Shown: positions 1 through 64,000 of the stretch, piece by piece
How positions within the stretch are numbered: position 1 is the stretch's first letter
Layout: the number at the start of each line of letters is the position of its first letter
Assembly: GCF_014197755.1 (NCBI RefSeq)
Contig: NZ_JACIGE010000012.1
Location: 62,001-126,000 of the forward strand
DNA length: 64,000 nucleotides
Direction: 5' to 3'
From: Rhodocyclus tenuis
Lineage (GTDB): Bacteria > Pseudomonadota > Gammaproteobacteria > Burkholderiales > Rhodocyclaceae
Made by a program: the position numbers and the translations under genes
Notes under the pieces: generated by a model
The model's input: only the letters and a program-made list of their open reading frames with translations
Database searches by the model: none
Told to the model about the DNA's origin: nothing

Positions 1-2
1 GT

Positions 3-443
3 GTGGCGCGTTCGCTGGCACAGGTCGGCCTTGCCGAGCACGCCGACAAGAAGCCGCTGGCCCTGTCGGGCGGCATGGCGCAGCGCGTGGCGCTGGCCCG
101 CGCGCTGGCGCGTGCCCCGGAAATCATCTACCTCGACGAGCCTTTTTCCGCGCTCGACGCGATCACGCGCGAGTCGATGCAGGATCTGCTGCTCGAACTG
201 GCGCAGCACCATCAAAGCGCCGCGCTGCTGGTGACGCACGACATCGACGAGGCCCTGCGCATCGGCGACCGCGTGCTGCTGCTGGCGCGTCCGCAGGCCG
301 AGCAGCCGGCGCGGATCGTCGGCGAATGGCGCCCCGGGGGGGCCGCGCCGCGCAAACACCGTTCGAGCGCGCTGAACGCGATGCGCGAAGAAATCCTCAA
401 CACCCTCTCCGACCCTTCCGCCACCTGGTATCCCGCCCTTTAA
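3..443 (+). CDS. ABC transporter ATP-binding protein, C-terminal part (cut by window edge)
   Basis: This is the C-terminal part of the nucleotide-binding subunit of an ABC importer; the Walker A half lies before the window. The signature [15 protein letters not shown], Walker B IIYLDEP, the D-loop SALD and the switch histidine in LLVTHDIDEA are all visible. The signature and switch are typical of the SsuB/TauB/NrtD class that energises uptake of nitrate, sulfonates or taurine. It ends 10 bases before the binding-protein gene and is followed by a permease, so the three make one transporter. The substrate cannot be told from the sequence. The downstream cooC and cooS genes suggest it may serve the same process. 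Confidence 0.9.
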   Translation: MARSLAQVGLAEHADKKPLALSGGMAQRVALARALARAPEIIYLDEPFSALDAITRESMQDLLLELAQHHQSAALLVTHDIDEALRIGDRVLLLARPQAEQPARIVGEWRPGGAAPRKHRSSALNAMREEILNTLSDPSATWYPAL

Positions 444-453
444 GGAGCCTGCC

Positions 454-1650
454 ATGAACGATCTCGATCATCTTGCCCACGACCTGCCCGTTTCCCGTCG
501 TGACTTTCTCCGTCTGTCGGCGCTGCTCACCGGCGCCATCGCGCTGCCCGGACTTGCCCGCGCCGCCAATCCCGACGATCCGGTGCGCATCGGCTACCTG
601 CCGATCACCGACGCTTCGCCGCTGCTCGTCGCGCACGCGCGGCAGCTGTTCGAGCAGCAGGGGCTGAACGTCGAGGCGCCGCGCCTGTTCCGCTCCTGGG
701 CGCAGATCGTCGAGGCGTTCATGGCCGGTCAGGTGAACGTCGTGCACCTGCTTTCGCCGATGACGATCTGGGCGCGCTACGGCAGCCAGTTCCCCGCCAA
801 GGTCGTCGCCTGGAACCACATGTCGGGGTCGGCACTGACCGTCGCGCCGACCATCCAGAGCGTCAAGGACCTCGGCGGCAAGAAAGTCGCCGTGCCGTTC
901 TGGTACTCGATTCACAACGTCGTACTGCAGCACCTCTTGCGCGAAAACGGGCTGACCGTCGTCACCAAGCCCGCCGACAGCCTGAAAGCGAACGAAGTGG
1001 CGCTGTCGATCATGGCGCCGGCCGACATGGGGCCGGCGCTGGCCAACGGTGCCATCGCCGGCTTCATCGTCGCCGAACCCTTCAACGCCGCCGCCGAAAC
1101 CAACGGCATCGGCCGCGTGCTGCGCTTTACCGGCGACGTCTGGCGTGAGCACGCCTGCTGCGTCGTCACCATGCACGAGCGCGACCTCAAGGACCGTCCG
1201 GAATGGTCGCAGAAGGTCGTCAATGCCGTCGTCAATGCGCAGCACTGGCTGCGCGACAACCGCAAGGAGGGCGCGCAGCTGCTGTCGAAGGACGCGCCGG
1301 GCAAATACACGCCGTTCCCGCCGGCCGTGCTCGAACGCGTGCTGGTGCCCAACGCCGAGCGTAGCCAGCAGTACGTCAGGGAGGGGGCGATCCGCCATCC
1401 TGAGTGGAAGGACGAGCGCATCGAATACCAGCCCTATCCGTTCCCGTCTTACACCGAGCAGCTGGTCAAGCTCTTGAAGAACACGCAGGTCGAAGGCAAC
1501 AACCAGTTCCTGTCGGCGCTCGATCCGGCCTTCGTCGCACGCGATCTGGTCGACGACCGCTTCGTCAGGAAGTCGATCGCCACTCTGGGCGGGCTGAAGG
1601 CTTTCGGTCTGCCCGAGAAGTTCACGCGCAGTGAAACGATCGTTGCCTGA
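454..1650 (+). CDS. ABC transporter substrate-binding protein, NitT/TauT class, Tat signal
   Basis: Periplasmic binding protein of 398 residues for the ABC transporter encoded on both sides. The N-terminus carries a twin-arginine motif (SRRDFLRLSALL) followed by a hydrophobic stretch ending at ARA, so export is probably by the Tat pathway in folded form. The mature part begins PVRIGYLPITDASPL, which resembles the NrtA/CmpA/SsuA group. The start ATG follows an AAGGAG ribosome site. The ligand is unknown: the group binds nitrate, bicarbonate, sulfonates or pyrimidine precursors. The gene order ATPase, binding protein, permease and the cooC-cooS genes downstream suggest a dedicated substrate. 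Confidence 0.9.
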   Translation: MNDLDHLAHDLPVSRRDFLRLSALLTGAIALPGLARAANPDDPVRIGYLPITDASPLLVAHARQLFEQQGLNVEAPRLFRSWAQIVEAFMAGQVNVVHLLSPMTIWARYGSQFPAKVVAWNHMSGSALTVAPTIQSVKDLGGKKVAVPFWYSIHNVVLQHLLRENGLTVVTKPADSLKANEVALSIMAPADMGPALANGAIAGFIVAEPFNAAAETNGIGRVLRFTGDVWREHACCVVTMHERDLKDRPEWSQKVVNAVVNAQHWLRDNRKEGAQLLSKDAPGKYTPFPPAVLERVLVPNAERSQQYVREGAIRHPEWKDERIEYQPYPFPSYTEQLVKLLKNTQVEGNNQFLSALDPAFVARDLVDDRFVRKSIATLGGLKAFGLPEKFTRSETIVA

Positions 1651-1660
1651 GCCTGCGCCG

Positions 1661-2428
1661 ATGTCGTCACTGGCTTCTGTCCACGCCCGCTCGCTCGCCT
1701 ATCCGTTCATCGGGCTTGGCCTCGGCCTCCTGCTCTGGTGGCTGCTGGTGCACGGCGTCGGCGGGCAATCGCTGATGGCGGCGCGGTTTTCACCGGAAAA
1801 CACGTGGAGCGCCGCCGTTCAGCTCTGGCAGGGGGGCGAAGTCTGGGACCACGCCTGGGCCAGTTTGCGCCGTGTCGCGCTAGGCCTCGCCTGCGCATTG
1901 TTGTTCGGTGTGCCACTCGGCCTGCTGGTCGGCAGCTGGCGGGATTTCAACCAGTCGACATCGACGCTGTTCCAGTTCCTGCGCATGATTTCGCCGCTAT
2001 CGTGGATGCCGGTGGCGGTGATGGCGCTCGGCGTCGGCGAAGCGCCGGTTGTCTTCCTGCTCGCTTTTGCGGCGGTGTGGCCGATCGTGCTCAACGTCTC
2101 GGCCGGCATTGCGGCGATCGATCCGCAATGGCTGACGCTGGCCGACAGCCTCGGCGCCAATCGCCGTGAAAAGCTGTGGCGGGTCACCGTACCGGCGATC
2201 GCCGCGCACCTGCTCACCGGCATCCGTCTGGCGATCGGCCTGATCTGGGTCGTGCTGGTGCCGGCCGAGATGCTCGGCGTCAACGCCGGGCTCGGCTATT
2301 TCATCCTCGATACGCGCGATCGCATGGCTTACGGCGAGTTGATGGCGACCATCCTGTTCATCGGACTGCTCGGTTTCGTCCTCGACTGGCTGGCGCGCGA
2401 GGCCCACCGGCGCTGGGCCGGGCAGTAA
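1661..2428 (+). CDS. ABC transporter permease, SsuC/TauC class
   Basis: Inner-membrane permease of about 255 residues with six or so hydrophobic segments. The cytoplasmic coupling loop is recognisable (DSLGANRREKLWRVTVPA), matching the EAA loop of SsuC/TauC-type permeases. The ATG at 1661 is preferred; a GTG at 1631 in the same frame would overlap the binding-protein gene by 20 bases. It completes the transporter formed with the two preceding genes and lies 22 bases before the flavoprotein gene, so all are probably cotranscribed. Confidence 0.88.
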   Translation: MSSLASVHARSLAYPFIGLGLGLLLWWLLVHGVGGQSLMAARFSPENTWSAAVQLWQGGEVWDHAWASLRRVALGLACALLFGVPLGLLVGSWRDFNQSTSTLFQFLRMISPLSWMPVAVMALGVGEAPVVFLLAFAAVWPIVLNVSAGIAAIDPQWLTLADSLGANRREKLWRVTVPAIAAHLLTGIRLAIGLIWVVLVPAEMLGVNAGLGYFILDTRDRMAYGELMATILFIGLLGFVLDWLAREAHRRWAGQ

Positions 2429-2450
2429 TTCAAGGCCGTCGGGAAAAACC

Positions 2451-3608
2451 ATGTCCGAGTACACAGACCCCAATTCTTCCAGCCTTAGCGATGCTTCCGC
2501 GGACATCGCCAGACTGATCGCCAGCGAGCTGGCGCCGCGCGTCTGCGCCATCGATCTCGAAGGCGAGTATCCGGAAGGTTTTCTGCGTCAGCTCGGCCAG
2601 CTCGGTGGTTTCGCCGGCGTCGTTGCGCCCGCGTTCGGCGGCAATGGCAAGGGCATTGTCGACACCATCGGCGTCATCGCGCAGGTCGGCGAAAGCTGCC
2701 TGTCGACCGCGTTCGCCGTGTGGTGCCAGACTGCGTGTGCCCGCTATCTGCAGCTTTCCGACAACACGGCGCTCAAGGCCGAGCTGCTGCCGGCGCTGGT
2801 CAGCGGCAGGCAGCTCGGCGGCACCGGGCTGTCCAACACCTTGAAGTCGTGTTGCGAGATCGAGCGTCCGCTGCTCGTCGCCACTCGGGTCGACGGCGGC
2901 TATGAAATCAGCGGCACCCTGCCGTGGGTTTCCAATCTCGGCAACGACCATGTTTTCGTGAGCGCCTGCCCGGTCGACGGCGACGGACGCCTCGTCTTCT
3001 TTGTGGTGCGCTGCGATCAAGCGGGCTTCCGGCTGCTCGATGGCGCGCATTTCGCGGCGCTTGAAGGGACGCGCACGCTGGCCTGCCAGTTCCGCCGCGT
3101 GTTCATCGCCGACGGCAGCGTGCTCGCTCATCCCGAGCAGTCCGCCGAATATCTGGCGCGCATCCAGCCGGGGATGATCCTCGCGCAGCTTGGCATGGGT
3201 ATCGGCCTCGTCCGCGACTGCATCCGGTTGATCGACAGTGCCGGGCGGACGCACGCGCACATCAACTGCTTCGAAGAGGATCAGGTGGACAGCTTGCATG
3301 CCGCGCTCGCTGCCGCCGCCGCCGAAGTCGACCGGCTGGCACGACGGCTCGATGCCGGTTATGCGGTCGATGAGCGGGCGCCGACGCTGCTCGACATACT
3401 GCGCGTCCGGCTGGCCGGCGGCGAGCTGTCCTTGCGCGCCGCGCAGGCGGCCTTGCTGCATCAGGGCGCGCGCGGTTACCTGCGCACCGCGGGGGCCCAG
3501 CGCCGGCTGCGCGAGGCCTGCTTCATCGCCATCGTCACCCCGTCGCTGAAGCACCTACGCCGCGAGATCGCGCGCCGCGAAGCGGCCGCGGAGCGCCTCG
3601 CGGCGTAG
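2451..3608 (+). CDS. acyl-CoA dehydrogenase-like flavoprotein without the usual catalytic Glu
   Basis: Protein of 385 residues with the acyl-CoA dehydrogenase fold: an N-terminal helical part (LRQLGQLGGFAGVVAPAFGG), a middle beta domain (GTLPWVSNLGNDHVFVSA) and a C-terminal helical part. Near the C-terminus the family segment with QxxGGxGY and a YEGT-like catalytic motif is replaced by LHQGARGYLRTAG and IVTPS (residues 361-365), so the catalytic glutamate of short-chain enzymes appears to be missing. It could instead be an FMN/FAD monooxygenase-like relative (SfnB/DszC type) or a flavin binding protein. It sits between a sulfonate-type transporter and cooC. The substrate is unknown. Confidence 0.75.
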   Translation: MSEYTDPNSSSLSDASADIARLIASELAPRVCAIDLEGEYPEGFLRQLGQLGGFAGVVAPAFGGNGKGIVDTIGVIAQVGESCLSTAFAVWCQTACARYLQLSDNTALKAELLPALVSGRQLGGTGLSNTLKSCCEIERPLLVATRVDGGYEISGTLPWVSNLGNDHVFVSACPVDGDGRLVFFVVRCDQAGFRLLDGAHFAALEGTRTLACQFRRVFIADGSVLAHPEQSAEYLARIQPGMILAQLGMGIGLVRDCIRLIDSAGRTHAHINCFEEDQVDSLHAALAAAAAEVDRLARRLDAGYAVDERAPTLLDILRVRLAGGELSLRAAQAALLHQGARGYLRTAGAQRRLREACFIAIVTPSLKHLRREIARREAAAERLAA

Positions 3609-3624
3609 GTAACGGACGAACCGC

Positions 3625-3643
3625 GTCGCGTGCTCGACGCGAC
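3625..3643 (+). other. hairpin between the flavoprotein gene and cooC
   Basis: GTCGCGT and ACGCGAC form a perfect 7-bp stem around a 5-base loop, in the 86-base gap before cooC. There is no T-run after it, so it is not a classical terminator. It could tune read-through into cooC or protect the message end. Function is inference only. Confidence 0.35.
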
Positions 3644-3694
3644 CGTTGCTGCCGTCGGCAATAGTCGCGGGGCAGCGTTTTCAAGGAGTGGAAT

Positions 3695-4573
3695 ATGTGT
3701 ACGCAGCATCCGGATGGACACACGCACAGCCATAACCACGGCCAAACGCATGCCCATGGCGATGCGCAGCCGCATGACGCAAGCGGCACGCGGGCGCCGC
3801 TGCGCATAGCCGTGGTCGGCAAGGGCGGAGCCGGCAAGACGACGATCGCCGGCGCGCTGGCGCGCGTGCTGGCGACGCGTGGGCTGCGCGTGCTGGCGAT
3901 CGACGCCGACCCGGACGCCAATCTTGCCTCTGCCCTGCCGCTCGACCACGGCGAATTGCCGCTGCCGCTGGCGCAGCAGCCCGAACTGCTGCACCAGACG
4001 AACGAAGCGGCCGCAATTCCCGACGGGCTCTTCCTGCTCAATCCCGATACCGGCTCGTTGCTGCCGCAGAGCACGGTCGCCTGGGGTGGCGGCCAGTCGC
4101 TGGTGGCGCTCGGCTGGGGTAAGGGTGGCGGCGAGGGCTGCTATTGCGCCGAGCATGCGCTGCTGCGTCGCGTTCTCTTCAAGGCCAGCGCGGCGACGGC
4201 CGACGTCACGCTGATCGACAGCGAAGCCGGCCTCGAACACCTGAGTCGCGGCACGATCGCCGGCGTCGACCTGCTGCTTGTCGTCGTCGAACCCGGTCGG
4301 CGCAGCGTCGAGACCGCGGCGTCAGTCCGCCAACTGTCGGCGGCGCTGGGCATCGCGCACGTCCATTGCGTCGTCAGCAACTACCGCAGTCCGGCGGAAC
4401 TCGCGACCATTCGCGGCTGGCTGGGCGACTGGCCGCCGGTGGCGGCTTTCCCCTTCGACGACGCGGTGCGGCTGGCCGACCTCGCCGGCGTGCCGCCGCA
4501 GCTCGCCGGCGAATTCCTGCACGCGGCCGAACATCTGGCCGACTTTGCCCTCGCGCTGGAGCGTGCCGCATGA
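3695..4573 (+). CDS. cooC: CooC, nickel-insertion ATPase for CO dehydrogenase, with His-rich N-terminus
   Basis: CooC is the MinD/ParA-type ATPase that helps place nickel in the C-cluster of CO dehydrogenase. The protein has 292 residues. The deviant Walker A motif GKGGAGKTT lies at residues 42-50, the IDADPDANL switch at 69-77, and the paired cysteines of the CxC metal site at 149 and 151 (GCYCAEH). Unusually, residues 1-30 hold eight histidines (5, 9, 11, 13, 15, 19, 21, 27), like the nickel-binding tail of CooJ or HypB, fused in front of the ATPase. The ATG has a good AAGGAG site. The stop overlaps the cooS start by 4 bases (ATGA), so the two are translationally coupled. Confidence 0.93.
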   Translation: MCTQHPDGHTHSHNHGQTHAHGDAQPHDASGTRAPLRIAVVGKGGAGKTTIAGALARVLATRGLRVLAIDADPDANLASALPLDHGELPLPLAQQPELLHQTNEAAAIPDGLFLLNPDTGSLLPQSTVAWGGGQSLVALGWGKGGGEGCYCAEHALLRRVLFKASAATADVTLIDSEAGLEHLSRGTIAGVDLLLVVVEPGRRSVETAASVRQLSAALGIAHVHCVVSNYRSPAELATIRGWLGDWPPVAAFPFDDAVRLADLAGVPPQLAGEFLHAAEHLADFALALERAA

Positions 4574-6498
4574 GCCCGGAAGAACTCAAGGCCTACCGCA
4601 AATCCTTTCCGTCGAAGGCCGACGTCCTCGCCAAAACGCCCGATCCGGCCGTACGCCAGATGCTAAAGCGCCTCGACGAGATCGGCGTCGAGACGGTTTT
4701 CGACCGCTTTGACGCACAGAAAGCACATTGCGGCTACGGACTTGAAGGTACCTGCTGCCGTATCTGCAACATGGGTCCGTGCTCGGTGACGACGAAAAGT
4801 CCGCGCGGCGTCTGCGGCGCCGACGCCGATGTGATCGTCGCGCGCAACATCCTGCGCTGGGTTGCCGCTGGTGTCGCCTCGCACGGCGCGCGCGGACGCG
4901 AGGTGCTGCTGGCGCTGAAAGCGGCGGCTGAGGGACGCCTCGATCGCCCGATCCGGGGCGTCGACAAGACACGTGCGGTGGCGAAGTCCTTCGGTCTCGA
5001 TGTGGACAACAAGAGTATCGAGCAGCTGGCTGGAGAAATTGCCGACATCCTGCTCGAGGATTTTTCACGCGCGGTGCCCGGCATCCATCGCACGCTGCAG
5101 GCGCTGGCGCCGCCCGAACGCATCGCCCTGTGGCAGAAACTCGACATCCTGCCGATCGGCGCCTACCACGAGGTGTTCGAGGCGCTGCATCGCACCGGTA
5201 CCGGCACCGACGGCGACTGGGAAAATCTGATGAAGCAGCTGCTGCGCTGCGGACTCGCTTTCGCCTGGACCAGCGTGCTCGGCTCGTCGATCGGCATGGA
5301 CATCCTGTTCGGCCCGCCGAAGCGCGACACGATCTCGGCCAACCTCGGCGCTCTCGACCCCGACTACGTCAACATCGCCATCCACGGCCATTCGCCGGTA
5401 CTGCCGATGACGATCGTCGAAGCCGGCGACGATCCCGAATTCCAGCAGCTGGCCCGCGACGCTGGCGCCAAAGGAATCCGTTTCTTCGGCATCTGCTGCT
5501 CGGGCTTGTCGTCGCTTTACCGCCACGGCGGCATCAGTCCGCTGGCCAACGCGGTCGGCGCCGAACTGGTGCTCGGTACCGGCGCCATCGACCTGTGGGT
5601 CGCCGATGTGCAGGACGTCTACCCGGGGATCATGGAGGTGGCGAAGTGCTTCCACACGCGCGTGGTGACGACCAGCGATTCGTGCCGTCTGCCGGGTGCC
5701 GAGCACATCGCCTTTGACCACCAGCACAGCAATCTCGCCGAGGCGCGCGAACTCGCACGAACCATCGTCACTCTCGGCATCCGCCAGTATCCGTTACGCC
5801 ACGCGGCGAACGTTTTCGTGCCGCGTCAGCAGATGGCTGCCGAGATCGGCTTCTCGGTGGAGAACATCGCCTCCGCATTCGGCGGGCTTGGCAAGCTGCT
5901 CGAAAAGCTGAGAAGCGGGCAGATTCGCGGAGTCATCAATCTGGTCGGCTGCAACAATCCGAAGGTGCTTTACGAAAAGACGGTCAGCGACATCGCTGAC
6001 GGGCTGCTTGCCGCCGACATCCTGATCCTGACCAATGGCTGCGCCTCATTCCCGCTGCTCAAGCTGGGTTTCTGCAACGCCGAGGCCAGGGTCAAGGCCG
6101 GTGCCGGACTCCGCTCGGTGCTCGACGAGTTCGCTTTGCCGCCGGCACTGCACATGGGCGAATGCCTCGACAACGCGCGCGCCTCGGGGCTGTTCCGCGC
6201 GCTTGCCGATCTCGCCGGACAGCCGATCAAGGCGATGCCTTTCGCCTTCGCCAGTCCCGAGTGGAGCAACGAAAAAGGTGTCGGCGCCGCCCTTGGTTTT
6301 CGTCTGATGGGAATCTCGTCCTTCCACTGTGTACCGGCACCCATCGGCGGCTCGGCCGCCGTCTCGCGCTTTTTCTACGAGGACAGCGAGGCACTGCTCG
6401 GCGGCAAGATGGTGGTCGAGCTCAATCCGCAAAGGCTCGTGCAACGCATCGTCGAGGATCTGGATCGGCGCCGGCAGAATCTGGCGGGTGTTGCATAA
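4570..6498 (+). CDS. cooS: CooS-type Ni-Fe carbon monoxide dehydrogenase, altered C-cluster
   Basis: Cytoplasmic homologue of the monofunctional CO dehydrogenase, 642 residues (family about 630-640). Cysteines 54 and 62 match the D-cluster ligands; 63, 66, 71 and 82 match the B-cluster. For the Ni-Fe C-cluster the IHGHSP histidine region (272/274), GICCSG (309/310), VGCNNPK (461), TNGCA (491) and LHMGECLDN (532) are present, and Lys569 matches the catalytic lysine. The family motif D(Y/V)QC is here DVQD, with Asp349 where a C-cluster cysteine is expected. The histidine ladder for protons is also mostly lost (H105, then R108, E111, L114). No cooF, cooA or hydrogenase genes are seen. CO oxidation is therefore uncertain; the alignment was made by eye from memory of the family. 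Confidence 0.9.
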   Translation: MSPEELKAYRKSFPSKADVLAKTPDPAVRQMLKRLDEIGVETVFDRFDAQKAHCGYGLEGTCCRICNMGPCSVTTKSPRGVCGADADVIVARNILRWVAAGVASHGARGREVLLALKAAAEGRLDRPIRGVDKTRAVAKSFGLDVDNKSIEQLAGEIADILLEDFSRAVPGIHRTLQALAPPERIALWQKLDILPIGAYHEVFEALHRTGTGTDGDWENLMKQLLRCGLAFAWTSVLGSSIGMDILFGPPKRDTISANLGALDPDYVNIAIHGHSPVLPMTIVEAGDDPEFQQLARDAGAKGIRFFGICCSGLSSLYRHGGISPLANAVGAELVLGTGAIDLWVADVQDVYPGIMEVAKCFHTRVVTTSDSCRLPGAEHIAFDHQHSNLAEARELARTIVTLGIRQYPLRHAANVFVPRQQMAAEIGFSVENIASAFGGLGKLLEKLRSGQIRGVINLVGCNNPKVLYEKTVSDIADGLLAADILILTNGCASFPLLKLGFCNAEARVKAGAGLRSVLDEFALPPALHMGECLDNARASGLFRALADLAGQPIKAMPFAFASPEWSNEKGVGAALGFRLMGISSFHCVPAPIGGSAAVSRFFYEDSEALLGGKMVVELNPQRLVQRIVEDLDRRRQNLAGVA

Positions 6499-6548
6499 GC
6501 CAGCGGTATGGACGAAGCCCTTGACGCGCAGCCGCGCCGAAACGCTGC

Positions 6549-7439
6549 CTACAAGCCGCGCGCCCACGCCGGCCGCAGTTGCGCCGCTTGCGGCTCGGCG
6601 ATGGCCTGGCGCACCTGGGTGAGCAGTCGCTCCTTGTCGGCGCCGAGCGTGCCTTTGAGCACCAGCCAGTTGCTGGCGTGGTCGGAGCGGAAGACCGTGC
6701 GCCGCAGTTCCAGTGCGGCCAGCAGCTGCTCCATTTCGCGGAACAGCCCGGCCTGATCGAGCGGCTGCCACTCGGGAAAAGCGGTGCGCAAGCGCGCTTC
6801 GCCGAGCGGAAAGCTGACCACCAGCGTCGACAGAAACTCGGGCTGCGTGGCGTTGGCCAGACGCGCCGAGTTCTGCGCATGCTGGGCGCTGAGGGTCGTG
6901 CCGCCGAGGCCGTTGAGGATCATCACCGAACGCGTGATGCCGGCTTCGCCGAGCTTGTCGAGCGCCGCGCGCGCGCTGGCGAAGTCCTCACCCTTGTTCA
7001 CTCTGGCGAGCACGCTGTCGTCGCCCGATTCGGCGCCGACGTAGGCGAGCGCGAGCCCGGCTTCGCGCAGGGCGACGAGTTCGGCGACGCTTTTCTTCTT
7101 CAGGTTGCGCGGCAGGCAGTAGCTGGCGACGCGATGCACCGCCGGCAGGTGGTGGCGGATGGCTTGCAGATAGACGAGCAGGCGCCGCGTCGGCAGTACC
7201 AGCGCGTCGCCGTCGGCGAGAAAGACGCGGCGCACTTCATTGCCGTAAAGCTCGCCGCAGCGGCGGATGCTGTCGAGTACCTCGTCCTCGCTGCGCGCAC
7301 GGAATGCCTTCTGTGGCGCCGTGTACATCTCGCAGAAACTGCAGCGGTTCCACGAGCAGCCGTCGGTGAGCGGCAGGATCAGCGATTGCGCCTCGCTCGG
7401 CGGGCGAAAGACGGGTTCGACGTAGCGGATCGGCGGCAT
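6549..7439 (-). CDS. radical SAM protein
   Basis: Protein of 296 residues with the CxxxCxxC iron-sulfur motif (CSWNRCSFC) near residue 30, which identifies the radical S-adenosylmethionine superfamily. The following region (GLALAYVGAESGDDSVL, then SVMILNGLGG) fits the TIM-barrel core of the B12-type/YgiQ-like branch, but there is no B12 domain. The reaction is not known. It is convergent with cooS and reads toward it, with about 50 bases between the stops, so it is not part of that operon. Confidence 0.85.
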   Translation of the reverse strand: MPPIRYVEPVFRPPSEAQSLILPLTDGCSWNRCSFCEMYTAPQKAFRARSEDEVLDSIRRCGELYGNEVRRVFLADGDALVLPTRRLLVYLQAIRHHLPAVHRVASYCLPRNLKKKSVAELVALREAGLALAYVGAESGDDSVLARVNKGEDFASARAALDKLGEAGITRSVMILNGLGGTTLSAQHAQNSARLANATQPEFLSTLVVSFPLGEARLRTAFPEWQPLDQAGLFREMEQLLAALELRRTVFRSDHASNWLVLKGTLGADKERLLTQVRQAIAEPQAAQLRPAWARGL

Positions 7440-7579
7440 GCGGGTGGTGGAGGGGACGGATGCTCAAGGGTACGGAGGCTCAGGCGGTGTTCGATCATAC
7501 GGCAGCCGCGCGTTCCGGCGCGATCGTTCGCGGCAGCGGCCCAGGCTGTGAGCCGGTGCGAATCAGGCGTGCGCTGGCG

Positions 7580-7954
7580 TCAGAGATTGATCGCCCACAC
7601 GATGAACAGCGCAAAGCCGGCTAGGCCGACGCCAGCGTGCAGCACCTGCGCGACAGGGCCACCACGCGCGGCTGGTTGCGGTCCCGCCAGCACTGGTGCC
7701 AGCAGCCCGGAGAGCAAGGCTGCGGCGAGCAGCAGCGCGGCCGCGTAGCCGACGCTGTGCAGCGCCGTGCCTTCCGGCGTTCGCCATAGCAGATCGATCA
7801 CCATCCATTTGAGCCCGGCCAGACCGAGCAGGATGTGCACGCCAATGAGCACAGGTTTGGCGGGCAGATGGCGCAGATAGCGCCAGCCGAGAAACATGCC
7901 CAGCGCTACCGATGAGGCGAGCAGTGCGATGACGATCAGCAGAACTGTTGGCAT
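7580..7954 (-). CDS. small inner-membrane protein, four predicted segments
   Basis: Protein of 124 residues that is mostly hydrophobic, with about four membrane segments (around residues 3-25, 35-58, 65-90 and 100-122). No motif points to a function. It lies alone between the radical SAM gene and yceH, all on the minus strand, with about 150 bases on each side. The coding call rests on its membrane-protein composition and clean fit between neighbours. Confidence 0.65.
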   Translation of the reverse strand: MPTVLLIVIALLASSVALGMFLGWRYLRHLPAKPVLIGVHILLGLAGLKWMVIDLLWRTPEGTALHSVGYAAALLLAAALLSGLLAPVLAGPQPAARGGPVAQVLHAGVGLAGFALFIVWAINL

Positions 7955-8110
7955 GATTCACTCCCTGGCAGCGATGTTCGACTTGGCGGCTCAGTCTCGG
8001 CGCGGAGGCAAATGCTGAGGTCAGCGCTGACGCAAGGGCAAACTCCAGCGCCGGCCGCAGGGCGCCGCCGCCGGCCCGCGCACGGGCGCCAGCGTGGCGG
8101 CGGGGTGCGC

Positions 8111-8794
8111 TCAGCCCGCCTTGCCGGAGAGTAGTTGTAGGCTCTCGACCAGCGCGCGCAGTTCCCTGACTTCGCTTTCCAGTACCGCCACCCGTGCTGC
8201 CAGATCGTCGTTCGCGCCCGTAGTGGCGTCGCTGCGCGTCGGTGTCGCCGCGCCCGCGTTGTCGGCCGCATTGCCAGCCATATTCGCCGCAGCATCGCCA
8301 CCGAGCAGCTGACACCAGCGCGTTTCGCGCGTTCCCGGTGCGCGCGGCAGTTCGCGTACCAGCGCTGCCGGCTGCTTTGCCGCCATTTCCTCCAAATAGG
8401 CCTCGACCGAGGATATGTCGGCGAAGCCATGCAGACGTTCGGCGTTGAGGCGCAGTTCGCCGGCCGTCTGCGCGCCGCGCAGCAGCAGCACGGTGAGCAG
8501 GGCCGACGCCGGCCGCGACAGGCCGAGCGCCTTTTCCATGTGCTGCGCAAAGCGCAGCACGCGGCCGCCGCTGACTTCGCTGACCAGCCCGCGCTCCTTC
8601 AGCGATTCGAGTGCGCGCAGCGCGCCGGCCTCGCTGATTTCCAGCACCGGATTGCGGCTGGTTTTCTGGTTGCAGCCGGCGATCAGCGCATTGAGCGAAA
8701 GCGGGTAGGTGTCGGGAACCGTGCGCTCCTTTTCACAGAGCGTGCCGAGGATCCGCGTCTCGATTGCCGAGAGTTGTTCACTGCTGTCGTTCAT
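8111..8794 (-). CDS. yceH: YceH family protein (DUF480)
   Basis: Protein of 227 residues. The N-terminal part (AIETRILGTLCEKERTVPD, then YPLSLNALIAGCNQKTSRNP) is the recognisable core of YceH, which forms two winged-helix domains. A short Ala/Asn/Thr-rich linker follows, then a C-terminal stretch predicted as coiled coil (DLAARVAVLESEVRELRAL). The ATG at 8794 is chosen because the conserved N-terminus begins there; the frame stays open upstream. The role in the cell is not established. Confidence 0.9.
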   Translation of the reverse strand: MNDSSEQLSAIETRILGTLCEKERTVPDTYPLSLNALIAGCNQKTSRNPVLEISEAGALRALESLKERGLVSEVSGGRVLRFAQHMEKALGLSRPASALLTVLLLRGAQTAGELRLNAERLHGFADISSVEAYLEEMAAKQPAALVRELPRAPGTRETRWCQLLGGDAAANMAGNAADNAGAATPTRSDATTGANDDLAARVAVLESEVRELRALVESLQLLSGKAG

Positions 8795-8820
8795 TGTTGC
8801 CTCGTTGATGATGGGTGACA

Positions 8821-9495
8821 TCAGTATTGCGTGCCGAGTTGCCGGGTGAGCCAGCCGCCGATGTCGGAGATTTCGTCGTCGCACACGCTATGCGCCATCG
8901 GGTAAGTGTGCCACTCGGGCTGGTAGCCTTGCTGGCGCAGGAAATCGCGGGCGCGCAGGCCGAGTGCGGGCGCCACCACGTCGTCCTCGTCGCCGTGCGC
9001 GGCGAAGATCGGCAGCTGCGCGTTGGCGGCGCGCGTTTCTCCGCTGATGAGTTCGGATGCCGGCAGGTAGGTCGACAGCGCGATCACGCCGGCAAGCGCG
9101 TCGGGGCAGGTCAGCGCCGCCGTGTAGGCGACCGCGCCTCCCTGCGAGAAGCCGGCAAGGACGATCCGCCGGGCCGGAATGCCGCGTTCGACTTCGCGCG
9201 CGATCAGCCGGTGGATGCTGGCGACCGAGTCCTGCAGGCCGGCGACGTCGACGCGGCGCTCGTCCGGCGCCAGCGACAGGATGTCGTACCAGGCGCGCAT
9301 CTCGTAGCCACCGTTGCAGGTGACCGGCTGGTAGGGCGCGTGCGGGAAGATGAAGCGCCCGGACAGCGTTACCGGAAGGCGCAGCTCGGCGACGATCGGC
9401 ACGAAGTCGCTGCCGTCGGCGCCGAGGCCGTGCAACCAGATCAGCGCAAAGTCGGGCTTGTCGCCGCTCGTCAGTTCAATCGGATGTGCGGACAC
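8821..9495 (-). CDS. carboxylesterase/phospholipase, alpha/beta hydrolase
   Basis: Alpha/beta hydrolase of 224 residues of the carboxylesterase 2 (acyl-protein thioesterase-like) family. The oxyanion region LIWLHGLGADGSDF, the nucleophile elbow GFSQGG with its serine, the acid in HGDEDDVV and the histidine in MAHSVC are all visible. The GTG at 9495 is chosen as start: GGAG lies 8 bases upstream of it and homologues begin close to this point. An ATG at 9555 would add a low-complexity extension. Substrate is probably a short-chain ester or acyl-thioester. It follows in the same direction after an intergenic region and precedes yceH by 26 bases. Confidence 0.9.
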   Translation of the reverse strand: MSAHPIELTSGDKPDFALIWLHGLGADGSDFVPIVAELRLPVTLSGRFIFPHAPYQPVTCNGGYEMRAWYDILSLAPDERRVDVAGLQDSVASIHRLIAREVERGIPARRIVLAGFSQGGAVAYTAALTCPDALAGVIALSTYLPASELISGETRAANAQLPIFAAHGDEDDVVAPALGLRARDFLRQQGYQPEWHTYPMAHSVCDDEISDIGGWLTRQLGTQY

Positions 9496-9878
9496 AGGGT
9501 TCTCCGTCGTTGCCGTGGAACGCCGCGCGTGTGCTTCGGCGTCGTTGTCGCGCATGATAGCTGCGCCACGCAGAGCATTGCCGGTCTGGCGCAAAAGGGC
9601 GAATTAGCCCGGTCGCCACCCTTGCCTGCGCAAAGTGTCCTGCCCAAAAAATGGGCAGCGCGAAAAAACTCAATGCCGGCAGCGGGATGCGCAACTTGTT
9701 CAGGGCTTATCCACAGACTTGTTACGGATTTCTGTGGAGACAACCAGTGTGTGCCTTCAATCGGCCGCTGTGCGGAGTCAGCCGGCCTCGCTGCGCATCG
9801 GCGCAGGCTTTGCGCGCGGTGCTGGCGAGATCGGGCAGGGCATGATTTCATAGCGCCTTTCGCCAAGGGAAGCCCGTC
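9496..9878. promoter_or_regulatory. divergent intergenic region with one perfect DnaA box
   Basis: This 383-base stretch separates the esterase (-) from a small membrane protein gene (+). It contains TTATCCACA at 9707-9715, a perfect consensus DnaA box. CCACAGA (9711-9717) and TCTGTGG (9731-9737) form an inverted repeat around it. Only one box is visible and there is no replication gene nearby, so an origin is unlikely. A DnaA-controlled promoter is possible. Nothing else was recognised here. Confidence 0.35.
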
Positions 9879-10040
9879 ATGCAGTGGAGCTGGAAGCCGT
9901 TCGTTCTGTTCGTTTTGTTGCCCGTGCTGGGAATCATCGGCTGGGCCACGGCCGCCGGCGTTTTCTGGACGGGGGTCTTTTTCGCCGTGGTCTACCTGAT
10001 CTTCATCGGCATGGCCAAGTACGTGCTGTTCGACGACTAG
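9879..10040 (+). CDS. 53-residue membrane protein
   Basis: A short frame of 53 residues starting MQWSWKPFVLFVLLPVLG and ending KYVLFDD. It holds two hydrophobic segments, around residues 8-28 and 30-48, and charged residues only at the ends. An AAGGGA ribosome site lies 9 bases before the ATG. The composition and ribosome site suggest a true small membrane protein. Function unknown. Confidence 0.6.
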   Translation: MQWSWKPFVLFVLLPVLGIIGWATAAGVFWTGVFFAVVYLIFIGMAKYVLFDD

Positions 10041-10081
10041 CCGGCTCTACCCAGTCTTGCCAGCAGGATGGGCGGGCGCCG

Positions 10082-10612
10082 TCAGGCCTTGTTTTCTGGA
10101 CGGGTATCCCAGTCGGTCGCCTGTACCAGTAGCGCCAGCGCAGCGCTCAGTCCTTGCGCATCATCGCCATCGAACCGGGCCGGCAAGGGGCTGTCGAGGT
10201 CGAAGACCGCGCGCAATTGCCCATCCACCAGCACCGGCAAGACCAGTTCCGAGCGCGACGCTGCATCGCAGGCGATATGCCCGGCAAAGGCATGCACGTC
10301 GGGAACGAGCTGGATTTCAAGCGTTCGTGCACAGGCGCCGCAAACGCCGCGGCTGAAGGGAATGCGCACGCAGGCCACCTTACCCTGAAAGGGGCCGAGT
10401 ATCAGTTCCTCGTTTCTTGCCAGATAGAAGCCGGCCCAGTTCAGGCCGGGTAGCGCGTTGTAGATCAGCGCAGCGAACTGTGCGAGGTTCGCCAGCCAGT
10501 CGCGTTCGCCAGCGAACAGAGACGCCGCCTGCGCCTGCAGCAGGGCGTACGCCGCGCGCTTGGCCGGCGCACTGGACATGTCGAGGGAGGTGCCTGTTTC
10601 CGGGTGCGTCAT
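10082..10612 (-). CDS. msrC: free methionine-R-sulfoxide reductase (GAF domain)
   Basis: Single GAF-domain enzyme of 176 residues that reduces free L-methionine-(R)-sulfoxide in the cytoplasm. Cys81, Cys91 and Cys115 keep exactly the spacing (10 and 24) of the E. coli enzyme's Cys84, Cys94 and Cys118, with the motif RGVCGACA. The region LPGLNWAGFYL is also typical of the family. It is convergent with the small membrane protein gene. A second ATG at 10579 is possible. The gene protects against oxidative damage to methionine and would complement the nearby methionine uptake system. Confidence 0.92.
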   Translation of the reverse strand: MTHPETGTSLDMSSAPAKRAAYALLQAQAASLFAGERDWLANLAQFAALIYNALPGLNWAGFYLARNEELILGPFQGKVACVRIPFSRGVCGACARTLEIQLVPDVHAFAGHIACDAASRSELVLPVLVDGQLRAVFDLDSPLPARFDGDDAQGLSAALALLVQATDWDTRPENKA

Positions 10613-10815
10613 TGTTCGTTCCGTCGCAAGAGGGTTCCCGTTCGCCGTGCTGATTCCGTGTCAGAAGCGCTGCCGGGCGCCAGCGTCATCGACGACCCGC
10701 CGGTGTGTAGCGGCAGCGGCCGTGAGCAGGGAATGTATCCCGTATCGGCGTGCCTTGTGGCAGATTAGCCGTCCGCCCTCTCCCGGGCATGCCGGTCAAG
10801 AGAGAAAAGGAAGTC

Positions 10816-11229
10816 ATGAGCGACATCAACACCCTGCGTCGCGTCCTGCGCGACTGCCGCACGATTGCTGTGGTGGGTCTTTCCGCCGATGCACACCGGC
10901 CGAGTCACGAGGTCGCCAAGTACATGCAGCAACGCGGCTACCGGATCGTCCCGGTCAATCCGAAATACAGCGAGATTCTCGGCGAGACCTGCTATCCGGA
11001 CCTGCAGTCGATCCCCTTTCCGGTGGACCTCGTCGATGTTTTCCGCAAGCCGCAGGACTGTGTGCCGATCGCCCGGGATGCCGCGGCGATCGGCGCCAGG
11101 GCGCTGTGGTTGCAGCTTGGCGTGATCAACGAAGAAGCGCAGCGCATCGCCGAGGCGGCCGGCCTGACGGTGGTGGCTGACCGTTGCGTCAAGATCGAGC
11201 ATGCGCGCCTGCTTGGCCATTCCGGCTAG
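10816..11229 (+). CDS. CoA-binding domain protein (YccU type)
   Basis: Protein of 137 residues with a Rossmann-like CoA-binding domain. The motif TIAVVGLSADAHRPSHEVAKY and the downstream RIVPVNPKYSEILGE match the YccU/PF13380 family, which resembles the N-terminal domain of succinyl-CoA synthetase alpha. The ATG at 10816 has an AAAAGGAAG site 4 to 10 bases upstream. The physiological role of this family is not settled; it may bind CoA or acyl-CoA. Confidence 0.9.
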   Translation: MSDINTLRRVLRDCRTIAVVGLSADAHRPSHEVAKYMQQRGYRIVPVNPKYSEILGETCYPDLQSIPFPVDLVDVFRKPQDCVPIARDAAAIGARALWLQLGVINEEAQRIAEAAGLTVVADRCVKIEHARLLGHSG

Positions 11230-11349
11230 AGGTTGGCGAAGCAGGCCACCATTTCCGTTTGCCGCACTCAGGCTCCTGGGCGATCCTGGGTAGCGTCGAA
11301 ACCGGCTAATGCCGACGCAGCCCGCATGCCTGCTGGCTTATACGATCGA

Positions 11350-11366
11350 GCGGATAAAATTATCGC
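11350..11366. promoter_or_regulatory. imperfect palindrome before the second sulfonate-type operon
   Basis: GCGGATAA and TTATCGC form 7-bp arms with one bulged G, about 90 bases before the binding-protein start. It lies in the 224-base gap after the CoA-binding gene. It could be an operator for a sulfur-responsive regulator. This is inference only; the gap holds no clear terminator or ORF. Confidence 0.3.
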
Positions 11367-11453
11367 AAATCATTCCTTACGCCCGGCCGAGCCTCACCCT
11401 TAGAGTTTTCCCTCATTGGCGCATCAGTCGCCCGTTGATCGAGAGGGAAAACC

Positions 11454-12743
11454 ATGCAGACGCAATCGCAGCTTCGCCACCCGTTCCGCAGGCTGGCCGT
11501 AGCGCTCGGGCTGGCCGCGACGCTCGCTGGCGGCCCGGTGCTGGCCGCCGAGAAGGCCCAGTTCACCGACTGGGGCTGGCCGCAGCCTTACGAGAAAGTG
11601 TCGGAGAAATCGATCAACTGGCTGAAGGACAAAGGCTGGTGGCCGCTGACGGTGGCCTGGCAGCCGCCGTTCTCCGGCCAGAACGCCAGCCTGGTGACGA
11701 TCAACCGCCTCGACTTCCTTGCCAAGCGTGGCCTCGAAGCGAAGTTCCAGGCGTTCAATTCCGGCCCCGACATCAATGAAGCGATTACCTCGGGCAAGGC
11801 GCAGGTTGGCAACGGCGGCAACTTCCCGCTGACGACGCTGATCGACAAGAACGTGCCGATCAAGGTGGTCGGCATCACCGCGCCGAACCTCAAGCACCAG
11901 ACGATCGTGCCGAACGATTCGCCGGTGAAGAGCCTGAAGGACTTCAAGGGCAGCAATCCGCCGGCGGTGATCGGCATCGTTACCGGCTCGTCGGCCGAGT
12001 TCTACTTCCAGATCGCCGCTGCCGAGAACGGTCTCGCCGTCGGCCGCGACGTGGTGCTGAAGAATCTGCCGCTGTCCGAGCAGATCCAGTTGCCCAAGGG
12101 CATCGCCGCTGTCGTGCCCTGGGATCTGACGGCCAGCCTGATCACGCAGGAAAAGAAGACCGGTCGTTCGATCGACGTCAGCTATCCGTACAACATCTAT
12201 CAGGGCAGCTACTACCTGCGTCAGGAACTGGTCGACAACGTTCCCGACGTGGCGCAGGCACTGACCGACGCGCTGATCGAAGCGAACCTGTGGATCCGCC
12301 TCAACCCCGAGAAGACCGCCGACCTGCTCGGCGAAGAGCCAAACCTGAAGAACGTGCCGAAGACGCTGCTGCTGCAACAGGTGCAGGAGTACAACAACCT
12401 GTACAAGCCGACCTATGTGCATCCGACGCCGGCTTTCTGGGGCCAGGAGAACGCGCGCATCGCGCAATGGCTGAAGCAGGGCAACCGCCTGCAGCGTACG
12501 CTGACGGCGAAGGACTACGAAAACGCCTTCGCGCCGCAGTTCGCCGACAAGGCCTTCGCCAAGCTGGGCTGGAAGATACCGACCCAGCCCGCCGCGATTC
12601 CGAAGAACTGGAGCGGCAAGGTCGGTCAGCACCCCTATCCCGAGTACGACACCTACCTGACCCTGAAGGCGCCGCAAGCCTTCCCGGAAAAAGGTGACCT
12701 GACCAAAGCATGGCAATTCAACGGCAAGAGCTTCAAGCCTTGA
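11454..12743 (+). CDS. ABC transporter substrate-binding protein, sulfonate/nitrate class
   Basis: Periplasmic binding protein of 429 residues, longer than SsuA or TauA (about 320). A Sec signal peptide ends near VLAAEKAQ. The body has the type II binding fold seen in this class (SGPDINEAITSGKAQVGNGGNFPL and SPVKSLKDFKG). The ATG follows a GAGAGGGAAAA site. It overlaps or abuts the permease gene and is followed by an ATPase, giving a full transporter (11.4-14.4 kb). The ligand is not certain; sulfonates, sulfate esters or nitrile-like compounds are candidates. Confidence 0.87.
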   Translation: MQTQSQLRHPFRRLAVALGLAATLAGGPVLAAEKAQFTDWGWPQPYEKVSEKSINWLKDKGWWPLTVAWQPPFSGQNASLVTINRLDFLAKRGLEAKFQAFNSGPDINEAITSGKAQVGNGGNFPLTTLIDKNVPIKVVGITAPNLKHQTIVPNDSPVKSLKDFKGSNPPAVIGIVTGSSAEFYFQIAAAENGLAVGRDVVLKNLPLSEQIQLPKGIAAVVPWDLTASLITQEKKTGRSIDVSYPYNIYQGSYYLRQELVDNVPDVAQALTDALIEANLWIRLNPEKTADLLGEEPNLKNVPKTLLLQQVQEYNNLYKPTYVHPTPAFWGQENARIAQWLKQGNRLQRTLTAKDYENAFAPQFADKAFAKLGWKIPTQPAAIPKNWSGKVGQHPYPEYDTYLTLKAPQAFPEKGDLTKAWQFNGKSFKP

Positions 12744-13606
12744 GTTCGTCCGAATTGACTGCCGGCCGGCATTCCCGCAGCCCGGGGGATGCCGGTTTCA
12801 ACATCCAGACGCCGCGCGTGCCCACTTTCCTCAGCCTTTCCCTGCGCAAGCTGCGGCAGTTCGGTTTCGTCTCGCTGCTCATCCTCGCCTGGCAGTACAT
12901 CAGTGGTGTCTGGTTGCCGGCGGTCGACGCCACTCTGGTAACCCTGCTGCCGCCGCCATCGGCGGTAGCACTGGCCGCTCGCGACCTGATCGTCTCCGGC
13001 GAGCTGCCGGCGCACCTGTGGGCCAGCCTGCAACGCGAACTGATCGCCTTCGCTTTCGCGCTGGCGGCGATCCCGCTCGGTATCGCCATGGGCTGGTGGA
13101 AATGGGTCAACGAGCAGATCGATCCGCTGATCGAGACGCTCCGGCCGATTCCGCCGATCGCCTGGATTCCGCTGTCGATCCTGTGGTTCGGCATCGGCGA
13201 CGCACAGAACCAGTTCATCATCTTCCTCGGCATCTTCTTTCCGATCCTGATCAACACCGTCACCGGTGTGAAGGGCATCGAAACCAACCTGATCCGCGCC
13301 GCGCAGTCGCTCGGTGCTTCGCAATGGCACATCCTCACGCGCGTCGTGCTGCGCGCGGCGCTGCCGCAGATCCTCACCGGCATCCGCGTCGGCTTCGGTT
13401 TCGGCTGGATGGCGCTGGTCGCTGCCGAACTGGTCGGTGCCAGCAGCGGGCTGGGTTTCCTGATCAACGACGCACGCTCGGTGCTGCGTACCGACATCAT
13501 TCTCGTCGGCATGCTCACCATCGGCTTTACCGGTTTCCTCATCGACACGCTGGTGCGCAAGCTGGCGCGCCGGCTGTTGCCGTGGTCGCTGGCCGCCACC
13601 CGCTAA
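12710..13606 (+). CDS. ABC transporter permease, SsuC class
   Basis: Inner-membrane permease of about 298 residues with hydrophobic segments and the EAA-type loop AQSLGASQWHILTRVVLRAALP. The ATG at 12710 lies inside the binding-protein gene (34-base overlap). A TTG at 12740, which overlaps the upstream stop as TTGA, is a good alternative and would shorten it by 10 residues. It pairs with the ATPase 10 bases downstream. Confidence 0.88.
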   Translation: MAIQRQELQALSSSELTAGRHSRSPGDAGFNIQTPRVPTFLSLSLRKLRQFGFVSLLILAWQYISGVWLPAVDATLVTLLPPPSAVALAARDLIVSGELPAHLWASLQRELIAFAFALAAIPLGIAMGWWKWVNEQIDPLIETLRPIPPIAWIPLSILWFGIGDAQNQFIIFLGIFFPILINTVTGVKGIETNLIRAAQSLGASQWHILTRVVLRAALPQILTGIRVGFGFGWMALVAAELVGASSGLGFLINDARSVLRTDIILVGMLTIGFTGFLIDTLVRKLARRLLPWSLAATR

Positions 13607-13616
13607 GGATCCACGC

Positions 13617-14420
13617 ATGGGTACCCTGATCGTCGACCGCGTCGGCAAGACCTATCCCGGCAACAAGACCGGGGAGCAGACCGTGGCTCTCGACGGCGTC
13701 AGCTTTACCGTCGCCGACAACGAATTCTGCGCACTGCTCGGGCACAGCGGCTGTGGCAAGACGACGCTGCTCAACCTGATCGCCGGCTTTGAGCAACCCG
13801 GTAGCGGATCGATCACGCTCGATGGCGTGCCGGTGCGCAGGCCGGGACGTGAACGGGCCGTCGTCTTTCAGGATTACGCGCTCTTTCCCTGGCTGACGGT
13901 CGAGGGAAACATCCGCTTCGGTCTGGAAACGCAGGGCAGGATCGCGGCGGGCGAGCGCCAGCGCATCGTCGACGAGCACATCCGCCTGGTCGGGCTCGCC
14001 GGTTTCGAGCGGCATCTGCCGCACCAGCTTTCCGGTGGCATGCGCCAGCGCGTCGCCATCGCCCGCGCGCTGGCCACCGACCCGCAGGTGCTGCTGCTCG
14101 ACGAGCCTTTCGCCGCGCTCGACGCGCAGAACCGCTTGCTGATGCAGGACGAGCTGGCACGCATCTGGGCTTCGGAAACGAAGACGATGTTGCTGGTTAC
14201 GCACAGCATCGAGGAAGCGATCAGGCTCGCCGATCGCATCGTCGTCCTCAGCCGGCGACCGGGCCGCGTCCGGGAAAACATCGTCGTCGATCTGCCGCGT
14301 CCACGGCACGAGGATTCCGCCGGTTTCATCGCGCTGCGCCGTCACATCCGGAATCTGCTCAACGACGAGCCGGCCGATCAACTTGCTGTCGAGGCCGCGA
14401 GCGTCTTTCCTCTCGCCTGA
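13617..14420 (+). CDS. ABC transporter ATP-binding protein, SsuB class
   Basis: ATPase of 267 residues. Walker A GHSGCGKTT, Q-loop VVFQDYALFPW, signature LSGGMRQRVAIARAL, Walker B VLLLDEPFAALD and switch LLVTHSIEEA are complete. It closes the operon 11454-14420 and is followed by a strong hairpin. The IRLADRIVVLSRRPGRV tail is typical of nitrate/sulfonate/taurine ATPases. Confidence 0.93.
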   Translation: MGTLIVDRVGKTYPGNKTGEQTVALDGVSFTVADNEFCALLGHSGCGKTTLLNLIAGFEQPGSGSITLDGVPVRRPGRERAVVFQDYALFPWLTVEGNIRFGLETQGRIAAGERQRIVDEHIRLVGLAGFERHLPHQLSGGMRQRVAIARALATDPQVLLLDEPFAALDAQNRLLMQDELARIWASETKTMLLVTHSIEEAIRLADRIVVLSRRPGRVRENIVVDLPRPRHEDSAGFIALRRHIRNLLNDEPADQLAVEAASVFPLA

Positions 14421-14421
14421 T

Positions 14422-14447
14422 CCTGCGGATGCTTATGCGTCCGCAGG
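14422..14447 (+). terminator. hairpin after the second sulfonate-type operon
   Basis: CCTGCGGA (14422-14429) pairs with TCCGCAGG (14440-14447), and inner GC/GC pairs leave a TTAT loop, giving a stem of about 11 bp right after the ATPase stop. A second small hairpin (CGATAT/ATATCG, 14448-14461) follows. There is no T-run, so termination may depend on Rho or the element may be an mRNA end stabiliser. Confidence 0.5.
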
Positions 14448-14588
14448 CGATATTCATATCGGCATTGCTTCGTTTGGCTGGCGCGGCGCGCGGGCTATCT
14501 TCCACTTCCCAACTTCTGGTCCGTTGCTTCCGGCAAGGTGCCGCGGCGGCGGCTCGTGGCCAGCACGCAGCAAGAACACAGGTCACAC

Positions 14589-15605
14589 GTGATAGACATC
14601 GAGCACGTCTCCAAGCACTACGTCGTCGACGGCATCGCGGTTCCCGCGCTATCCGACGTCAGCTTGCGCGTCGAACAGGGTGAGGTGTTCGGCATCATCG
14701 GCGTGTCAGGCGCGGGCAAGAGCACCCTGGTGCGCACGCTGAACCTGCTCGAACGCCCGGACAGCGGGCGCGTGCTGGTCGATGGCAGCGACATCACGCT
14801 GTTCTCCAAAACGCAGCTGCGCAGTTACCGGCGCAAGACCGGGATGATTTTCCAGCATTTCAACCTGATCGGCGCCAAGACCGTTGCCGAGAACGTCCGC
14901 TTTCCGCTGAAGCTGACCGGCGAATACACCACGGCTGAAATCGAGCAGCGCGTCGACGAACTGCTTGAACTGGTCGAACTCTCCGGCCATCGCGACAAAT
15001 ATCCGGCGCAGCTTTCCGGTGGCCAGAAGCAGCGTGTCGGCATCGCCCGGGCGCTGGCCAACCGCCCGAAGCTGCTGCTCTGCGACGAAGCTACCTCGGC
15101 GCTGGACCCGCAGACGACGCAGTCGATCCTGCACCTGCTGCTCGACATCAACCGCCGTTTCGGGCTGACCATCGTCCTGATCACACACGAGATGGACGTC
15201 ATTCGCGCCGTCTGCGATCGCGTTGCCGTCCTCGACCAGGGTGTTCTCGTCGAGCAGGGACGTGTCGCCGAAGTGCTGCTGCATCCGCAGCATGCGCTGA
15301 CGCGCGCGCTGGTGCAGGAAAGTTGCCCGCAGGGCGAGAGTGCAAAGATCAGCGCGCGCCTCAATTTGCCGGGACCTTTGCTGCGCCTGACCTTCCTCGG
15401 TGCGATCACGCATCAGCCGGTCCTGCAGCGCATCGCCGCGGCCTTCGCGCTTGGTTTCAACATCATCGAAGGCGTCATCGGCCACATCAAGGAAACGCCC
15501 TATGGCCAGATCACCGTGCAGGTGATCGGCGCGGTTCCCGATCTGGCGCGTCTGGAAGCGGCCTTCGGCGAGCACTCGGTGCGTTGCGAGCTGGTCCAGC
15601 CATGA
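14589..15605 (+). CDS. metN: MetN, methionine ABC transporter ATP-binding protein
   Basis: MetN energises uptake of D- and L-methionine. The 338 residues hold Walker A GVSGAGKST, signature [15 protein letters not shown], Walker B LLLCDEATSALD and switch LITHEMDVIRAVCDRVAVL, followed by the C-terminal NIL domain (QPVLQRIAAAF) that senses methionine. GTG at 14589 is chosen because the protein then begins MIDIEHVSKHY, as in the family. The frame is open upstream but that part has no family similarity. The stop overlaps metI by 4 bases. Confidence 0.95.
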   Translation: MIDIEHVSKHYVVDGIAVPALSDVSLRVEQGEVFGIIGVSGAGKSTLVRTLNLLERPDSGRVLVDGSDITLFSKTQLRSYRRKTGMIFQHFNLIGAKTVAENVRFPLKLTGEYTTAEIEQRVDELLELVELSGHRDKYPAQLSGGQKQRVGIARALANRPKLLLCDEATSALDPQTTQSILHLLLDINRRFGLTIVLITHEMDVIRAVCDRVAVLDQGVLVEQGRVAEVLLHPQHALTRALVQESCPQGESAKISARLNLPGPLLRLTFLGAITHQPVLQRIAAAFALGFNIIEGVIGHIKETPYGQITVQVIGAVPDLARLEAAFGEHSVRCELVQP

Positions 15606-16279
15606 GCAGCGAAGTCTTTACCATCCTCGGCTCGCTCGACTGGTCCGACATCGGTCTGGCGACGCTGGAAACGCTGGCCATGGTCGGCGGCTCGCTGCTG
15701 TTCACCGTGATCCTCGGGCTGCCGCTCGGCGTCATCCTGTTCCTTACCGGCCCGCGTCAGCCGCTGGCGCACGCGCAGATCTACGCGGTGCTGTCGCTGC
15801 TGGTGAACCTGCTGCGTTCGACGCCCTTCGTCATCCTGCTGATCGTGCTGATTCCGTTTACGGTGGCGTTGATCGGCACCTCGATCGGTGTTCCCGGCGC
15901 CATTCCGCCACTGGTCATCGGCGCCACGCCGTTCTTCGCCCGCCTGGTCGAGAACGTCCTGCGCGAGGTCGACCGCGGCATCATCGAAGCGAGCCAAGCG
16001 ATGGGCGCGACGCTGCCGCAGATCGTCTTTGGCGCGCTCCTGCCCGAGACCTTTCCCGGCCTGCTCGCGGCCGTCACCGTCACCGCCATCACGCTGGTTT
16101 CGTATGCGGCGATGTCCGGTGTCATCGGCGGTGGTGGCCTCGGCGATCTGGCGATCCGCTTCGGCTACCAGCGTTTCCAGACCGATGTGATGGTCATCAC
16201 CGTTGCTGTCCTGCTCCTGCTCGTGCAGGTGCTGCAGGTGTTCGGCGACCGACTGGTGCTGCGCTTTTCCCACAAATGA
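15602..16279 (+). CDS. metI: MetI, methionine ABC transporter permease
   Basis: Permease of 225 residues (family about 217) with five hydrophobic segments and the coupling loop EASQAMGATLPQIVFGALLPE. The segment SGVIGGGGLGDLAIRFGYQRF near the C-terminus is characteristic of MetI. It starts with ATGA overlapping the metN stop and leads, after 112 bases, to metQ. Confidence 0.95.
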   Translation: MSSEVFTILGSLDWSDIGLATLETLAMVGGSLLFTVILGLPLGVILFLTGPRQPLAHAQIYAVLSLLVNLLRSTPFVILLIVLIPFTVALIGTSIGVPGAIPPLVIGATPFFARLVENVLREVDRGIIEASQAMGATLPQIVFGALLPETFPGLLAAVTVTAITLVSYAAMSGVIGGGGLGDLAIRFGYQRFQTDVMVITVAVLLLLVQVLQVFGDRLVLRFSHK

Positions 16280-16391
16280 GACGTTTTCCTGCCATGCCAC
16301 AGAGCACACGCATGCCCCACCGGCACTGTTGATTGCGGCCCCGGAAAGGCCGCTCCCCGCGTTTGCCCTTAACCCGCATAAAGGAAAACTC

Positions 16392-17177
16392 ATGAAAAGC
16401 AGGATCTCTCCGCTCTTCGCGGCGCTGTTCGCCTTTGCTGCCTTCTCCGCGCACGCCGAAAGCAAGCTCAGCGTCGCTGCCACCGCCGTACCGCATGCCG
16501 AAATCCTCGAGCACGTCAAACCGGCGCTGGCGAAGGACGGCCTGGTACTCGACATCAAGGTGTTCACCGACTACGTCCAGCCGAACGTGCAGGTGGCCGA
16601 GAAGAAGATCGACGTGAACTACTTCCAGCATCAGCCCTACCTCGACGAGTTCAACAAGGCCAAGGGCACGCATCTGGTGGCGGTCGCGCCGATCCACGTC
16701 GAGCCCTACGGCGCTTACTCGAAGAAGGTCAAGAAGGCGGCCGATCTGCCGAACGGCGCAACCATCGCCATTCCGAACGATCCGTCCAACGCCGGCCGCG
16801 CGCTGGTGCTGCTCGAACAGAACGGCCTGATCAAGCTGAAGGACGCGCACAACATCCTGTCGACGGTCAAGGACATCGCCGAGAACAAGAAGAGCTTCAA
16901 GTTCAAGGAACTCGAAGCGGCGACGCTGCCGCGCGTGCTCGACCAGGTCGATCTGGCGCTGATCAATACCAACTACGCGCTCGAAGCCAAGCTGGTGCCG
17001 ACGCGCGACGCGCTGTTCATCGAAAACGCCAACTCGCCCTACGCCAACCTGATCGTCGCCCGTCCTGACAACAAGGACAGCGCCGACGTGAAGAAGCTGG
17101 TCAAGGCCCTGCAGAGCGCCGACGTCAAGCAGTTCATCGAGACGAAATACAAGGGCGCGGTCGTTCCCGCCTTCTGA
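16392..17177 (+). CDS. metQ: MetQ-type methionine-binding protein (no lipobox)
   Basis: Methionine-binding protein of 261 residues. The motifs LSVAATAVPHAEILEHVKPA, VFTDYVQPN and FQHQPYLDEF are those of the MetQ/NlpA family. AAAGGAAAA precedes the ATG. The signal peptide ends SAHA-ESK and lacks the lipobox cysteine found in most MetQ proteins, so it should be a soluble periplasmic protein, not a lipoprotein. It completes MetNIQ. Confidence 0.93.
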   Translation: MKSRISPLFAALFAFAAFSAHAESKLSVAATAVPHAEILEHVKPALAKDGLVLDIKVFTDYVQPNVQVAEKKIDVNYFQHQPYLDEFNKAKGTHLVAVAPIHVEPYGAYSKKVKKAADLPNGATIAIPNDPSNAGRALVLLEQNGLIKLKDAHNILSTVKDIAENKKSFKFKELEAATLPRVLDQVDLALINTNYALEAKLVPTRDALFIENANSPYANLIVARPDNKDSADVKKLVKALQSADVKQFIETKYKGAVVPAF

Positions 17178-17221
17178 ACTACGACGTCAGGCAATCAATA
17201 TTCAACAAGAGGGGAAAGCAC

Positions 17222-18550
17222 ATGACACGCATGAAAACCATCGCGCTGGCGATCTCGACCATCGGCCTGCTCGGCGCGACTGCGCCGGTCTTCGCCGGCG
17301 AAGTCGACGAGCTCAAGGCGGCGCTGAAGAAACTGACCGAGCGTCTGGAGCAACTCGAAACGCAACAGAAGGCGCAGGCCACCACCGTTGCGCAGGTCGC
17401 CGCCAAGGCGGCGGCGCCCGCGCCGGTGCCGGCCAACGTCGTCACCGCCGGCGACCTGCCGGGTTCGTTCAAGGTGCCGGGAACTGACACCTCGCTGAAG
17501 ATCTACGGCTATGTGCAGGCCGATGCGACTTACGATCTGAAAGGCACCTTCTCCGATCGTGAAAGCAACGACTGGGCGTCCTTCATTTCCGCCCAACCGC
17601 TCGACAAGACGGCAGACGGCAAGCGCAAGAACCAGCTCTACGCGACGGCGCGTACCTCGCGCATCGGCCTCGAAACGAGCACGCCGACGGAGAGCGGTAA
17701 GCTGCACACTAAGATCGAGGCCGATTTCAACGCGCCCAACGATTACAGCGGCGAAACCCTTACCAACTCGCAGTTGTTCCGTCTGCGCCACGCTTATGGC
17801 GAGCTTGGCAACTTCCTCGTCGGCCAGACCTGGTCGAACTTCGCCGACCTTGGTTCCTACGTCGACTCGGTCGATTACAACGGCCCCGGCACGGTGCCGT
17901 TTGTCCGTCAGGCGCAGGTGCGTTACACCTTGCCGCTCAACGCCGGTACGAAGCTCGCATTGTCGGTCGAGAACCCGCAGGCAGTGGCCCAGAACAGCCC
18001 GGCGACAACCAGCTTCGACCGCACGCCCGACTTCGTCGCGAACCTGACGACCACCGGCAACTGGGGTCACTTCTCGGTGCGCGGTGTTGCCCAGCAGTAT
18101 CGCAACGACGCCCATACCAAACAGGGATGGGGCCTCGGCGCGGGCGGCAGTCTCAAGTTCGGGCAGGATACGCTGGTTGCCCAGATCAACGGTGGCAACG
18201 GCATCGGTCGCTATACGCTGAATTCGGTCGGTCAGCGCGCCGTCGACGATGGCAATGAAATCCACTTGTGGAAAGCGGTTGGCGGTCACATCGGCTACAC
18301 GCACGTGTGGAGCCCGACGGTCCGCTCCAACCTGATCGGTGCGTATACCAAGTTCAGCGGCGACAACTATCTCGAAGGCCTCACCGACGTGAACAAGAAG
18401 ATCACCGAAGCCTTCGTCAATACCTTCTGGACCGTCGCCAAGAACACCGACGTCGGTCTCGAATACGCCTACGGCAAGCGCACCACCTTTGCCGGCGACG
18501 ACGGCACGCAGAGCCGGATCAACGCCACGGTTCGCTACAACCTGTTCTAA
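17222..18550 (+). CDS. DcaP-like outer-membrane porin
   Basis: Outer-membrane protein of 442 residues with a Sec signal ending near VFAGEV. Residues about 22-55 form a coiled coil (DELKAALKKLTERLEQLETQ), then a Pro/Ala linker, then a beta-barrel starting KIYGYVQADATYDL and ending with a C-terminal Phe (VRYNLF). This layout is that of DcaP-type trimeric porins, which pass small anions such as dicarboxylates. Placed 44 bases after metQ, it could be the outer-membrane entry for the neighbouring importers. A second ATG at 17231 is possible. Confidence 0.87.
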   Translation: MTRMKTIALAISTIGLLGATAPVFAGEVDELKAALKKLTERLEQLETQQKAQATTVAQVAAKAAAPAPVPANVVTAGDLPGSFKVPGTDTSLKIYGYVQADATYDLKGTFSDRESNDWASFISAQPLDKTADGKRKNQLYATARTSRIGLETSTPTESGKLHTKIEADFNAPNDYSGETLTNSQLFRLRHAYGELGNFLVGQTWSNFADLGSYVDSVDYNGPGTVPFVRQAQVRYTLPLNAGTKLALSVENPQAVAQNSPATTSFDRTPDFVANLTTTGNWGHFSVRGVAQQYRNDAHTKQGWGLGAGGSLKFGQDTLVAQINGGNGIGRYTLNSVGQRAVDDGNEIHLWKAVGGHIGYTHVWSPTVRSNLIGAYTKFSGDNYLEGLTDVNKKITEAFVNTFWTVAKNTDVGLEYAYGKRTTFAGDDGTQSRINATVRYNLF

Positions 18551-18597
18551 GCCGGTCGGCAGCAACGGTGCCTGCGCCAGCAGCGGCAGGTACATCG

Positions 18598-18632
18598 ATC
18601 CCCGCGGTGCGCAAACGCCGCGGGGATTTTTT
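18598..18632 (+). terminator. Rho-independent terminator after the porin gene
   Basis: ATCCCCGCGG (18598-18607) and CCGCGGGGAT (18618-18627) form a perfect 10-bp stem with a 10-base loop, followed by six T's (18627-18632). It closes the metNIQ-porin unit. Its T-run overlaps the stop codon of the convergent permease gene. Confidence 0.93.
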
Positions 18633-19311
18633 ATCGGCTTGCGAAGCGGCGCGAGACGACGCCGGCGAGCGCGTCGAGGCCCGAGCAGAGGATGAAGTAG
18701 ATGGCGCCGACGAAGAGAAAGATTTCGGCCGGATAGACCATCAGGCGGCTGTTGACCTGCGCGGCGACGAAGGAAAGCTCGGGAACGCCGACGATGTAGG
18801 CGAGCGACGAGTCCTTGATCAGCGACACCCACTGGTTGATGAACGACGGCAGCATCATGCGCAGCGACTGCGGCAGGATGACGTGGCGCAGCACCTGCCA
18901 GCGGCTCAGACCAAGCGCCAGACCGGCCTGCCACTGCCCGTGCGGGATGCCGGCAATTCCCGCATGCACCGCGTGGGCGAGATAGGCGCCGCCGATCAAC
19001 GACAGCGCACAGGCGACCGAAACGAGTCCCGGAACGTCGATGCCGAAGGCCACCGGCAGCAGGAAGTAGGTCCAGAAGATCAGCATCAGCACCGGGATGG
19101 CGCGAAAGAAACCGAGCACCAGCAACAGCGCCGAGTGGCCGACGCCGCCTGCCAGCGCCAGCGTGATGCCGAGCAGCAGCCCGAGCACGCCGGCGGCGAT
19201 CGACGAGATGACGCTGAGCAGCAGCGTCAGCGCGGCGCCGCCGAGCGCGCCATCGGGAAAGGCGCCCCACAGCAGATAGGGCAGGTTGTCGATGAGGATC
19301 TGCAGGTTCAT
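18631..19311 (-). CDS. polar amino acid ABC transporter permease (GltK type)
   Basis: Permease of 226 residues with the HisM/GltK signature loop [19 protein letters not shown] and the following SFINQWVSLIKDSSLAY. It starts as ATG at 19311, overlapping the stop of the first permease by 4 bases. The two permeases and the binding protein form one minus-strand operon. No ATPase gene follows; the operon ends here against a terminator. Confidence 0.92.
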   Translation of the reverse strand: MNLQILIDNLPYLLWGAFPDGALGGAALTLLLSVISSIAAGVLGLLLGITLALAGGVGHSALLLVLGFFRAIPVLMLIFWTYFLLPVAFGIDVPGLVSVACALSLIGGAYLAHAVHAGIAGIPHGQWQAGLALGLSRWQVLRHVILPQSLRMMLPSFINQWVSLIKDSSLAYIVGVPELSFVAAQVNSRLMVYPAEIFLFVGAIYFILCSGLDALAGVVSRRFASR

Positions 19312-20066
19312 GCCGGCCGCGCACTCCGTCGCCGGCGCGAATCCTGGCGCCACTGCAGCCACTGGCCGATCGCCTCGATCGCGGCGATGACCAGGATGTA
19401 GAAAATGGTGGCGATGGCAAAGGCCTGGAAGGTCTTGAAGGTTTCGCTCTCGACCTGACGCGAGGCGTAGGAAAGCTCGACCAAGCCGATGGCCATCGTC
19501 AGCGACGAGTTCTTGACGATGTTCATGTACTGCCCGAACAGCGGTGACTGCGCGATGCGCAAGGCCTGCGGCAGGACGACGTAGCGGAACACCTGCCAGG
19601 GTGTCAGCCCCAGCGCTTCCGCCGAGCGTCGCTGGTGGTCGGGGACGCCGCGCAGGCCGGCGCGGATTTCCTCGGCAACGAAGGCCGTCGAATAGAAGCT
19701 GAGGCCGAGCGTCGCGATGAGGAACTCGAAGGACGGCCACGAGAGCCGCAGTTCGCCGTAGAGGCTGAGCGTGTGCACACTGTTCAGCCAGAGCATGCCG
19801 GCCTCGGGCAACAGTCCGGGCAGACCGAAATACCAGAAGAACAGCTGCACCAGCAGCGGCGTGTTGCGGAAGAAAGCGACGTAGCCGGTGGCGATACGCG
19901 GCAGCAAGGGCAGTGTCGTCGTACGTGCCAGTGCCACGGCGAAACCGAGCAGCGTCGACAGCAGCACGACGATGGCCGAGACGAGCAATGTCATGCCCAG
20001 TCCGTCGACCAGCCAGAGCACGTATTTCGCGGCGAGCGGCTCGCCGAAGAGGGAGGCAATGTTCAT
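19308..20066 (-). CDS. polar amino acid ABC transporter permease (GltJ type)
   Basis: Permease of 252 residues with about five hydrophobic segments. The family loop AEALGLTPWQVFRYVVLPQALRIAQS fixes it to the HisM/GltJ group, whose substrates are polar amino acids, mostly glutamate and aspartate. The gap to the upstream binding-protein gene is 122 bases. Confidence 0.92.
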   Translation of the reverse strand: MNIASLFGEPLAAKYVLWLVDGLGMTLLVSAIVVLLSTLLGFAVALARTTTLPLLPRIATGYVAFFRNTPLLVQLFFWYFGLPGLLPEAGMLWLNSVHTLSLYGELRLSWPSFEFLIATLGLSFYSTAFVAEEIRAGLRGVPDHQRRSAEALGLTPWQVFRYVVLPQALRIAQSPLFGQYMNIVKNSSLTMAIGLVELSYASRQVESETFKTFQAFAIATIFYILVIAAIEAIGQWLQWRQDSRRRRSARPA

Positions 20067-20188
20067 TGCGTCAACAGCCGCGGGCGCCGCTCGCGCAGTG
20101 GCGAGACGGCGCCCGCTGGGGTTGCGGAGCTGCCGTTGCGTCAGGTCCGGTCAAGGACCCGGCGCATGGGGCTGGGCGGAGAAGAGGT

Positions 20189-21016
20189 TTATTTGTCGCG
20201 GATGTGGGCGTCGCCGATCTTGAACAGACGCGGCAGCGGCGATTTGCTGTGCGGGCCGAACCACTTGTCGTAGATCTTCTGCGCGGTGCCGTTCTTTTCC
20301 AGTTCGTGCAGCCAGTCGTTGATGGTTGTGGTCAGGCGCGTTTCGCCCTTGGGAATGCCGACGCCTTCGAGCTCTTCGGAGATGGCGAAGGCCGGGATTT
20401 CGTACTTTTCCTTGTCCGGCAGCGCGGCGAGCAGCGGCACCAGCTTGGCACCGTCCTGCGTGATCGCCTGCACGTTGCCGTTGCGCAGCGCCGTCAGCGC
20501 GAAAGGCGTGTCGTCGTAGGAAATGACCTTGGCCGTCGGATACTTCTCGCGCAGCGTCGTTTCCATCGTCGTTCCCTTGTCGGCGCCGATCCGCCATTCC
20601 TTCAGCTGATCGGCGCTCTTCAGCGTGCCCTTCTTCGCCAGGAACTGCTGGCCCGACGCAAAATACGGGATGCTGAAGTCGATGACCTTGGCGCGTTCCT
20701 CGGTGATGGTGAAGTTGGCGAAAACCAGATCGACCTTGCCCGAGGTCAGCAGCGGAATGCGGTTGGCCGGGTTGGTCGGTACCAGTTCGACCTTGACGCC
20801 GAGCTTCTTGCCCAGTTCGAACGCGTAGTCGACGTCAAGGCCGACGATCTTCTTGCTCTGTTCGTCGACAAAGCCGAACGGCGGGTTGGCGTCGAAAGCG
20901 GCGACGCGCAGCACGCCCGCCTTGCGGATGTCGTCGAGTTTGTCGGCTTGGGCGATGCCGGAGGCCAGCGCCAAGCCAAGTCCCAAGCCGAGGAAGATTG
21001 CAGCCCGTCGTTTCAT
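20189..21016 (-). CDS. polar amino acid-binding protein
   Basis: Periplasmic binding protein of 275 residues with a Sec signal ending IAQA. It has the SBP_bac_3 fold motifs (IRKAGVLRVAAFDANPPFGF, VDLVFANFTITEERAKVIDFS). The start ATG at 21016 has AAGGAC upstream. It is probably the first gene of the operon and divergent from the aminotransferase. The ligand is likely an acidic or polar amino acid. Confidence 0.92.
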   Translation of the reverse strand: MKRRAAIFLGLGLGLALASGIAQADKLDDIRKAGVLRVAAFDANPPFGFVDEQSKKIVGLDVDYAFELGKKLGVKVELVPTNPANRIPLLTSGKVDLVFANFTITEERAKVIDFSIPYFASGQQFLAKKGTLKSADQLKEWRIGADKGTTMETTLREKYPTAKVISYDDTPFALTALRNGNVQAITQDGAKLVPLLAALPDKEKYEIPAFAISEELEGVGIPKGETRLTTTINDWLHELEKNGTAQKIYDKWFGPHSKSPLPRLFKIGDAHIRDK

Positions 21017-21155
21017 GTCCGTCCTTCGCAAAAAGAGTGGCAACGGGGCGAACCTTAACGCGCCGCCATTTCGCGACGAACGAAGAAGAACTGATTTCCT
21101 TATGCCGCGCGGTCCGTGCGCCTTGCGCGCGTGCCGATCAGGCGCAAGCCCGCGC

Positions 21156-21176
21156 CTTATGTCAGAAGTGGATAAG
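21156..21176. promoter_or_regulatory. inverted repeat in the divergent control region before the aminotransferase
   Basis: CTTAT and ATAAG are the arms of a 21-base inverted repeat in the 234-base divergent region between the amino acid-binding protein (-) and the taurine block (+). It is a candidate operator. No regulator gene is in the window. Confidence 0.3.
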
Positions 21177-21250
21177 AAAAGACGAATTACTTGCTTCGAT
21201 CCGCGAGGGCGCTTGCCTAGGATAGGCACTCCGTTTCACCGGACTCGACC

Positions 21251-22606
21251 ATGCCTGCTGCATCCGCAAGCTTGCCTGGGCGTGATCCGGGAGGCCCCGG
21301 CGCAAACCCACTCGCCGAATACTGGCTTCCGTTCACGCCCAACCGTGACTTCAAGAAATCCCCCAAGCTGGTGGCTCGCGCAGAGGGGATGTACTACTAC
21401 GACCCGCAGGGGCGGCCGATCATCGACGGCGCTTCCGGGCTGTTCGCCAGCGCCGCTGGCCACGGCCGGCCCGAGATCGCCGATGCGGTTGGCCGGCAGC
21501 TGCGCGAACTCGATTTCACGTCAAGCTTCTATCGCAGCCATCCGCTGGCCTTCGCGGCCGCGCACGCGATTGCGCAGCTGACGCCGGAGCGGCTCGATCG
21601 CATCTTCTTCGTCAATTCGGGTTCCGAAGCCGTCGATACGGCGATGAAGATCATCCTCGCCTATCACCGCGCGCGCGGCGAAGGGCAGCGCACGGTGTTC
21701 ATCAGCCGCGAACGCGCTTACCACGGCGTCAATTTCGGCGGCGTTTCGCTGTCCGGGCTGGTCAACAACCGCCGTGCCTTCGCCGGCGTCGCCACGCCGG
21801 CACCGCTGCTGCGCCACACCTGGCGAGCGCAGAGTGCGTTCAGCCACGGTCAGCCGGATACCGGCGCTAACCTCGCCGACGATCTGCAACGCCTGATCGA
21901 CGTGCATGGCGCCGAGAACATCGCCGCTGTTTTCGTCGAGCCGATTGCCGGTTCGACCGGCGTGCTGGTGCCGCCGCGCGGCTATCTCGAACGTCTGCGT
22001 GCGATCTGCGATGCGCATGGACTGTTGCTCGTCTTCGACGAAGTGATCACCGGTTTCGGTCGTACCGGCAGCGCCTTTGCCGCGCAGAGTTTCAAGGTGC
22101 GGCCTGACCTGATCACCATGGCCAAGGCGATCACCAACGGTGCGCAGCCGATGGGCGCCGTCGCCGTCGACCGCAGGATTCACGATCAGGTCGTCCATTC
22201 GGCAGCCGAAGACAGCATCGAGCTGTTCCACGGTTACACCTGGAGCGCGCATCCGGCGGCCTGCGCGGCCTGCGTCGCGGCGCTCGACATCTACGCACGC
22301 GAACAGCTGTTCGCGCGCGGCGCCGAACTGAGCGCGTATTTCCAGAAGCGCCTGTTCAGCCTCGCCGATCTGCCGGTGGTCACCGATATCCGCGCTTACG
22401 GCCTGCTCGCCGGCGTCGAACTGGCGCCGGACGGCAAACCCGGCCAGCGCGGCTACCGCCTGCAGAAAGAGCTGTTCGACGCCGGCCTGCACCTGAAAAC
22501 CACCGGCGATGTCGCCATCCTGGCGCCGGCACTGGTTGCCGAGCCCGCGCACATCGACGAGATCGTCGACGTGCTGCGCCGCGTCCTCGAATGTCATTCG
22601 GCCTGA
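21251..22606 (+). CDS. tpa: class III aminotransferase, probable taurine:pyruvate aminotransferase
   Basis: PLP enzyme of 451 residues of the omega-amino acid:pyruvate aminotransferase family (EYWLPFTPNRDF, IDGASGLFASAAGHGRPEI). Lys292 in LITMAKAITNGAQPMG is the PLP-binding residue, and LLLVFDEVITGFGRTG holds the cofactor aspartate. It is followed 70 bases later by TauABC. The context indicates transfer of the amino group of taurine to pyruvate, giving sulfoacetaldehyde and alanine. Beta-alanine:pyruvate aminotransferase is the main alternative, because sequence alone does not separate the two. Confidence 0.8.
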   Translation: MPAASASLPGRDPGGPGANPLAEYWLPFTPNRDFKKSPKLVARAEGMYYYDPQGRPIIDGASGLFASAAGHGRPEIADAVGRQLRELDFTSSFYRSHPLAFAAAHAIAQLTPERLDRIFFVNSGSEAVDTAMKIILAYHRARGEGQRTVFISRERAYHGVNFGGVSLSGLVNNRRAFAGVATPAPLLRHTWRAQSAFSHGQPDTGANLADDLQRLIDVHGAENIAAVFVEPIAGSTGVLVPPRGYLERLRAICDAHGLLLVFDEVITGFGRTGSAFAAQSFKVRPDLITMAKAITNGAQPMGAVAVDRRIHDQVVHSAAEDSIELFHGYTWSAHPAACAACVAALDIYAREQLFARGAELSAYFQKRLFSLADLPVVTDIRAYGLLAGVELAPDGKPGQRGYRLQKELFDAGLHLKTTGDVAILAPALVAEPAHIDEIVDVLRRVLECHSA

Positions 22607-22676
22607 GTCGGCGGCGACCCGGGCCTGCGCAAACTCCCTACTCCCGATACTCCCGAATCCAACAGCAGGAATCATC

Positions 22677-23693
22677 ATGACCAGCAAACGGCATTTCATC
22701 CTCGGCTCGCTCACCTTGATCGCCGGCCTGCTCTCCGTTCCGGCCCTGGCCGAGCAGAAGGAAGTCACCATCGCCTACCAGGACATGGTGGTGCCCTGGC
22801 GCGTTGCCCACGAAGCCGGCGAACTGGAAAAGGCCACCGGCTACAAGATCAACTTCCGGCAGTTCGCCGGCGGTGGCGACGTCATCCGCGCGCTCGCCTC
22901 CGGCCAGGTGAGCATCGGCGAAGCCGGCTCGGCGCCGATCGCTGCGGCCGTCTCACAAGGCCTGCCGATCGAACTGTTCTGGATTCTCGACGACATCAAC
23001 GAAGCCGAAGCGCTGGTCGCGCGCGACGGCAGCAACGTGAACTCGATCGCCGACCTCAAGGGCAAGAAGATCGGCGTTCCCTTCACCTCGACGACGCACT
23101 TCCACACACTGGTCGCGCTGCAGCACGCCAGGGTCAATCCCAACGACGTGCAGATCGTGAACCTGCGTCCGCCGGAAATCGCTGCCGCCTGGGAGCGTGG
23201 CAACCTTGACGCGACCTTCATCTGGGACCCGGTCCTGTCGAAGGTGAAGAAGAGCGGCAAGCTGCTGACCACTTCCGGCGAAATCTCGAAACAGACCGGC
23301 AAGACGACCTTTGACGGCATCGTCGTCAATCAGGCGTGGGCGAAAGACAACGCCGATTTCCTCGTAAAGTTCGTCAAGGTGTTGGCCAAGGCCGACGAGA
23401 ACTACCGCAAGAACAAGGCGAAGTGGACCGCCGACTCGGCCGAAGCCAGGGCCGTCGCCAAGGTTTCCGGCGCCAGGGTCGAAGACGTGCCGACGACGAT
23501 CGCGCTCTATCGCTTCCCGACGCTCGAAGAGCAGGCATCGTCGCGCTGGCTTGGCGGCGGCCGCGACGGCGGTGCCGCGCAGTCGCTGCTGGCAACGGCC
23601 AACTTCCTGAAATCGCAGGGAACGATCGCCAACGTGCTCAGCGACTACTCGGCGAACATCAATCCGGCCTACGTGCAAAAAGCGGCGAAATGA
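22677..23693 (+). CDS. tauA: TauA-type taurine-binding protein
   Basis: Periplasmic binding protein of 338 residues. The signal ends ALAEQK; the mature part begins [20 protein letters not shown], which is the TauA pattern, and [20 protein letters not shown] is the ligand-binding loop region. AGCAGGAATC lies before the ATG at 22677. It overlaps tauB by 4 bases (ATGA). Confidence 0.92.
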
Positions 23694-24595
23694 GTCTTGC
23701 CGCGACGCTCGCACTGGACACCGTTGCGACTGACGGTGTTCAGCGTAGCGCGATCGACCGCGCCGAGTCCCTGAGCGCGTCGGCTGCAGGTGCCGCGAGC
23801 GCGTCTGCGGCCGGGCCACGTCCGGCGCTGTCGATCCGCAACCTGTCGGTGCGTTTCGCCGGCAAGGGGCACGACACGCTGGCGCTGGCCAATGTCGACC
23901 TCGACATCGCTGCCGGCGATTTCGTCGTCGCGCTCGGCGCTTCGGGCTGCGGCAAGACGACGCTGCTGTCGTGCATCGCCGGCTTCATCGAGCCTTCGGC
24001 CGGCGAGATCCTGCTCGGCGACCAGCCGGTACGCGGTCCCGGCGCGGAGCGCGGCGTCGTCTTTCAGAAACACGCGCTGATGCCCTGGCTCGACGTGCTC
24101 GGCAACGTCGAGTTCGGCCTGCGCATGCGCGGCATCGACGCGGCGACACGACGCGCCATCGCGCTCGAGAAGATCCGCGCCGTCGGCCTCGAGGGCTGTG
24201 CCGGGCAGCCCACCTACAAGCTCTCCGGCGGCATGCAGCAGCGCGTCGGCATCGCGCGTGCGCTGGCGGCGAACCCAGAGGTGCTGCTCATGGACGAGCC
24301 GCTCGGTGCGCTCGACGCGCTGACGCGCGAACAGATACAGGAGCTGATCCTCAAGCTCTGGCATGCCGAAGGCAAGATGATCTTCTTCATCACGCACAGC
24401 GTCGAAGAAGCGCTGTTTCTGGCGACGCGGCTGATCGTCATGACGCCGTCGCCGGGACGCATCCTGCACCGCTTCGAGCTGCCTTTCTCGCGCCGCTACA
24501 TCGAGTGCGGCAACGCGCGGCAGGTCAAATCCGACCCCGACTTCATCCGCGTGCGCGAAGAAGTCCTGACGCTGATCCACAGCAGCCATCATTGA
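23690..24595 (+). CDS. tauB: TauB-type ABC transporter ATP-binding protein
   Basis: ATPase of 301 residues with an N-terminal Ala/Ser-rich extension of about 40 residues before the ABC domain. Walker [11 protein letters not shown]-loop [11 protein letters not shown], signature [15 protein letters not shown], Walker [12 protein letters not shown] and switch [10 protein letters not shown] are intact. The ATG overlaps the tauA stop. It energises taurine uptake with TauA and TauC. Confidence 0.93.
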
Positions 24596-25536
24596 AAAAG
24601 CCTCCCGTGTCGCCGCCCGATAGCGCCAGCGCGCTGGCTGGATTGCCGCCGCAGGCGGACATCAGGTCCGCTTCACCGCCGCAGCCAGACGCAGCGGGAG
24701 CCGCGAACACGTCAGTCGCGTCCAGCGCGGCAGAGCTGCCGCTGGCCCGCAGCCACGACTTCCCGGCGACGGGCAACTGGCCGCTGCTGTCGCTGGCGAC
24801 GGCATTGCTGATGCTGTTCCTGTGGTGGGTCAGCACCGTCACCGGCTGGCTGCCGCCGCTGGTGCTGCCGTCGCCGGCTGCCGTCGGCGACGCCTTTCTC
24901 GCCGCGCAGCGCGGCGAGCTGCAGGGCGGGCACAGCCTGTTCGAGCACTTCGCCTGGAGCACCGGCCGTGTTCTCGCCGGTCTTCTGCTCGCCTGTGTGA
25001 CGGCGATTCCGCTCGGCCTGCTGATGGGCGTCTCGCGGCTGGCGCGCAGCGTCTTCGACCCGCCGATCGAGTTTTACCGGCCGCTGCCGCCGCTCGCCTA
25101 CCTGCCGCTGATCGTCATCTGGTTCGGCATCGACGAGACAGCGAAAGTGCTGCTGATTTACCTCGCCTGCTTCGCGCCGCTGGTTGTCTCGGCGCGTGCT
25201 GGCGTGCGTTCGGCGTCCGCCGAGCAGATCAACGCCGCGCAATCGCTCGGCGCGACGCGCTGGCAGGTGCTGCGGCACGTGATCCTGCCGGCGGCGCTGC
25301 CGGAAATCCTCACCGGACTACGCATCGCCGTCGGTTTCGGGTGGACGACGCTGGTCGCCGCCGAACTTGTCGCCGCCACCGTCGGCCTCGGCCAGCTGGT
25401 GATGAACGCGTCGAACTTCCTGCGCACCGACATCGTGCTCATGGGCATCCTCGTCATCGGCACGGTTGCCGGCGTGTTCGACCTGATCATGCGCCAGGTC
25501 GAACGCAGGCTGGTTCCCTGGAAAGGGCACAGTTGA
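24592..25536 (+). CDS. tauC: TauC-type ABC transporter permease
   Basis: Permease of 314 residues with a long hydrophilic Pro/Ala/Ser-rich N-terminal tail (about 60 residues) before the first membrane segment. The coupling loop [23 protein letters not shown] is typical of TauC. A TTG at 24592 overlapping the tauB stop (TTGA) is preferred; GTG at 24607 is the alternative. The end converges with the sauT-like gene after a GC-rich gap of 152 bases with no clear terminator. Confidence 0.9.
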
Positions 25537-25688
25537 GATCATCCGCAGCCGGTGCGCGTGCCTTGGACGCGAAGCGCGAGCGTGGCCCTGCCGCGCCTCA
25601 TTCGATCGCGCCGCTTCGCGCAGTCTCGTGCCGCGCCTGTGGGCGCCGCTCGTGGACAATGGCCGGCGCAGACTGCGCGCGCCCGGAA

Positions 25689-27245
25689 CTAGTCCTCTTG
25701 CAGACGCAGCCGCTGCACCTTGCCCGACGGCCCTTTCGGCAGCTCGCTGAGAATGCGGATGGCGCGCGGGGTCTTGAAGCGCCCCAGCTCGCGCTGGCAG
25801 AAGGCGCGCAACTCGGCTTCGTCGCTGGCCAGGCCGGGCTTGAGCACGACGCCGGCTTCGATCTCCTGCCCGTAAGCCGCGTCGGCGACGCCGAAGGCCG
25901 CCGCTTCGAGAACCGCCGGGTGCTTGAGCAGCGCCTCGTCGATCTCGCGCGGCGCGATGTTCTCGCCGCCTTTGATGATCAGTTCCTTGAGCCGCCCGGT
26001 GATGAAATAGAAACCGTCGCCATCGCGATAGCCGAGATCGCCGGTGCGCAGCCAGCCGTCGCTGCTGATGGCACGCGCCGTTTCCTCGGGCGCGCGAAAG
26101 TAGCCGCGCATCACGTTGGCGCCGCGGATCTGGATCTCGCCGGCGGCGCCGTCGGGCAGTACCGTGCCGCTGGCCAGGTCGACGATCCGCGCCTCGTTGC
26201 CGAACGCTTGCCCGGGGCTGCCGATCTTCCGCCGTTCGGCAGCGAGCGGATTGCTGAATACCGGCGCCGCCGTCTCGGTGAGGCCCATCGTTTCGATGAT
26301 GCCGATGCCGAAACGCGCTTCGAACGCGCGGTGATGCTCGGGCGACAGCGGCGCCGACGCCGAACGGCAGAAGCGCAGGCGCGTGAGGCCGAGTCCGCCG
26401 GCACTCGGGTCGGTACCGTCGAGCAGATAGGCGATCATCGTCGGCACCACGTTCAGCCAGGTGCAGCGGTAGTCGGCGGCCAGCGACCAGAAGGCGCTGG
26501 CGCTGAAACGCCGCGGCATGAGCAGGCTGCCGCCGTGCTGCAGCGTCGCCAGCACGGTGACGATCTGCGCGTTGATGTGATAGAGCGGCAGCACTGCCAG
26601 CACGCGGTCGCTGACGCCGAGCGCGTGCGCCGCGCTGACGAAGCGCGCGCCGGCACAGACGTTGGCGTGCGTCAGCACGACGCCTTTCGGGCGGCCGGTG
26701 GTGCCCGAGGTGTACATCAGCAGCGCAGCGTCGCCGGCTGCGGGTGCCGCGCTTTGCCGGTACGGCGCCTCCGCCGCCGAGTCGGGCATCGCGACTTCGC
26801 CGTCGGCGTCGACGACGACGAGTTCGGCGGCACTGCCGGAAAGCGCGAGTGCTGCCCGCGCCGTCGCCGCCTGCTCGCTGCCGGCAAAGATCAGGCGGCA
26901 GCCGGAATGTTCGATCACCCAGGCGAGCTGTGCCGGCTGCGCAAGCAGGCTCAGCGGCGTGACGACACGCCCGGCGGCCATCACGCCGACGAACAGCGAC
27001 ACCGCCTGCAGGCCGTTCGGCAACAGCAGCGCCACGCGCTCGCCGCTGGCGACGCCATGCGCCTGCAGCAGCGCGTCGACCGTCGCGGCGGCTTGCGCTA
27101 GCCCGGAAAAACTCAGCTGCCGGCCTGTTTCCGGCGCGATCAGGTAAACGGCGTCGGGCGACTCCACCGCGCGCCGTTCGAGTAGCGCGCGTACCGTCTG
27201 CTGGCCGGCTTTTATGCCGACTTCGCTGTCGGCCTCAACGTCCAT
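25689..27245 (-). CDS. sauT: AMP-forming acyl-CoA ligase, probable sulfoacetate-CoA ligase
   Basis: Adenylate-forming enzyme of 518 residues. The P-loop YTSGTTGRPKG, MGLTETA, RTGDLGYRDGDG and the C-terminal lysine motif GPSGKVQR are present. It follows an acylating sulfoacetaldehyde dehydrogenase-type gene (11-base overlap) and an Ssu-type transporter in the xsc operon. In Cupriavidus sulfoacetate use, SauT makes sulfoacetyl-CoA, which SauS reduces. The naming is by context; other carboxylic acids are possible. The ATG at 27245 is chosen because the frame upstream is open but lacks family similarity. Confidence 0.7.
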   Translation of the reverse strand: MDVEADSEVGIKAGQQTVRALLERRAVESPDAVYLIAPETGRQLSFSGLAQAAATVDALLQAHGVASGERVALLLPNGLQAVSLFVGVMAAGRVVTPLSLLAQPAQLAWVIEHSGCRLIFAGSEQAATARAALALSGSAAELVVVDADGEVAMPDSAAEAPYRQSAAPAAGDAALLMYTSGTTGRPKGVVLTHANVCAGARFVSAAHALGVSDRVLAVLPLYHINAQIVTVLATLQHGGSLLMPRRFSASAFWSLAADYRCTWLNVVPTMIAYLLDGTDPSAGGLGLTRLRFCRSASAPLSPEHHRAFEARFGIGIIETMGLTETAAPVFSNPLAAERRKIGSPGQAFGNEARIVDLASGTVLPDGAAGEIQIRGANVMRGYFRAPEETARAISSDGWLRTGDLGYRDGDGFYFITGRLKELIIKGGENIAPREIDEALLKHPAVLEAAAFGVADAAYGQEIEAGVVLKPGLASDEAELRAFCQRELGRFKTPRAIRILSELPKGPSGKVQRLRLQED

Positions 27246-28680
27246 AGCGCTGCCAGTAGTCGGCGAAGAGCGCGTCCTCGCTTGCCTCGCGCGGCGCGAT
27301 CGGGCGCACGATGCGCGTGATGTTGAGGAAGTGGCGGTAGTTGAGGTTGTCGGAAAAGCTGTTGCCGCCCCAGCTGCCGCAGCCCATCGACAGCGAGAAC
27401 GGCAGCCCGTTGTCGAAGGCGCCGCCGACGGCGACACAGTGCGTCTGCTCGACGATGACACGGCATACCGGCAGTTCGAACCCGAGGCGCAGGATTTCAG
27501 CGTCGCTGGCGCCATGCACGCCGACCGAATGGCCCTTGCCCTGGTAGTCGTAAATGGCGCGCACTTGTGCGATGGCCGCGTCGAAATCGGCGACGCGATA
27601 AAGCGTCAGTACCGGCGACAGCTTTTCGCCGGAGAAGGGGTGCTGTGGCCCGATCGCCGTTGCATCCTCTTCAACCATGATGAAGCGCGCGCTCGCGTAA
27701 TCGGGCGCGGTCAGCCTGGCGAGCGTCGCCAGCCGTGCCGCCGCCTGCGCGACGAAGGCCGGCGCCAGCTTGCCGTCGGGGAACATCGCCCGCTGCAACT
27801 GCGTCTGTTCGGCCACGCTGGCGAGCACGCCGCCCTGTCTACGCAAGGCATCGAGCAGTGGGTGCCAGGCCTCGTCGACGATGACCAGACTGTTTTCGGA
27901 CGAACAGCTGGTGGCGTGGTCGAAGGTTTTCGACTCGGCGATGCGTGCCGCAGTCGCGGCGAAGTCGGCGGCGGGCGTGACGATCGCCGCCACGTTGCCG
28001 GCGCCGACGCCCAGTGCCGGCGTACCGCTGGCGTAAGCGGCGCGAACATTGGCCGGCGAGCCGGTGGCGACGACCAGATCGGCCTGACGCATCAGCTCGG
28101 CGGCGACGGCCTTTGACGCCGGTGGCGGCAGCATCTGCACCAGATCGCGCGGTGCGCCGACCTTGTCGAGTTCGTGCCAGACGTAGCCGAGCAGGCTGGC
28201 ACAGGTGCCGGCGCCTTTCGGCGAGGGCGCGAGAATGATCGCGTTGCGCCCCTTCAAGGCGTTGATCAGATTGTTCGCCGGTGTCGCCGCCGGGTTGGTC
28301 GAGGGCGTGATCGCCGCGACAACGCCGACCGGGCGTGCGATTTCGCAGATGCCGGTGCGCGGGTCGTCGCTGAGCACGCCGACCGAACGCGCACCGTGCA
28401 GGTCGCGCAGGAGGCCGAGCGTCTTGCGCCGGTTCTTGCGCAGCTTGTCGGCGACATTGCCGAGCCCGGTTTCGCGCACCGCCTGTTCGGCAAGCTGCCG
28501 GTTGCGTCCGGGTTCGACGATCGCCCAGCCAGCCGCCGTCACCACGCGATCGACGGTTTCCTGATCGGCGTCGGCAAAAGATTCCTGTGCGGCGCGCGCA
28601 CGTGCGATCAGCGGACTAACGATCGCCGCGACGTCGCGGTCTGCCGCTGCGGGCAGCGCGCCTGCTGCCGGATCGCTCAC
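27235..28680 (-). CDS. sauS: CoA-acylating aldehyde dehydrogenase, probable sulfoacetaldehyde dehydrogenase
   Basis: Aldehyde dehydrogenase of 481 residues of the acylating (EutE/AdhE-like) branch: [19 protein letters not shown] is the cofactor region and TSCSSENS holds the catalytic cysteine. The segment FNISRIV-like [15 protein letters not shown] near the C-terminus is typical of sulfoacetaldehyde dehydrogenases. GTG at 28680 overlaps the ATPase stop (GTGA). It would interconvert sulfoacetyl-CoA and sulfoacetaldehyde, NADPH- or NADH-linked. Placement in the xsc operon supports the substrate, but it is not proved. Confidence 0.8.
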
Positions 28681-29471
28681 GCGCTCGCCTCGCCGTCGCG
28701 CGCCAGTACGCGCTGCAATACCTGTCCCTCGAAGGCCGCGAGCGCGGCGCGGTCGCCCTCGCCACGCGCACGCGGTCGCGGCAGCGGGATCCGCAGGTCG
28801 AGCGTGATCGCACCGTTTTCGATCAGCACCACGCGGTCGGCCAGCGCCACCGCTTCGGCGACGTCGTGCGTCACCAGCAGCGCGGTAAAGCCCTGCTCGC
28901 GCCACAGACCTTCGATCAGTCCCTGCATCTCGATTCGCGTCAGCGCGTCGAGCGCGCCGAGCGGTTCGTCGAGCAGCAACAGCCGCGGCGAATGCACCAG
29001 CGCGCGCGCCAGCGCCACGCGCTGCCGCTGGCCGCCGGAGAGGATCGCCGGCCAGTCGCTGGCGCGCTCGGCCAGCCCGACCTGCGCCAGTGCTGCCTGC
29101 GCCACCGGTCGCCAGTCGCCGGGCAGGCCGAGACCGACGTTGTCGAGCACGCTTTTCCACGGCAGCAGGCGCGCTTCCTGGAACATGACGCGGGTGTTGG
29201 CGTGCAGCTGCCGCCGCGCCTCGCCGCCGACCTGCAGCGTGCCGCTGTCCGCCTGCTCCAGCCCGGCGACATGGCGCAGCAGGGTACTCTTGCCACAGCC
29301 GCTGCGGCCGACGATGGCGACGAATTCGCCGGCGGCGATGTCGAGGTCGAGCCCGCGCAGCACCGCCTGCGGGCCGTAGGATTTGCGCAGTCCACGGGCG
29401 GCGATGGCGACGCCGTGCGTGTCGCGGTCGACACGGCTCACGATGCCGTACTCGGTTTCGTTGCTCTGCAT
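28677..29471 (-). CDS. ABC transporter ATP-binding protein, SsuB class
   Basis: ATPase of 264 residues: Walker [11 protein letters not shown]-loop [11 protein letters not shown], signature [15 protein letters not shown], Walker [13 protein letters not shown] and switch [10 protein letters not shown]. It is third in the transporter set binding protein-permease-ATPase, between xsc and the sauS-like gene. The transported compound is likely a C2 sulfonate such as sulfoacetate or isethionate. Confidence 0.93.
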
Positions 29472-29472
29472 C

Positions 29473-30258
29473 TCATGCCCCCGCGCGCTGGAAGTTCGGG
29501 TTCCAGCGCAGCCAGCGCCGCTCGAGTCCCTTGGCGGCGACGTCGGCGAGTTTGCCGAGAATGGCGTAGAGCAGGATCGCCAGCACCACCACGTCGGTCT
29601 GGAAGAACTCGCGCGCGTTCATCGCCATGTAGCCGATGCCGCTGCTGGCGGCGATGGTTTCGGCGACGATCAGCGTCAGCCACATCACGCCGAGCGCGAA
29701 ACGCACGCCGACGAGGATCGACGGCAGCGCGCCGGGCAGGATCACTTCGCGGAACAGCTGCCAGCGCGACAACCCGTAGGCGCGTCCCATCTCGATCAGC
29801 TGCCGGTCGACCGAGCGGATGCCGTGGAAGGTGTTGAGGTAGACCGGAAACATCACGCCGAGGGCAATGAGGAAGAGCTTGGCTTCCTCGCCGATGCCGA
29901 ACCACAGGATGACCAGTGGCGTCAGCGCCAGATGCGGGACGTTGCGCACCATCTGCACCGAGGTGTCGAGCAGCTGCTCCATCAGGCGCGAAGTTCCCGT
30001 CCAGAAGCCGAGCAGCAGGCCGACCAGCGCGCCGACGGCGAAGCCGGCAAAGGCACGGCCGCAGCTGATCTTCAGGTGGTCGAGCAGCTCGCCCGAGGCG
30101 GAAAGGCGAACGAACGCACTACCGACGTCGAGCGGCGCGGGCAACACGCGCGAGGAAATCCAGCCAAGCGAGGCTCCCGCCTGCCAGCCGAGGATGAGCA
30201 CGACGGGCAGGCACCAGGGCACGAGCTTCTCAAGCAGGATCGAGGACGTTTTTTTCAT
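29473..30258 (-). CDS. ABC transporter permease, SsuC class
   Basis: Permease of 261 residues with about six membrane segments. The coupling loop [23 protein letters not shown] is typical of SsuC. The stop is one base before the ATPase start region, and the gene follows the binding protein after 87 bases. It completes the transporter embedded in the xsc operon. Confidence 0.92.
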
Positions 30259-30345
30259 ATTCCGGGGGCTCTCGCCACTGAGGTCAGCCTGGGCAGCGAC
30301 ACCGAACGGCGCCTGCGCCCTGGCTGAGCACTAAGTCCTGGCGGC

Positions 30346-31335
30346 CTATTTGCGGCCCTTCCAGATGTCGTTTTCGCGGACATCGATTTTCTTCGGAAGC
30401 AGCTTTTCCTCAGTAAAGGCGTCGGCGATCTTCTGCTGTTCGGCGATGGCTTTTTCGTCCACCAGCGCCACGCCGTAGCTGCGCCGGCTGTTGGCCAGTT
30501 CGACGGTGGCAGCATCAAGTCCGATCAGCGGCGCATGGAATTCGGCAGCTTCCTTCGGGTTCTTCTTGATCCACTCGCCGGTCTTGCGCAGTTCATCGAC
30601 CACTTTCTGCAGTACGTCGGGGCGGTTCCGGGCATAAGGCGTCGATGCCAGGTAGAAGCGGCGATAGCTGACGTCGACCTTGCTGCCGTCGGTCAGCACG
30701 CGGGCGTTGCTCTTGTTCTGCACGGTGGCGAGGAAGGGATCCCAGATCGCCCAGGCGTCGATGGCACCCTTCTCGAAAGCGGCACGGCCGTCGGCCGGTT
30801 GCAGGTAAGCGACATCGACATCCTTGAACTGCAGGCCTGCCTTGTCGAGCGCCTGCAGGGTCAGGTAATGCACGCCCGCCGCTTTGGCCAGACCGATCTT
30901 CTTGCCCTTCAGGTCGCCGACGTTCCTGATCGGCGAATCCTTGGCGACGACGATTGCCTGCGCCGTTGGCGACGGAAGTTCCTGCGCCAGATAGGTCAGC
31001 CGCGCGCCGGCCGCCTGGGCAAACAGCGGCACGGGTTCGGCGACGTCAGCCGAAAGATCAATGCTACCGACGTTGACGCCTTCGAGGAGCGGCAGGCCCG
31101 AGGAAAACTCGTGCCACTGCACCTTGACGCCGAGCGGTGCCAGCACCTTTTCGAGGGTGCCCTGACCCTTGAGGATGATCAGCAGCGACGAGGATTTCTG
31201 GTAGCCGATGCGTAGCAGGTCGTCGGCGGCAAAGACCGGCAGCGAAGTGAGGCCGAGGCCGAGGCTCAGGCTGGCGGCGGCGAGGAAGCGGCGGCGCAGC
31301 AGGCTGGGGGTGGCGGTTTCCTTGTTCGATTTCAT
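30346..31335 (-). CDS. SsuA-type sulfonate-binding protein
   Basis: Periplasmic binding protein of 329 residues. An arginine-rich signal (SLLRRRFLAAASLSLG) resembles a twin-arginine signal, ending VFAADD. The mature start LLRIGYQKSSSLLIILKGQG is the SsuA motif. The ATG at 31335 is 41 bases after the xsc stop. It probably binds an aliphatic sulfonate. Confidence 0.92.
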   Translation of the reverse strand: MKSNKETATPSLLRRRFLAAASLSLGLGLTSLPVFAADDLLRIGYQKSSSLLIILKGQGTLEKVLAPLGVKVQWHEFSSGLPLLEGVNVGSIDLSADVAEPVPLFAQAAGARLTYLAQELPSPTAQAIVVAKDSPIRNVGDLKGKKIGLAKAAGVHYLTLQALDKAGLQFKDVDVAYLQPADGRAAFEKGAIDAWAIWDPFLATVQNKSNARVLTDGSKVDVSYRRFYLASTPYARNRPDVLQKVVDELRKTGEWIKKNPKEAAEFHAPLIGLDAATVELANSRRSYGVALVDEKAIAEQQKIADAFTEEKLLPKKIDVRENDIWKGRK

Positions 31336-31376
31336 CAGTCTTCTCCAGACGGGGTGTGCGAAGCGGCGGTGGAATT

Positions 31377-33122
31377 TCAGATGGCGGCGCTGTACGCCGC
31401 GTACTTGTCGAGCAGCCGGCGCGGCGGCTTGAAGGCATCGCGGCGGAACGGGTCGCCGAGCGCCTGCGTCAGGCGCAGGTTGATCACCGTCGGCCGGTTG
31501 CTGGCGATCGCTTCCTGCAGCGCGCTGCCGACCTGATCCTCGTGCTCGACGGTGATGCCGTGGCCGCCCATCGCTTTCGCCACCTCGGCGAAGTTCGGGT
31601 TGGCGAGATCGGTGCCGAGGAAACGGCTGTTGAAGTAATCGATCTGGTTGCGCTTCTCGGCGCCCCACTGGCCGTTGTCGAAGACGACGGCGATTGCCGG
31701 GATGTTCTCGCGCACGCAGGTGAGCACCTCGGCCAGACTCATCCCCCAGGCACCGTCGCCGACGTAAGCGATCGACGGCCGCTCGGGACGGCCGACCTTG
31801 GCGCCGATGGCGGTCGGGTAGGCGTAGCCGCAGTTGCCGAAGGCCATCGCCGCGAAGAACGAGTTGGGTTCCTCGAACTGCAGGTAGCTGTTGGAGACCG
31901 AGCAGACGTTGCCGATGTCGGTGGCGACCATCGCGTTCTTCGGTCGTGCCTTGGCCAGTTCGGCGAGCGCACGGCGCGGGTCGACGCGGCCCGCCTCGTT
32001 GGCGCCGCGCAGGCTGTCGAGTTCCTGCTGCCACGCGGCGCGCGCGGCGCGGATGGCGGCAATGCGCGCTTCATTGCGCGGCCGTTCGCCGTGCAGGCTG
32101 CGCAATTCGCCGTAGATCGCCGCCGCGGCAGCCTTGGCGTCGCCGTGGATGCCGACCTCGACCGGCTTGACCAGCCCGATGACGCGGAAGTCGGCGTCAA
32201 TCTGGATGATGCGCGCGTTCTTCGGCCAGTAGTCGAGCCCGTATTGCGGCAGCGTGCCGAAGGGGCCGAGCCGGCTGCCGAGCGCGAGAACGACATCGGC
32301 CTGTGCGATCAGCTTCATCGCTGCCTGCGAACCCTGGTAGCCAAGCGGGCCGGCGGCGAGTTCGTGGCTGGCGGGGAAGGTGTCGTTGTGCAGGTAGGAA
32401 TTCACCACCGGCGCCGAAAGGTGCTCGGCGAGCGCAGTGAGTTCGGCGAGTGCGCCGGCGCTGCCGACGCCGCCGCCGGCAACGATCACCGGGAACTTCG
32501 CCGACGCCAGCAGTTCTGCCGCACGTTTGATCGCCGCGCTGTCGCCAGCGCCGCGCTGCACCGGGAAGGGCCGCGGAATCTCGGTTTCGATCTCGCCGTA
32601 GAAGTAGTCGCGCGGGATGTTCACCTGCGTCGGCCCGCGCTCGTGCAGCGCGTAGTGGAAGGCGCGCCCGGTCAGTTCGGCGATGCGCGACGGGCTGTTC
32701 ACGTGCGTCTGCCACTTGGTGATCTTGGAGAAGATCGGCAGCTGTTCGGTTTCCTGGAAACCGCCGAGGCCGGCGGTAAGGCTGCCCGATTCGGGCGTGA
32801 TCGCGACCACTGGCGAGTGCGCCCAGTAAGCGGCGGCGATGGCAGTGACGAAATTGGTGACGCCGGGTCCGTTCTGCGCGATGCAGACGCCGTGCCGGCC
32901 GGTGGCGCGGGCGTAGCCATCGGCCATGTGCGCGGCGTTCTGCTCGTGCGCGGTCGAGATGAAGCGGATGCCGGCGAGCGGGAAGAGGTCGTGCGCGTCC
33001 ATGTAGGCCGAGCCGACGATGCCGAAGACGTCGGTGACGCCCTGCGCCACCAGCGTCTCAACAAAAGCTTCGGACGGTGTGACGCGCTGCTTGCCGGTAT
33101 AAACGCGACGTGCGTCAGTCAT
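31377..33122 (-). CDS. xsc: Xsc, sulfoacetaldehyde acetyltransferase
   Basis: Thiamine-diphosphate enzyme of 581 residues. It cleaves sulfoacetaldehyde with phosphate into acetyl phosphate and sulfite, the step where taurine, isethionate and sulfoacetate routes meet. The N-terminal VTDVFGIVGSAYMDAHDLF and CIAQNGPGVTNFVT, and the TPP-binding YVGDGAWGMSLAEVLTC followed by NGQWGAEK, are Xsc-specific. It is the first gene of the minus-strand operon that continues with the transporter and sauS/sauT-like genes. No phosphotransacetylase or sulfite oxidase gene is in the window. Confidence 0.94.
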   Translation of the reverse strand: MTDARRVYTGKQRVTPSEAFVETLVAQGVTDVFGIVGSAYMDAHDLFPLAGIRFISTAHEQNAAHMADGYARATGRHGVCIAQNGPGVTNFVTAIAAAYWAHSPVVAITPESGSLTAGLGGFQETEQLPIFSKITKWQTHVNSPSRIAELTGRAFHYALHERGPTQVNIPRDYFYGEIETEIPRPFPVQRGAGDSAAIKRAAELLASAKFPVIVAGGGVGSAGALAELTALAEHLSAPVVNSYLHNDTFPASHELAAGPLGYQGSQAAMKLIAQADVVLALGSRLGPFGTLPQYGLDYWPKNARIIQIDADFRVIGLVKPVEVGIHGDAKAAAAAIYGELRSLHGERPRNEARIAAIRAARAAWQQELDSLRGANEAGRVDPRRALAELAKARPKNAMVATDIGNVCSVSNSYLQFEEPNSFFAAMAFGNCGYAYPTAIGAKVGRPERPSIAYVGDGAWGMSLAEVLTCVRENIPAIAVVFDNGQWGAEKRNQIDYFNSRFLGTDLANPNFAEVAKAMGGHGITVEHEDQVGSALQEAIASNRPTVINLRLTQALGDPFRRDAFKPPRRLLDKYAAYSAAI

Positions 33123-33423
33123 GGTGATGCGCTCCGGCGGCGTGGCAGGGGGCGGACGGATAAGGGCTCGCCGCTTTCTTCGTAAGGTGCATGCAGGACT
33201 CCTCGCAGATCGAGCGATGGATTCTAGGAGTCGGCCCGCAGGCCCAATACGAAGTTATTTGCATACGCTCATACGCGAATCGACAGGATTGCCGATGTCA
33301 TTCGCTTCGTTGGTGCATGAATTCATAAGAAATTGATCTTTCGTGCGGCCTCCTCGCCCGCGCTAGATTGCGGCCTCGCCACCGATTAACGGTTAACGAT
33401 TCCGGCTCCGTTCCGGCCGCCAT
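33123..33423. promoter_or_regulatory. divergent control region between xsc and the GMC dehydrogenase
   Basis: This 301-base gap controls both directions. It contains a perfect 10-bp palindrome ATGAATTCAT at 33317-33326. Three ATACG repeats lie at 33247, 33263 and 33271. These are candidate regulator sites for sulfonate induction; the regulator gene is not in the window. No small ORF was recognised. Confidence 0.45.
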
Positions 33424-35040
33424 ATGAGCACTCAGGCAGAGAGCACGCACGACTACATCATCATCGGCGCCGGATCGGCGGGTGCCACACTGGGTGCACG
33501 TCTGAGCGAGAACGGGCGCTATTCCGTATTGCTGCTCGAAGCCGGGCCCGCGGATCGTTCGCCATGGATCCATCTGCCGATCGGTTACGGCAAGACGATG
33601 TTTCACCCGGTGCTCAACTGGCGGCTCTACAGCGAGCCGGAAGTGGAAATGGCAGGTCGGCGCATCTACTGGCCGCGCGGGCGCTGTCTCGGCGGTTCAA
33701 GTTCGATCAACGGCCTGATCTACATCCGCGGTCAGGCCGAGGATTACGAGCGCTGGGCTGCGCTTGGCAACGCCGGCTGGGGCTGGCGGGATGTACTGCC
33801 TTATTTCATGCGCAGCGAGGATAACGCGCGTGGTTCCAGCGACTATCACGGTGCCGGCGGCCCGCTCGCGGTATCGGATATCGGCGCGTCGCACGAGCTG
33901 ATGGAGGCGATCATCGCCGGCGCGCAATCGCTCGGTGTCGCGCGCAACGACGATTTCAACGGCGCGCAGCAGGAAGGCGTCGGCTATTTTCAGCTGACCA
34001 CGCGCCGGGGAATTCGCTGTTCATCTGCCACCGCCTATCTGCGCCCGGCGCGCGCGCGGCACAATCTGCGCATCGAGACCGACGCGCAGGCGACGCGCCT
34101 GCTCTTTTCCGGATCACGCGCCAGTGGCGTCGAGTACCGGCAGCACGGCAAGCTGCGCGGTGCGACGGCAGCGCGCGAGGTAATTCTTGCCGCCGGTGCC
34201 GTGCACAGTCCGCAGCTGCTCGAACTGTCGGGCATCGGTGATGCGTCGCGTCTGGCGGCGCTCGGCATTCCGTTGCTGCGGCATCTTCCCGGCGTCGGCG
34301 AGAATCTGCAGGATCACCTGCAACTGCGCCTGATCTACAAGGTGGCCAAGCCGATCACCACCAACGACGATCTGCGCAATCTGGTCGGCAAGGCACGCAT
34401 CGGCCTGCAATGGCTGTTCAAGCGCAGTGGGCCGCTGGCCATCGGCATCAACCAGGGTGGGCTGTTCACCCGTGTCCTGGCGGAATCGGCAACGCCGGAC
34501 ATCCAGTTCCATTTCGGTACGATCTCGGCGGAAATGGCCGGCGCCGACCCGCATCCCTGGTCCGGCTGCACCTTCTCGGTCTGCCAGCTGCGTCCCGAGT
34601 CGCGTGGCTCGATCCATGTGCACAGCCGCGACCCCGCGCTCGCGCCGCAGATCCGCCCGAACTACCTCGCGGCGGAAACCGACCGGCGCATTGCCGTGGC
34701 CGCTCTGCGCTACGCGCGCCGGCTGGCGGCCACCGTTGCACTGGCACCTTATCTGTCGGCGGAGTATCGGCCCGGACCTGAGGTCGCCAGCGACGAGCAA
34801 TTGCTGCAGTTTGCCCGCGACTACGGCGCGACGATCTTCCACCCGGTGGGTACCTGCGCCATGGGCAATGGCGAACAGGCCGTCGTCGATCAGCGCCTGC
34901 GCGTCAGGGGCGTCTCCGGGCTGCGCGTCGCCGACGCCTCGATCATGCCGACGCTGGTGTCGGGGAACACCAATGCGCCGGCGATCATGATCGCCGAGAA
35001 AGCGGCGGCGATGATTCTTGAGGATGCCGCTGGCGCCTAG
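33424..35040 (+). CDS. GMC flavoprotein dehydrogenase, possible isethionate dehydrogenase
   Basis: FAD-dependent GMC (choline dehydrogenase-like) oxidoreductase of 538 residues. The dinucleotide motif GAGSAG is at 15-20, GMC signature 1 is WPRGRCLGGSSSINGLIYIR, signature 2 is AGAVHSPQLLELSGIG, and the C-terminal active histidine region is FHPVGTCAMG. No signal peptide is visible. It is divergent from xsc. In Cupriavidus, isethionate is oxidised to sulfoacetaldehyde by IseJ, a GMC-type enzyme, so the same role is inferred here. Choline or another alcohol is the alternative. Confidence 0.72.
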   Translation: MSTQAESTHDYIIIGAGSAGATLGARLSENGRYSVLLLEAGPADRSPWIHLPIGYGKTMFHPVLNWRLYSEPEVEMAGRRIYWPRGRCLGGSSSINGLIYIRGQAEDYERWAALGNAGWGWRDVLPYFMRSEDNARGSSDYHGAGGPLAVSDIGASHELMEAIIAGAQSLGVARNDDFNGAQQEGVGYFQLTTRRGIRCSSATAYLRPARARHNLRIETDAQATRLLFSGSRASGVEYRQHGKLRGATAAREVILAAGAVHSPQLLELSGIGDASRLAALGIPLLRHLPGVGENLQDHLQLRLIYKVAKPITTNDDLRNLVGKARIGLQWLFKRSGPLAIGINQGGLFTRVLAESATPDIQFHFGTISAEMAGADPHPWSGCTFSVCQLRPESRGSIHVHSRDPALAPQIRPNYLAAETDRRIAVAALRYARRLAATVALAPYLSAEYRPGPEVASDEQLLQFARDYGATIFHPVGTCAMGNGEQAVVDQRLRVRGVSGLRVADASIMPTLVSGNTNAPAIMIAEKAAAMILEDAAGA

Positions 35041-35115
35041 GCTGTAATTCGGTGGACATTTCTCGGCGGGCTTTTCGCTATCGGCCGGGCAAACGGTGGA
35101 GAATCGCGAAATCTT

Positions 35116-35793
35116 GTGTCCGCGGCGATGGCTCCCTTGCGCTTCCTGCTTGCCCTGTTTGCCCTTGCGTTCGTTGCTCCGGCTCGCGCCGACGAGTGCG
35201 ACCGCCTGCCGCCGCCGTCGGTGACGCTGAAGCGCTTTGTCGAGCCGGTCACGGTCAATACGCAGTTCGGCTACCGCGAACTGACCCACCTCGGCGCGGC
35301 GATCGCCCGCCCCGGCGATCAGGTGCTCGGACTGACGCGCGGCACCGCCGTCGTCCGCGTGTCGACGCGCACGCCTTCGTATACCGATGCGACGCGGCGT
35401 TGGGAATGCGCCAGTCCGCAGCTGACGCTCTCCTACGGCTTCAGCCCGATGCTCGTCTACGTCGCGAAGGAGTTTCCCGCCGGCAGTTGTGCCTACGACG
35501 AAATCTACCGGCACGAACAGCGCCATGTGAGCACCTACCAGAAGCACCTGGAGGGCATCGAAAAGGAGCTGTCAGAAACGCTGAACCGCCGCTTCGCGAC
35601 GAACCGGCCATGGCGCGGTCCGGCCGGGCAGACGGCGGTACAGCTGCAACAGGAACTGAACGAACGCTGGTTGCCCTACCTCAAGCGGCAGATCGAGCGT
35701 GTCGATGCGGCGCAGGCGCTGATCGACACGCCGGCGGAATACGCGCGCGTGATGAACAGCTGTCAGGGCGAAGTCAAACGCGGTTTGCGCTGA
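35116..35793 (+). CDS. secreted protein with HExxH motif
   Basis: Protein of 225 residues (221 from the ATG at 35128) with a Sec signal ending APARADE. A zinc-protease-like HEQRH motif occurs in DEIYRHEQRHVSTYQKHL, close to residue 133. Cysteines are present in the mature part and may form disulfides. No clear family could be named; DUF922-type secreted metalloproteins have a similar HExxH. It follows the GMC gene by 75 bases, but function in sulfonate metabolism is not indicated. Confidence 0.7.
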   Translation: MSAAMAPLRFLLALFALAFVAPARADECDRLPPPSVTLKRFVEPVTVNTQFGYRELTHLGAAIARPGDQVLGLTRGTAVVRVSTRTPSYTDATRRWECASPQLTLSYGFSPMLVYVAKEFPAGSCAYDEIYRHEQRHVSTYQKHLEGIEKELSETLNRRFATNRPWRGPAGQTAVQLQQELNERWLPYLKRQIERVDAAQALIDTPAEYARVMNSCQGEVKRGLR

Positions 35794-35860
35794 ACGGCAG
35801 AATTTCCGGCCGTCGAGGGACGCACGTCACGCTTGCCGCCGCGCTGCCTTGCCCGCCGAT

Positions 35861-36754
35861 CTACGCCGCCAGTCCGCGCGAGCGCCGCTCGCCACGTCGA
35901 TCGTTCCAGTACGCTGCGTCCTCGGCCGTTTGCGCCGACGCCGGCTGCTCGGGCAGTCCCAACTTGTTTTCCAGCCAGCCGAGCATGTGCCGGGCGGCTG
36001 CTTCCCACTGCGGGTCGAGCATCAGCATGTGGCCGGCACCTTCGGCGCGGTACACCTCGGCGTTCCAGGTCGAACCCATGAAATGCAGCATCGACGCCGG
36101 GAAAACCTCGTCCTTGTCACCGCCGATGACCAGCGCCGGCAGCCGGCGCCGCTGATACGAGAGCCGGAATTCGGGCATCGCCATTTCCGAAACCGCGCGT
36201 TGCGATTCACGGCCGATCATCGGGATGAGTTTCGCGGCTTCCTGCGGCGAGACTTCGGGCGAGAAGTAGATCCGCGTCAGCAGTTCGATCACTTCCGGCG
36301 AAAACTTGCCGCTGGAGACCGCGTCGAGCGCCTGGAAGAACATCGGGTAGCGCAGCGCCAGCCGGCAGGCGCTGGCGGCCGTGCCCATGGTCGGGATCGG
36401 CGACAGGAAGATCGCCGCGCTGGCGTCCCCCGTTTCGAGGAAGCGCTCGACCACGCGCGATCCCATCGAATGGCCGATCAGCACCAGCGGCTGACCGATC
36501 TGGTCTACGGCGTAACGCAGGTCGGCGACATAGTCGTCGAGGCCGAAGTCGTCGATGCGTTCGTGGCCGGGGCTGCGCCCATGTCCCGACAGGTCAACGC
36601 TGAAACAGTCATGGCCGTGACGCTGGAAAAACGGGATGAAATTGAACTCCCAGCAGGTGGAATCGACATAGCCGCCGTGAACGAACAGCAGCGGGGTCCG
36701 GCGCGTGCCCGCGGTTGCCGGGTAGTTGTGAAGGCGCGGTGTTGCAGTTTTCAT
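35861..36754 (-). CDS. alpha/beta hydrolase
   Basis: Hydrolase of 297 residues. The oxyanion motif FVHGGYVDST, the nucleophile elbow GHSMGS, the acid in GGDKDEVFP and the histidine in EGAGHMLML form the catalytic set. The ATG at 36754 has GAGAGGAAA 8 bases upstream and begins MKTATPRLHNYP. It belongs to the lysophospholipase/proline iminopeptidase-like group; the substrate is unknown. It is convergent with the HExxH gene. Confidence 0.87.
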   Translation of the reverse strand: MKTATPRLHNYPATAGTRRTPLLFVHGGYVDSTCWEFNFIPFFQRHGHDCFSVDLSGHGRSPGHERIDDFGLDDYVADLRYAVDQIGQPLVLIGHSMGSRVVERFLETGDASAAIFLSPIPTMGTAASACRLALRYPMFFQALDAVSSGKFSPEVIELLTRIYFSPEVSPQEAAKLIPMIGRESQRAVSEMAMPEFRLSYQRRRLPALVIGGDKDEVFPASMLHFMGSTWNAEVYRAEGAGHMLMLDPQWEAAARHMLGWLENKLGLPEQPASAQTAEDAAYWNDRRGERRSRGLAA

Positions 36755-36868
36755 CGTGTGTATTTCCTCTCGTGCGCGCATTATCCTCCACGCTTCATTG
36801 CGCACGCCGGCTGATCTGCCTGCTGGCGCTCAACATGGCCGCTACCGGCGCCAGATTACGCTCTCATT

Positions 36869-37933
36869 GTGCATCTCTTCGTCGACATCTCCGCCCATGG
36901 ACTCGGCCACCTCGCGATCAGCGCGCCGGTAATCGCCGCGCTCGCCGCGCTGCAGCCGCAGCTGCGCCTCAGTATCCGCAGCGGGCTGCCGAAGGTCGCA
37001 CTGCAAAAGAGGATTCCGCTTCCCTTCACGCACATCGCGGCGGCCAGCGACTTCGGCTTCGTGATGCGCGACGCGACGCGCATCGACCTCGCCGCCAGCG
37101 CCGTCGCCTATCGCGCCGCGCATGCCGACTGGCCGGCACGCGTCGCCGCTGAGTCGGCCATGCTCGCCGAACTGGCACCCGATCTCGTTTTCAGCAACGT
37201 CAGCTATCTGCCGCTGGCCGGCGCGGCGGTGGCCGGGATTCCCGCGGCGGCGCTGTGCTCGCTCAACTGGGCCGGGCTGTTCGCGCATTTCTTCGCCGGT
37301 GAGCCCTGGGCACCCGCAATCCATCGCGAAATGCTCGCCGCCTATCGTTCGGCGCCGTTCCTGCGCACCTCGCCGGCGATGCCGATGAACGATCTCGGCC
37401 AGTGCGAGGATGTCGGCCTGATCGCACGGCTGGGCAGTCGCCAGAACCTGGGTCTGCCGCCGGGACTGCGCACAGTGCTGGTAGCCATGGGCGGCATCCG
37501 CCATCGCCTGCCGCTGGAAAACTGGCCGCGTCAGCCCGGCCTGCGCTGGCTGGTTCCCGGCGAGTGGCAGTGCACGCATCCCGACGCCATCGCTCAGGAT
37601 TGCTTTGCGCTCGCCTTCACCGATCTGCTCGCTTCGGCCGACGCGGTGATCACCAAGCCCGGCTACGGCACCTTCACCGAGGCGGCGTGCAATGCCGTGC
37701 CGGTGCTCTATCAGCGTCGCGAAGACTGGCCCGAGCAGGACTGCCTGATCGACTGGCTGCAAGGGAATGCGCGTTGTCTGGAAGTATCGGCAGATCGGCT
37801 GCAGAGCGGTGATATCGCCGGCCAGCTCGATGCACTGTGGGCGATGCCGCAGGTCAAGGCGCCGCAAGCGAGTGGTGCCGAAGTCGCGGCGCGCCGTCTG
37901 CTGGCGCAGCTGCACGCGCCGGCTGGGCGTTAG
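36869..37933 (+). CDS. glycosyltransferase-like protein (GT-B fold)
   Basis: Protein of 354 residues that starts with GTG (MHLFVDISAHGLGHLAISAPV). The N-terminal GHGHL-type motif, the middle VLVAMGG and the C-terminal KPGYGTFTEAACNAVPVLY match the GT-B (MurG/UGT-like, GT28) sugar-nucleotide domain. Acceptor and donor are unknown. It precedes a small basic protein by 35 bases and may be cotranscribed. Confidence 0.8.
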   Translation: MHLFVDISAHGLGHLAISAPVIAALAALQPQLRLSIRSGLPKVALQKRIPLPFTHIAAASDFGFVMRDATRIDLAASAVAYRAAHADWPARVAAESAMLAELAPDLVFSNVSYLPLAGAAVAGIPAAALCSLNWAGLFAHFFAGEPWAPAIHREMLAAYRSAPFLRTSPAMPMNDLGQCEDVGLIARLGSRQNLGLPPGLRTVLVAMGGIRHRLPLENWPRQPGLRWLVPGEWQCTHPDAIAQDCFALAFTDLLASADAVITKPGYGTFTEAACNAVPVLYQRREDWPEQDCLIDWLQGNARCLEVSADRLQSGDIAGQLDALWAMPQVKAPQASGAEVAARRLLAQLHAPAGR

Positions 37934-37967
37934 GGTCAGTGCCGGCAAACGTCGGGAGAGGGGCGTA

Positions 37968-38216
37968 ATGCGAACGCGACGAGGGGCGAGGATCAAAAGC
38001 TGGCTGCGGCGGCTGCTGCCGCTCCGTCGGCCGGAATCGCCTGAACTGGCGGCTGCCGCGGCCTTGCTCAGGGCGATCGACCGCGGTGGCATCCCGCTCA
38101 ACCCGGCGAAAGTGAATGCCATCGCCCGTGACTTCGGCCTGGAAGTGTCGCCGAAGGCGCCGCTGGACGAGACGATCGGCCGCATCCGCGCGGCCGTCAG
38201 CCGCGCGCGGCGATGA
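37968..38216 (+). CDS. 82-residue basic protein of unknown function
   Basis: Short protein with an arginine-rich N-terminus (MRTRRGARIKSWLRRLLPL) followed by a helical region (LLRAIDRGGIPLNPAKVNAIARDFGLEV). A GGGAGAGGGG site precedes the ATG at 37968. It follows the glycosyltransferase-like gene closely and is convergent with the EF-G-like gene. The N-terminus could bind nucleic acid or membrane; nothing is certain. Confidence 0.6.
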   Translation: MRTRRGARIKSWLRRLLPLRRPESPELAAAAALLRAIDRGGIPLNPAKVNAIARDFGLEVSPKAPLDETIGRIRAAVSRARR

Positions 38217-38268
38217 TTCTACGACCGGACTCCGCGCCCGGATTCCGGCCGGCGTCGCGCCGCTGCGC

Positions 38269-40317
38269 TCAGCCGCCGTTGCCGTGCCCGGCGAAACTGC
38301 GCGCCAGTACGCTCTGCACTTCGGCCGGTGCTGCCTCGTAGCCACCGGCTTCGAGGACGAACTCGCTCTCGCCGGCGCAGATCGCCTTCAGGCGCGTTTC
38401 GAAGCCGCTCATTTCGGCCATCGGCACGCGCGCGGCAATGAGCATCCAGCCGGCAGCCGGACTGTCGGTGCTGGTCAGCTTGCCGCGGCGCACGGAAAGC
38501 TCGCCGCTGACTTCGCCGAACAGCGCGTCGGCAACCTTGATGCGCACCTCGAGGATCGGCTCGAGCACCTGCGGCTGCGCGGCGATCACCGCCTCGATCA
38601 GCGCATGCCGGGCGGCGGTGGCAAACGACACCTCGTTCGAATCGACGGCGTGGTGCTTGCCGTCGGTGACGACGACGCGCAGGTCCTCGATCGGGAAGCC
38701 GGCGTAAGCGCCTTCGGCGAGCGCGTGGCGAACGCCTTTCTCGACCGCCGGCATGAAGTTGGTCGGGATCGCGCCGCCCTTGACCTCGTTGCCGAGCTGC
38801 AGGCCGGCGCCGCGCGGCAGCGGCTCGACGCGCAGCGCGACTTCGCCGAACTGACCGGAACCGCCGCTCTGCTTCTTGTGCCGGTAACGCGCTTCGGCGA
38901 CGACCGAGATCGTCTCGCGGTAGGGGATCGCCGGCGGAGCGGTATCGAGCTGCAGGTTCCAGCGCGTCGCCAGTTCGTCGAGGACGATCTTAAGGTGCTG
39001 TTCGCCGAGGCCGCGCACGACGGTGTGCCGTCCGCGCGTGTCGTAGCTGACCTGCAGGCAGGGGTCTTCGTCGGTCAGCCGGGTCAGCGCTTCTGAGAGC
39101 TTCTGCTCGTCGGCAGGTTTCCTGGTCATCAGCGACAGCCCGAATACCGGCTGCGGGTAGGCCTGCGGCGCGAGGTGGAAATAGTCCTCGTCGTGCGAGT
39201 CGTGCACCACGGCGTTGCGGTGGATTTCGTCGACACGCGAGACGGCGCAAAGGTCGCCCGGTACGCCGACGGCAGTTTCCACCGAGTTGCGGCCCTGCAG
39301 GCGAAGCAGGTGCGCCACCTTGAACGGCTTGCGGCCGTCGCCGATGTAGAGCTGCGAGCCGTTGGTCACCTGCCCCTGATGCACGCGGAAGATGCCGAGT
39401 TTGCCGCGGTAGGGGTCGTTGGTGACCTGGAAGACATGGCCGACGAAGTGACGATCACGCTCCGGAACAAGCGCCACCGGCTGCGCCGTGGCGCCTTCGC
39501 CCTTGAAAAACTGCGGCGGATTGCCCTCGGTGGGATCGGGCGCGAGCTTGCAGAAAATGTCGAGCAGCTCGCGCACGCCGGCGCCGCTGCGCGCCGAAAC
39601 AAAGCACACCGGCAGCAGATGCCCTTCGCGCAGCGCCTGCTCGAAGGGCGCGTGCAACTGCTCGGGGTCGAGCGACTCGCCCTGCTCGAGGTATTGCGCC
39701 ATGAGGTCTTCGTCGAGTTCGACGATCTGGTCGACGATCGCGTCATGCGCCGCAGCGACGCTGGAAAAGACGGTCTTCGCCGCCGGGTCGGGTGCGAAGA
39801 AACAGTCGACGACACGGCTGCCGTCTGCGCTCGGCAGGTTGATCGGCAGACATTCGCGGCCGAATTCGCTGACGATGGCTTGCATCAGCGCAACATAATC
39901 GACGCCGGGGATGTCGATCTTGTTGACCACGATCATCCGGCACTTGCCTTGCGCCGCGGTCAGCATGCGCCGCGTGCCGCTTTCCACGCCGGCGCCGGCA
40001 TTGATCACCACCACCGCCGTCTCGACCGCCGGCAGCGTCGCCAGCGCCCGCCCGGCGAGATCGGGCAGTCCCGGCGTGTCGAGCAGATTGGCCCAGTGCC
40101 CGGCCCACTCCAGATGCACCAGCGCGGCGTGCAGCGAATGCCCCATCGCCTTTTCCTGCGGCTCGAAATCGGAGACGGTGTCGCCGCGTTCGACGCTGCC
40201 GGCGGCGCCGATGGCGCCGGAGGCGGCAAGCAGGGCCTCGACCAGCGTGGTTTTGCCGCTGCCCGTCTGGCCGAGCAGGCTGAGATTGCGGATGTCGTGA
40301 ACCGTGCTGGGGGTCAT
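38269..40317 (-). CDS. elongation factor G-like GTPase (EF-G paralogue)
   Basis: Protein of 682 residues related to EF-G. The G1 motif is GQTGSGKTT (classical EF-G has GHVDHGKTT-like), DTPG (G3) and NKID (G4) are present, followed by domain II and the C-terminal domains. The difference in the P-loop and surrounding sequence places it with the EF-G-like paralogues, not the main translation factor. Such proteins may act in ribosome rescue or recycling. The organism's main fusA is not in the window. Confidence 0.88.
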   Translation of the reverse strand: MTPSTVHDIRNLSLLGQTGSGKTTLVEALLAASGAIGAAGSVERGDTVSDFEPQEKAMGHSLHAALVHLEWAGHWANLLDTPGLPDLAGRALATLPAVETAVVVINAGAGVESGTRRMLTAAQGKCRMIVVNKIDIPGVDYVALMQAIVSEFGRECLPINLPSADGSRVVDCFFAPDPAAKTVFSSVAAAHDAIVDQIVELDEDLMAQYLEQGESLDPEQLHAPFEQALREGHLLPVCFVSARSGAGVRELLDIFCKLAPDPTEGNPPQFFKGEGATAQPVALVPERDRHFVGHVFQVTNDPYRGKLGIFRVHQGQVTNGSQLYIGDGRKPFKVAHLLRLQGRNSVETAVGVPGDLCAVSRVDEIHRNAVVHDSHDEDYFHLAPQAYPQPVFGLSLMTRKPADEQKLSEALTRLTDEDPCLQVSYDTRGRHTVVRGLGEQHLKIVLDELATRWNLQLDTAPPAIPYRETISVVAEARYRHKKQSGGSGQFGEVALRVEPLPRGAGLQLGNEVKGGAIPTNFMPAVEKGVRHALAEGAYAGFPIEDLRVVVTDGKHHAVDSNEVSFATAARHALIEAVIAAQPQVLEPILEVRIKVADALFGEVSGELSVRRGKLTSTDSPAAGWMLIAARVPMAEMSGFETRLKAICAGESEFVLEAGGYEAAPAEVQSVLARSFAGHGNGG

Positions 40318-40696
40318 TGCCGTTCTCCCTGAGTTTGTCTTTTTGTGCTCGGCTCAAGTTTCCGCCTGTGCTGCGGCGAAGGCAATGCATCCTTGCCGGC
40401 GGCACCGGTGCGGCGGCAGAGTTCCCGCCGGATCGGGACGGAATGCGCTGCTGCGCCCTTCGCCCGGCAAGGAAGCGGCGCCTCCCCGGCATGGTGCTGA
40501 TCCGTGAACTGCGCGAAAACGCCGGCTATTTGCAGAATCAATGCAGGCTGACGCTGTCTGCTTGAGACGCAGGGCTTACACTCGCTCCCTCGCCAGCCCG
40601 AGCGTCATGGCTTGCCAGGTTTTCTGCCGGTGGTCACGGGTTTTTCGCGGACCTGACCGGTGGCTTTCTGTTCATCAAGTATTCAAGGCTTATTCC
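40318..40696. other. 379-base gap, no gene recognised
   Basis: This gap lies between the EF-G-like gene (-) and the winged-helix-like gene (+), so it should hold both promoters. Short frames through it lack a ribosome site or family similarity. No terminator or repeat of note was found. Confidence 0.5.
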
Positions 40697-41188
40697 ATGC
40701 ACCCGATTCACGATGTTGATGTCCTCCTCTTATTGGCGACCGCTCTGGCTTCGAAAAGGCGTCCGGCCGAACTTGTCGAAATCATCGCCGCAGCCGATTT
40801 TCTGCAGGGCAGCATTCCTGCCGAAGCCAAATTCAGCGATTCGCTTTCCCGGCTTTCGGCGCACGGATTGATTGCCCAGGCGGACGAGGGTTTATCGCTG
40901 ACGCCGGAGGCGCAGAAACTGATCGAGGCGCGGCCGAAAAAACTCGAACCGGCCGAACGCCTGCTGGCGGTCAGGGAGAAACTCGCGCTCTGGAAAGTGG
41001 CTGCTGAATTCGCTGTCGTGGAGATTTCCGCGCCACTCTGGCAGGCGGCGATTATTGCCCACCGCGCTGCCGCCGAAGGCGCCGGCAAGAACCTGCTGGT
41101 GGCGAAACCCAAACCGGCGGATTCCGATCAGCGGCGTCCCGGACAGCGCCAGCGGAAGCCTTTTCCGGGCCATCGACGCCGCGATTGA
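40697..41188 (+). CDS. hypothetical protein with winged-helix-like region
   Basis: Protein of 163 residues from the ATG at 40697. The segment SLSRLSAHGLIAQADEGLSLTPEAQKLIE has the shape of a winged-helix DNA-binding motif, and the C-terminus is strongly basic and Pro/Arg-rich. No family name could be given. It could be a small DNA-binding regulator. The frame is open upstream to 40541, but without recognisable protein. Confidence 0.6.
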   Translation: MHPIHDVDVLLLLATALASKRRPAELVEIIAAADFLQGSIPAEAKFSDSLSRLSAHGLIAQADEGLSLTPEAQKLIEARPKKLEPAERLLAVREKLALWKVAAEFAVVEISAPLWQAAIIAHRAAAEGAGKNLLVAKPKPADSDQRRPGQRQRKPFPGHRRRD

Positions 41189-41293
41189 ATAGTCGGCATT
41201 GCGGCTGGAAATTATTCCGACACCTTATGCCGTTTTGATTTTTCGGCAGCGCTTCCCGGCTAATTTTCGGCAAGGCTGCGCGAATATGCGCAG

Positions 41294-41317
41294 CGGCCCG
41301 GTTGAATAAGCGGGCCG
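41294..41317 (+). other. hairpin upstream of the H-NS-like gene
   Basis: CGGCCCG (41294-41300) and CGGGCCG (41311-41317) form a perfect 7-bp stem with a 10-base loop, flanked by matching GCGC tetramers at 41288 and 41321. It lies in the 210-base gap between the winged-helix-like gene and the H-NS-like gene. It may be a terminator without T-run or a leader hairpin. Confidence 0.45.
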
Positions 41318-41398
41318 ATAGCGCTTCCAAAAATACTGGCGCCGGGATATTATTTTCGCGGGACAATTTCTCCCTTAACAATTAAAAAGGAAAATTCC

Positions 41399-41692
41399 AT
41401 GTCGACTTATGCAGCCTTGCAGCAGCAAATCGCCGAACTCCAGAAACAGGCCGAAGAAGTTCGTCGTCAGGAAACCGCTCAGGTCATCGCCGACATCAAG
41501 GCCACCATGGCGCAATACGGCATTACCGTCGCCGATCTTTCCTCTCCCGCCAAGCGCACCGGTGCGGTCGTCAAGGCCAAGTATCGCGACCCGGTTTCCG
41601 GCAAGGAATGGTCCGGTCGCGGTATTCAACCGAAGTGGCTGCGTGAAGCCGTTGCTGCCGGTCGTACCCGCGAAGAGTTTGCCGTCGGCTGA
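41399..41692 (+). CDS. H-NS/HvrA-type nucleoid protein
   Basis: Protein of 97 residues with an N-terminal oligomerisation coiled coil (YAALQQQIAELQKQAEEVRRQ) and a C-terminal DNA-binding domain with KYRDPVSGKEWSGRGIQPKWL, the AT-hook-like core of H-NS family proteins (HvrA, BpH3, MvaT-like). It would bind AT-rich DNA and silence genes. HvrA controls photosynthesis genes in Rhodobacter, so a link with bch genes is possible. An AAAAAGGAAAA site precedes the ATG; the upstream 210 bases are AT-rich. Confidence 0.93.
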   Translation: MSTYAALQQQIAELQKQAEEVRRQETAQVIADIKATMAQYGITVADLSSPAKRTGAVVKAKYRDPVSGKEWSGRGIQPKWLREAVAAGRTREEFAVG

Positions 41693-41737
41693 TTGTCCGG
41701 CTACCCGCGAGTTCGCCCGGAATCTCCGGGAGTCCCG

Positions 41738-42811
41738 ATGACGATGCCAGGGCCCGGACAGCGCTTCGGGCCGGCAGGGAGGTTTGTAATCGGTTCGCCC
41801 GTCGCAGCAATACTCGTGGCAATGCCCGCTGCACTGCTCACGGCGGCTTTCCGACCGGCTGAGCGAGTTCCTTCGCGCTCGCTTTCCCGGTCGCTTCATT
41901 CCTTTCCGCCACGTGTCGGCGCATCGCGCCAGCGTGGTGTGCCAGCTGCGCTGACGGTGCTGCTGACGCTGGGCCTCGCCGCCTGCGCGCCGCTCGCGCC
42001 GCAGCAGGGGGCTGGTACATGGGTGCCGTCGCCGAATTTCGATCAGCGGCGACCCAATTACGTCATCCTGCACCAGACCAGCAACGACAACACGCAACGC
42101 GCGCTGGCGACGCTCACCGATCCTCGGCGCAAGGTCAGCGCGCATTACCTGATCGGTCGCGACGGAACCGTGCTGCAGCTGGTCGATGAAAATGCGCGCG
42201 CCTGGCACGCCGGCGCCTCGTGGTGGGGCGGTAGTACCGACCTCAACTCGGCGTCGCTCGGCATCGAACTCGACAATACCGGCGACGAAGCCTTCGCCGA
42301 AGCGCAGCTCGTCGCGCTGCTGGCGCTGCTCGACGAGCTGCGCAGCCGCCACCGCATTCCGGCGGCAAACTTCCTCGCGCACGGCGACGTTGCGCCGGGG
42401 CGCAAGGTCGATCCGAGCGCTTTCTTCCCCTGGCAGCGACTCGCCCGCCACGGATTCGGTCTGTGGTGCGACGCGCCGCCGCCGGCAGCACCGCCGGGTT
42501 TTGACCCTGCGCTCGGCCTGCGTGCGCTCGGCTACGATCCGCTGAAGCCCGTCGCCGCGCGGCAGGCCTTCCGCCGCCATTTTGTTGCCGGCAGCAGCGC
42601 TGTTCCGGGTGAAACCGGTAGCGACACGAACGGCGCTGGCGGCGAAGAGCGGAGCGGTGAGGCGGCGCCAGTCCGCGAACCTGAGCGTGCCGTCGACAGC
42701 GCCGGCGAACTGTCGCCTGGCGAGCAGGGGCTGCTCTATTGCCTGCTGCAGCAACAGGCGTCGCCCGCGCTGCGCAGCGCGCCGCCGCCATCGGCCAGCA
42801 AGGGCGGCTGA
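41738..42811 (+). CDS. N-acetylmuramoyl-L-alanine amidase, AmiD/AmpD family lipoprotein
   Basis: Zinc amidase that cleaves the bond between muramic acid and the peptide stem. Zinc-ligand regions NYVILHQTS and FLAHGDVAPGRKVDP are clear, with DNAR-type ENARAWHAGAS between. A lipobox LAAC follows a hydrophobic stretch, so it is probably an outer-membrane lipoprotein like AmiD. The start is uncertain: ATG 41738 has GGGAG 5 bases upstream but leaves an 80-residue N-terminal extension before the lipobox; a GTG at 41915 or 41939 would give a normal lipoprotein signal. The C-terminus is a low-complexity tail. Confidence 0.83.
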   Translation: MTMPGPGQRFGPAGRFVIGSPVAAILVAMPAALLTAAFRPAERVPSRSLSRSLHSFPPRVGASRQRGVPAALTVLLTLGLAACAPLAPQQGAGTWVPSPNFDQRRPNYVILHQTSNDNTQRALATLTDPRRKVSAHYLIGRDGTVLQLVDENARAWHAGASWWGGSTDLNSASLGIELDNTGDEAFAEAQLVALLALLDELRSRHRIPAANFLAHGDVAPGRKVDPSAFFPWQRLARHGFGLWCDAPPPAAPPGFDPALGLRALGYDPLKPVAARQAFRRHFVAGSSAVPGETGSDTNGAGGEERSGEAAPVREPERAVDSAGELSPGEQGLLYCLLQQQASPALRSAPPPSASKGG

Positions 42812-42832
42812 GAGCGGAAAGCGAGGCTTGCC

Positions 42833-43282
42833 ATGAGCACCCCCGACGCCAATTCCCGCGACGCTCCCGAAGCCCGCGACGCTGACTCGACCGCGCCTGC
42901 TGCCGTGCAGGGAAATCTCTTCGCCGCACTGCCGACGGCGGCGGAAATACCGGCAGCGCTTGCTGCCGGCGAGCGCTTCGACCGCCTGCTGCAGCGGCCC
43001 GGCCTGCGCCTTGAGCGCATCGTGTCCACCGGTCAGGCGAGCCCGCCCGGCTTCTGGTACGAGCAGGCCGACGCCGAGTGGGTCGTACTGCTCACCGGGG
43101 CCGCGACACTGCGCTTTGCTGACGAGGCCGCGGCGCGCAGTTTGCAGGCGGGCGACTGGCTGTACATCGCGCCCGGCCGCCGTCATCGCGTCGAGTCGAC
43201 CGATGCGGCAAGGCCGAGCGTCTGGCTGGCGCTGCATTTCGCTGAAAGCGGGAGCGAAGGCGTCGCGACAGCCGCCGACTGA
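42833..43282 (+). CDS. cupin domain protein
   Basis: Small protein of 149 residues whose second half forms a cupin barrel (EWVVLLTGAATLRF, LQAGDWLYIAPGRRHRVE). The metal ligands of the cupin motif are partly visible (GRRHRV histidine). It starts with ATG 22 bases after the amidase gene and may be cotranscribed. The function is unknown; cupins of this type bind metal ions or small acids. Confidence 0.82.
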   Translation: MSTPDANSRDAPEARDADSTAPAAVQGNLFAALPTAAEIPAALAAGERFDRLLQRPGLRLERIVSTGQASPPGFWYEQADAEWVVLLTGAATLRFADEAAARSLQAGDWLYIAPGRRHRVESTDAARPSVWLALHFAESGSEGVATAAD

Positions 43283-43311
43283 GCCGCGGAACGCAGCTAC
43301 GGCCGACGGAC

Positions 43312-43395
43312 GATTTTCAGCCAGCGCGGCGGTTATCCTGCCTGCGCCGGTATAAGGCTGAAAATCACAATATAAACAAATAGTTAGTGATTTTC
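43312..43395. repeat. three alternating complementary segments between convergent genes
   Basis: Segment A, GATTTTCAGCC (43312-43322), is a perfect complement of GGCTGAAAATC (43356-43366). The extended segment B, GAAAATCAC (43360-43368), is also complementary to segment C, GTGATTTTC (43387-43395). B can therefore pair with A (11 bp) or C (9 bp), but not both. It lies between the cupin gene (+) and the HNH gene (-). Such a layout resembles an attenuator or a bidirectional terminator, though no T-run is visible. Confidence 0.6.
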
Positions 43396-43414
43396 CGGGC
43401 GGCCGCAGCCGCGC

Positions 43415-43807
43415 TCAGGAATCCGCCGGCTTGTTGCCCTTGAGCAGACCCTGCAGTGCGGCAAACGGCGAGTGCGTCGCGCCGCCGCCGCTGCGGCCAC
43501 TGCCGCCACCGCCTGCGCCGCCCACTCCGCGCTGCGCCAGTTCGAGTTGCTTCTGGTGCTCGTTGTCGTGGCAATAGAGGCACAACAGTTCCCAGTTGCT
43601 GCCGTCGGGCGGGTTGTTGTCGTGGTTGTGGTCGCGGTGGTGCACGGTCAGTTCGCGCAGGTTGCTGTGCGTGAATTCGCGCGCGCAGCGGCCGCAGATC
43701 CACGGATAGATCTTCAGCGCCCGCTCGCGATAGCCCTTGTCGCGTTCGTCGCGCGCCTTGCGCGCTTCGAGAACGACGCGGTCGAGGCGGCTGTGGTCGA
43801 TGGCCAT
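43415..43807 (-). CDS. yajD: HNH nuclease domain protein (YajD type)
   Basis: Protein of 130 residues with CxxC (CGRC), then LTVHHRDHNHDNNPPDGS and a second CxxC (CLYC), which is the HNH fold with a structural zinc. It is the YajD family. A Gly/Ser-rich tail with HSPFAALQGLLKGNK follows. It may cut DNA; cellular role is unknown. It is 19 bases after pgm, in the same direction, and probably cotranscribed with it. Confidence 0.9.
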   Translation of the reverse strand: MAIDHSRLDRVVLEARKARDERDKGYRERALKIYPWICGRCAREFTHSNLRELTVHHRDHNHDNNPPDGSNWELLCLYCHDNEHQKQLELAQRGVGGAGGGGSGRSGGGATHSPFAALQGLLKGNKPADS

Positions 43808-43826
43808 GGCGCTTCTCCCTTGCAGC

Positions 43827-45461
43827 TCAGCGTAGTGCGGCGTCGAGGATCAGCTTCGCCTCGCGCACGATTTCCTGCAGGTGTTCGGCGCTGCGGAAGC
43901 TCTCGGCGTAGAGCTTGTAGATGTCCTCGGTGCCGGACGGACGCGCGGCGAACCAGCCGTAGTCGCTGCTCACCTTGAGTCCGCCGATCGGCGCGTCGTT
44001 GCCGGCAGCGCGCGTCTGCCGGGCGACGATCGGGTCGCCGGCCAGCATCGGCGCACTGATGCGCTCGCCGGTGAGTTGCTTGAACGCGGCTTTCTGCGCG
44101 GCGGAGGCTGGTGCATCGATACGCAGGTAGTAGGGCGTGCCGAAGCGCGCGGCCAGATCGAGGTAATGCTGGCCGGGGTCGCGGCCGGTGACGGCGGTGA
44201 TTTCGGCGGCGAGCAGGCCGAGGATGATGCCGTCCTTGTCGGTGGTCCACACCGAACCGTCGCGGCGCAGGAAGCTGGCGCCGGCGCTTTCCTCGCCACC
44301 GAAGCACAGGCTGCCGTCGAGCAGTCCGGCCGAGAACCACTTGAAGCCGACCGGCACTTCGAGCACGCGCCGGCCGAGCGCGCCGACGACGCGGTCGATC
44401 AGCCCGCTCGACACCAGCGTCTTGCCGACCGCCGCCTGCGCCGGCCACTGCGGCCGGTGCGTCAGCAGGTAGTTGATGGCGACGGCGAGGTAGTGGTTCG
44501 GATTGAGCAGGCCGAGCGAGGGCGTGACGATGCCGTGGCGGTCGACGTCGGCGTCGTTGCCCCAGGCGATGGCGAAGCGGTCTTTCAGGCCGACCAGCCC
44601 GGCCATGGCGAAGGGGCTCGAGCAATCCATGCGGATCTTGCCGTCGTGGTCGAGCGGCATGAAGGCAAAGGCCGGATCGACGCCGGGATTGACGATCTCG
44701 ATGTCGAGTCCGTAGCGCTCGGCGATCGGCTGCCAGTAGGCGACGGCGGCACCGCCGAGCGGATCGACGCCGATTTTCAGCCCGGCACTGCGGATCGCCG
44801 CCATGTCGATCACCTGCTCGAGGTCGGCGACGTAGGGCGCGACAAAGTCCTCGGCGACCAGATGCGGCGCCGCCAGCGCGGCCGCGTAGTCCAGCCGCTT
44901 CACCTCACGGTTGCCGTCGGCCATCAGCGCGTTGGCGCGCTTCTCGATCCAGCCGGTGACGTCGGTGTCGGCCGGGCCGCCGTTGGGCGGGTTGTACTTG
45001 ATGCCGCCATCGCGCGGCGGATTGTGCGAGGGCGTGATGACGATGCCGTCGGCGGCGTCGCCGGGGTGCTGGCGGTTGTGTTCGAGGATGGCGCGCGAGA
45101 TCACCGGCGTCGGCGTGTAGCCGTCGTCGGCCTGATAGCGCGTCAGCACGCCGTTGGCGGCGAGTACCGACAGCGCCGTGCGCTGCGCCGGCGCCGACAG
45201 CGCGTGCGTGTCCTTGCCGAGAAAGAGCGGTCCGGCAATGCCTTGCGACGCGCGGTATTCGCAGATCGCCTGCGTGATGGCGAGGATGTGCGCCTCGTTG
45301 AAACTGCCGGCCAGCGCGCTGCCGCGGTGGCCGCTGGTGCCGAAGGCGACGCGCTGCGCCGGGTCATTGCTATCCGGCGTGTTGGCGTAGGCCGCGAGCA
45401 GCGCGGGAATGTCGGTGAGATAGTCGGCGGGAGCCGGCTGTCCGGCGAGCGGGTGGGTCAT
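43827..45461 (-). CDS. pgm: phosphoglucomutase, alpha-D-glucose specific
   Basis: Enzyme of 544 residues (family about 546) that interconverts glucose-1-phosphate and glucose-6-phosphate. The N-terminal [11 protein letters not shown], the phosphoserine loop [20 protein letters not shown], the metal site region [11 protein letters not shown] and sugar-binding GGEESAGAS and C-terminal [16 protein letters not shown] are present. It serves glycogen and cell-envelope sugar synthesis. Confidence 0.95.
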
Positions 45462-45608
45462 CTGGGTCGTCCTGAACGGGGAGAAATTCGCTGCTGCAAT
45501 GTTACCCGCATCGTGCTTTGCGGATGCGGGCTGGCGTCACCGACAGCCGGCGACGCGGGCTTTCGTGGCGCAGGCGGCACGCGGCGGTTCCCGGCGCACG
45601 CCGATGGC

Positions 45609-46994
45609 TCAGGCGGTGACGGCTGCCGGCAGCGCGCGCAGCCGCGCGGCGTGCTTGACGAGGATGCGGTAGGTGTCGCGGTCGAAGGCCGGCGTGCCAT
45701 GGTCGAGCAGTTCGGCGAGTTCGGCCTCGTCGCGTGCGCTGCCGAGATGGCACCAGTGATCGACGACATGCTGCAGATCGCCCTCGGCGAGCAGCGCCGG
45801 GCTGGCGAAGGGCCAGCTTTGCAGGCGCCAGCCGGCGAGCGCCTGCTGCAGGCGCAGGCTGTGCTGGACCGGCGATTCAGCGCCGATGCAAGCGCCGCGG
45901 CAACGGCCGAGCTGTTGCGCAAAGCAGGCTTTGCCGGGCGAGCCTTCGAGCCCGAGCATGCTCAGGCAGAGCGCGTGCTCGCCGGCGAGCTTGGTCAGTG
46001 CCGTGCGTGCCTGCCGCGCGCTGGTGTACAGCCCGTAAAGCGCCTGCTGGCCGCCGCGTTCGAGGTCGCGCGCCTGCACCAGCTCGGGCTGCCAGTGGCC
46101 GGGGCTGCGTTCGATCAGGCGCCAGCTGCAGCAGTCGCGGTTGCGGCGCAGCTGGCGGTTGTGCAGCGGCTGCAGTTCCTTGACCAGCCGCGCTTCACAG
46201 AGCAGCGCGTCCACCTCGCCGGCGCAGGCGATCGTCTCGATGCGGCGCACCTGCTGCGCCAGCGCCATTTCCCGGGCGGCACGGTGGTCGGCGGCGAAGT
46301 GCGCGAGCACACGCCGGCGCAGGTGCAGGCTCTTGCCGACGTAGAGCGGCAGCCCGTTCTCGCCGAAAAAGAGGTAGACGCCGCAGCCTTCGGGCAGCGC
46401 GTCGACGTCGGTGGCATCGAGCCAGGCCGGCAGGCTCGGCTTCTCCGCCGCTTCCTGCAACGCCGCGGCGAGGGCTGCCGGCGGCTGGCTGGCGGCGACG
46501 ATGCGCCAGAAATCGTGGATCGCCAGCGCGTCGCCGAGCGCGCGGTGCCGCTCGCGGCGAACGATGCCGTGGCGTTCGATGACGCTGTCGAGGTTATGCC
46601 GCGCCGACTGCGGATAGAGTCGGCGCGACAGCTTGACCGTGCACAGCACGGCGGCGCGGAAGTCGATGCCGACGCGGCGCAGCTCGCTCTTGAGAAAGCC
46701 GTAGTCGAAGCGCGCGTTGTGCGCGACGAAGACGCAGCCGTCGAGCCGCTGGCAGACCTCGGCGGCGATCTCGGCGAAGCTCGGCGCGGCGGCGACCATG
46801 GCGTCGCTGATGCCGGTCAGGCGGGTGATGAATTCGGGAATGTGCCGCTGCGGATTGACCAGCTGGCTCCACGACTGGCTGACACCGTCGACCAGCGTGA
46901 CGATGGCGATTTCGGTGATACGGTCGACGCTCGCCGTGCTGCCGGTCGTTTCCAGGTCGACGAAAGCGAGCGGGCGGTCGGACAGGGCGGGCAT
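45609..46994 (-). CDS. 3'-5' exonuclease (DnaQ-type) fused to GIY-YIG endonuclease domain
   Basis: Protein of 461 residues. The N-terminal DEDDh exonuclease domain shows FVDLETTG, VAHNARFDYGFL and the final HRALGDA. The second domain from about residue 200 has a GIY-YIG core (GVYLFFGENGLPLYVGKS) as in UvrC, followed by a region with CLSMLGLEGSPGKACFAQQ typical of Cho/UvrC-like proteins. The fusion is known in proteobacteria and presumably acts in DNA repair. Confidence 0.9.
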   Translation of the reverse strand: MPALSDRPLAFVDLETTGSTASVDRITEIAIVTLVDGVSQSWSQLVNPQRHIPEFITRLTGISDAMVAAAPSFAEIAAEVCQRLDGCVFVAHNARFDYGFLKSELRRVGIDFRAAVLCTVKLSRRLYPQSARHNLDSVIERHGIVRRERHRALGDALAIHDFWRIVAASQPPAALAAALQEAAEKPSLPAWLDATDVDALPEGCGVYLFFGENGLPLYVGKSLHLRRRVLAHFAADHRAAREMALAQQVRRIETIACAGEVDALLCEARLVKELQPLHNRQLRRNRDCCSWRLIERSPGHWQPELVQARDLERGGQQALYGLYTSARQARTALTKLAGEHALCLSMLGLEGSPGKACFAQQLGRCRGACIGAESPVQHSLRLQQALAGWRLQSWPFASPALLAEGDLQHVVDHWCHLGSARDEAELAELLDHGTPAFDRDTYRILVKHAARLRALPAAVTA

Positions 46995-47146
46995 GAGTCG
47001 GGTCTGAGAGAGGTGACGGAGAGAGCGGACGGAGAAGGTGGGCAGCGAAAGCGGGCAGAAAACAAGGCGCGGACACGAAACAGCGGTGGGCAGGAAACGT
47101 TTCTAACCCGCCGGCCACCTCGCTGGCAAGCGGTGTGAGCGCCTGC

Positions 47147-48106
47147 TCAGCGCGGACGTGCGGCGCGCACGCCGAGCAGCACGCCGGCGACGAGCAGCGC
47201 GATGCCGGCAAGGCTCGCCGGCGTCGGCGTTTCGCCGCGCCAGACGTAGGCGTAGGCGAAGGCGGCGAGCGTCTCGAAAACGATCAGCTGGCCCGATAGC
47301 GCGGTCGGCAGCAGCTGGCTGGCGCGGTTCCACAGGCGCGTGCCGAGCCACGAGGCGAGCAGGCCGATGAGCAGCATCAGGCCGACGAACTTTTCCGGCG
47401 TCGGCCCGAGCGGCCAGGCGAAAGCGGCGTCGGCCGGCGTCGTTGCCGAGACCACGGCAAAAACGAGCAGCGCCAGCGGCAGCGTCGCCAGCCCCTGCGC
47501 CGTCGCCCACACGCCGGAATCAAGCTGCGGCCGCGCCTGCAGCCAGCGCGCATTGCGGATCGGATACCAGGTCCAGCAGGCGAGCGCGCCGATGGCGAGC
47601 AGCGCGCCAGCCAGTGTGTCGCCGGCGCTGAAGTTGAAACCATGCCCATCGGCGAGCGTCGCCAGACGCGCCGCTTCCTCGCGGTGCACCAGCACGATGC
47701 CGGCGGCGATCACCATGAGCGGTGGCAGCAGCCGGCGCCAAGCGATGCCACGGTCGCCGAGATTGGCACAGACGGCGATGACGATCGGCAGCGTGCCGAT
47801 GATCATCGTCGGCAAGGGCGCGTCGGCGCGCTGGATCGCCGAGGCGAGCAGCGCGTAGTAGAGCAGGTTGCCGATCGCCGCCAGTTCGAAGGCGCGCCGC
47901 CAGTCGGCAGCGCTGAGCTGGCTCAGCGCGCGCCGGCTGCGCAGCGCCAGCGGCAGCGCAACGAGGCCGAAAGCGAGGTAACGCCCGACCGCCAGCAACA
48001 GCGGCGGGTAGTCGATCAGCATCAGCGGCGCGACGAAGACCAGCCCCCAGGCGAGTCCGGCGCCGAGGGCGCAGGCGATTCCGGTGAGCGTGGCGGACTG
48101 TGACAT
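47147..48106 (-). CDS. EamA/DMT-family transporter
   Basis: Inner-membrane protein of 319 residues with about ten hydrophobic segments in two repeats (LTGIACALGAGLAWGLVFVA at the start). It belongs to the drug/metabolite transporter superfamily. The substrate is unknown; exporters of amino acids or metabolites are common in this family. It is divergent from sbcD across 278 bases; TAGAAT at 48349-48354 is a possible -10 element for sbcD. Confidence 0.87.
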   Translation of the reverse strand: MSQSATLTGIACALGAGLAWGLVFVAPLMLIDYPPLLLAVGRYLAFGLVALPLALRSRRALSQLSAADWRRAFELAAIGNLLYYALLASAIQRADAPLPTMIIGTLPIVIAVCANLGDRGIAWRRLLPPLMVIAAGIVLVHREEAARLATLADGHGFNFSAGDTLAGALLAIGALACWTWYPIRNARWLQARPQLDSGVWATAQGLATLPLALLVFAVVSATTPADAAFAWPLGPTPEKFVGLMLLIGLLASWLGTRLWNRASQLLPTALSGQLIVFETLAAFAYAYVWRGETPTPASLAGIALLVAGVLLGVRAARPR

Positions 48107-48384
48107 CGGGCGGGTCGTGGGCGGCAGAGCGGTGAAGGGAACGGCAGCGCAGTAAAGCGGGGAGAGGAGGCCGAACAGGCGGCTGCCGCTGCCTGCGGCG
48201 AGCGCGCATGATCGGTGCGCGCGGCGACAAAGGCAAGGCGTCGCGCCCGTTGCACGCAGTAGCGTCCGGCGCAGGCGTGGCCGCAGTGAATTGCACGTTG
48301 CCGGCGAGCCTACCGCGAAGCCGCTCAGGGCGGCCGGCGGCGGCTTGCTAGAATCATCGTCTCAGTCACCGTCGAAACGCCCAC

Positions 48385-49548
48385 ATGAAAATCCTGCACA
48401 CCGCCGACTGGCATCTCGGCCGCTACCTGCACGGCGTGTCGCTGCTTGCCGATCAGGCGCATGTGCTGGCGCAGCTGGTGGCGCTGGCGCGCGCCGAGGC
48501 GGTCGATGTCGTTGTCGTCGCCGGCGATGTCTATGACCGCGCGCAGCCGGCGGCTGACGCGGTGGCCCTGCTCGACGAGGTGCTGGCGCAGCTGGTCGTC
48601 GACGCCGGCATCCCGGTGGTGCTCGTCGCCGGCAACCACGACAGCGCCGAACGCATCGCCTTCGCCGGCCGCATCTGCCGCGAACGCGGGCTGATCCTGC
48701 GCGGCACGCTCGACGACCTGTCGCCCTTCGTCCTCGCCGACGCGCACGGCGAGGTGGCGATCTGGCCACTACCCTACGTCGAGCCGGTGTTCGCCCGCGC
48801 GCTGCCCGGCGGCGAGGCGGTCGACGACCACGCCTCGGCCCTGGTGCATGTGCTCGCACGCCTGCGCAGCCAGCCGTGTGGTGCCCGGCGTTCGCTGCTT
48901 GTCGGCCACGCTTTCGTCGCTGGCGGCAGCGAGAGCGAATCGGAGCGGCCGCTGTCGGTAGGCGGTTCCGGTGCCGTCGGCGCCGATCTGTTCGCCGGTT
49001 TCGACTACGTCGCGCTCGGCCACCTGCACCGGCCGCAGCAGGTCGGCGCGCCCAACATCCGCTATGCCGGCTCGCTGCTCAAGTACTCGTTCGCCGAGGC
49101 CGGCCACAGCAAGAGCGTGTCGCTGGTTGAGTTCGATGCCACCGGCCTCGCCAGCGTGCGCGAGCTGTCGCTGACGCCGCGCCACGACCTGCGCATCATC
49201 CGCGGCCGCTTTGCCGATCTGCTCAATCATCCCGATCCGCAGGCGCCTCGCGACGATTACCTGTGCGCCGAACTGAGCGACCGCGAACCGGTGCTGGAAG
49301 CGATGGCGCGCCTGCGTGCCGTCTATCCGAACCTGCTCGAACTGCGCTTCAGCGCGCTCGATAGCACCGGCAGTGGCGCCGCGGCAAGCGGCGATCATCG
49401 CCGGCAGCGGCCGGAAGACCTTTTCGCCGCGTTTTACCGCGAGGTGCGCGGCGAGGAGATCGGCGACGCGCAGCGCCGGGTTTTCGCCGACGCGCTGGCG
49501 ACGGTGCAGGCCGGCGACGGCGCCGATTCCGGGAGGGTTGCGTCGTGA
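48385..49548 (+). CDS. sbcD: SbcD, nuclease subunit of SbcCD
   Basis: Mre11-type phosphoesterase of 387 residues. Metal-binding motifs ILHTADWHLGR, VVVVAGDVYDRAQP, LVAGNHDSAERI and GHLHRPQ are present. With SbcC it cleaves hairpin DNA and protein-blocked ends during repair. The stop overlaps the GTG start of sbcC by 4 bases. Confidence 0.96.
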   Translation: MKILHTADWHLGRYLHGVSLLADQAHVLAQLVALARAEAVDVVVVAGDVYDRAQPAADAVALLDEVLAQLVVDAGIPVVLVAGNHDSAERIAFAGRICRERGLILRGTLDDLSPFVLADAHGEVAIWPLPYVEPVFARALPGGEAVDDHASALVHVLARLRSQPCGARRSLLVGHAFVAGGSESESERPLSVGGSGAVGADLFAGFDYVALGHLHRPQQVGAPNIRYAGSLLKYSFAEAGHSKSVSLVEFDATGLASVRELSLTPRHDLRIIRGRFADLLNHPDPQAPRDDYLCAELSDREPVLEAMARLRAVYPNLLELRFSALDSTGSGAAASGDHRRQRPEDLFAAFYREVRGEEIGDAQRRVFADALATVQAGDGADSGRVAS

Positions 49549-52500
49549 AGCCGCTGGTCCTCGAACTCCAGGCCTTCGGCCCCTTCGCCGGCTGTCAGCG
49601 CATCGATTTCGGCGAACTTGGCGAGAAGAGCTTCTTCCTCATCCACGGCCCGACCGGATCGGGCAAGACCAGCATCCTCGACGGCATCGCCTTCGCGCTG
49701 TACGGCGACAGCTCGGGCGGCGAACGCGACAGCCGGCAGATGCGCAGCCACCACGCCGACGCGACGACGCTGACCGAAGTCAGCCTCGACTTCGCGCTCG
49801 GCGACGCGCGCTACCGCGTGCGCCGCGTTCCCGAACAGATGCGCCCGGCACGGCGCGGCGGCGGCGAAACGAAGCAGAACCCGCTGGCCGAGCTGTGGCG
49901 GCTGGATTCGCCGGCGCACTCGGGGCCGCAGTCGCCGCGCGAATCGGCCGCAGCGGACGGCGCGTCAGCCACGCCAACGGAGGCGGCAACGAGTCTGGGC
50001 GCAGTGACGCCGCTCGCCGCCGGCTGGAGCGACGTCACGCGGCAGATCGTCGCGCTGCTCGGTTTCGAGAGCCGCCAGTTCCGGCAGGTGATCATGCTGC
50101 CGCAGGGGCGCTTCCGCGAATTCCTCACCGTCGGTACGCCGGAGCGCGAAAAGATCCTGCAGACGCTGTTCGGCACCGAGATCTACCGCCGCGCCGAAGA
50201 CGCGCTGAAGGACGCCGCGCGCGCGCTCGAACGCGAGGCCGAAGCGGTGCGTACTCGCCGACAGGCGCTGCTCGATCAGGCCGAAGTGGCCGACGAAGCG
50301 GCGCTGACGGCACGCGTCGACGCGCAGCAAGCCGCGTCTGCCGCGGCGCAGTCGGCCGAGCAGACCGCCACGCAGGCGGCGCAGGCGGCGGAAAAGGCGC
50401 TCGCCGACGCCCGCCTCGTCGCCGAACGCTTCGCCGAAGCCGACGCCGCGCGCGTCGGGCAGGCCGAACTGCTCGCCGCGCAGCCGGCGTGGGCGCTGCG
50501 GCGCACAGAACTGGCGGCGGCGCAGACGGCAGCGACGCTGCAGCCGCTGGCTGACGCCGCGGCCGAAGCACGCCGCCAACACGCCGCCGAGGCGCAGCGT
50601 CAGCAAGCGCTCACCGCCGCGCTGAACGACGCAGTTCGCCAGCAGGCCACTGCCGCCGCGGCGCTGGCCGGCGAGGAAGCGAAAGCACCGCAGCGTGCAC
50701 AGGTGAGCGCGCGCTGCGGCGAACTTGACGCGCTGGCCGAACGCGTCGGCGCCCTGGCGACGCTGCGCGGCGAACTCGCCGCGGCGTCCGCCGCCAGCGA
50801 GCAGGCGCAGACGACGCTCGCCGCCCGCCGGCTGGCCGTGCGCCAGGCTGTCGAGACGCAGGCGGCGGCGCAGACTGCGCTGCAGCAGGCGCAGCTTGCC
50901 GCCGCCACGCTCGCCGGCGTGCAGGCCGAAGACGTTCGCCTGCAGGCACAGCTCGCGCAGCGCGAGGACTACGGCAAACTCGGCGAAGCGCTTGCCCGCG
51001 CACAACACGAACTGGCGCAGAAGACGCAGGCGCTGGCGCAGGCCGAAGCGGCGCGCGATGCCGCCCGTTCGCAGCGCGCAGCGGTTGCCAGCGCGTGGCT
51101 CGCCGGGCAGGCGGCACGGCTGGCGCAGTCGCTGCATGCCGGCGAACCCTGCCCGGTGTGCGGTGCGCGCGAACACCCGGCGCCGGCCGGGTCCGCCGGG
51201 CACGCGTTTACCGGCGACCTGTTTGCCGAGCCGGCCGCGCCGGCCGCACTCGTCGGCGACAGCGAACTGCAGGCGGCCGACGCGGCGCTGGCTGCCGGCG
51301 AACGCCGCTACGCCGACGCGCAGCGCGATCAGCTCGCGGCGCAGCAAGCGGTCGCGCTCAACAGCGCGCGCGTCGCCGATCTGGCGCACGCGCTCGGCGC
51401 GGCCGCCGCGGCTTCGGCAGACCGGTTGCGTGCCGACGCGGCGGCGGTGCGCGCCAGGCTTGCCGCGCTGACGGCGACGGCGGCGACGCTGCCATCGCTC
51501 ACCGCCGCACTCAGCCAGGCCGAGAGCCAGCGGCTGAGCGCCGAGAGTGCGCAGACCGCTGCCGAAAGCGCCGCGCAGGCGGCGCAGTCACGGCAGGCGC
51601 AACTCGCCGGGCAGTTCGCCGAACGCGCTGCCGGCATTCCCGAGGCGCTGCTCGCGCCCGGCGCACTGGCCGCGGCGCAGGCGCAGGCGCGTCAGCAGTT
51701 CGCCGCGCTCGAACAGGCGCTGGTGGCGGCAACGCAGGCAGCGCGCGCGGCCGGTGAAGCGCTGGCCAGCGCGCAGGCGCGGCAGGGCGAAAGCGCGCAG
51801 GCGCTGACGCGGCTGGCGCAGGCCGCCGGCGAACGCGAGCAGGAATTCGCTGCGCGCGTGCTTGCCGCTGGCTTTGCCGATAGCGCGGCCTGGGCCGCGG
51901 CGCGGCGCGACGCAGTGACCACCGCCGCGCTGGAGAACGCCTTGCGCAGCAACGACGCGGCGCTGGCCGCTGCCGGCGAACGCCTGCTGCGTGCGAATGC
52001 CGCGGTCGAGGGCTGCACGCGGCCGGCGCTGCCGGCCTTGCAGGAAGCGCACGACGCCGCCCGTGCGCAGCAGCTCGCCGCCGCCCGCGCCGAGCGCGAT
52101 GCGCAGGCGCTGCTGGCCAACAGCCGGCAGTTCGCGGCAACGCTGGCGAGTCTCGCTGGCGAGCACGCGGCGCTGGAAGCCCGCTACGGCTTGCTGCGCC
52201 AGGTCGCCGACACCGCCAGCGGCAACAATCCGCAGCGCCTCTCGTTCCAGCGCTACGTGCTGGCGACCCTGCTCGAACAGGTGCTGGTGGCGACGACGCA
52301 GCGCCTGCGTCTGATGAGCCGCGGCCGCTACGAGATGCGTCGGCGCGAGGCGCCGGTCGACCAGCGCTCGGCCGCCGGCCTCGACCTCGAAGTCTTCGAC
52401 CAGCACACCGGCAGCACGCGCGCGGTCGCCACCCTGTCCGGCGGCGAATCCTTCCTCGCCTCGCTGGCGCTGGCGCTCGGCCTGTCCGACGTGGTTCAGG

Positions 52501-52724
52501 CGGCGGCCGGCGGCATTCGCCTCGATGCGATCTTCGTCGACGAAGGCTTCGGCACGCTCGATCCCGAGGCGCTCGACGCCGCCATCCGCGCGTTGAAAGA
52601 CCTCCAGCAGGCCGGGCGCATGGTCGGCATCATCTCGCACGTCGCCGAACTGAAGGAATGGATCGACGCGCGCCTCGAACTGCTGCCAAGCCCGCGCGGC
52701 AGCGTCGCCCGCTTCGCGCACTGA
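49545..52724 (+). CDS. sbcC: SbcC, ATPase subunit of SbcCD
   Basis: Rad50-type SMC-like ATPase of 1059 residues. Walker A GPTGSGKTS is near the N-terminus, the zinc hook CPVC lies at residues 536-539 in the middle of two long Ala/Gln-rich coiled coils, and the C-terminus has LSGGESF and the Walker B region VDEGFGTLDPEALDA. It starts with GTG overlapping the sbcD stop. The protein is a partner of SbcD. Confidence 0.96.
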   Translation: MKPLVLELQAFGPFAGCQRIDFGELGEKSFFLIHGPTGSGKTSILDGIAFALYGDSSGGERDSRQMRSHHADATTLTEVSLDFALGDARYRVRRVPEQMRPARRGGGETKQNPLAELWRLDSPAHSGPQSPRESAAADGASATPTEAATSLGAVTPLAAGWSDVTRQIVALLGFESRQFRQVIMLPQGRFREFLTVGTPEREKILQTLFGTEIYRRAEDALKDAARALEREAEAVRTRRQALLDQAEVADEAALTARVDAQQAASAAAQSAEQTATQAAQAAEKALADARLVAERFAEADAARVGQAELLAAQPAWALRRTELAAAQTAATLQPLADAAAEARRQHAAEAQRQQALTAALNDAVRQQATAAAALAGEEAKAPQRAQVSARCGELDALAERVGALATLRGELAAASAASEQAQTTLAARRLAVRQAVETQAAAQTALQQAQLAAATLAGVQAEDVRLQAQLAQREDYGKLGEALARAQHELAQKTQALAQAEAARDAARSQRAAVASAWLAGQAARLAQSLHAGEPCPVCGAREHPAPAGSAGHAFTGDLFAEPAAPAALVGDSELQAADAALAAGERRYADAQRDQLAAQQAVALNSARVADLAHALGAAAAASADRLRADAAAVRARLAALTATAATLPSLTAALSQAESQRLSAESAQTAAESAAQAAQSRQAQLAGQFAERAAGIPEALLAPGALAAAQAQARQQFAALEQALVAATQAARAAGEALASAQARQGESAQALTRLAQAAGEREQEFAARVLAAGFADSAAWAAARRDAVTTAALENALRSNDAALAAAGERLLRANAAVEGCTRPALPALQEAHDAARAQQLAAARAERDAQALLANSRQFAATLASLAGEHAALEARYGLLRQVADTASGNNPQRLSFQRYVLATLLEQVLVATTQRLRLMSRGRYEMRRREAPVDQRSAAGLDLEVFDQHTGSTRAVATLSGGESFLASLALALGLSDVVQAAAGGIRLDAIFVDEGFGTLDPEALDAAIRALKDLQQAGRMVGIISHVAELKEWIDARLELLPSPRGSVARFAH

Positions 52725-52873
52725 GCGAGACCGCAGGAGGACATCTCACGCCTGTGCACAAGTTGTGGACAAGCTGTGGGCAGACGGTGGAAAAGCGCAG
52801 GAGAGATGTGCCGGTAAGGTGCCCGAAAAGTGCTTGAACAGCGCTCGAACAGCGGCGGAAACGCCGGCGGCGC

Positions 52874-53482
52874 TCAGTTCGCCGGAATGGCCGGCTGCGC
52901 CGTCGCTGGCTCGACTGCGTCGCCGATTCCCTGGACGGTGTAGCGCAGCTGTTCGAGGTCGTAGCCCTGTTCGGCGGCCGATTGCAGCGCGGCACTGAGC
53001 AGCTCCGCCGGCAGCACCGGTGTGCGCGAGAGAATCCACAGATAGCGCCGGTTCGGGTTGCCGACCACCGCCCAGCGGTAGTCCGGGTCAAGGCCGATCA
53101 CCCAGTAGTTGGCGCGGAACGGCCAGAAGAACTGCACCTTGAGTTGCGCGTTGCCGCTGCCCTCGACCGCCCAGGCGCGGCCGCTCACCTGGGCGAAGCC
53201 GTCGGCGGTACGGCAGCGGTTTAGTACCGAGATGTCGCCATCGTCGCGCAGCGCGTACTCGGCGCGCGTGTCGCCGCGGCAGACGCGCTGGAAAAAGAGC
53301 GGAAAGCTGGCGATCTCGTACCACTTGCCGAGATAGCGCGACAGATCGACTGCCGGCACGCTGCGTACCGGTGTTGCCGTTGGCGCGGGCGTCAGCGTTT
53401 CCTCTGCGGCGGCGGGCTGCGCGAAAACGAGGGCGGCGGCAAGGAGTAGCGCACGGCAAGTGGCGGGGCGGAAGATGTGCAT
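52874..53482 (-). CDS. bacterial lipocalin (Blc-like)
   Basis: Protein of 202 residues with a Sec signal ending PAAAEE. The lipocalin motif YLGKWYEIASFP and the later NYWVIGLDPDYRWAVVGNPN and RRYLWILSRTP match Blc. No lipobox cysteine is seen in the signal, so it is probably a soluble periplasmic form. It may carry lysophospholipids or other hydrophobic compounds. Confidence 0.9.
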   Translation of the reverse strand: MHIFRPATCRALLLAAALVFAQPAAAEETLTPAPTATPVRSVPAVDLSRYLGKWYEIASFPLFFQRVCRGDTRAEYALRDDGDISVLNRCRTADGFAQVSGRAWAVEGSGNAQLKVQFFWPFRANYWVIGLDPDYRWAVVGNPNRRYLWILSRTPVLPAELLSAALQSAAEQGYDLEQLRYTVQGIGDAVEPATAQPAIPAN

Positions 53483-53701
53483 GATGGTGGCCGGTTTTGT
53501 CGTCGGAATGCCGATTATGGACGCAAGCCGTCTTGCCGGCGGGGCGTTTTGCCTGCCCCCCTGACGGCCGCTGCGCCTGGCCCGGCGCCGGTTTTCTTCC
53601 CGCACGTCATGGCGTAGCATCCGCAGACGGCATGGAGCAGCGGTTTTTCCGCACCGCCCGCCGGATCGCTCCGGCCTGCTTACCGAAGAGACCCGTAACA
53701 C

Positions 53702-54745
53702 ATGAATCGTACCGAGCGCTTCTACAAGATCGACCAGCTGATCAACGACCGCCGTCTGGTGTCCTTCAGTGAATTGCAGGAGGCGCTGGAGGTGTCGCGC
53801 GCGACGCTGAAGCGCGACCTCGAATACATGCGCAACCGGCTAAACGCGCCGATCGTCTGGGATCGCGAGGCCGGCGGCTATCGCTTCGAGGCGCAGGGCG
53901 TCGGCCTCGGTGGTCAGTACGAGCTGCCTGGCTTGTGGTTCTCGTCGCAGGAAATCCACGCGCTGCTGACTATGCAGCATCTGCTCGCCAATCTCGATCA
54001 GGGCGGCATGCTGGCGCCGCATGTGCAGCCGCTGATGGCGCGGCTGAACGGACTGCTCGGCACCGCCGACAACGCCGCCGAGGAAATCCGCCGACGCGTG
54101 CTGATCGTCGGCATCGGCAAGCGCGCGCTGAAGCTCACCCACTTCGAGAAGGTCGGTTCGGCGCTGCTGCGGCGCAAACGCCTGCACATCCAGTACTACG
54201 CGCGCGGCAAGGCCGAACTCACCGAGCGCGAAGTGTCGCCGCAGCGCATCGTGCATTACCGCGAGAACTGGTATCTCGACGCCTGGTGTCACCTGCGCCG
54301 CGAGCTGCGCAACTTCGCCATCGACTCGATCCAGCGCGCCGAAGTGCTGGAGAAGCCGGCGCGCGAGGTGTCCAACCGCAGCGTCGATGCCGTGCTCGGG
54401 CCCGGTTACGGCATTTTCGGCGGGCGGGCGCTGCACTGGGCGACGCTGCGTTTCTCGCCGGCGCGGGCGCGCTGGGTGTCGATGGAGTTCTGGCACCCGA
54501 AGCAGAAGGGGCGTTTCGCCGAGGATGGCAGTTACCTGCTCGAAATCCCGTACGCCGACGAGCGTGAGCTGTCGATGGACATCCTCAAGTACGGACCCGA
54601 CTGCGAGGTGGTGGCGCCCGATGCCTTGCGCACCTCGGTGGCAGCCGCACTGAACGCCGCGCTGGCGCATTACGTACCCGCGGCAGTCGATAGTGCAGCG
54701 CCACCCGAGGCTGCCACGCCGCCGCTGGCGAGCGAGCTGTTCTGA
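53702..54745 (+). CDS. WYL-domain transcription regulator
   Basis: Regulator of 347 residues. The N-terminal helix-turn-helix (FSELQEALEVSRATLKRDLEYMR) is DeoR/YafY-like, and the C-terminal WYL domain is marked by ENWYLDAWCHLRRELRNFAID. WYL proteins often sense nucleic acids or nucleotides and control DNA-damage or phage-defence genes. It is convergent with the CBS-domain gene. Target genes are unknown. Confidence 0.9.
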   Translation: MNRTERFYKIDQLINDRRLVSFSELQEALEVSRATLKRDLEYMRNRLNAPIVWDREAGGYRFEAQGVGLGGQYELPGLWFSSQEIHALLTMQHLLANLDQGGMLAPHVQPLMARLNGLLGTADNAAEEIRRRVLIVGIGKRALKLTHFEKVGSALLRRKRLHIQYYARGKAELTEREVSPQRIVHYRENWYLDAWCHLRRELRNFAIDSIQRAEVLEKPAREVSNRSVDAVLGPGYGIFGGRALHWATLRFSPARARWVSMEFWHPKQKGRFAEDGSYLLEIPYADERELSMDILKYGPDCEVVAPDALRTSVAAALNAALAHYVPAAVDSAAPPEAATPPLASELF

Positions 54746-54760
54746 GTTCGTTGTGGCGCG

Positions 54761-55408
54761 TCAGCGCCACAGGCTGAGCGGCGGTTCGGTGACGACGGCG
54801 CTGAGGATGTCGCTGCGCGAAATGAAGCCGTTCAGCGCGCCGGCCGCATCGACCACCGGCACGCCGTCGACGTCGTTGTCGCGCATGACGCGGGCGATGC
54901 GGCGGATGTCGGTGACCGGGTCGGCGCAGACCACCGGCGAACTCATCAGCTCGCGCACGCGCCGGTCGAGCACGTCGCGCACTTGCCCCGCCTCGACGTT
55001 GAGCGCGCGCAGCAGGTTGCGTTCGCCGACGATGCCGACGACGCGACCGGCGTCGAGTACCGGCGCCTGACGGATCTCGTTGTCGAGCAGCACCTGGAAG
55101 GCGCGTTCGACCGGATCTTCGGCGCCGACCACGATCACCTGCCGGCGCATGATCTGCCGGGCGAGGTAGAGCGGACCGCGCTCGGCGTCGCGGTGCAGTA
55201 TCGACTGGTAGGCGTCGATCGCCTCGCCTGCGGGGCGCGGCAAAGGCGGGTCTTCGCTGGCGGCGAGCAGGCTGGCAAAGGTACTGCGTTCGCGGTCCTG
55301 CTCGTCGATCGGACGCACGCGGCGCAGGCCATTGACCGCCGGCAGCCGTTCCATTTCCTCGAGCGTGCCGCGAAAGGTGGGACCGCTGATGCCGTAGATC
55401 GAGAACAT
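54761..55408 (-). CDS. CBS-pair domain protein
   Basis: Protein of 215 residues with two CBS domains, from about residue 85 to the end (IMRRQVIVVGAEDPVERAFQVL and LMSSPVVCADPVTDIRRIARVM). CBS pairs bind adenosine nucleotides and act as regulators. The N-terminal 80 residues have no recognised domain. It precedes yjbQ in the minus-strand series yjbQ-CBS, so the two may be in one unit after the helicase gene. Confidence 0.87.
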   Translation of the reverse strand: MFSIYGISGPTFRGTLEEMERLPAVNGLRRVRPIDEQDRERSTFASLLAASEDPPLPRPAGEAIDAYQSILHRDAERGPLYLARQIMRRQVIVVGAEDPVERAFQVLLDNEIRQAPVLDAGRVVGIVGERNLLRALNVEAGQVRDVLDRRVRELMSSPVVCADPVTDIRRIARVMRDNDVDGVPVVDAAGALNGFISRSDILSAVVTEPPLSLWR

Positions 55409-55436
55409 GCTTCCTCCCTCGCCGGTTCGCCGGCGC

Positions 55437-55850
55437 TCAGCCGAGTACGGTGACGACGATCTGCCGCGTCTGCGGCGCTTGCCGTTGCTCCCACAGAAAA
55501 AGGCCCTGCCAGGTGCCGAGCAGCAATCTGCCCTCGCCGACGGGGATTTGCAGCGAGACGCCGGCGAGCACGCTGCGCCCGTGCGCGGCCATGTCGTCGT
55601 CGCCTTCGTCGGCGTGGCGATAGGCCGGGTCGCCGTCGGGCGCCCAGCGGCCAGCGAGCGTTTCCAGATCGCGGCGCACCGCCGGATCGGCGTTCTCGGT
55701 GATGGTCAGCGCGCAGCTGGTATGGCGGACGAAGACATTGCACAGACCCTGACGCACACCACTGCCGCGCACCACGTGCGCCACCTCGTCGGTGATCTCG
55801 CTGAAGCCGCGGCCGCGTGTGCTGATCGAAAGCTGGCTCTGTGTCGTCAT
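55437..55850 (-). CDS. YjbQ family protein (UPF0047)
   Basis: Protein of 137 residues with the YjbQ core: FVRHTSCALTITENADPAV and the C-terminal LLLGTWQGLFLWEQR. The histidine and Asn-Ala-Asp pattern is the suspected active site. E. coli YjbQ has minor thiamine-phosphate synthase activity, but the true role is open. The ATG is at 55850, 10 bases after the helicase stop. Confidence 0.93.
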   Translation of the reverse strand: MTTQSQLSISTRGRGFSEITDEVAHVVRGSGVRQGLCNVFVRHTSCALTITENADPAVRRDLETLAGRWAPDGDPAYRHADEGDDDMAAHGRSVLAGVSLQIPVGEGRLLLGTWQGLFLWEQRQAPQTRQIVVTVLG

Positions 55851-55860
55851 GGCCCTTGCC

Positions 55861-57561
55861 TCAGTGGTCCTGTTCGAGGGGCGCCAGCAGCTTGCGCGCG
55901 CTGCTTTCCGAGAGCACCAGTGCGAGGCGCATCGTCGCGCGCGTGGCGCCGACGAAGATGCGGCGGATGGCCTTTTCGTCGAGCGTGGCGAAGTCGATTT
56001 CGGTGAACACGACGCAGGGTGCGGCACGGCCCTTGAAGCGATGCACCGAGTCGATGAGCACGTCGCCGTCGGTCGTCTCCTGGCCGCCAAAGAGGTCGTA
56101 GCGGCCGGTCGGCGCGCGCAGCGGATAAGGGCCGAGGCGGTCGTAAGGCGACAGCTGCGAATGTTCGCGGCCGCGGTAGGTGATCAGCGCGATGTGCGGG
56201 CGGCGAAAGCCGGCGCCGATGGCACGCGTGATCGCGGCGACGCTCTTGGCGATCAGGTCGGCGCTGTTGCCGTCGGCGTAGGTGCTGATGTCGACCTCGC
56301 CGCCGGCGAGCGGGCTGCCCGCTTCGGCCGGCGGGTCGAGCGGCAGCAGGCGGTTGAGCAGTTCGACGACGGCGCGCGGGCTGCGGTAGTTGGTCTGCGC
56401 GCGCAGGCAGACCCAGTCGTCGAGCGCCAGCGGCGGACGCCCGTAGAGGTTCTGCATCGGGTCTTCGAGCCACCAGGCACGGCCACCCGGACGCAGCAGG
56501 CGGAGCAGGTTGCGCGCCCAGCCGGCTTCGAAATCCTGGCCTTCGTCGACGATCAGTTCGTCGAACAGCCAGTTCTTGCCTGCCTTGTCACCCGTCGCGG
56601 CGGCGTCCGCCGCCGGCGTGAAGGAGTCGAGGATGGCCTCGAGCCGGGCAAAGGCGCCAGGACGCGAGAAATCGACCGGCTGGCCGAGTGCGCGACTGAC
56701 GCGGTCGGCGAGCTGGTGGTAGGTGGCGACTTCACCGCCGGCCGGGGCGATCTCGCCGATGTGGTCGGCGAGCGGGCGGTTGTAGCAGACGTACAGCGGC
56801 CGCCGGCCGGCGGCGACGGCGTCGCGGAACACTGCCATCGCCAGCTGCGTCTTGCCGGCGCCGGCCGAAGCGATGACGCGCAGGCGGAAAGGCGCGAAAT
56901 CGATGCGCCGCGCCCAGTGCGCCAGCCCGCCGGAGAGCCGGGTATATAGAGCGCAGGCTTCGCCGACGACGGCATTGACCTCGGGAACGAGTTCGAGGAT
57001 GTCGCCGAGAAAGCGCAGGATCTTCGGCCGTAGCGCCAGCACCTCGCCTTCGGCCGGCAGGATCTGGCGGATGATCCTGAGGAAGTCGTCGCGTTTGCGT
57101 GCGTCGACGATGCGCGCCGGGTCGATTCCGGCCGATCCCGGTTCGCGCACGGTGTAGTCGGGGCAGTAGAGCAGCGAGTCGACGACGGTCGTCTCGCCGC
57201 TGCGCTCGTTGCTGCAGTAGTGGCGCAGCCGCGTATGCAGCGCGTCGGCGTTGCGCGCCATCTGCACGGCGACGTTCTTCTCCGCTTGCGGATAGCGTTT
57301 CACCAGCCCGTCGGCGGTTTCGCCGAGAAACCCCGACTTCTGCTCGATCAGCAGCACGCGACCGGTCGGCCCGACGATGGCGAAGTCGATTTCGCCGTAG
57401 ATGGCGAAGCGGTCCTGACCGACGCGCGTCCAGTGCACACCGTGAAAAACGTCGTAGCGCTCGTCAAGACCGTCGGCGAGCAGCGCCAGTGTCTGCAGTT
57501 CGCGCTCGGCGGCGCCGCTGGCGCGCATCTCGCGCCAGCCGTCGGGGAACACTCGGGCCAT
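55861..57561 (-). CDS. NERD-domain SF1 helicase
   Basis: Protein of 566 residues. The N-terminal nuclease-related domain carries a PD-(D/E)xK-like set: Asp59 (GEIDF) and Glu73/Lys75 (EQKSG). A superfamily 1 helicase core follows, with Walker A ASAGAGKTQ, motif II IVDEGQDF, a motif III-like EDPMQNLY and the final FVGATRATMRL. It may degrade or unwind DNA in repair or defence. The ATG at 57561 is chosen where family similarity starts; the frame continues open upstream but without motifs. Confidence 0.85.
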   Translation of the reverse strand: MARVFPDGWREMRASGAAERELQTLALLADGLDERYDVFHGVHWTRVGQDRFAIYGEIDFAIVGPTGRVLLIEQKSGFLGETADGLVKRYPQAEKNVAVQMARNADALHTRLRHYCSNERSGETTVVDSLLYCPDYTVREPGSAGIDPARIVDARKRDDFLRIIRQILPAEGEVLALRPKILRFLGDILELVPEVNAVVGEACALYTRLSGGLAHWARRIDFAPFRLRVIASAGAGKTQLAMAVFRDAVAAGRRPLYVCYNRPLADHIGEIAPAGGEVATYHQLADRVSRALGQPVDFSRPGAFARLEAILDSFTPAADAAATGDKAGKNWLFDELIVDEGQDFEAGWARNLLRLLRPGGRAWWLEDPMQNLYGRPPLALDDWVCLRAQTNYRSPRAVVELLNRLLPLDPPAEAGSPLAGGEVDISTYADGNSADLIAKSVAAITRAIGAGFRRPHIALITYRGREHSQLSPYDRLGPYPLRAPTGRYDLFGGQETTDGDVLIDSVHRFKGRAAPCVVFTEIDFATLDEKAIRRIFVGATRATMRLALVLSESSARKLLAPLEQDH

Positions 57562-57752
57562 TGGCTGCTCTGGGCTGCTTTCGGGAAACGTGAGGGCAGA
57601 CTTGCTCAGCTTGCTGTCCAGCCCGGAGACGACATGATAGCCAAGCTTGCCGGCGAACGGCGAATCCTCTTGCAGCCAGCTTTTCCCGGCTGCGGAAAGC
57701 TTGCTCTCGCAGTTCTCAAGCCTCGTTACCAATAGAATCAATTCGCAATAAC

Positions 57753-57800
57753 TTGACACATCTCTGCCTTGAGGATGAGAATGATTGCTAAATTTAGCAA
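57753..57800 (+). promoter_or_regulatory. promoter and 16-bp palindrome before the TonB receptor gene
   Basis: TTGACA at 57753-57758 is a consensus -35; GAGAAT at 57777-57782 is a possible -10 at 18-base spacing. GATGAGAATGATT (57774-57786) looks like half of a Fur box. TTGCTAAATTTAGCAA at 57785-57800 is a perfect 16-bp palindrome, probably a regulator site. Together they suggest metal- or substrate-controlled transcription of the receptor and peroxidase genes. Confidence 0.5.
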
Positions 57801-57848
57801 GCCATCCCTCCGGGTAGCCAGCCAGCAAGCATCTGTCCGGGAGGTGGT

Positions 57849-60413
57849 GTGTCTGATCTGTATGGCGCTCGTTTCGGGGGCGAAGTTGTGCGGGCGAAGT
57901 CGGGTCGGGCCCGGCTTGCCTCTGGATTTCCGGCCTGGCCCCGGCGCCTGGCACCCACGGGTATTGCACTCGCCGTGGTTGGCGCGCTTGCATCGCCAGC
58001 GATGGCCGCCGAGCCGCTGCTTGACGAGGTGGTTGTTGTCGACCAGCGCGAATCGGCCGGCGCCGCGGTGATCGAGCGCGACGTGATCGATGCCATGCCC
58101 CTCGGCAACGGCGACATCACCAGCCTGCTGCAATTGCTGCCGAACGTGCAGTTCAACAACAGCCAGTTGCATACCGGCAAGCAAGGTGAGATCTCGCCGG
58201 CCGACGTCAGCATCAACGGCGCCAAGTTCTACCAGAACCTCTACCGGCTCGACGGCATGTCGTTCAACAACGACATCGATCCGGCCAGCGGCGACAAGTC
58301 TTCGTCGATCACCGAAGTTACTTCGGCGAGCCAGGGCTTTGCCATCGACAGCAGCCTCGTCTGCCGCATCACCGTGCGCGACGCCAACGTCCCGGTTGAA
58401 TACGGCGGCTTCACCGGCGGCGTCGTCGCCGCCGACACCTGCGCGCCGACCAAGGATTTCGCCGGTCAGGCGTCGGTCGGCACGACGCGTTCGTCGTGGA
58501 TGGATTACAAGGTGGCGCCCGAGCAGCAGGCTGCCTACGCCCATCCGACGACGCCTGACACCGCGAGCCAGTTCGAGAAGTGGACCTACCGCCTGTCGCT
58601 GCAGGGGCGGCCGAGTGAGAACCTCGGTCTGGTCGGCAGCTTCATCCGGCGCACCTCGAGCATTCCGCTCTCCGGCGCGTCGGCGATGAAGAATGGCGAG
58701 AGCGGCACGCCCGAGCAGACGCGGCAGACCGACAACGTGTTCATCAAGGCCTTCTGGCGGCCGAGCGCCGGTCACGACGTCGACTTCTCGATCCAGTCGG
58801 CGCCGACCAATGACGAGCGTTTCATCGCCGCGATCAAGGACAGCCGCTTCACCTACCGCGCCGGCGGCCTTGGCCTGAACGGTGGCATCGCCAGTCGCTT
58901 CGACGGCTTCACGCTGAGCCAGCGCCTCACCTACACCGAGATGGACAGTTCGCGCGACGGTGAGTCGAGCATCTACAAGACCTGGTCTTACTCGGGTGGC
59001 GACAAGAACTGGGGCACTTCGTCGATCAGTTCCGAAGGCGGCTACGGCGATGTCGAACAGCGTCAGCAGGCCGGCAACTACACCGCGCGGATCGATGCGC
59101 AAGCCTTTGCCGCGCTCGGCCTGCAACATCGCCTGCAGGCCGGTTTCGAATTCGGGCGCAAATCCTCGTCCTACGAGCGCAAGACGCAATACGAGTCCTA
59201 TTACGGCGCTGCCAGCTGGTCCGGTGCGACTTGCGCGCGCAGCAACGGCACGATCGACCCGTACTGCTCGACGGCCGACACGGCGAGCGGCTGGGCGGGG
59301 CAGTACCTGACGCGCCGTGTGATCTATCTCGCCGGCAAGTTCACCGTCAACGAGAACAGCCGTGCCGTCTTCCTGCAGGACGAGATGAGCCGCGGCGGTT
59401 TCACCGCGCGCCTTGGCCTGCGCTACGAGGCGAGTTCGCTCGCCGCCGACGCCGTCGTCGCGCCGCGCAGCGCTTTCCTCTACGACGTTTTCGGCGACGG
59501 CGGCACGCGCCTCGAAGCCGGCGCCAACCGCTACTACGGCCGCAACTTCATGTCCTTCTACATGCAGGCCAACCGCCTGTCGCTGCAGTCGGCGACCAGC
59601 GGCAGCGGGTTCACGCGCACCGGCCTGACCGACTGGGGGCCGCTGCAGATGAGTACCACTGCCGCCGGCTATCACTTCGATTCGCTGCGCCTGCCTTACG
59701 ACGACGAACGCATGCTGGCCGTGCGCCAGCGCGTCGCCGGCACGCTGTGGACGCTGAAATACGTCGACCGGCAGAGCCGCGACGAAGTCCTGCAGCGCCT
59801 GCGCAGCAGCGGCAACCGCTGGTTCGAGAACGCCGGCAGCAGCGAGGCGCAGACACTGTCGCTGGCTGTGGAGTCGCAGCGCCCGCTGCGCATCGGCGAA
59901 ACGCGCACCTCGCTGATGGCGGCGATCGACAAGATCGACACGCACACCTCGCACGCCACCTACTACGAGAGCGAGCTCGACTACAACGACAACGGCGGCC
60001 TCGACTACGTCGTCTACAACGGCCAGCTGATCCGCTCGATCGAGAAGCCGGCCGACAACTACGCCCGGCCATGGACGGCGCGCCTGATGCTGATGACCGA
60101 AATCCCCTCGGCACGCGTCACCATCGGCAACTTCTTCCGCTACCGCGACGGCTACCGCAAGGTGGTGCAGAACGGCACGCAGATCGTCAATGGCGTCAGC
60201 TACACCAACTACGAGTCGCGCAGTTTCAAGTCGGCCTTCACCTGGGACATGCGCATCAACTGGGAGCTGCCGCCGGCCGGCGGGCAAAAGCCCTTCGTCA
60301 CGCTCAGCATCGACAACGTGCTCAACGCCGCCAACGCCATCGAGGATTCCGGCAGCTATCTGCTTTACGAGAAAGGACGCCAGTTCTGGCTCGAGGCCGG
60401 GGTCAGGTTCTGA
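57849..60413 (+). CDS. TonB-dependent outer-membrane receptor
   Basis: Receptor of 854 residues. GTG at 57849 follows GGGAGG; the long signal region ends near AMAAEP. The plug domain starts LLDEVVVVDQRESAGAAVIER and continues with DITSLLQLLPNV and INGAKFYQNLYRLDGMSFNN. Two cysteine pairs (in DSSLVCRI/ADTCAP and GATCAR/DPYCST) may form loop disulfides. The C-terminal barrel strand ends with Phe (EAGVRF). It overlaps the peroxidase start (TGATG). The ligand may be a metal chelate or other large compound. Confidence 0.93.
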   Translation: MSDLYGARFGGEVVRAKSGRARLASGFPAWPRRLAPTGIALAVVGALASPAMAAEPLLDEVVVVDQRESAGAAVIERDVIDAMPLGNGDITSLLQLLPNVQFNNSQLHTGKQGEISPADVSINGAKFYQNLYRLDGMSFNNDIDPASGDKSSSITEVTSASQGFAIDSSLVCRITVRDANVPVEYGGFTGGVVAADTCAPTKDFAGQASVGTTRSSWMDYKVAPEQQAAYAHPTTPDTASQFEKWTYRLSLQGRPSENLGLVGSFIRRTSSIPLSGASAMKNGESGTPEQTRQTDNVFIKAFWRPSAGHDVDFSIQSAPTNDERFIAAIKDSRFTYRAGGLGLNGGIASRFDGFTLSQRLTYTEMDSSRDGESSIYKTWSYSGGDKNWGTSSISSEGGYGDVEQRQQAGNYTARIDAQAFAALGLQHRLQAGFEFGRKSSSYERKTQYESYYGAASWSGATCARSNGTIDPYCSTADTASGWAGQYLTRRVIYLAGKFTVNENSRAVFLQDEMSRGGFTARLGLRYEASSLAADAVVAPRSAFLYDVFGDGGTRLEAGANRYYGRNFMSFYMQANRLSLQSATSGSGFTRTGLTDWGPLQMSTTAAGYHFDSLRLPYDDERMLAVRQRVAGTLWTLKYVDRQSRDEVLQRLRSSGNRWFENAGSSEAQTLSLAVESQRPLRIGETRTSLMAAIDKIDTHTSHATYYESELDYNDNGGLDYVVYNGQLIRSIEKPADNYARPWTARLMLMTEIPSARVTIGNFFRYRDGYRKVVQNGTQIVNGVSYTNYESRSFKSAFTWDMRINWELPPAGGQKPFVTLSIDNVLNAANAIEDSGSYLLYEKGRQFWLEAGVRF

Positions 60414-61537
60414 TGCGCCGCCTGCGGGACATGCTGCCGGTCGCGGCAGTGCTGATGCTGCTCGCCGCGTCGCCAGCGGCGGCGGAACCCTGTGCGAACG
60501 CGTCCGGCTGGGATGTTTCCTGCCTGCGCCGGCTCTACGCGGCGCCACTCGCCGCCTGGCCGGCACCGCGCATCGAGGGCGACGGTGGCTACCGCGAGAT
60601 GGCGCCGCTATCGCCGCCACTGCCTGCCTCGTCATCGCCGCCGGCGCCAGCGGACACCGTGCCGGAGCCGCTGCGGCAACTCGGCAGCCGGCTCTTCTTC
60701 GACCCGGCGCTGTCGGCGTCCGACGCCATCGCCTGCGCCTCCTGTCATCGCCCCGACCACGCCTTCGCCGACACACAGGCGATCAGCCCGGGCCATGACG
60801 GGCGTCGCGGTCGGCGCAACGCGCCGGCGCTGGTCGGCGTGGCACACGCTGCGCCGCTGTTCTGGGACGGCCGAGCGCCGACGCTCGAAGCGCAGGCGCT
60901 CGGCCCGATCGCCGATGCCGACGAAATGGCGATGCCGCTCGACCGCCTGCCGGGCAAGCTCGCTGCGCTGCCCGGCTATCGCGAACACTTTGCCGCCGCC
61001 TTCGGCGACGGCGAGGTGACGCTGGCGCGCATCCAGTCGGCACTGGCTGCCTATCAACGCACGCTCGTGCCGGTGCCGACGCGCTTTGACGATTTTCTGC
61101 GCGGTCGTACCGATGCCCTCGACGATCGCGAATTGCTCGGCCTGCACCTCTTCCGCACCAAGGCGCGCTGCATGAGCTGCCATAACGGACCGACGCTTGC
61201 CGACAACCGTTTTCACAACCTCGGGCTGACGTACTACGGGCGCCAGCGCGAAGACCTCGGCCGCTATCGCGTCAGCGCCGACCCGGCGGATGTCGGCGCC
61301 TTCCGCACGCCGACGCTGCGCAGCGTCGCACAGAGCGGGCCGTGGATGCACAACGGCGTCTTCAGTTCGCTGCGCGGCATCCTCAATCTCTACAACGCCG
61401 GCATGCCGCGGCCGCGCCCGGCCAACGCGGCGCAGGCGGCCGATCCGCTCTTTCCGCAGACCTCTCGCCTGCTGCGTCCCCTCGAACTGCGTGCCGACGA
61501 GTTGCAGGCGCTGGAAGCTTTTCTGCGTGCGCTATGA
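60413..61537 (+). CDS. di-heme cytochrome c peroxidase, MauG/MbnH-like
   Basis: Periplasmic protein of 374 residues with a Sec signal (AASPAAAEP). Two c-type heme sites, CASCH at 108-112 and CMSCH at 253-257, and the segments LFFDPALSASDAIA and FRTPTLRSVAQSGPWMHNGVF, identify the CCP/MauG family. The ATG overlaps the receptor stop (TGATG), so translation is coupled. In methanobactin systems a MauG-like MbnH acts with a TonB receptor. Here no MbnP-like partner is seen. The substrate is unknown. Confidence 0.93.
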   Translation: MRRLRDMLPVAAVLMLLAASPAAAEPCANASGWDVSCLRRLYAAPLAAWPAPRIEGDGGYREMAPLSPPLPASSSPPAPADTVPEPLRQLGSRLFFDPALSASDAIACASCHRPDHAFADTQAISPGHDGRRGRRNAPALVGVAHAAPLFWDGRAPTLEAQALGPIADADEMAMPLDRLPGKLAALPGYREHFAAAFGDGEVTLARIQSALAAYQRTLVPVPTRFDDFLRGRTDALDDRELLGLHLFRTKARCMSCHNGPTLADNRFHNLGLTYYGRQREDLGRYRVSADPADVGAFRTPTLRSVAQSGPWMHNGVFSSLRGILNLYNAGMPRPRPANAAQAADPLFPQTSRLLRPLELRADELQALEAFLRAL

Positions 61538-61914
61538 ACCCGCCTTGCTGGCGTAACGGTGAACTGAACTAGCGCAGGCTCATCGGCTGATCCTCTCGTC
61601 GGGCAGCATGGTGATTTTCGTACGCGGAATCATCATCATGCCCAACGCCAGCCCTTGCGCAAATTCCTTCTCCGCTCTTCCCGCAACGCGCCACGCAACG
61701 CACGCGGCAAGCGTCGCCATTGCCGGCGATCGCTGCGTCGCGCTCCTGTCCTTGCTGGTATTGCTCGCGCAGGCGATCGAAGGCCTGCTGCATTGACGGC
61801 GGCGTTTCGTCGCTACGTTTGCTTCAGGTAGCGGCCGCTTTCGTCCGCCTGTTGCAGTTTGCGCACTCGTCCTGCCGACGCCGGTGCCGTCGACCATTCT
61901 CGGGCGAATGTCAT
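61538..61914. other. gap after the peroxidase gene, possible broken small gene
   Basis: No whole gene is seen. On the minus strand two overlapping frames each look partly protein-like: one starts MQQAFDRLREQYQQGQERDA (from 61793 down), the other ends GLALGMMMIPRTKITMLPD (to 61580). A single frameshift between them would join these parts into a protein of about 70 residues. Neither has a ribosome site or recognised family, so this may be chance. Confidence 0.25.
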
Positions 61915-61935
61915 AACCATTTGATCATAATGGTT
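61915..61935. promoter_or_regulatory. inverted repeat upstream of bchX
   Basis: AACCATT and AATGGTT are 7-bp arms around TGATCAT, followed by TTTCTT. It could be an operator or a weak terminator for the upstream region. The TTGAT half in the centre recalls an FNR half-site. It lies about 160 bases before bchX. Confidence 0.45.
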
Positions 61936-61967
61936 TTTCTTGGGTTTCTTTCGCTTGCGGAAAGCGT

Positions 61968-62004
61968 TGTCTTGAGTTGACAGGGCGCCTTCGCAGAGTA
62001 AACT
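61968..62004 (+). promoter_or_regulatory. probable bchX promoter with overlapping inverted repeat
   Basis: TTGACA at 61977-61982 and TAAACT at 61999-62004, spaced by 16, form a likely sigma-70 promoter. TGTCTTGAGTTGACA at 61968-61982 is an inverted repeat (TGTC/GACA) covering the -35 box. Its TGT...ACA ends recall the CrtJ/PpsR site, but the spacing is 9 instead of 12. It probably controls the bch genes by oxygen or light. Confidence 0.5.
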
Positions 62005-62076
62005 TGCGCGCTCGACAAGACGCACCCAGCTGATGCGGCCGTATTCGCGACGTATTTGGGAGGGTTTTCATTGGAG

Positions 62077-63078
62077 ATGGGTGAGATGACGCAAGGCCAG
62101 GACAAGTCCGTGCAAGCGCTCGTGCGCAACGACATTGCCGCGCAAGGCAGCGACAACGGAGCAGGAAACGCACGGCAGACGCAGATCATCGCGATCTACG
62201 GCAAGGGCGGCATCGGCAAGAGCTTCACGCTGTCGAACCTCTCTTACATGATGGCGCAGCAGGGCAAGCGCGTCCTCCTCATCGGTTGCGATCCTAAGAG
62301 CGACACCACCTCGCTGCTGTTCGGCGGGCGCAGCGTGCCGACGATCATCGAAACCTCGGCGCGCAAGAAGGCCGCCGGCGAGGAAGTGAGCATCAGCGAC
62401 GTCTGCTTCAAGCGCGACGGCGTGTACGCGATGGAGCTGGGCGGGCCGGAAGTCGGTCGCGGCTGCGGTGGGCGCGGCATCATCCACGGCTTCGAACTGC
62501 TCGAAAAACTCGGTTTCCACGAGTGGGACTTCGACTACGTGCTGCTCGACTTCCTTGGCGACGTCGTCTGCGGCGGCTTCGGTCTGCCGATCGCGCGCGA
62601 CATGTGCCAGAAGGTGATCGTCGTCGGCTCCAACGACCTGCAGTCGCTCTACGTCGCCAACAACGTCTGTTCGGCGGTCGATTACTTCCGCAAGCTTGGC
62701 GGCAACGTCGGTGTCGCCGGCATCGTCATCAACAAGGACGACCATACCGGCGAGGCGCAGGCTTTCGCCGCGGCGGCCGGCATCCCGATCCTCGCCGCCA
62801 TTCCCGCCGACGAGGACATCCGCCGCAAGAGCGCCGCCTACGAAATCATCGGCCGTCCCGACGGCCAGTACGGCCCGATCTTCTCCGATCTGGCGCAACA
62901 GGTTGCCGACGCGCCGCCGGTGCGGCCGACGCCGCTGTCGCAGGAAGAACTGCTCGGCCTGTTCTCGAGCTCGGCGGTCGGCCGCGACGTCGTGCTTGAC
63001 CCGGCCTCGGCCGCCGACATGCGTGGCGGCAAGCTGGTCGTCCAGCCCTCGCTCGAAGTCGTCTACGAAAGCGAATGA
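62077..63078 (+). CDS. bchX: BchX, chlorophyllide a reductase iron protein
   Basis: ATP-dependent Fe protein of chlorophyllide a reductase, the nitrogenase-like enzyme that makes bacteriochlorophyll a. The 333 residues show the NifH-type P-loop YGKGGIGKS, the 4Fe-4S cysteines in GRGCGGRG and DVVCGGFG, and the switch GCDPKSDTT. The start is uncertain: GGGAGGG (62058-62064) suits a TTG at 62071, while ATG 62077 or 62086 are also possible. The stop overlaps bchY by 4 bases. Cytoplasmic, oxygen-sensitive. Confidence 0.95.
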   Translation: MGEMTQGQDKSVQALVRNDIAAQGSDNGAGNARQTQIIAIYGKGGIGKSFTLSNLSYMMAQQGKRVLLIGCDPKSDTTSLLFGGRSVPTIIETSARKKAAGEEVSISDVCFKRDGVYAMELGGPEVGRGCGGRGIIHGFELLEKLGFHEWDFDYVLLDFLGDVVCGGFGLPIARDMCQKVIVVGSNDLQSLYVANNVCSAVDYFRKLGGNVGVAGIVINKDDHTGEAQAFAAAAGIPILAAIPADEDIRRKSAAYEIIGRPDGQYGPIFSDLAQQVADAPPVRPTPLSQEELLGLFSSSAVGRDVVLDPASAADMRGGKLVVQPSLEVVYESE

Positions 63079-64000
63079 GCATGAATGCGCCCACGACGGC
63101 CGCCGGCGGCGAAGCTGCGGCCTGCCACGGCGAACGCGCCGACGAATTGCGCGCAGCGGCGCAGGCAGCGGGCAACACGCCGCTGCTGGCCAAGCTCGCC
63201 ACCGACTACCCACGCGGCCCGCACGACCAGCCGCAGACGATGTGCCCGGCCTTCGGCTCGCTGCGCGTCGGTCTGCGCATGCGGCGCACGGCGACGATCC
63301 TCTGCGGTTCGGCGTGCTGTGTCTATGGCCTCTCCTTCACCGCGCACTTCTACGGTGCACGGCGGACGATCGGCTACGTCCCGTTCAGTTCCGAGACGCT
63401 GGTCACCGGCAAGCTCTTTGAGGACGTCCGCGACGCGGTGTACCAGCTCGCCAATCCGGCCGAGCACGATGCCATCGTCGTCATCAACCTGTGCGTGCCG
63501 ACCGCTTCCGGTGTGCCGCTTGATCTGCTGCCGAAGGAAATCGAGGGCGTGCGCATCATCGGCATCGACGTTCCCGGTTTCGGCGTGCCGACGCATGCCG
63601 AAGCCAAGGACGTGCTCACCGCCGCCATGCTGCGCTATGCGCGCAACGAGATCGAGGCCGGTCCGGTGGCGCGGCCGCGTGGCGCGCTGCCCGAGGGGCC
63701 GAAGATCGCGCTGCTCGGCGAGATGTTCCCGGCCGACCCGGTCGTTGCCGGCCGCCTGCTGGCGCCGATGGGCTTAGGCGTGGCGCCGCAGCTGCCTTGC
63801 CGCGAGTGGCGTGACCTGTACGCCGCGCTCGACTCCGACGTCGCCTGTGCCGTCCATCCCTTTTACACCGCCAGCGTGCGCGAGTTCCGCGCCGCCGGCC
63901 GTCCGGTCGTCGGTTCCGGCCCGGTCGGTCTGGAAGGCACTGCCGCCTGGCTCGACGCCGTCGGCGCCGCTGCCGGCATCAACGCTACGCAGATCGACGC
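63075..64000 (+). CDS. bchY: BchY, chlorophyllide a reductase subunit (cut by window edge)
   Basis: The first 308 residues of BchY, which with BchZ forms the NifDK-like catalytic part of chlorophyllide a reductase. TMCPAFGSLRVGLRM and ILCGSACCVYGLSF hold the conserved cysteine regions. It begins as ATGA overlapping bchX (a second ATG at 63081 is possible) and runs open to the window end. No stop occurs in the visible part. BchZ should follow beyond the edge. Confidence 0.95.
   Translation, partial: MSMNAPTTAAGGEAAACHGERADELRAAAQAAGNTPLLAKLATDYPRGPHDQPQTMCPAFGSLRVGLRMRRTATILCGSACCVYGLSFTAHFYGARRTIGYVPFSSETLVTGKLFEDVRDAVYQLANPAEHDAIVVINLCVPTASGVPLDLLPKEIEGVRIIGIDVPGFGVPTHAEAKDVLTAAMLRYARNEIEAGPVARPRGALPEGPKIALLGEMFPADPVVAGRLLAPMGLGVAPQLPCREWRDLYAALDSDVACAVHPFYTASVREFRAAGRPVVGSGPVGLEGTAAWLDAVGAAAGINATQID

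Follow-up and report, generated by a model that had tools for sequence, protein, structure and literature searches.

A clade B carbon monoxide dehydrogenase homologue with aspartate at a C-cluster ligand site, in a transporter operon of Rhodocyclus tenuis, and its possible role in anaerobic sulfur acquisition

The window analysed here is a stretch of 64,000 nucleotides from Rhodocyclus tenuis (contig NZ_JACIGE010000012.1, positions 62,001 to 126,000). It opens within an operon of the order CMD-ATPase-SBP-permease-flavoprotein-CooC-CooS (Table 1), which extends upstream past the window edge; the full ABC ATPase gene, at contig 61625-62443 (L010:15625-16443), starts before the window. The substrate-binding protein (SBP) has a Tat-like signal, scoring under the Pfam cut-off. 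The cooS frame, which the preliminary description of this DNA had read correctly, begins with an ATG at 4570 and stops at 6498, and its start overlaps the cooC stop by 4 bases. Neither cooC directly 5' of cooS nor the part of the operon upstream of the window had been mentioned in that description. Its statement that cooS lies with a transporter and a flavoprotein, and not with cooF or hydrogenase genes, holds: no CooF, hydrogenase or ACS gene was found among the annotated genes of the operon.

Table 1 Features of the operon within the window
Feature	Position	Strand	Basis
NitT/TauT-type ABC ATPase, C-terminal part	3..443	+	full gene starts before the window
Substrate-binding protein (SBP), NMT1_2 (sulfonate/nitrate/taurine) family	454..1650	+	profile and alignment
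ABC permease	1631..2428	+	profile search
Acyl-CoA-dehydrogenase-family flavoprotein	2451..3608	+	profile and sequence comparison
CooC-type P-loop ATPase (nickel-insertion factor)	3695..4573	+	named from its position and its likeness to the ATPase encoded next to other CooS genes
N-terminal extension of CooC, rich in His (8 of 34 residues)	3695..3796	+	
Clade B CooS (Ni-CODH homologue), 642 aa	4570..6498	+	profile, alignment, tree
GAC codon for Asp349, at the C-cluster ligand site of CODH-II Cys333	5614..5616	+	alignment

The window CooS passes the TIGR01702 model (507.8 bits, cut-off 478), scores 458.5 bits against PF03063 (Prismane/CODH family) and is matched by 36 distinct PDB CODH sequences at E<=1e-80. 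D349 is aligned opposite the cysteine of the DVQC/DYQC motif in solved CODHs, which bears out the earlier claim that it replaces the equivalent of CODH-II Cys333. The alignment also confirms that the other cluster ligands and the catalytic lysine are kept: C54 and C62 (D-cluster), C63, C66, C71 and C82 (B-cluster), and H272, C310, C461, C491 and C532 (C-cluster), together with the acid-base residues H105 and K569, the cluster names resting on CODH-II numbering, which we take to apply here. The type II D-cluster, Cys-(X)7-13-Cys-Cys, is present as C54-X7-C62-C63, and the five-Cys, one-His C-cluster of the CO-oxidising clades E/F is incomplete at D349. The Cys295-to-Glu mark of CooS-V and clade D-1 is absent, C310 being kept. 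The histidine ladder reads H105, R108, E111 and L114, as previously described.

One scan across species genomes yielded 304 stretches that encode a relative, and the best 80 were examined. In the clade B rows of this set (best 80 of 304; L048 is absent from the alignment, its coordinates having included the stop codon), the column of the second C-cluster cysteine holds Asp in 81/82 and Glu in 1/82, while H105, K569 and all other ligands are invariant (82/82). Asp at this C-cluster site is far from chance. The lost histidine ladder says little: of the 82 rows, 44 have Arg at position 108 and 38 have His, and position 111 is Glu in 81. Neither cysteine named in the preliminary description as a possible true ligand takes the place of Cys333: Cys360 occurs in 82/82 clade B rows but is shared by three of the four rows from other clades in which the normal ligand cysteine is retained, and is thus no substitute, and Cys372 occurs in only 6/82 clade B rows.

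By sequence and tree position, the window CooS is placed in clade B of the Ni-CODHs, with features of group B-2. In the tree it falls on the side of Ruminiclostridium (L039) and Ruminococcus (L087; L008 is R. albus), apart from six other-clade rows, and the published clade was matched to this group by genus names, Ruminiclostridium and Caldicoprobacter being named in clade B by Inoue 2019 (PMC6344411). The tree left out 27 rows chosen as likely redundant, and its outgroup row L097 is only 37% filled; a Caldicoprobacter CooS 64% identical to that of the window (L026) lies outside it. The Asp substitution itself is not new: in the accessible text of the same study, structural groups B-2 and B-3 have Asp at Cys2 and B-1 has Asp or Glu, and NitT/TauT ABC transporters go with all clade B groups (PMC6344411). 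Two papers from 2026 call the role of clade B Ni-CODHs unknown (PMC13056359, PMC13240472). A maturase is absent from the operons of almost all clade B members, the exception being a small cluster that branches early (eLife 2026). The window operon, with its cooC, departs from this trait and fits the stated exception, matched by description only.

C532, H272 and C310 are presumably the ligands that bind Ni and Fe1. None of them varies and a cooC gene stands alongside, so that, where the preliminary description suggested a different cluster, the cluster seems more likely to contain nickel and to have Asp as ligand of one iron than to have lost nickel; it is quite probable that the enzyme retains nickel. 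A cooC match occurs only in a six-member proteobacterial clade of CooS loci, and elsewhere in clade B the argument for nickel lacks this gene. With no His before the domain and a C-terminus reading RRRQNLAGVA, the window CooS is without a His-rich N- or C-terminal region; at least 5 His precede the domain in 56/82 clade B CooS, the most upstream start being assumed. CooC was considered as the carrier of the clade's His-rich region. However, the window CooC has 8 His before the P-loop and five relatives have none to about 5, and a His-rich CooC is therefore not a clear conserved trait.

An SBP gene lies near cooS in 68/81 clade B loci (best 80 of 304) and in 0/27 other-clade controls. The proposal of the preliminary description that Asp might mark one clade with the same neighbourhood is thus borne out, and was already published. 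Sulfur genes adjoin some of these loci, and in two Geobacteraceae MAGs cooS lies within a run of genes for sulfate assimilation. In one of them (L022), one strand encodes an O-acetylhomoserine-sulfhydrylase-type enzyme, MoeB/ThiF, JAB, sulfite reductase, CysP, CooS, SBP-permease-ATPase, CysT, CysW, CysA, CysH and MnmA, interrupted only by one called 90-aa reverse ORF, and the second MAG (L024) has cysP-cooS-ABC-cysT-cysW-ATPase, as in L022. A CysB/Cbl-type regulator precedes the ABC genes in Thiobaca (L013). PF01053-type genes (homocysteine synthase, cystathionine lyase) gave 17 matches within 5 kb (667.8 kb) versus 1 at 5-10 kb (499.3 kb), and a single query from the window's own genome likewise gave 17 and 1. 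By locus, such a gene is found in 13/81 clade B (best 80 of 304) versus 0/27 other-clade cooS loci (Fisher p=0.035, a p-value that overstates independence because the rows are related). The window's own sulfhydrylase-like gene lies 8.5 kb upstream, beyond the 5-kb measure, and scores under its family cut-off. Only 15/81 clade B loci (best 80 of 304) have a member of the tested sulfur-gene set within 5 kb, 5 kb on both sides being available in 43/81; the remaining loci have at most ABC genes or unannotated neighbours. PF01077 genes were considered for telling sulfite from sulfide as the product, a question they do not settle because they occur in 14/15 cooS genomes.

In 2 of the ~60 loci scanned, those of Clostridium luticellarii (L041) and Clostridium sp. 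D53t1 (L051), cooS is preceded by a SAM riboswitch, and the riboswitch by a 12/12 match to a sigma-70-type promoter, without any intervening gene. The scan recovered a terminator-like hairpin only in L051; a terminator seen by eye in the L041 leader was not recovered and was set aside. In two Chlorobiaceae loci (L032, L034), a SAM riboswitch stands ahead of a PLP gene adjoining cooS, and the scan of ~60 loci found none in the window or its proteobacterial kin. Together, these results link clade B cooS, in several phyla, to genes for sulfur assimilation or to sulfur regulation (15/81 loci, 2/~60 leaders). We found no paper in the open-access literature tying clade B CODHs to sulfur assimilation or SAM riboswitches; this context, and not the published substitution, is what is new here. 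In an iron study of C. difficile, the ssu operon and cooS change separately; that cooS adjoins cooF, and the accessible text does not establish it as clade B (PMC6311696).

The transporter and the flavoprotein also occur without cooS. All seven loci of the window's order, Burkholderiales, whose SBP is at least 59% identical carry genes for CMD, the flavoprotein and the ABC transporter, and none of the seven has a cooS or cooC match in the fetched stretches; cooS was found in this order only in the window's genome (1/399 genomes). Four plasmids of other genera carry the flavoprotein plus ABC genes. Queried with the window protein, the flavoprotein stands beside cooS only in the window, L012 and L017, and was rejected as a general cooS neighbour; two Lachnoanaerobaculum loci (L054, L070) cluster with the window flavoprotein by sequence. 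Against TIGR04022 (the SfnB model) it scores 32 bits (cut-off 431), and its link to sulfur would be only a distant family resemblance. In the SBP, W82, H122, C235 and C236 are invariant in a 54-row alignment, 53 of the 68 extracted non-window rows having been used for the model. Its closest solved relative is 3un6, whose title appears to report zinc, and nitrate, bicarbonate and similar small anions are ligands of SBP relatives.

From this gene context, we infer that clade B CooS, the window's included, is an oxygen-labile sulfur-acquisition enzyme, a reading to which we give a probability of roughly 0.6; a sulfur role of some kind is likely for the clade. The sulfonate-type ABC transporter would import a sulfur-containing anion, and CooS, receiving low-potential electrons by way of the B and D clusters, would reduce this anion at the Ni-Fe cluster. 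The sulfite or sulfide set free would enter cysteine and methionine through sulfite reductase, homocysteine synthase and cystathionine enzymes. The chemistry might be a reductive cleavage of a C-S bond or of a CO2-like C=S bond, a proposal we make tentatively, and a sulfonate is a possible, rather doubtful, substrate. With Asp as the second ligand, the Ni/Fe1 reactive face would stay intact and the far-corner iron would be changed, which may tune the potential or allow the cluster to open up and admit a bulkier substrate. Where relatives lack cooS (we take these to be aerobes), the same transporter would supply the acyl-CoA-dehydrogenase-type flavoprotein. The window operon holds the genes of both enzymes; the flavoprotein would serve when oxygen is present and CooS, as its anaerobic counterpart, when oxygen is absent, releasing sulfur from an imported organosulfur compound.

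One variant of the sulfur role, with other chemistry, is that the substrate of CooS is a small sulfur or nitrogen compound resembling CO2 (carbonyl sulfide, thiocyanate, cyanate or a thiocarboxylate), which the CODH site would reduce to CO or a C1 product and H2S or NH3. Such chemistry is plausible because C310, C532, H272, H105 and K569 are all invariant; R. rubrum CODH is said, in work by Ensign from 1995, to react with CO2, COS and CS2, and the anions bound by SBP relatives would suit it as well. However, COS requires no transporter, the same transporter pairs with the flavoprotein where cooS is absent, and we know of no such pairing for COS-, thiocyanate- or cyanate-type substrates, and we regard this variant as unlikely. 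It could also be that the ABC transporter supplies CooS with nickel or some other metal, as hypothesized for clade B by Inoue 2019 (PMC6344411), and that CooS does something else. The zinc in the title of 3un6 and the invariant H122, C235 and C236 suggest that the SBP may import metal, and the His-rich stretches before most clade B CooS domains are consistent with this, but the same SBP subfamily adjoins the flavoprotein without CooS or CooC, and the sulfur-gene neighbours and SAM riboswitches would be left unexplained. As an account of the operon, metal import is improbable.

A hybrid-cluster-like stress enzyme (a hydroxylamine or similar reductase) would share with CooS-V of C. hydrogenoformans the replacement of a C-cluster cysteine by a carboxylate. 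A different ligand is replaced here, however, Cys310 (equivalent to Cys295) and His272 being invariant in 82/82, which led us to reject the CooS-V type; no nitrogen-oxide stress gene appears among the annotated part of the neighbours, and this role is very improbable. Least credible is an ordinary CO dehydrogenase with Asp taking over the part of Cys333: the catalytic residues are all present and cooC is adjacent, yet CooF, hydrogenase and ACS are missing among the annotated operon genes and the transporter context is clade-wide (68/81 loci, best 80 of 304). The neighbourhood evidence is in line with the earlier suggestion that the enzyme is unlikely to be an ordinary CO oxidiser and may have another substrate, and the interpretation in the preliminary description is, as a whole, partly supported.

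If the sulfur role is true, clade B would be taken out of CO metabolism and its counting among CO-utilisation genes in surveys corrected, anaerobic sulfur scavenging would gain a metal chemistry, and the meaning of the Asp ligand would become testable. With 304 stretches from one scan, the family is by no means small. In its broadest form, which we advance with the odds somewhat against it, the clade B 'CO dehydrogenases' would be widespread oxygen-labile Ni-Fe-S organosulfur reductases, a CODH-scaffold counterpart of isethionate reductase with the Asp-ligated cluster as catalytic signature, supplying assimilatory sulfur to anaerobes, and the window would bring together, within one operon, an oxic and an anoxic enzyme that work on the same imported substrate.

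SsuEABCD and SfnB belong to alkanesulfonate and sulfone systems that combine a NitT/TauT importer with a flavoprotein, as the window does; the window differs in that its flavoprotein falls short of the SfnB model cut-off and in its additional CooC-CooS. With Ni-CODH group B-2 the window shares the type II D-cluster, the His-Cys-Asp-Cys-Cys-Cys C-cluster, the catalytic His and Lys, the NitT/TauT ABC genes and a CooS without a His-rich tail, whereas its own clade has an adjacent CooC and, in the window and L012, the flavoprotein too; the accessible text of Inoue 2019 gives group B-2 no sulfur role (PMC6344411). CooS-V of Carboxydothermus hydrogenoformans (clade D-1) resembles the window protein in its CODH fold and in the change of one C-cluster cysteine to a carboxylate, but the change is Cys295 to Glu and not Cys333 to Asp; CooS-V has no CO/CO2 activity and no Ni, and the accessible part of the source mentions no ABC operon (PMC9311411). 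IsrBHDK, a nitrogenase-like system that anaerobically frees sulfite from isethionate together with SsuCAB, differs in its nitrogenase scaffold, radical SAM partner and protein family (PMC11423573). It is a precedent for the arrangement proposed here, which it resembles in joining a metalloenzyme to a sulfonate ABC importer with sulfur genes nearby for anaerobic sulfur assimilation, and in the separate oxygen-dependent route suspected beside it (PMC11423573).

The CooS protein P0001 scores 507.8 bits with TIGR01702, the model for anaerobic CO dehydrogenases, above its cut-off of 478; it also matches Prismane PF03063 and is the sole such match in its genome. The preliminary description had claimed that an Asp replaces one C-cluster cysteine, that all other cluster ligands and the catalytic lysine are kept, and that the histidine ladder is altered. 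Alignment with solved CODHs bears out the replacement, placing Asp349 at the cysteine of DVQC/DYQC. The alignment of 82 CooS rows (R. albus, the window and the best 80 of 304 stretches encoding a relative, from a single scan across 84,980 species genomes) confirms the rest: P0001 retains the remaining D-, B- and C-cluster ligands plus H105 and K569, all invariant in the 82 rows, and H105 is followed by R108, E111 and L114. Position 108 is Arg in 44 of these rows and His in 38. Cys360 and Cys372 had been named as possible true ligands, and neither substitutes for the lost cysteine: Cys360 is present also in 3/4 other-clade rows with a normal ligand, and Cys372 is found in only 6/82 rows.

At column 349, 81 of the same 82 rows carry Asp and the remaining one carries Glu. 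Asp at this second C-cluster cysteine is an already known mark of clade B, and P0001 is a new member of that known clade. The portions of Inoue et al. 2019 available to us give Asp/Glu for group B-1 and Asp for B-2 and B-3, with a type II D-cluster and the catalytic His and Lys in the clade B groups (PMC6344411). According to the accessible text of a 2026 eLife paper, clade B still awaits any biochemistry, and maturases are missing from almost all its operons except a small early-branching cluster (PMC13056359); a second 2026 survey, in the part consulted, terms its role unknown (PMC13240472). The nearest annotated relative is the R. albus cooS on pRUMAL02 (56.8%), which has a His-rich N-terminus and is preceded by SBP (substrate-binding protein), permease and ATPase genes. 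A 61-row tree places the window CooS with L012-L016 in a clade of six (SH-aLRT 100), apparently all Pseudomonadota. All six loci gave a cooC match; the 76 remaining clade B loci, of which some are short, gave none.

Inside the window, the ATPase gene is followed by SBP, permease, flavoprotein, CooC and CooS, with gaps from CMD through CooS of 7, 10, -20, 22, 86 and -4 bases. The genome also encodes a heme-copper oxidase and a sulfite/nitrite-reductase-type gene. Among 399 genomes of the window's order, CooS was found only in the window's own; among 61 relatives one other has a CooS match (33%), and the two congeners have none.

Features of the window operon, its surroundings and related loci (L010, the window's own contig including upstream DNA; other L numbers, stretches around relatives)
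Feature	Location	Strand	Remark
AraC regulator	L010:13976-14908		upstream of window
CMD/AhpD-like protein	L010:15057-15617		upstream of window
ABC ATPase	L010:15625-16443		begins upstream of window
SBP	window 454-1650		
Flavoprotein	window 2451-3608		acyl-CoA-dehydrogenase family
CooC	window 3695-4573		His-rich stretch at N-terminus
CooS (P0001)	window 4570-6498	+	642 aa
Radical SAM protein (PF04055)	window 6549-7439	-	convergent with cooS; exceeds no NCBIfam cut-off
Second NitT/TauT-type ABC operon (SBP, permease, ATPase)	window 11454-14420		5 kb downstream; SBP reaches only 61.5 bits with the SsuA family model
O-acetylhomoserine-sulfhydrylase-like gene	L010:10764-12077	same as cooS	8.5 kb upstream of cooS; possibly a divergent sulfhydrylase member (45 bits under TIGR01326 cut-off)
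Variant radical SAM protein (NF045502)	L010:12094-13344		pair with next row; recurs 3' of cooS-ABC in Desulfuromonadales, L021:8525-9739 (56%)
159-aa protein without family match	L010:13354-13833		recurs at L021:9770-10216 (37%)
MoeB/ThiF-type E1 and JAB-domain gene	L022:6312-7596		within the sulfate-assimilation/cooS run, as in sulfur-carrier systems
Two cooS genes, Lachnospiraceae MAG	L077:1494-3341 and 4366-6270		~1 kb apart; one clade B (56%), other 33%
Small protein adjoining cooS	L008:13916-14598; also L064, L069, L075, L080, L087		usually accompanied by another small protein; the R. albus copy (L008) matches no Pfam family

The SBP was matched in 34/300 genomes of the order, the window's own included (E<=1e-30), and the ten best other loci were taken for gene content. 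Each of the seven with at least 59% tblastn identity carries genes for a CMD-like protein, the flavoprotein, ATPase, SBP and permease (AraC too in three of them). Their fetched stretches, one of which (L156) ends soon past the flavoprotein, gave no match to cooS or cooC. The remaining three (~45% identity) have two permeases and no flavoprotein match. An annotated acyl-CoA dehydrogenase family gene also accompanies ABC genes on plasmids of Bartonella, Roseomonas (with CMD), Methylocystis and Pseudonocardia (with a rhodanese and an LLM flavoprotein). The window operon thus looks like a flavoprotein-transporter module to which cooC-cooS was added. The flavoprotein bears only distant likeness to SfnB, a desulfinase and those acyl-CoA dehydrogenases that have been characterised, so its sulfur role is itself putative.

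The transporter may instead serve metal import, as was supposed in the accessible portions of Inoue et al. 2019, where NitT/TauT ABC genes were grouped with all clade B (PMC6344411). Consistent with this, H122 and the vicinal Cys pair C235-C236 do not vary among 54 cooS-linked SBPs, and the title of 3un6, the closest solved relative of the SBP, apparently includes zinc. (W82 is invariant in these SBPs as well; such conservation is unusual in an exported binding protein.) However, since the same transporter occurs with the flavoprotein and without cooS in relatives, its substrate has a CooS-independent use, and this speaks against an importer reserved for nickel. We favor the proposal that clade B CooS is an anaerobic sulfur-acquisition enzyme, with the flavoprotein as a putative oxic counterpart.

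An SBP lies near cooS at 68/81 clade B loci and at 0/27 other-clade cooS loci, and sulfur genes adjoin several clade B loci. In L022, a Geobacteraceae MAG, one strand carries genes for an O-acetylhomoserine (OAH)-sulfhydrylase type (469 bits, under the cut-off of 495), MoeB/ThiF, JAB, sulfite reductase (NIR_SIR), CysP and cooS, and then SBP, permease, ATPase, CysT, CysW, CysA, CysH and MnmA, with one called 90-aa reverse ORF as the sole break; CysP, CysT, CysW, the sulfate-transport ATPase, CysH and MnmA exceed family cut-offs. A second MAG, L024, has the same cysP-cooS-ABC-cysT-cysW-ATPase order. OAH sulfhydrylase precedes cooS in Chlorobiaceae L032, with a response regulator between, and L034 (598 bits vs cut-off 495). 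LarE, Rid and two cystathionine lyases lie ahead of cooS-ABC in clostridial L023 and, in almost the same layout, in L026, NifS lies 3-4 kb downstream of cooS in L018/L019, and a CysB/Cbl-type regulator (434 bits vs cut-off 402) precedes the ABC genes in Thiobaca L013, an isolate assembly by its title.

PF01053-type genes gave 17 matches in the 667.8 kb lying up to 5 kb from cooS and one in the 499.3 kb at 5-10 kb (two-sided binomial p=0.001); some queries were drawn from counted loci, and the lone query from the window's genome also yields 17 and 1. By locus, with all p-values being guides only because rows are related, flanks partial (5 kb on both sides at 43/81 clade B loci) and controls mostly of one family (23/27 from that of C. 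luticellarii), these genes occur at 13/81 clade B vs 0/27 other-clade loci (Fisher p=0.035), and any of PF01053, CysT/CysP, sulfite reductase or CysH at 15/81 vs 0/27 (p=0.020), leaving 66/81 clade B loci with none of this set within 5 kb. CysT/CysP (3/81), sulfite reductase/CysH (2/81) and NifS (4/81), each vs 0/27, are not significant alone.

Two assemblies titled as isolates, L041 (Clostridium luticellarii; L096 is this genome a second time) and L051 (Clostridium sp. D53t1), carry a SAM riboswitch (RF00162; 89.5 and 68.5 bits) that follows a 12/12 match to a sigma-70-type promoter and leads into cooS without an intervening gene. The scan found a terminator-like hairpin downstream of the L051 element and none in the L041 leader. 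C. luticellarii has 30 SAM riboswitches, and 11 Clostridiaceae genomes total 74 (range 1 to 30), so that, assuming some 3,500 genes per genome, the chance of one before a given gene is <1/100 in C. luticellarii and ~0.2% on average. Among ~60 distinct clade B loci scanned, some with short upstream flanks, only these two have the element directly before cooS. In genome G859 a SAM riboswitch precedes a MetN/MetQ-like ABC operon (best matches, under cut-offs) ending 2.8 kb (two other genes) ahead of the ABC-cooS operon; in L032/L034 one precedes a PLP gene on the opposite strand, and in L033 a T-box lies ahead of a divergent cystathionine-lyase-type gene. The scanned loci of the window and its proteobacterial kin gave no Rfam match at all.

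We propose a model in which a sulfur anion would be imported by the transporter and reduced at a Ni-Fe cluster, and the sulfite or sulfide released would be captured by the common pathway. Candidates for the CooS substrate are sulfonates and CO2-like C=S compounds. In CODH, Ni is bound by Cys526, Fe1 by Cys295 and His261, and an iron of the [3Fe-4S] part by Cys333; we take the invariant C532, C310 and H272 and the replaced D349 of the window protein to be their respective counterparts. Asp at the Cys333 position would thus alter the far corner of the cluster and not the Ni/Fe1 face.

Our literature search, in the texts as accessible, found no description of a sulfur-assimilation role for clade B or of a paired flavoprotein/CooS operon. 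Unlike the window protein, whose Ni/Fe1 face would be left unaltered, CooS-V has Glu for Cys295, and nickel was not seen according to the available part of its report (PMC9311411). The nearest functional parallel is the isethionate reductase IsrBHDK with SsuCAB, whose role, as described in the accessible portion of the paper, was inferred from gene neighbourhood and then demonstrated by mutants (PMC11423573).
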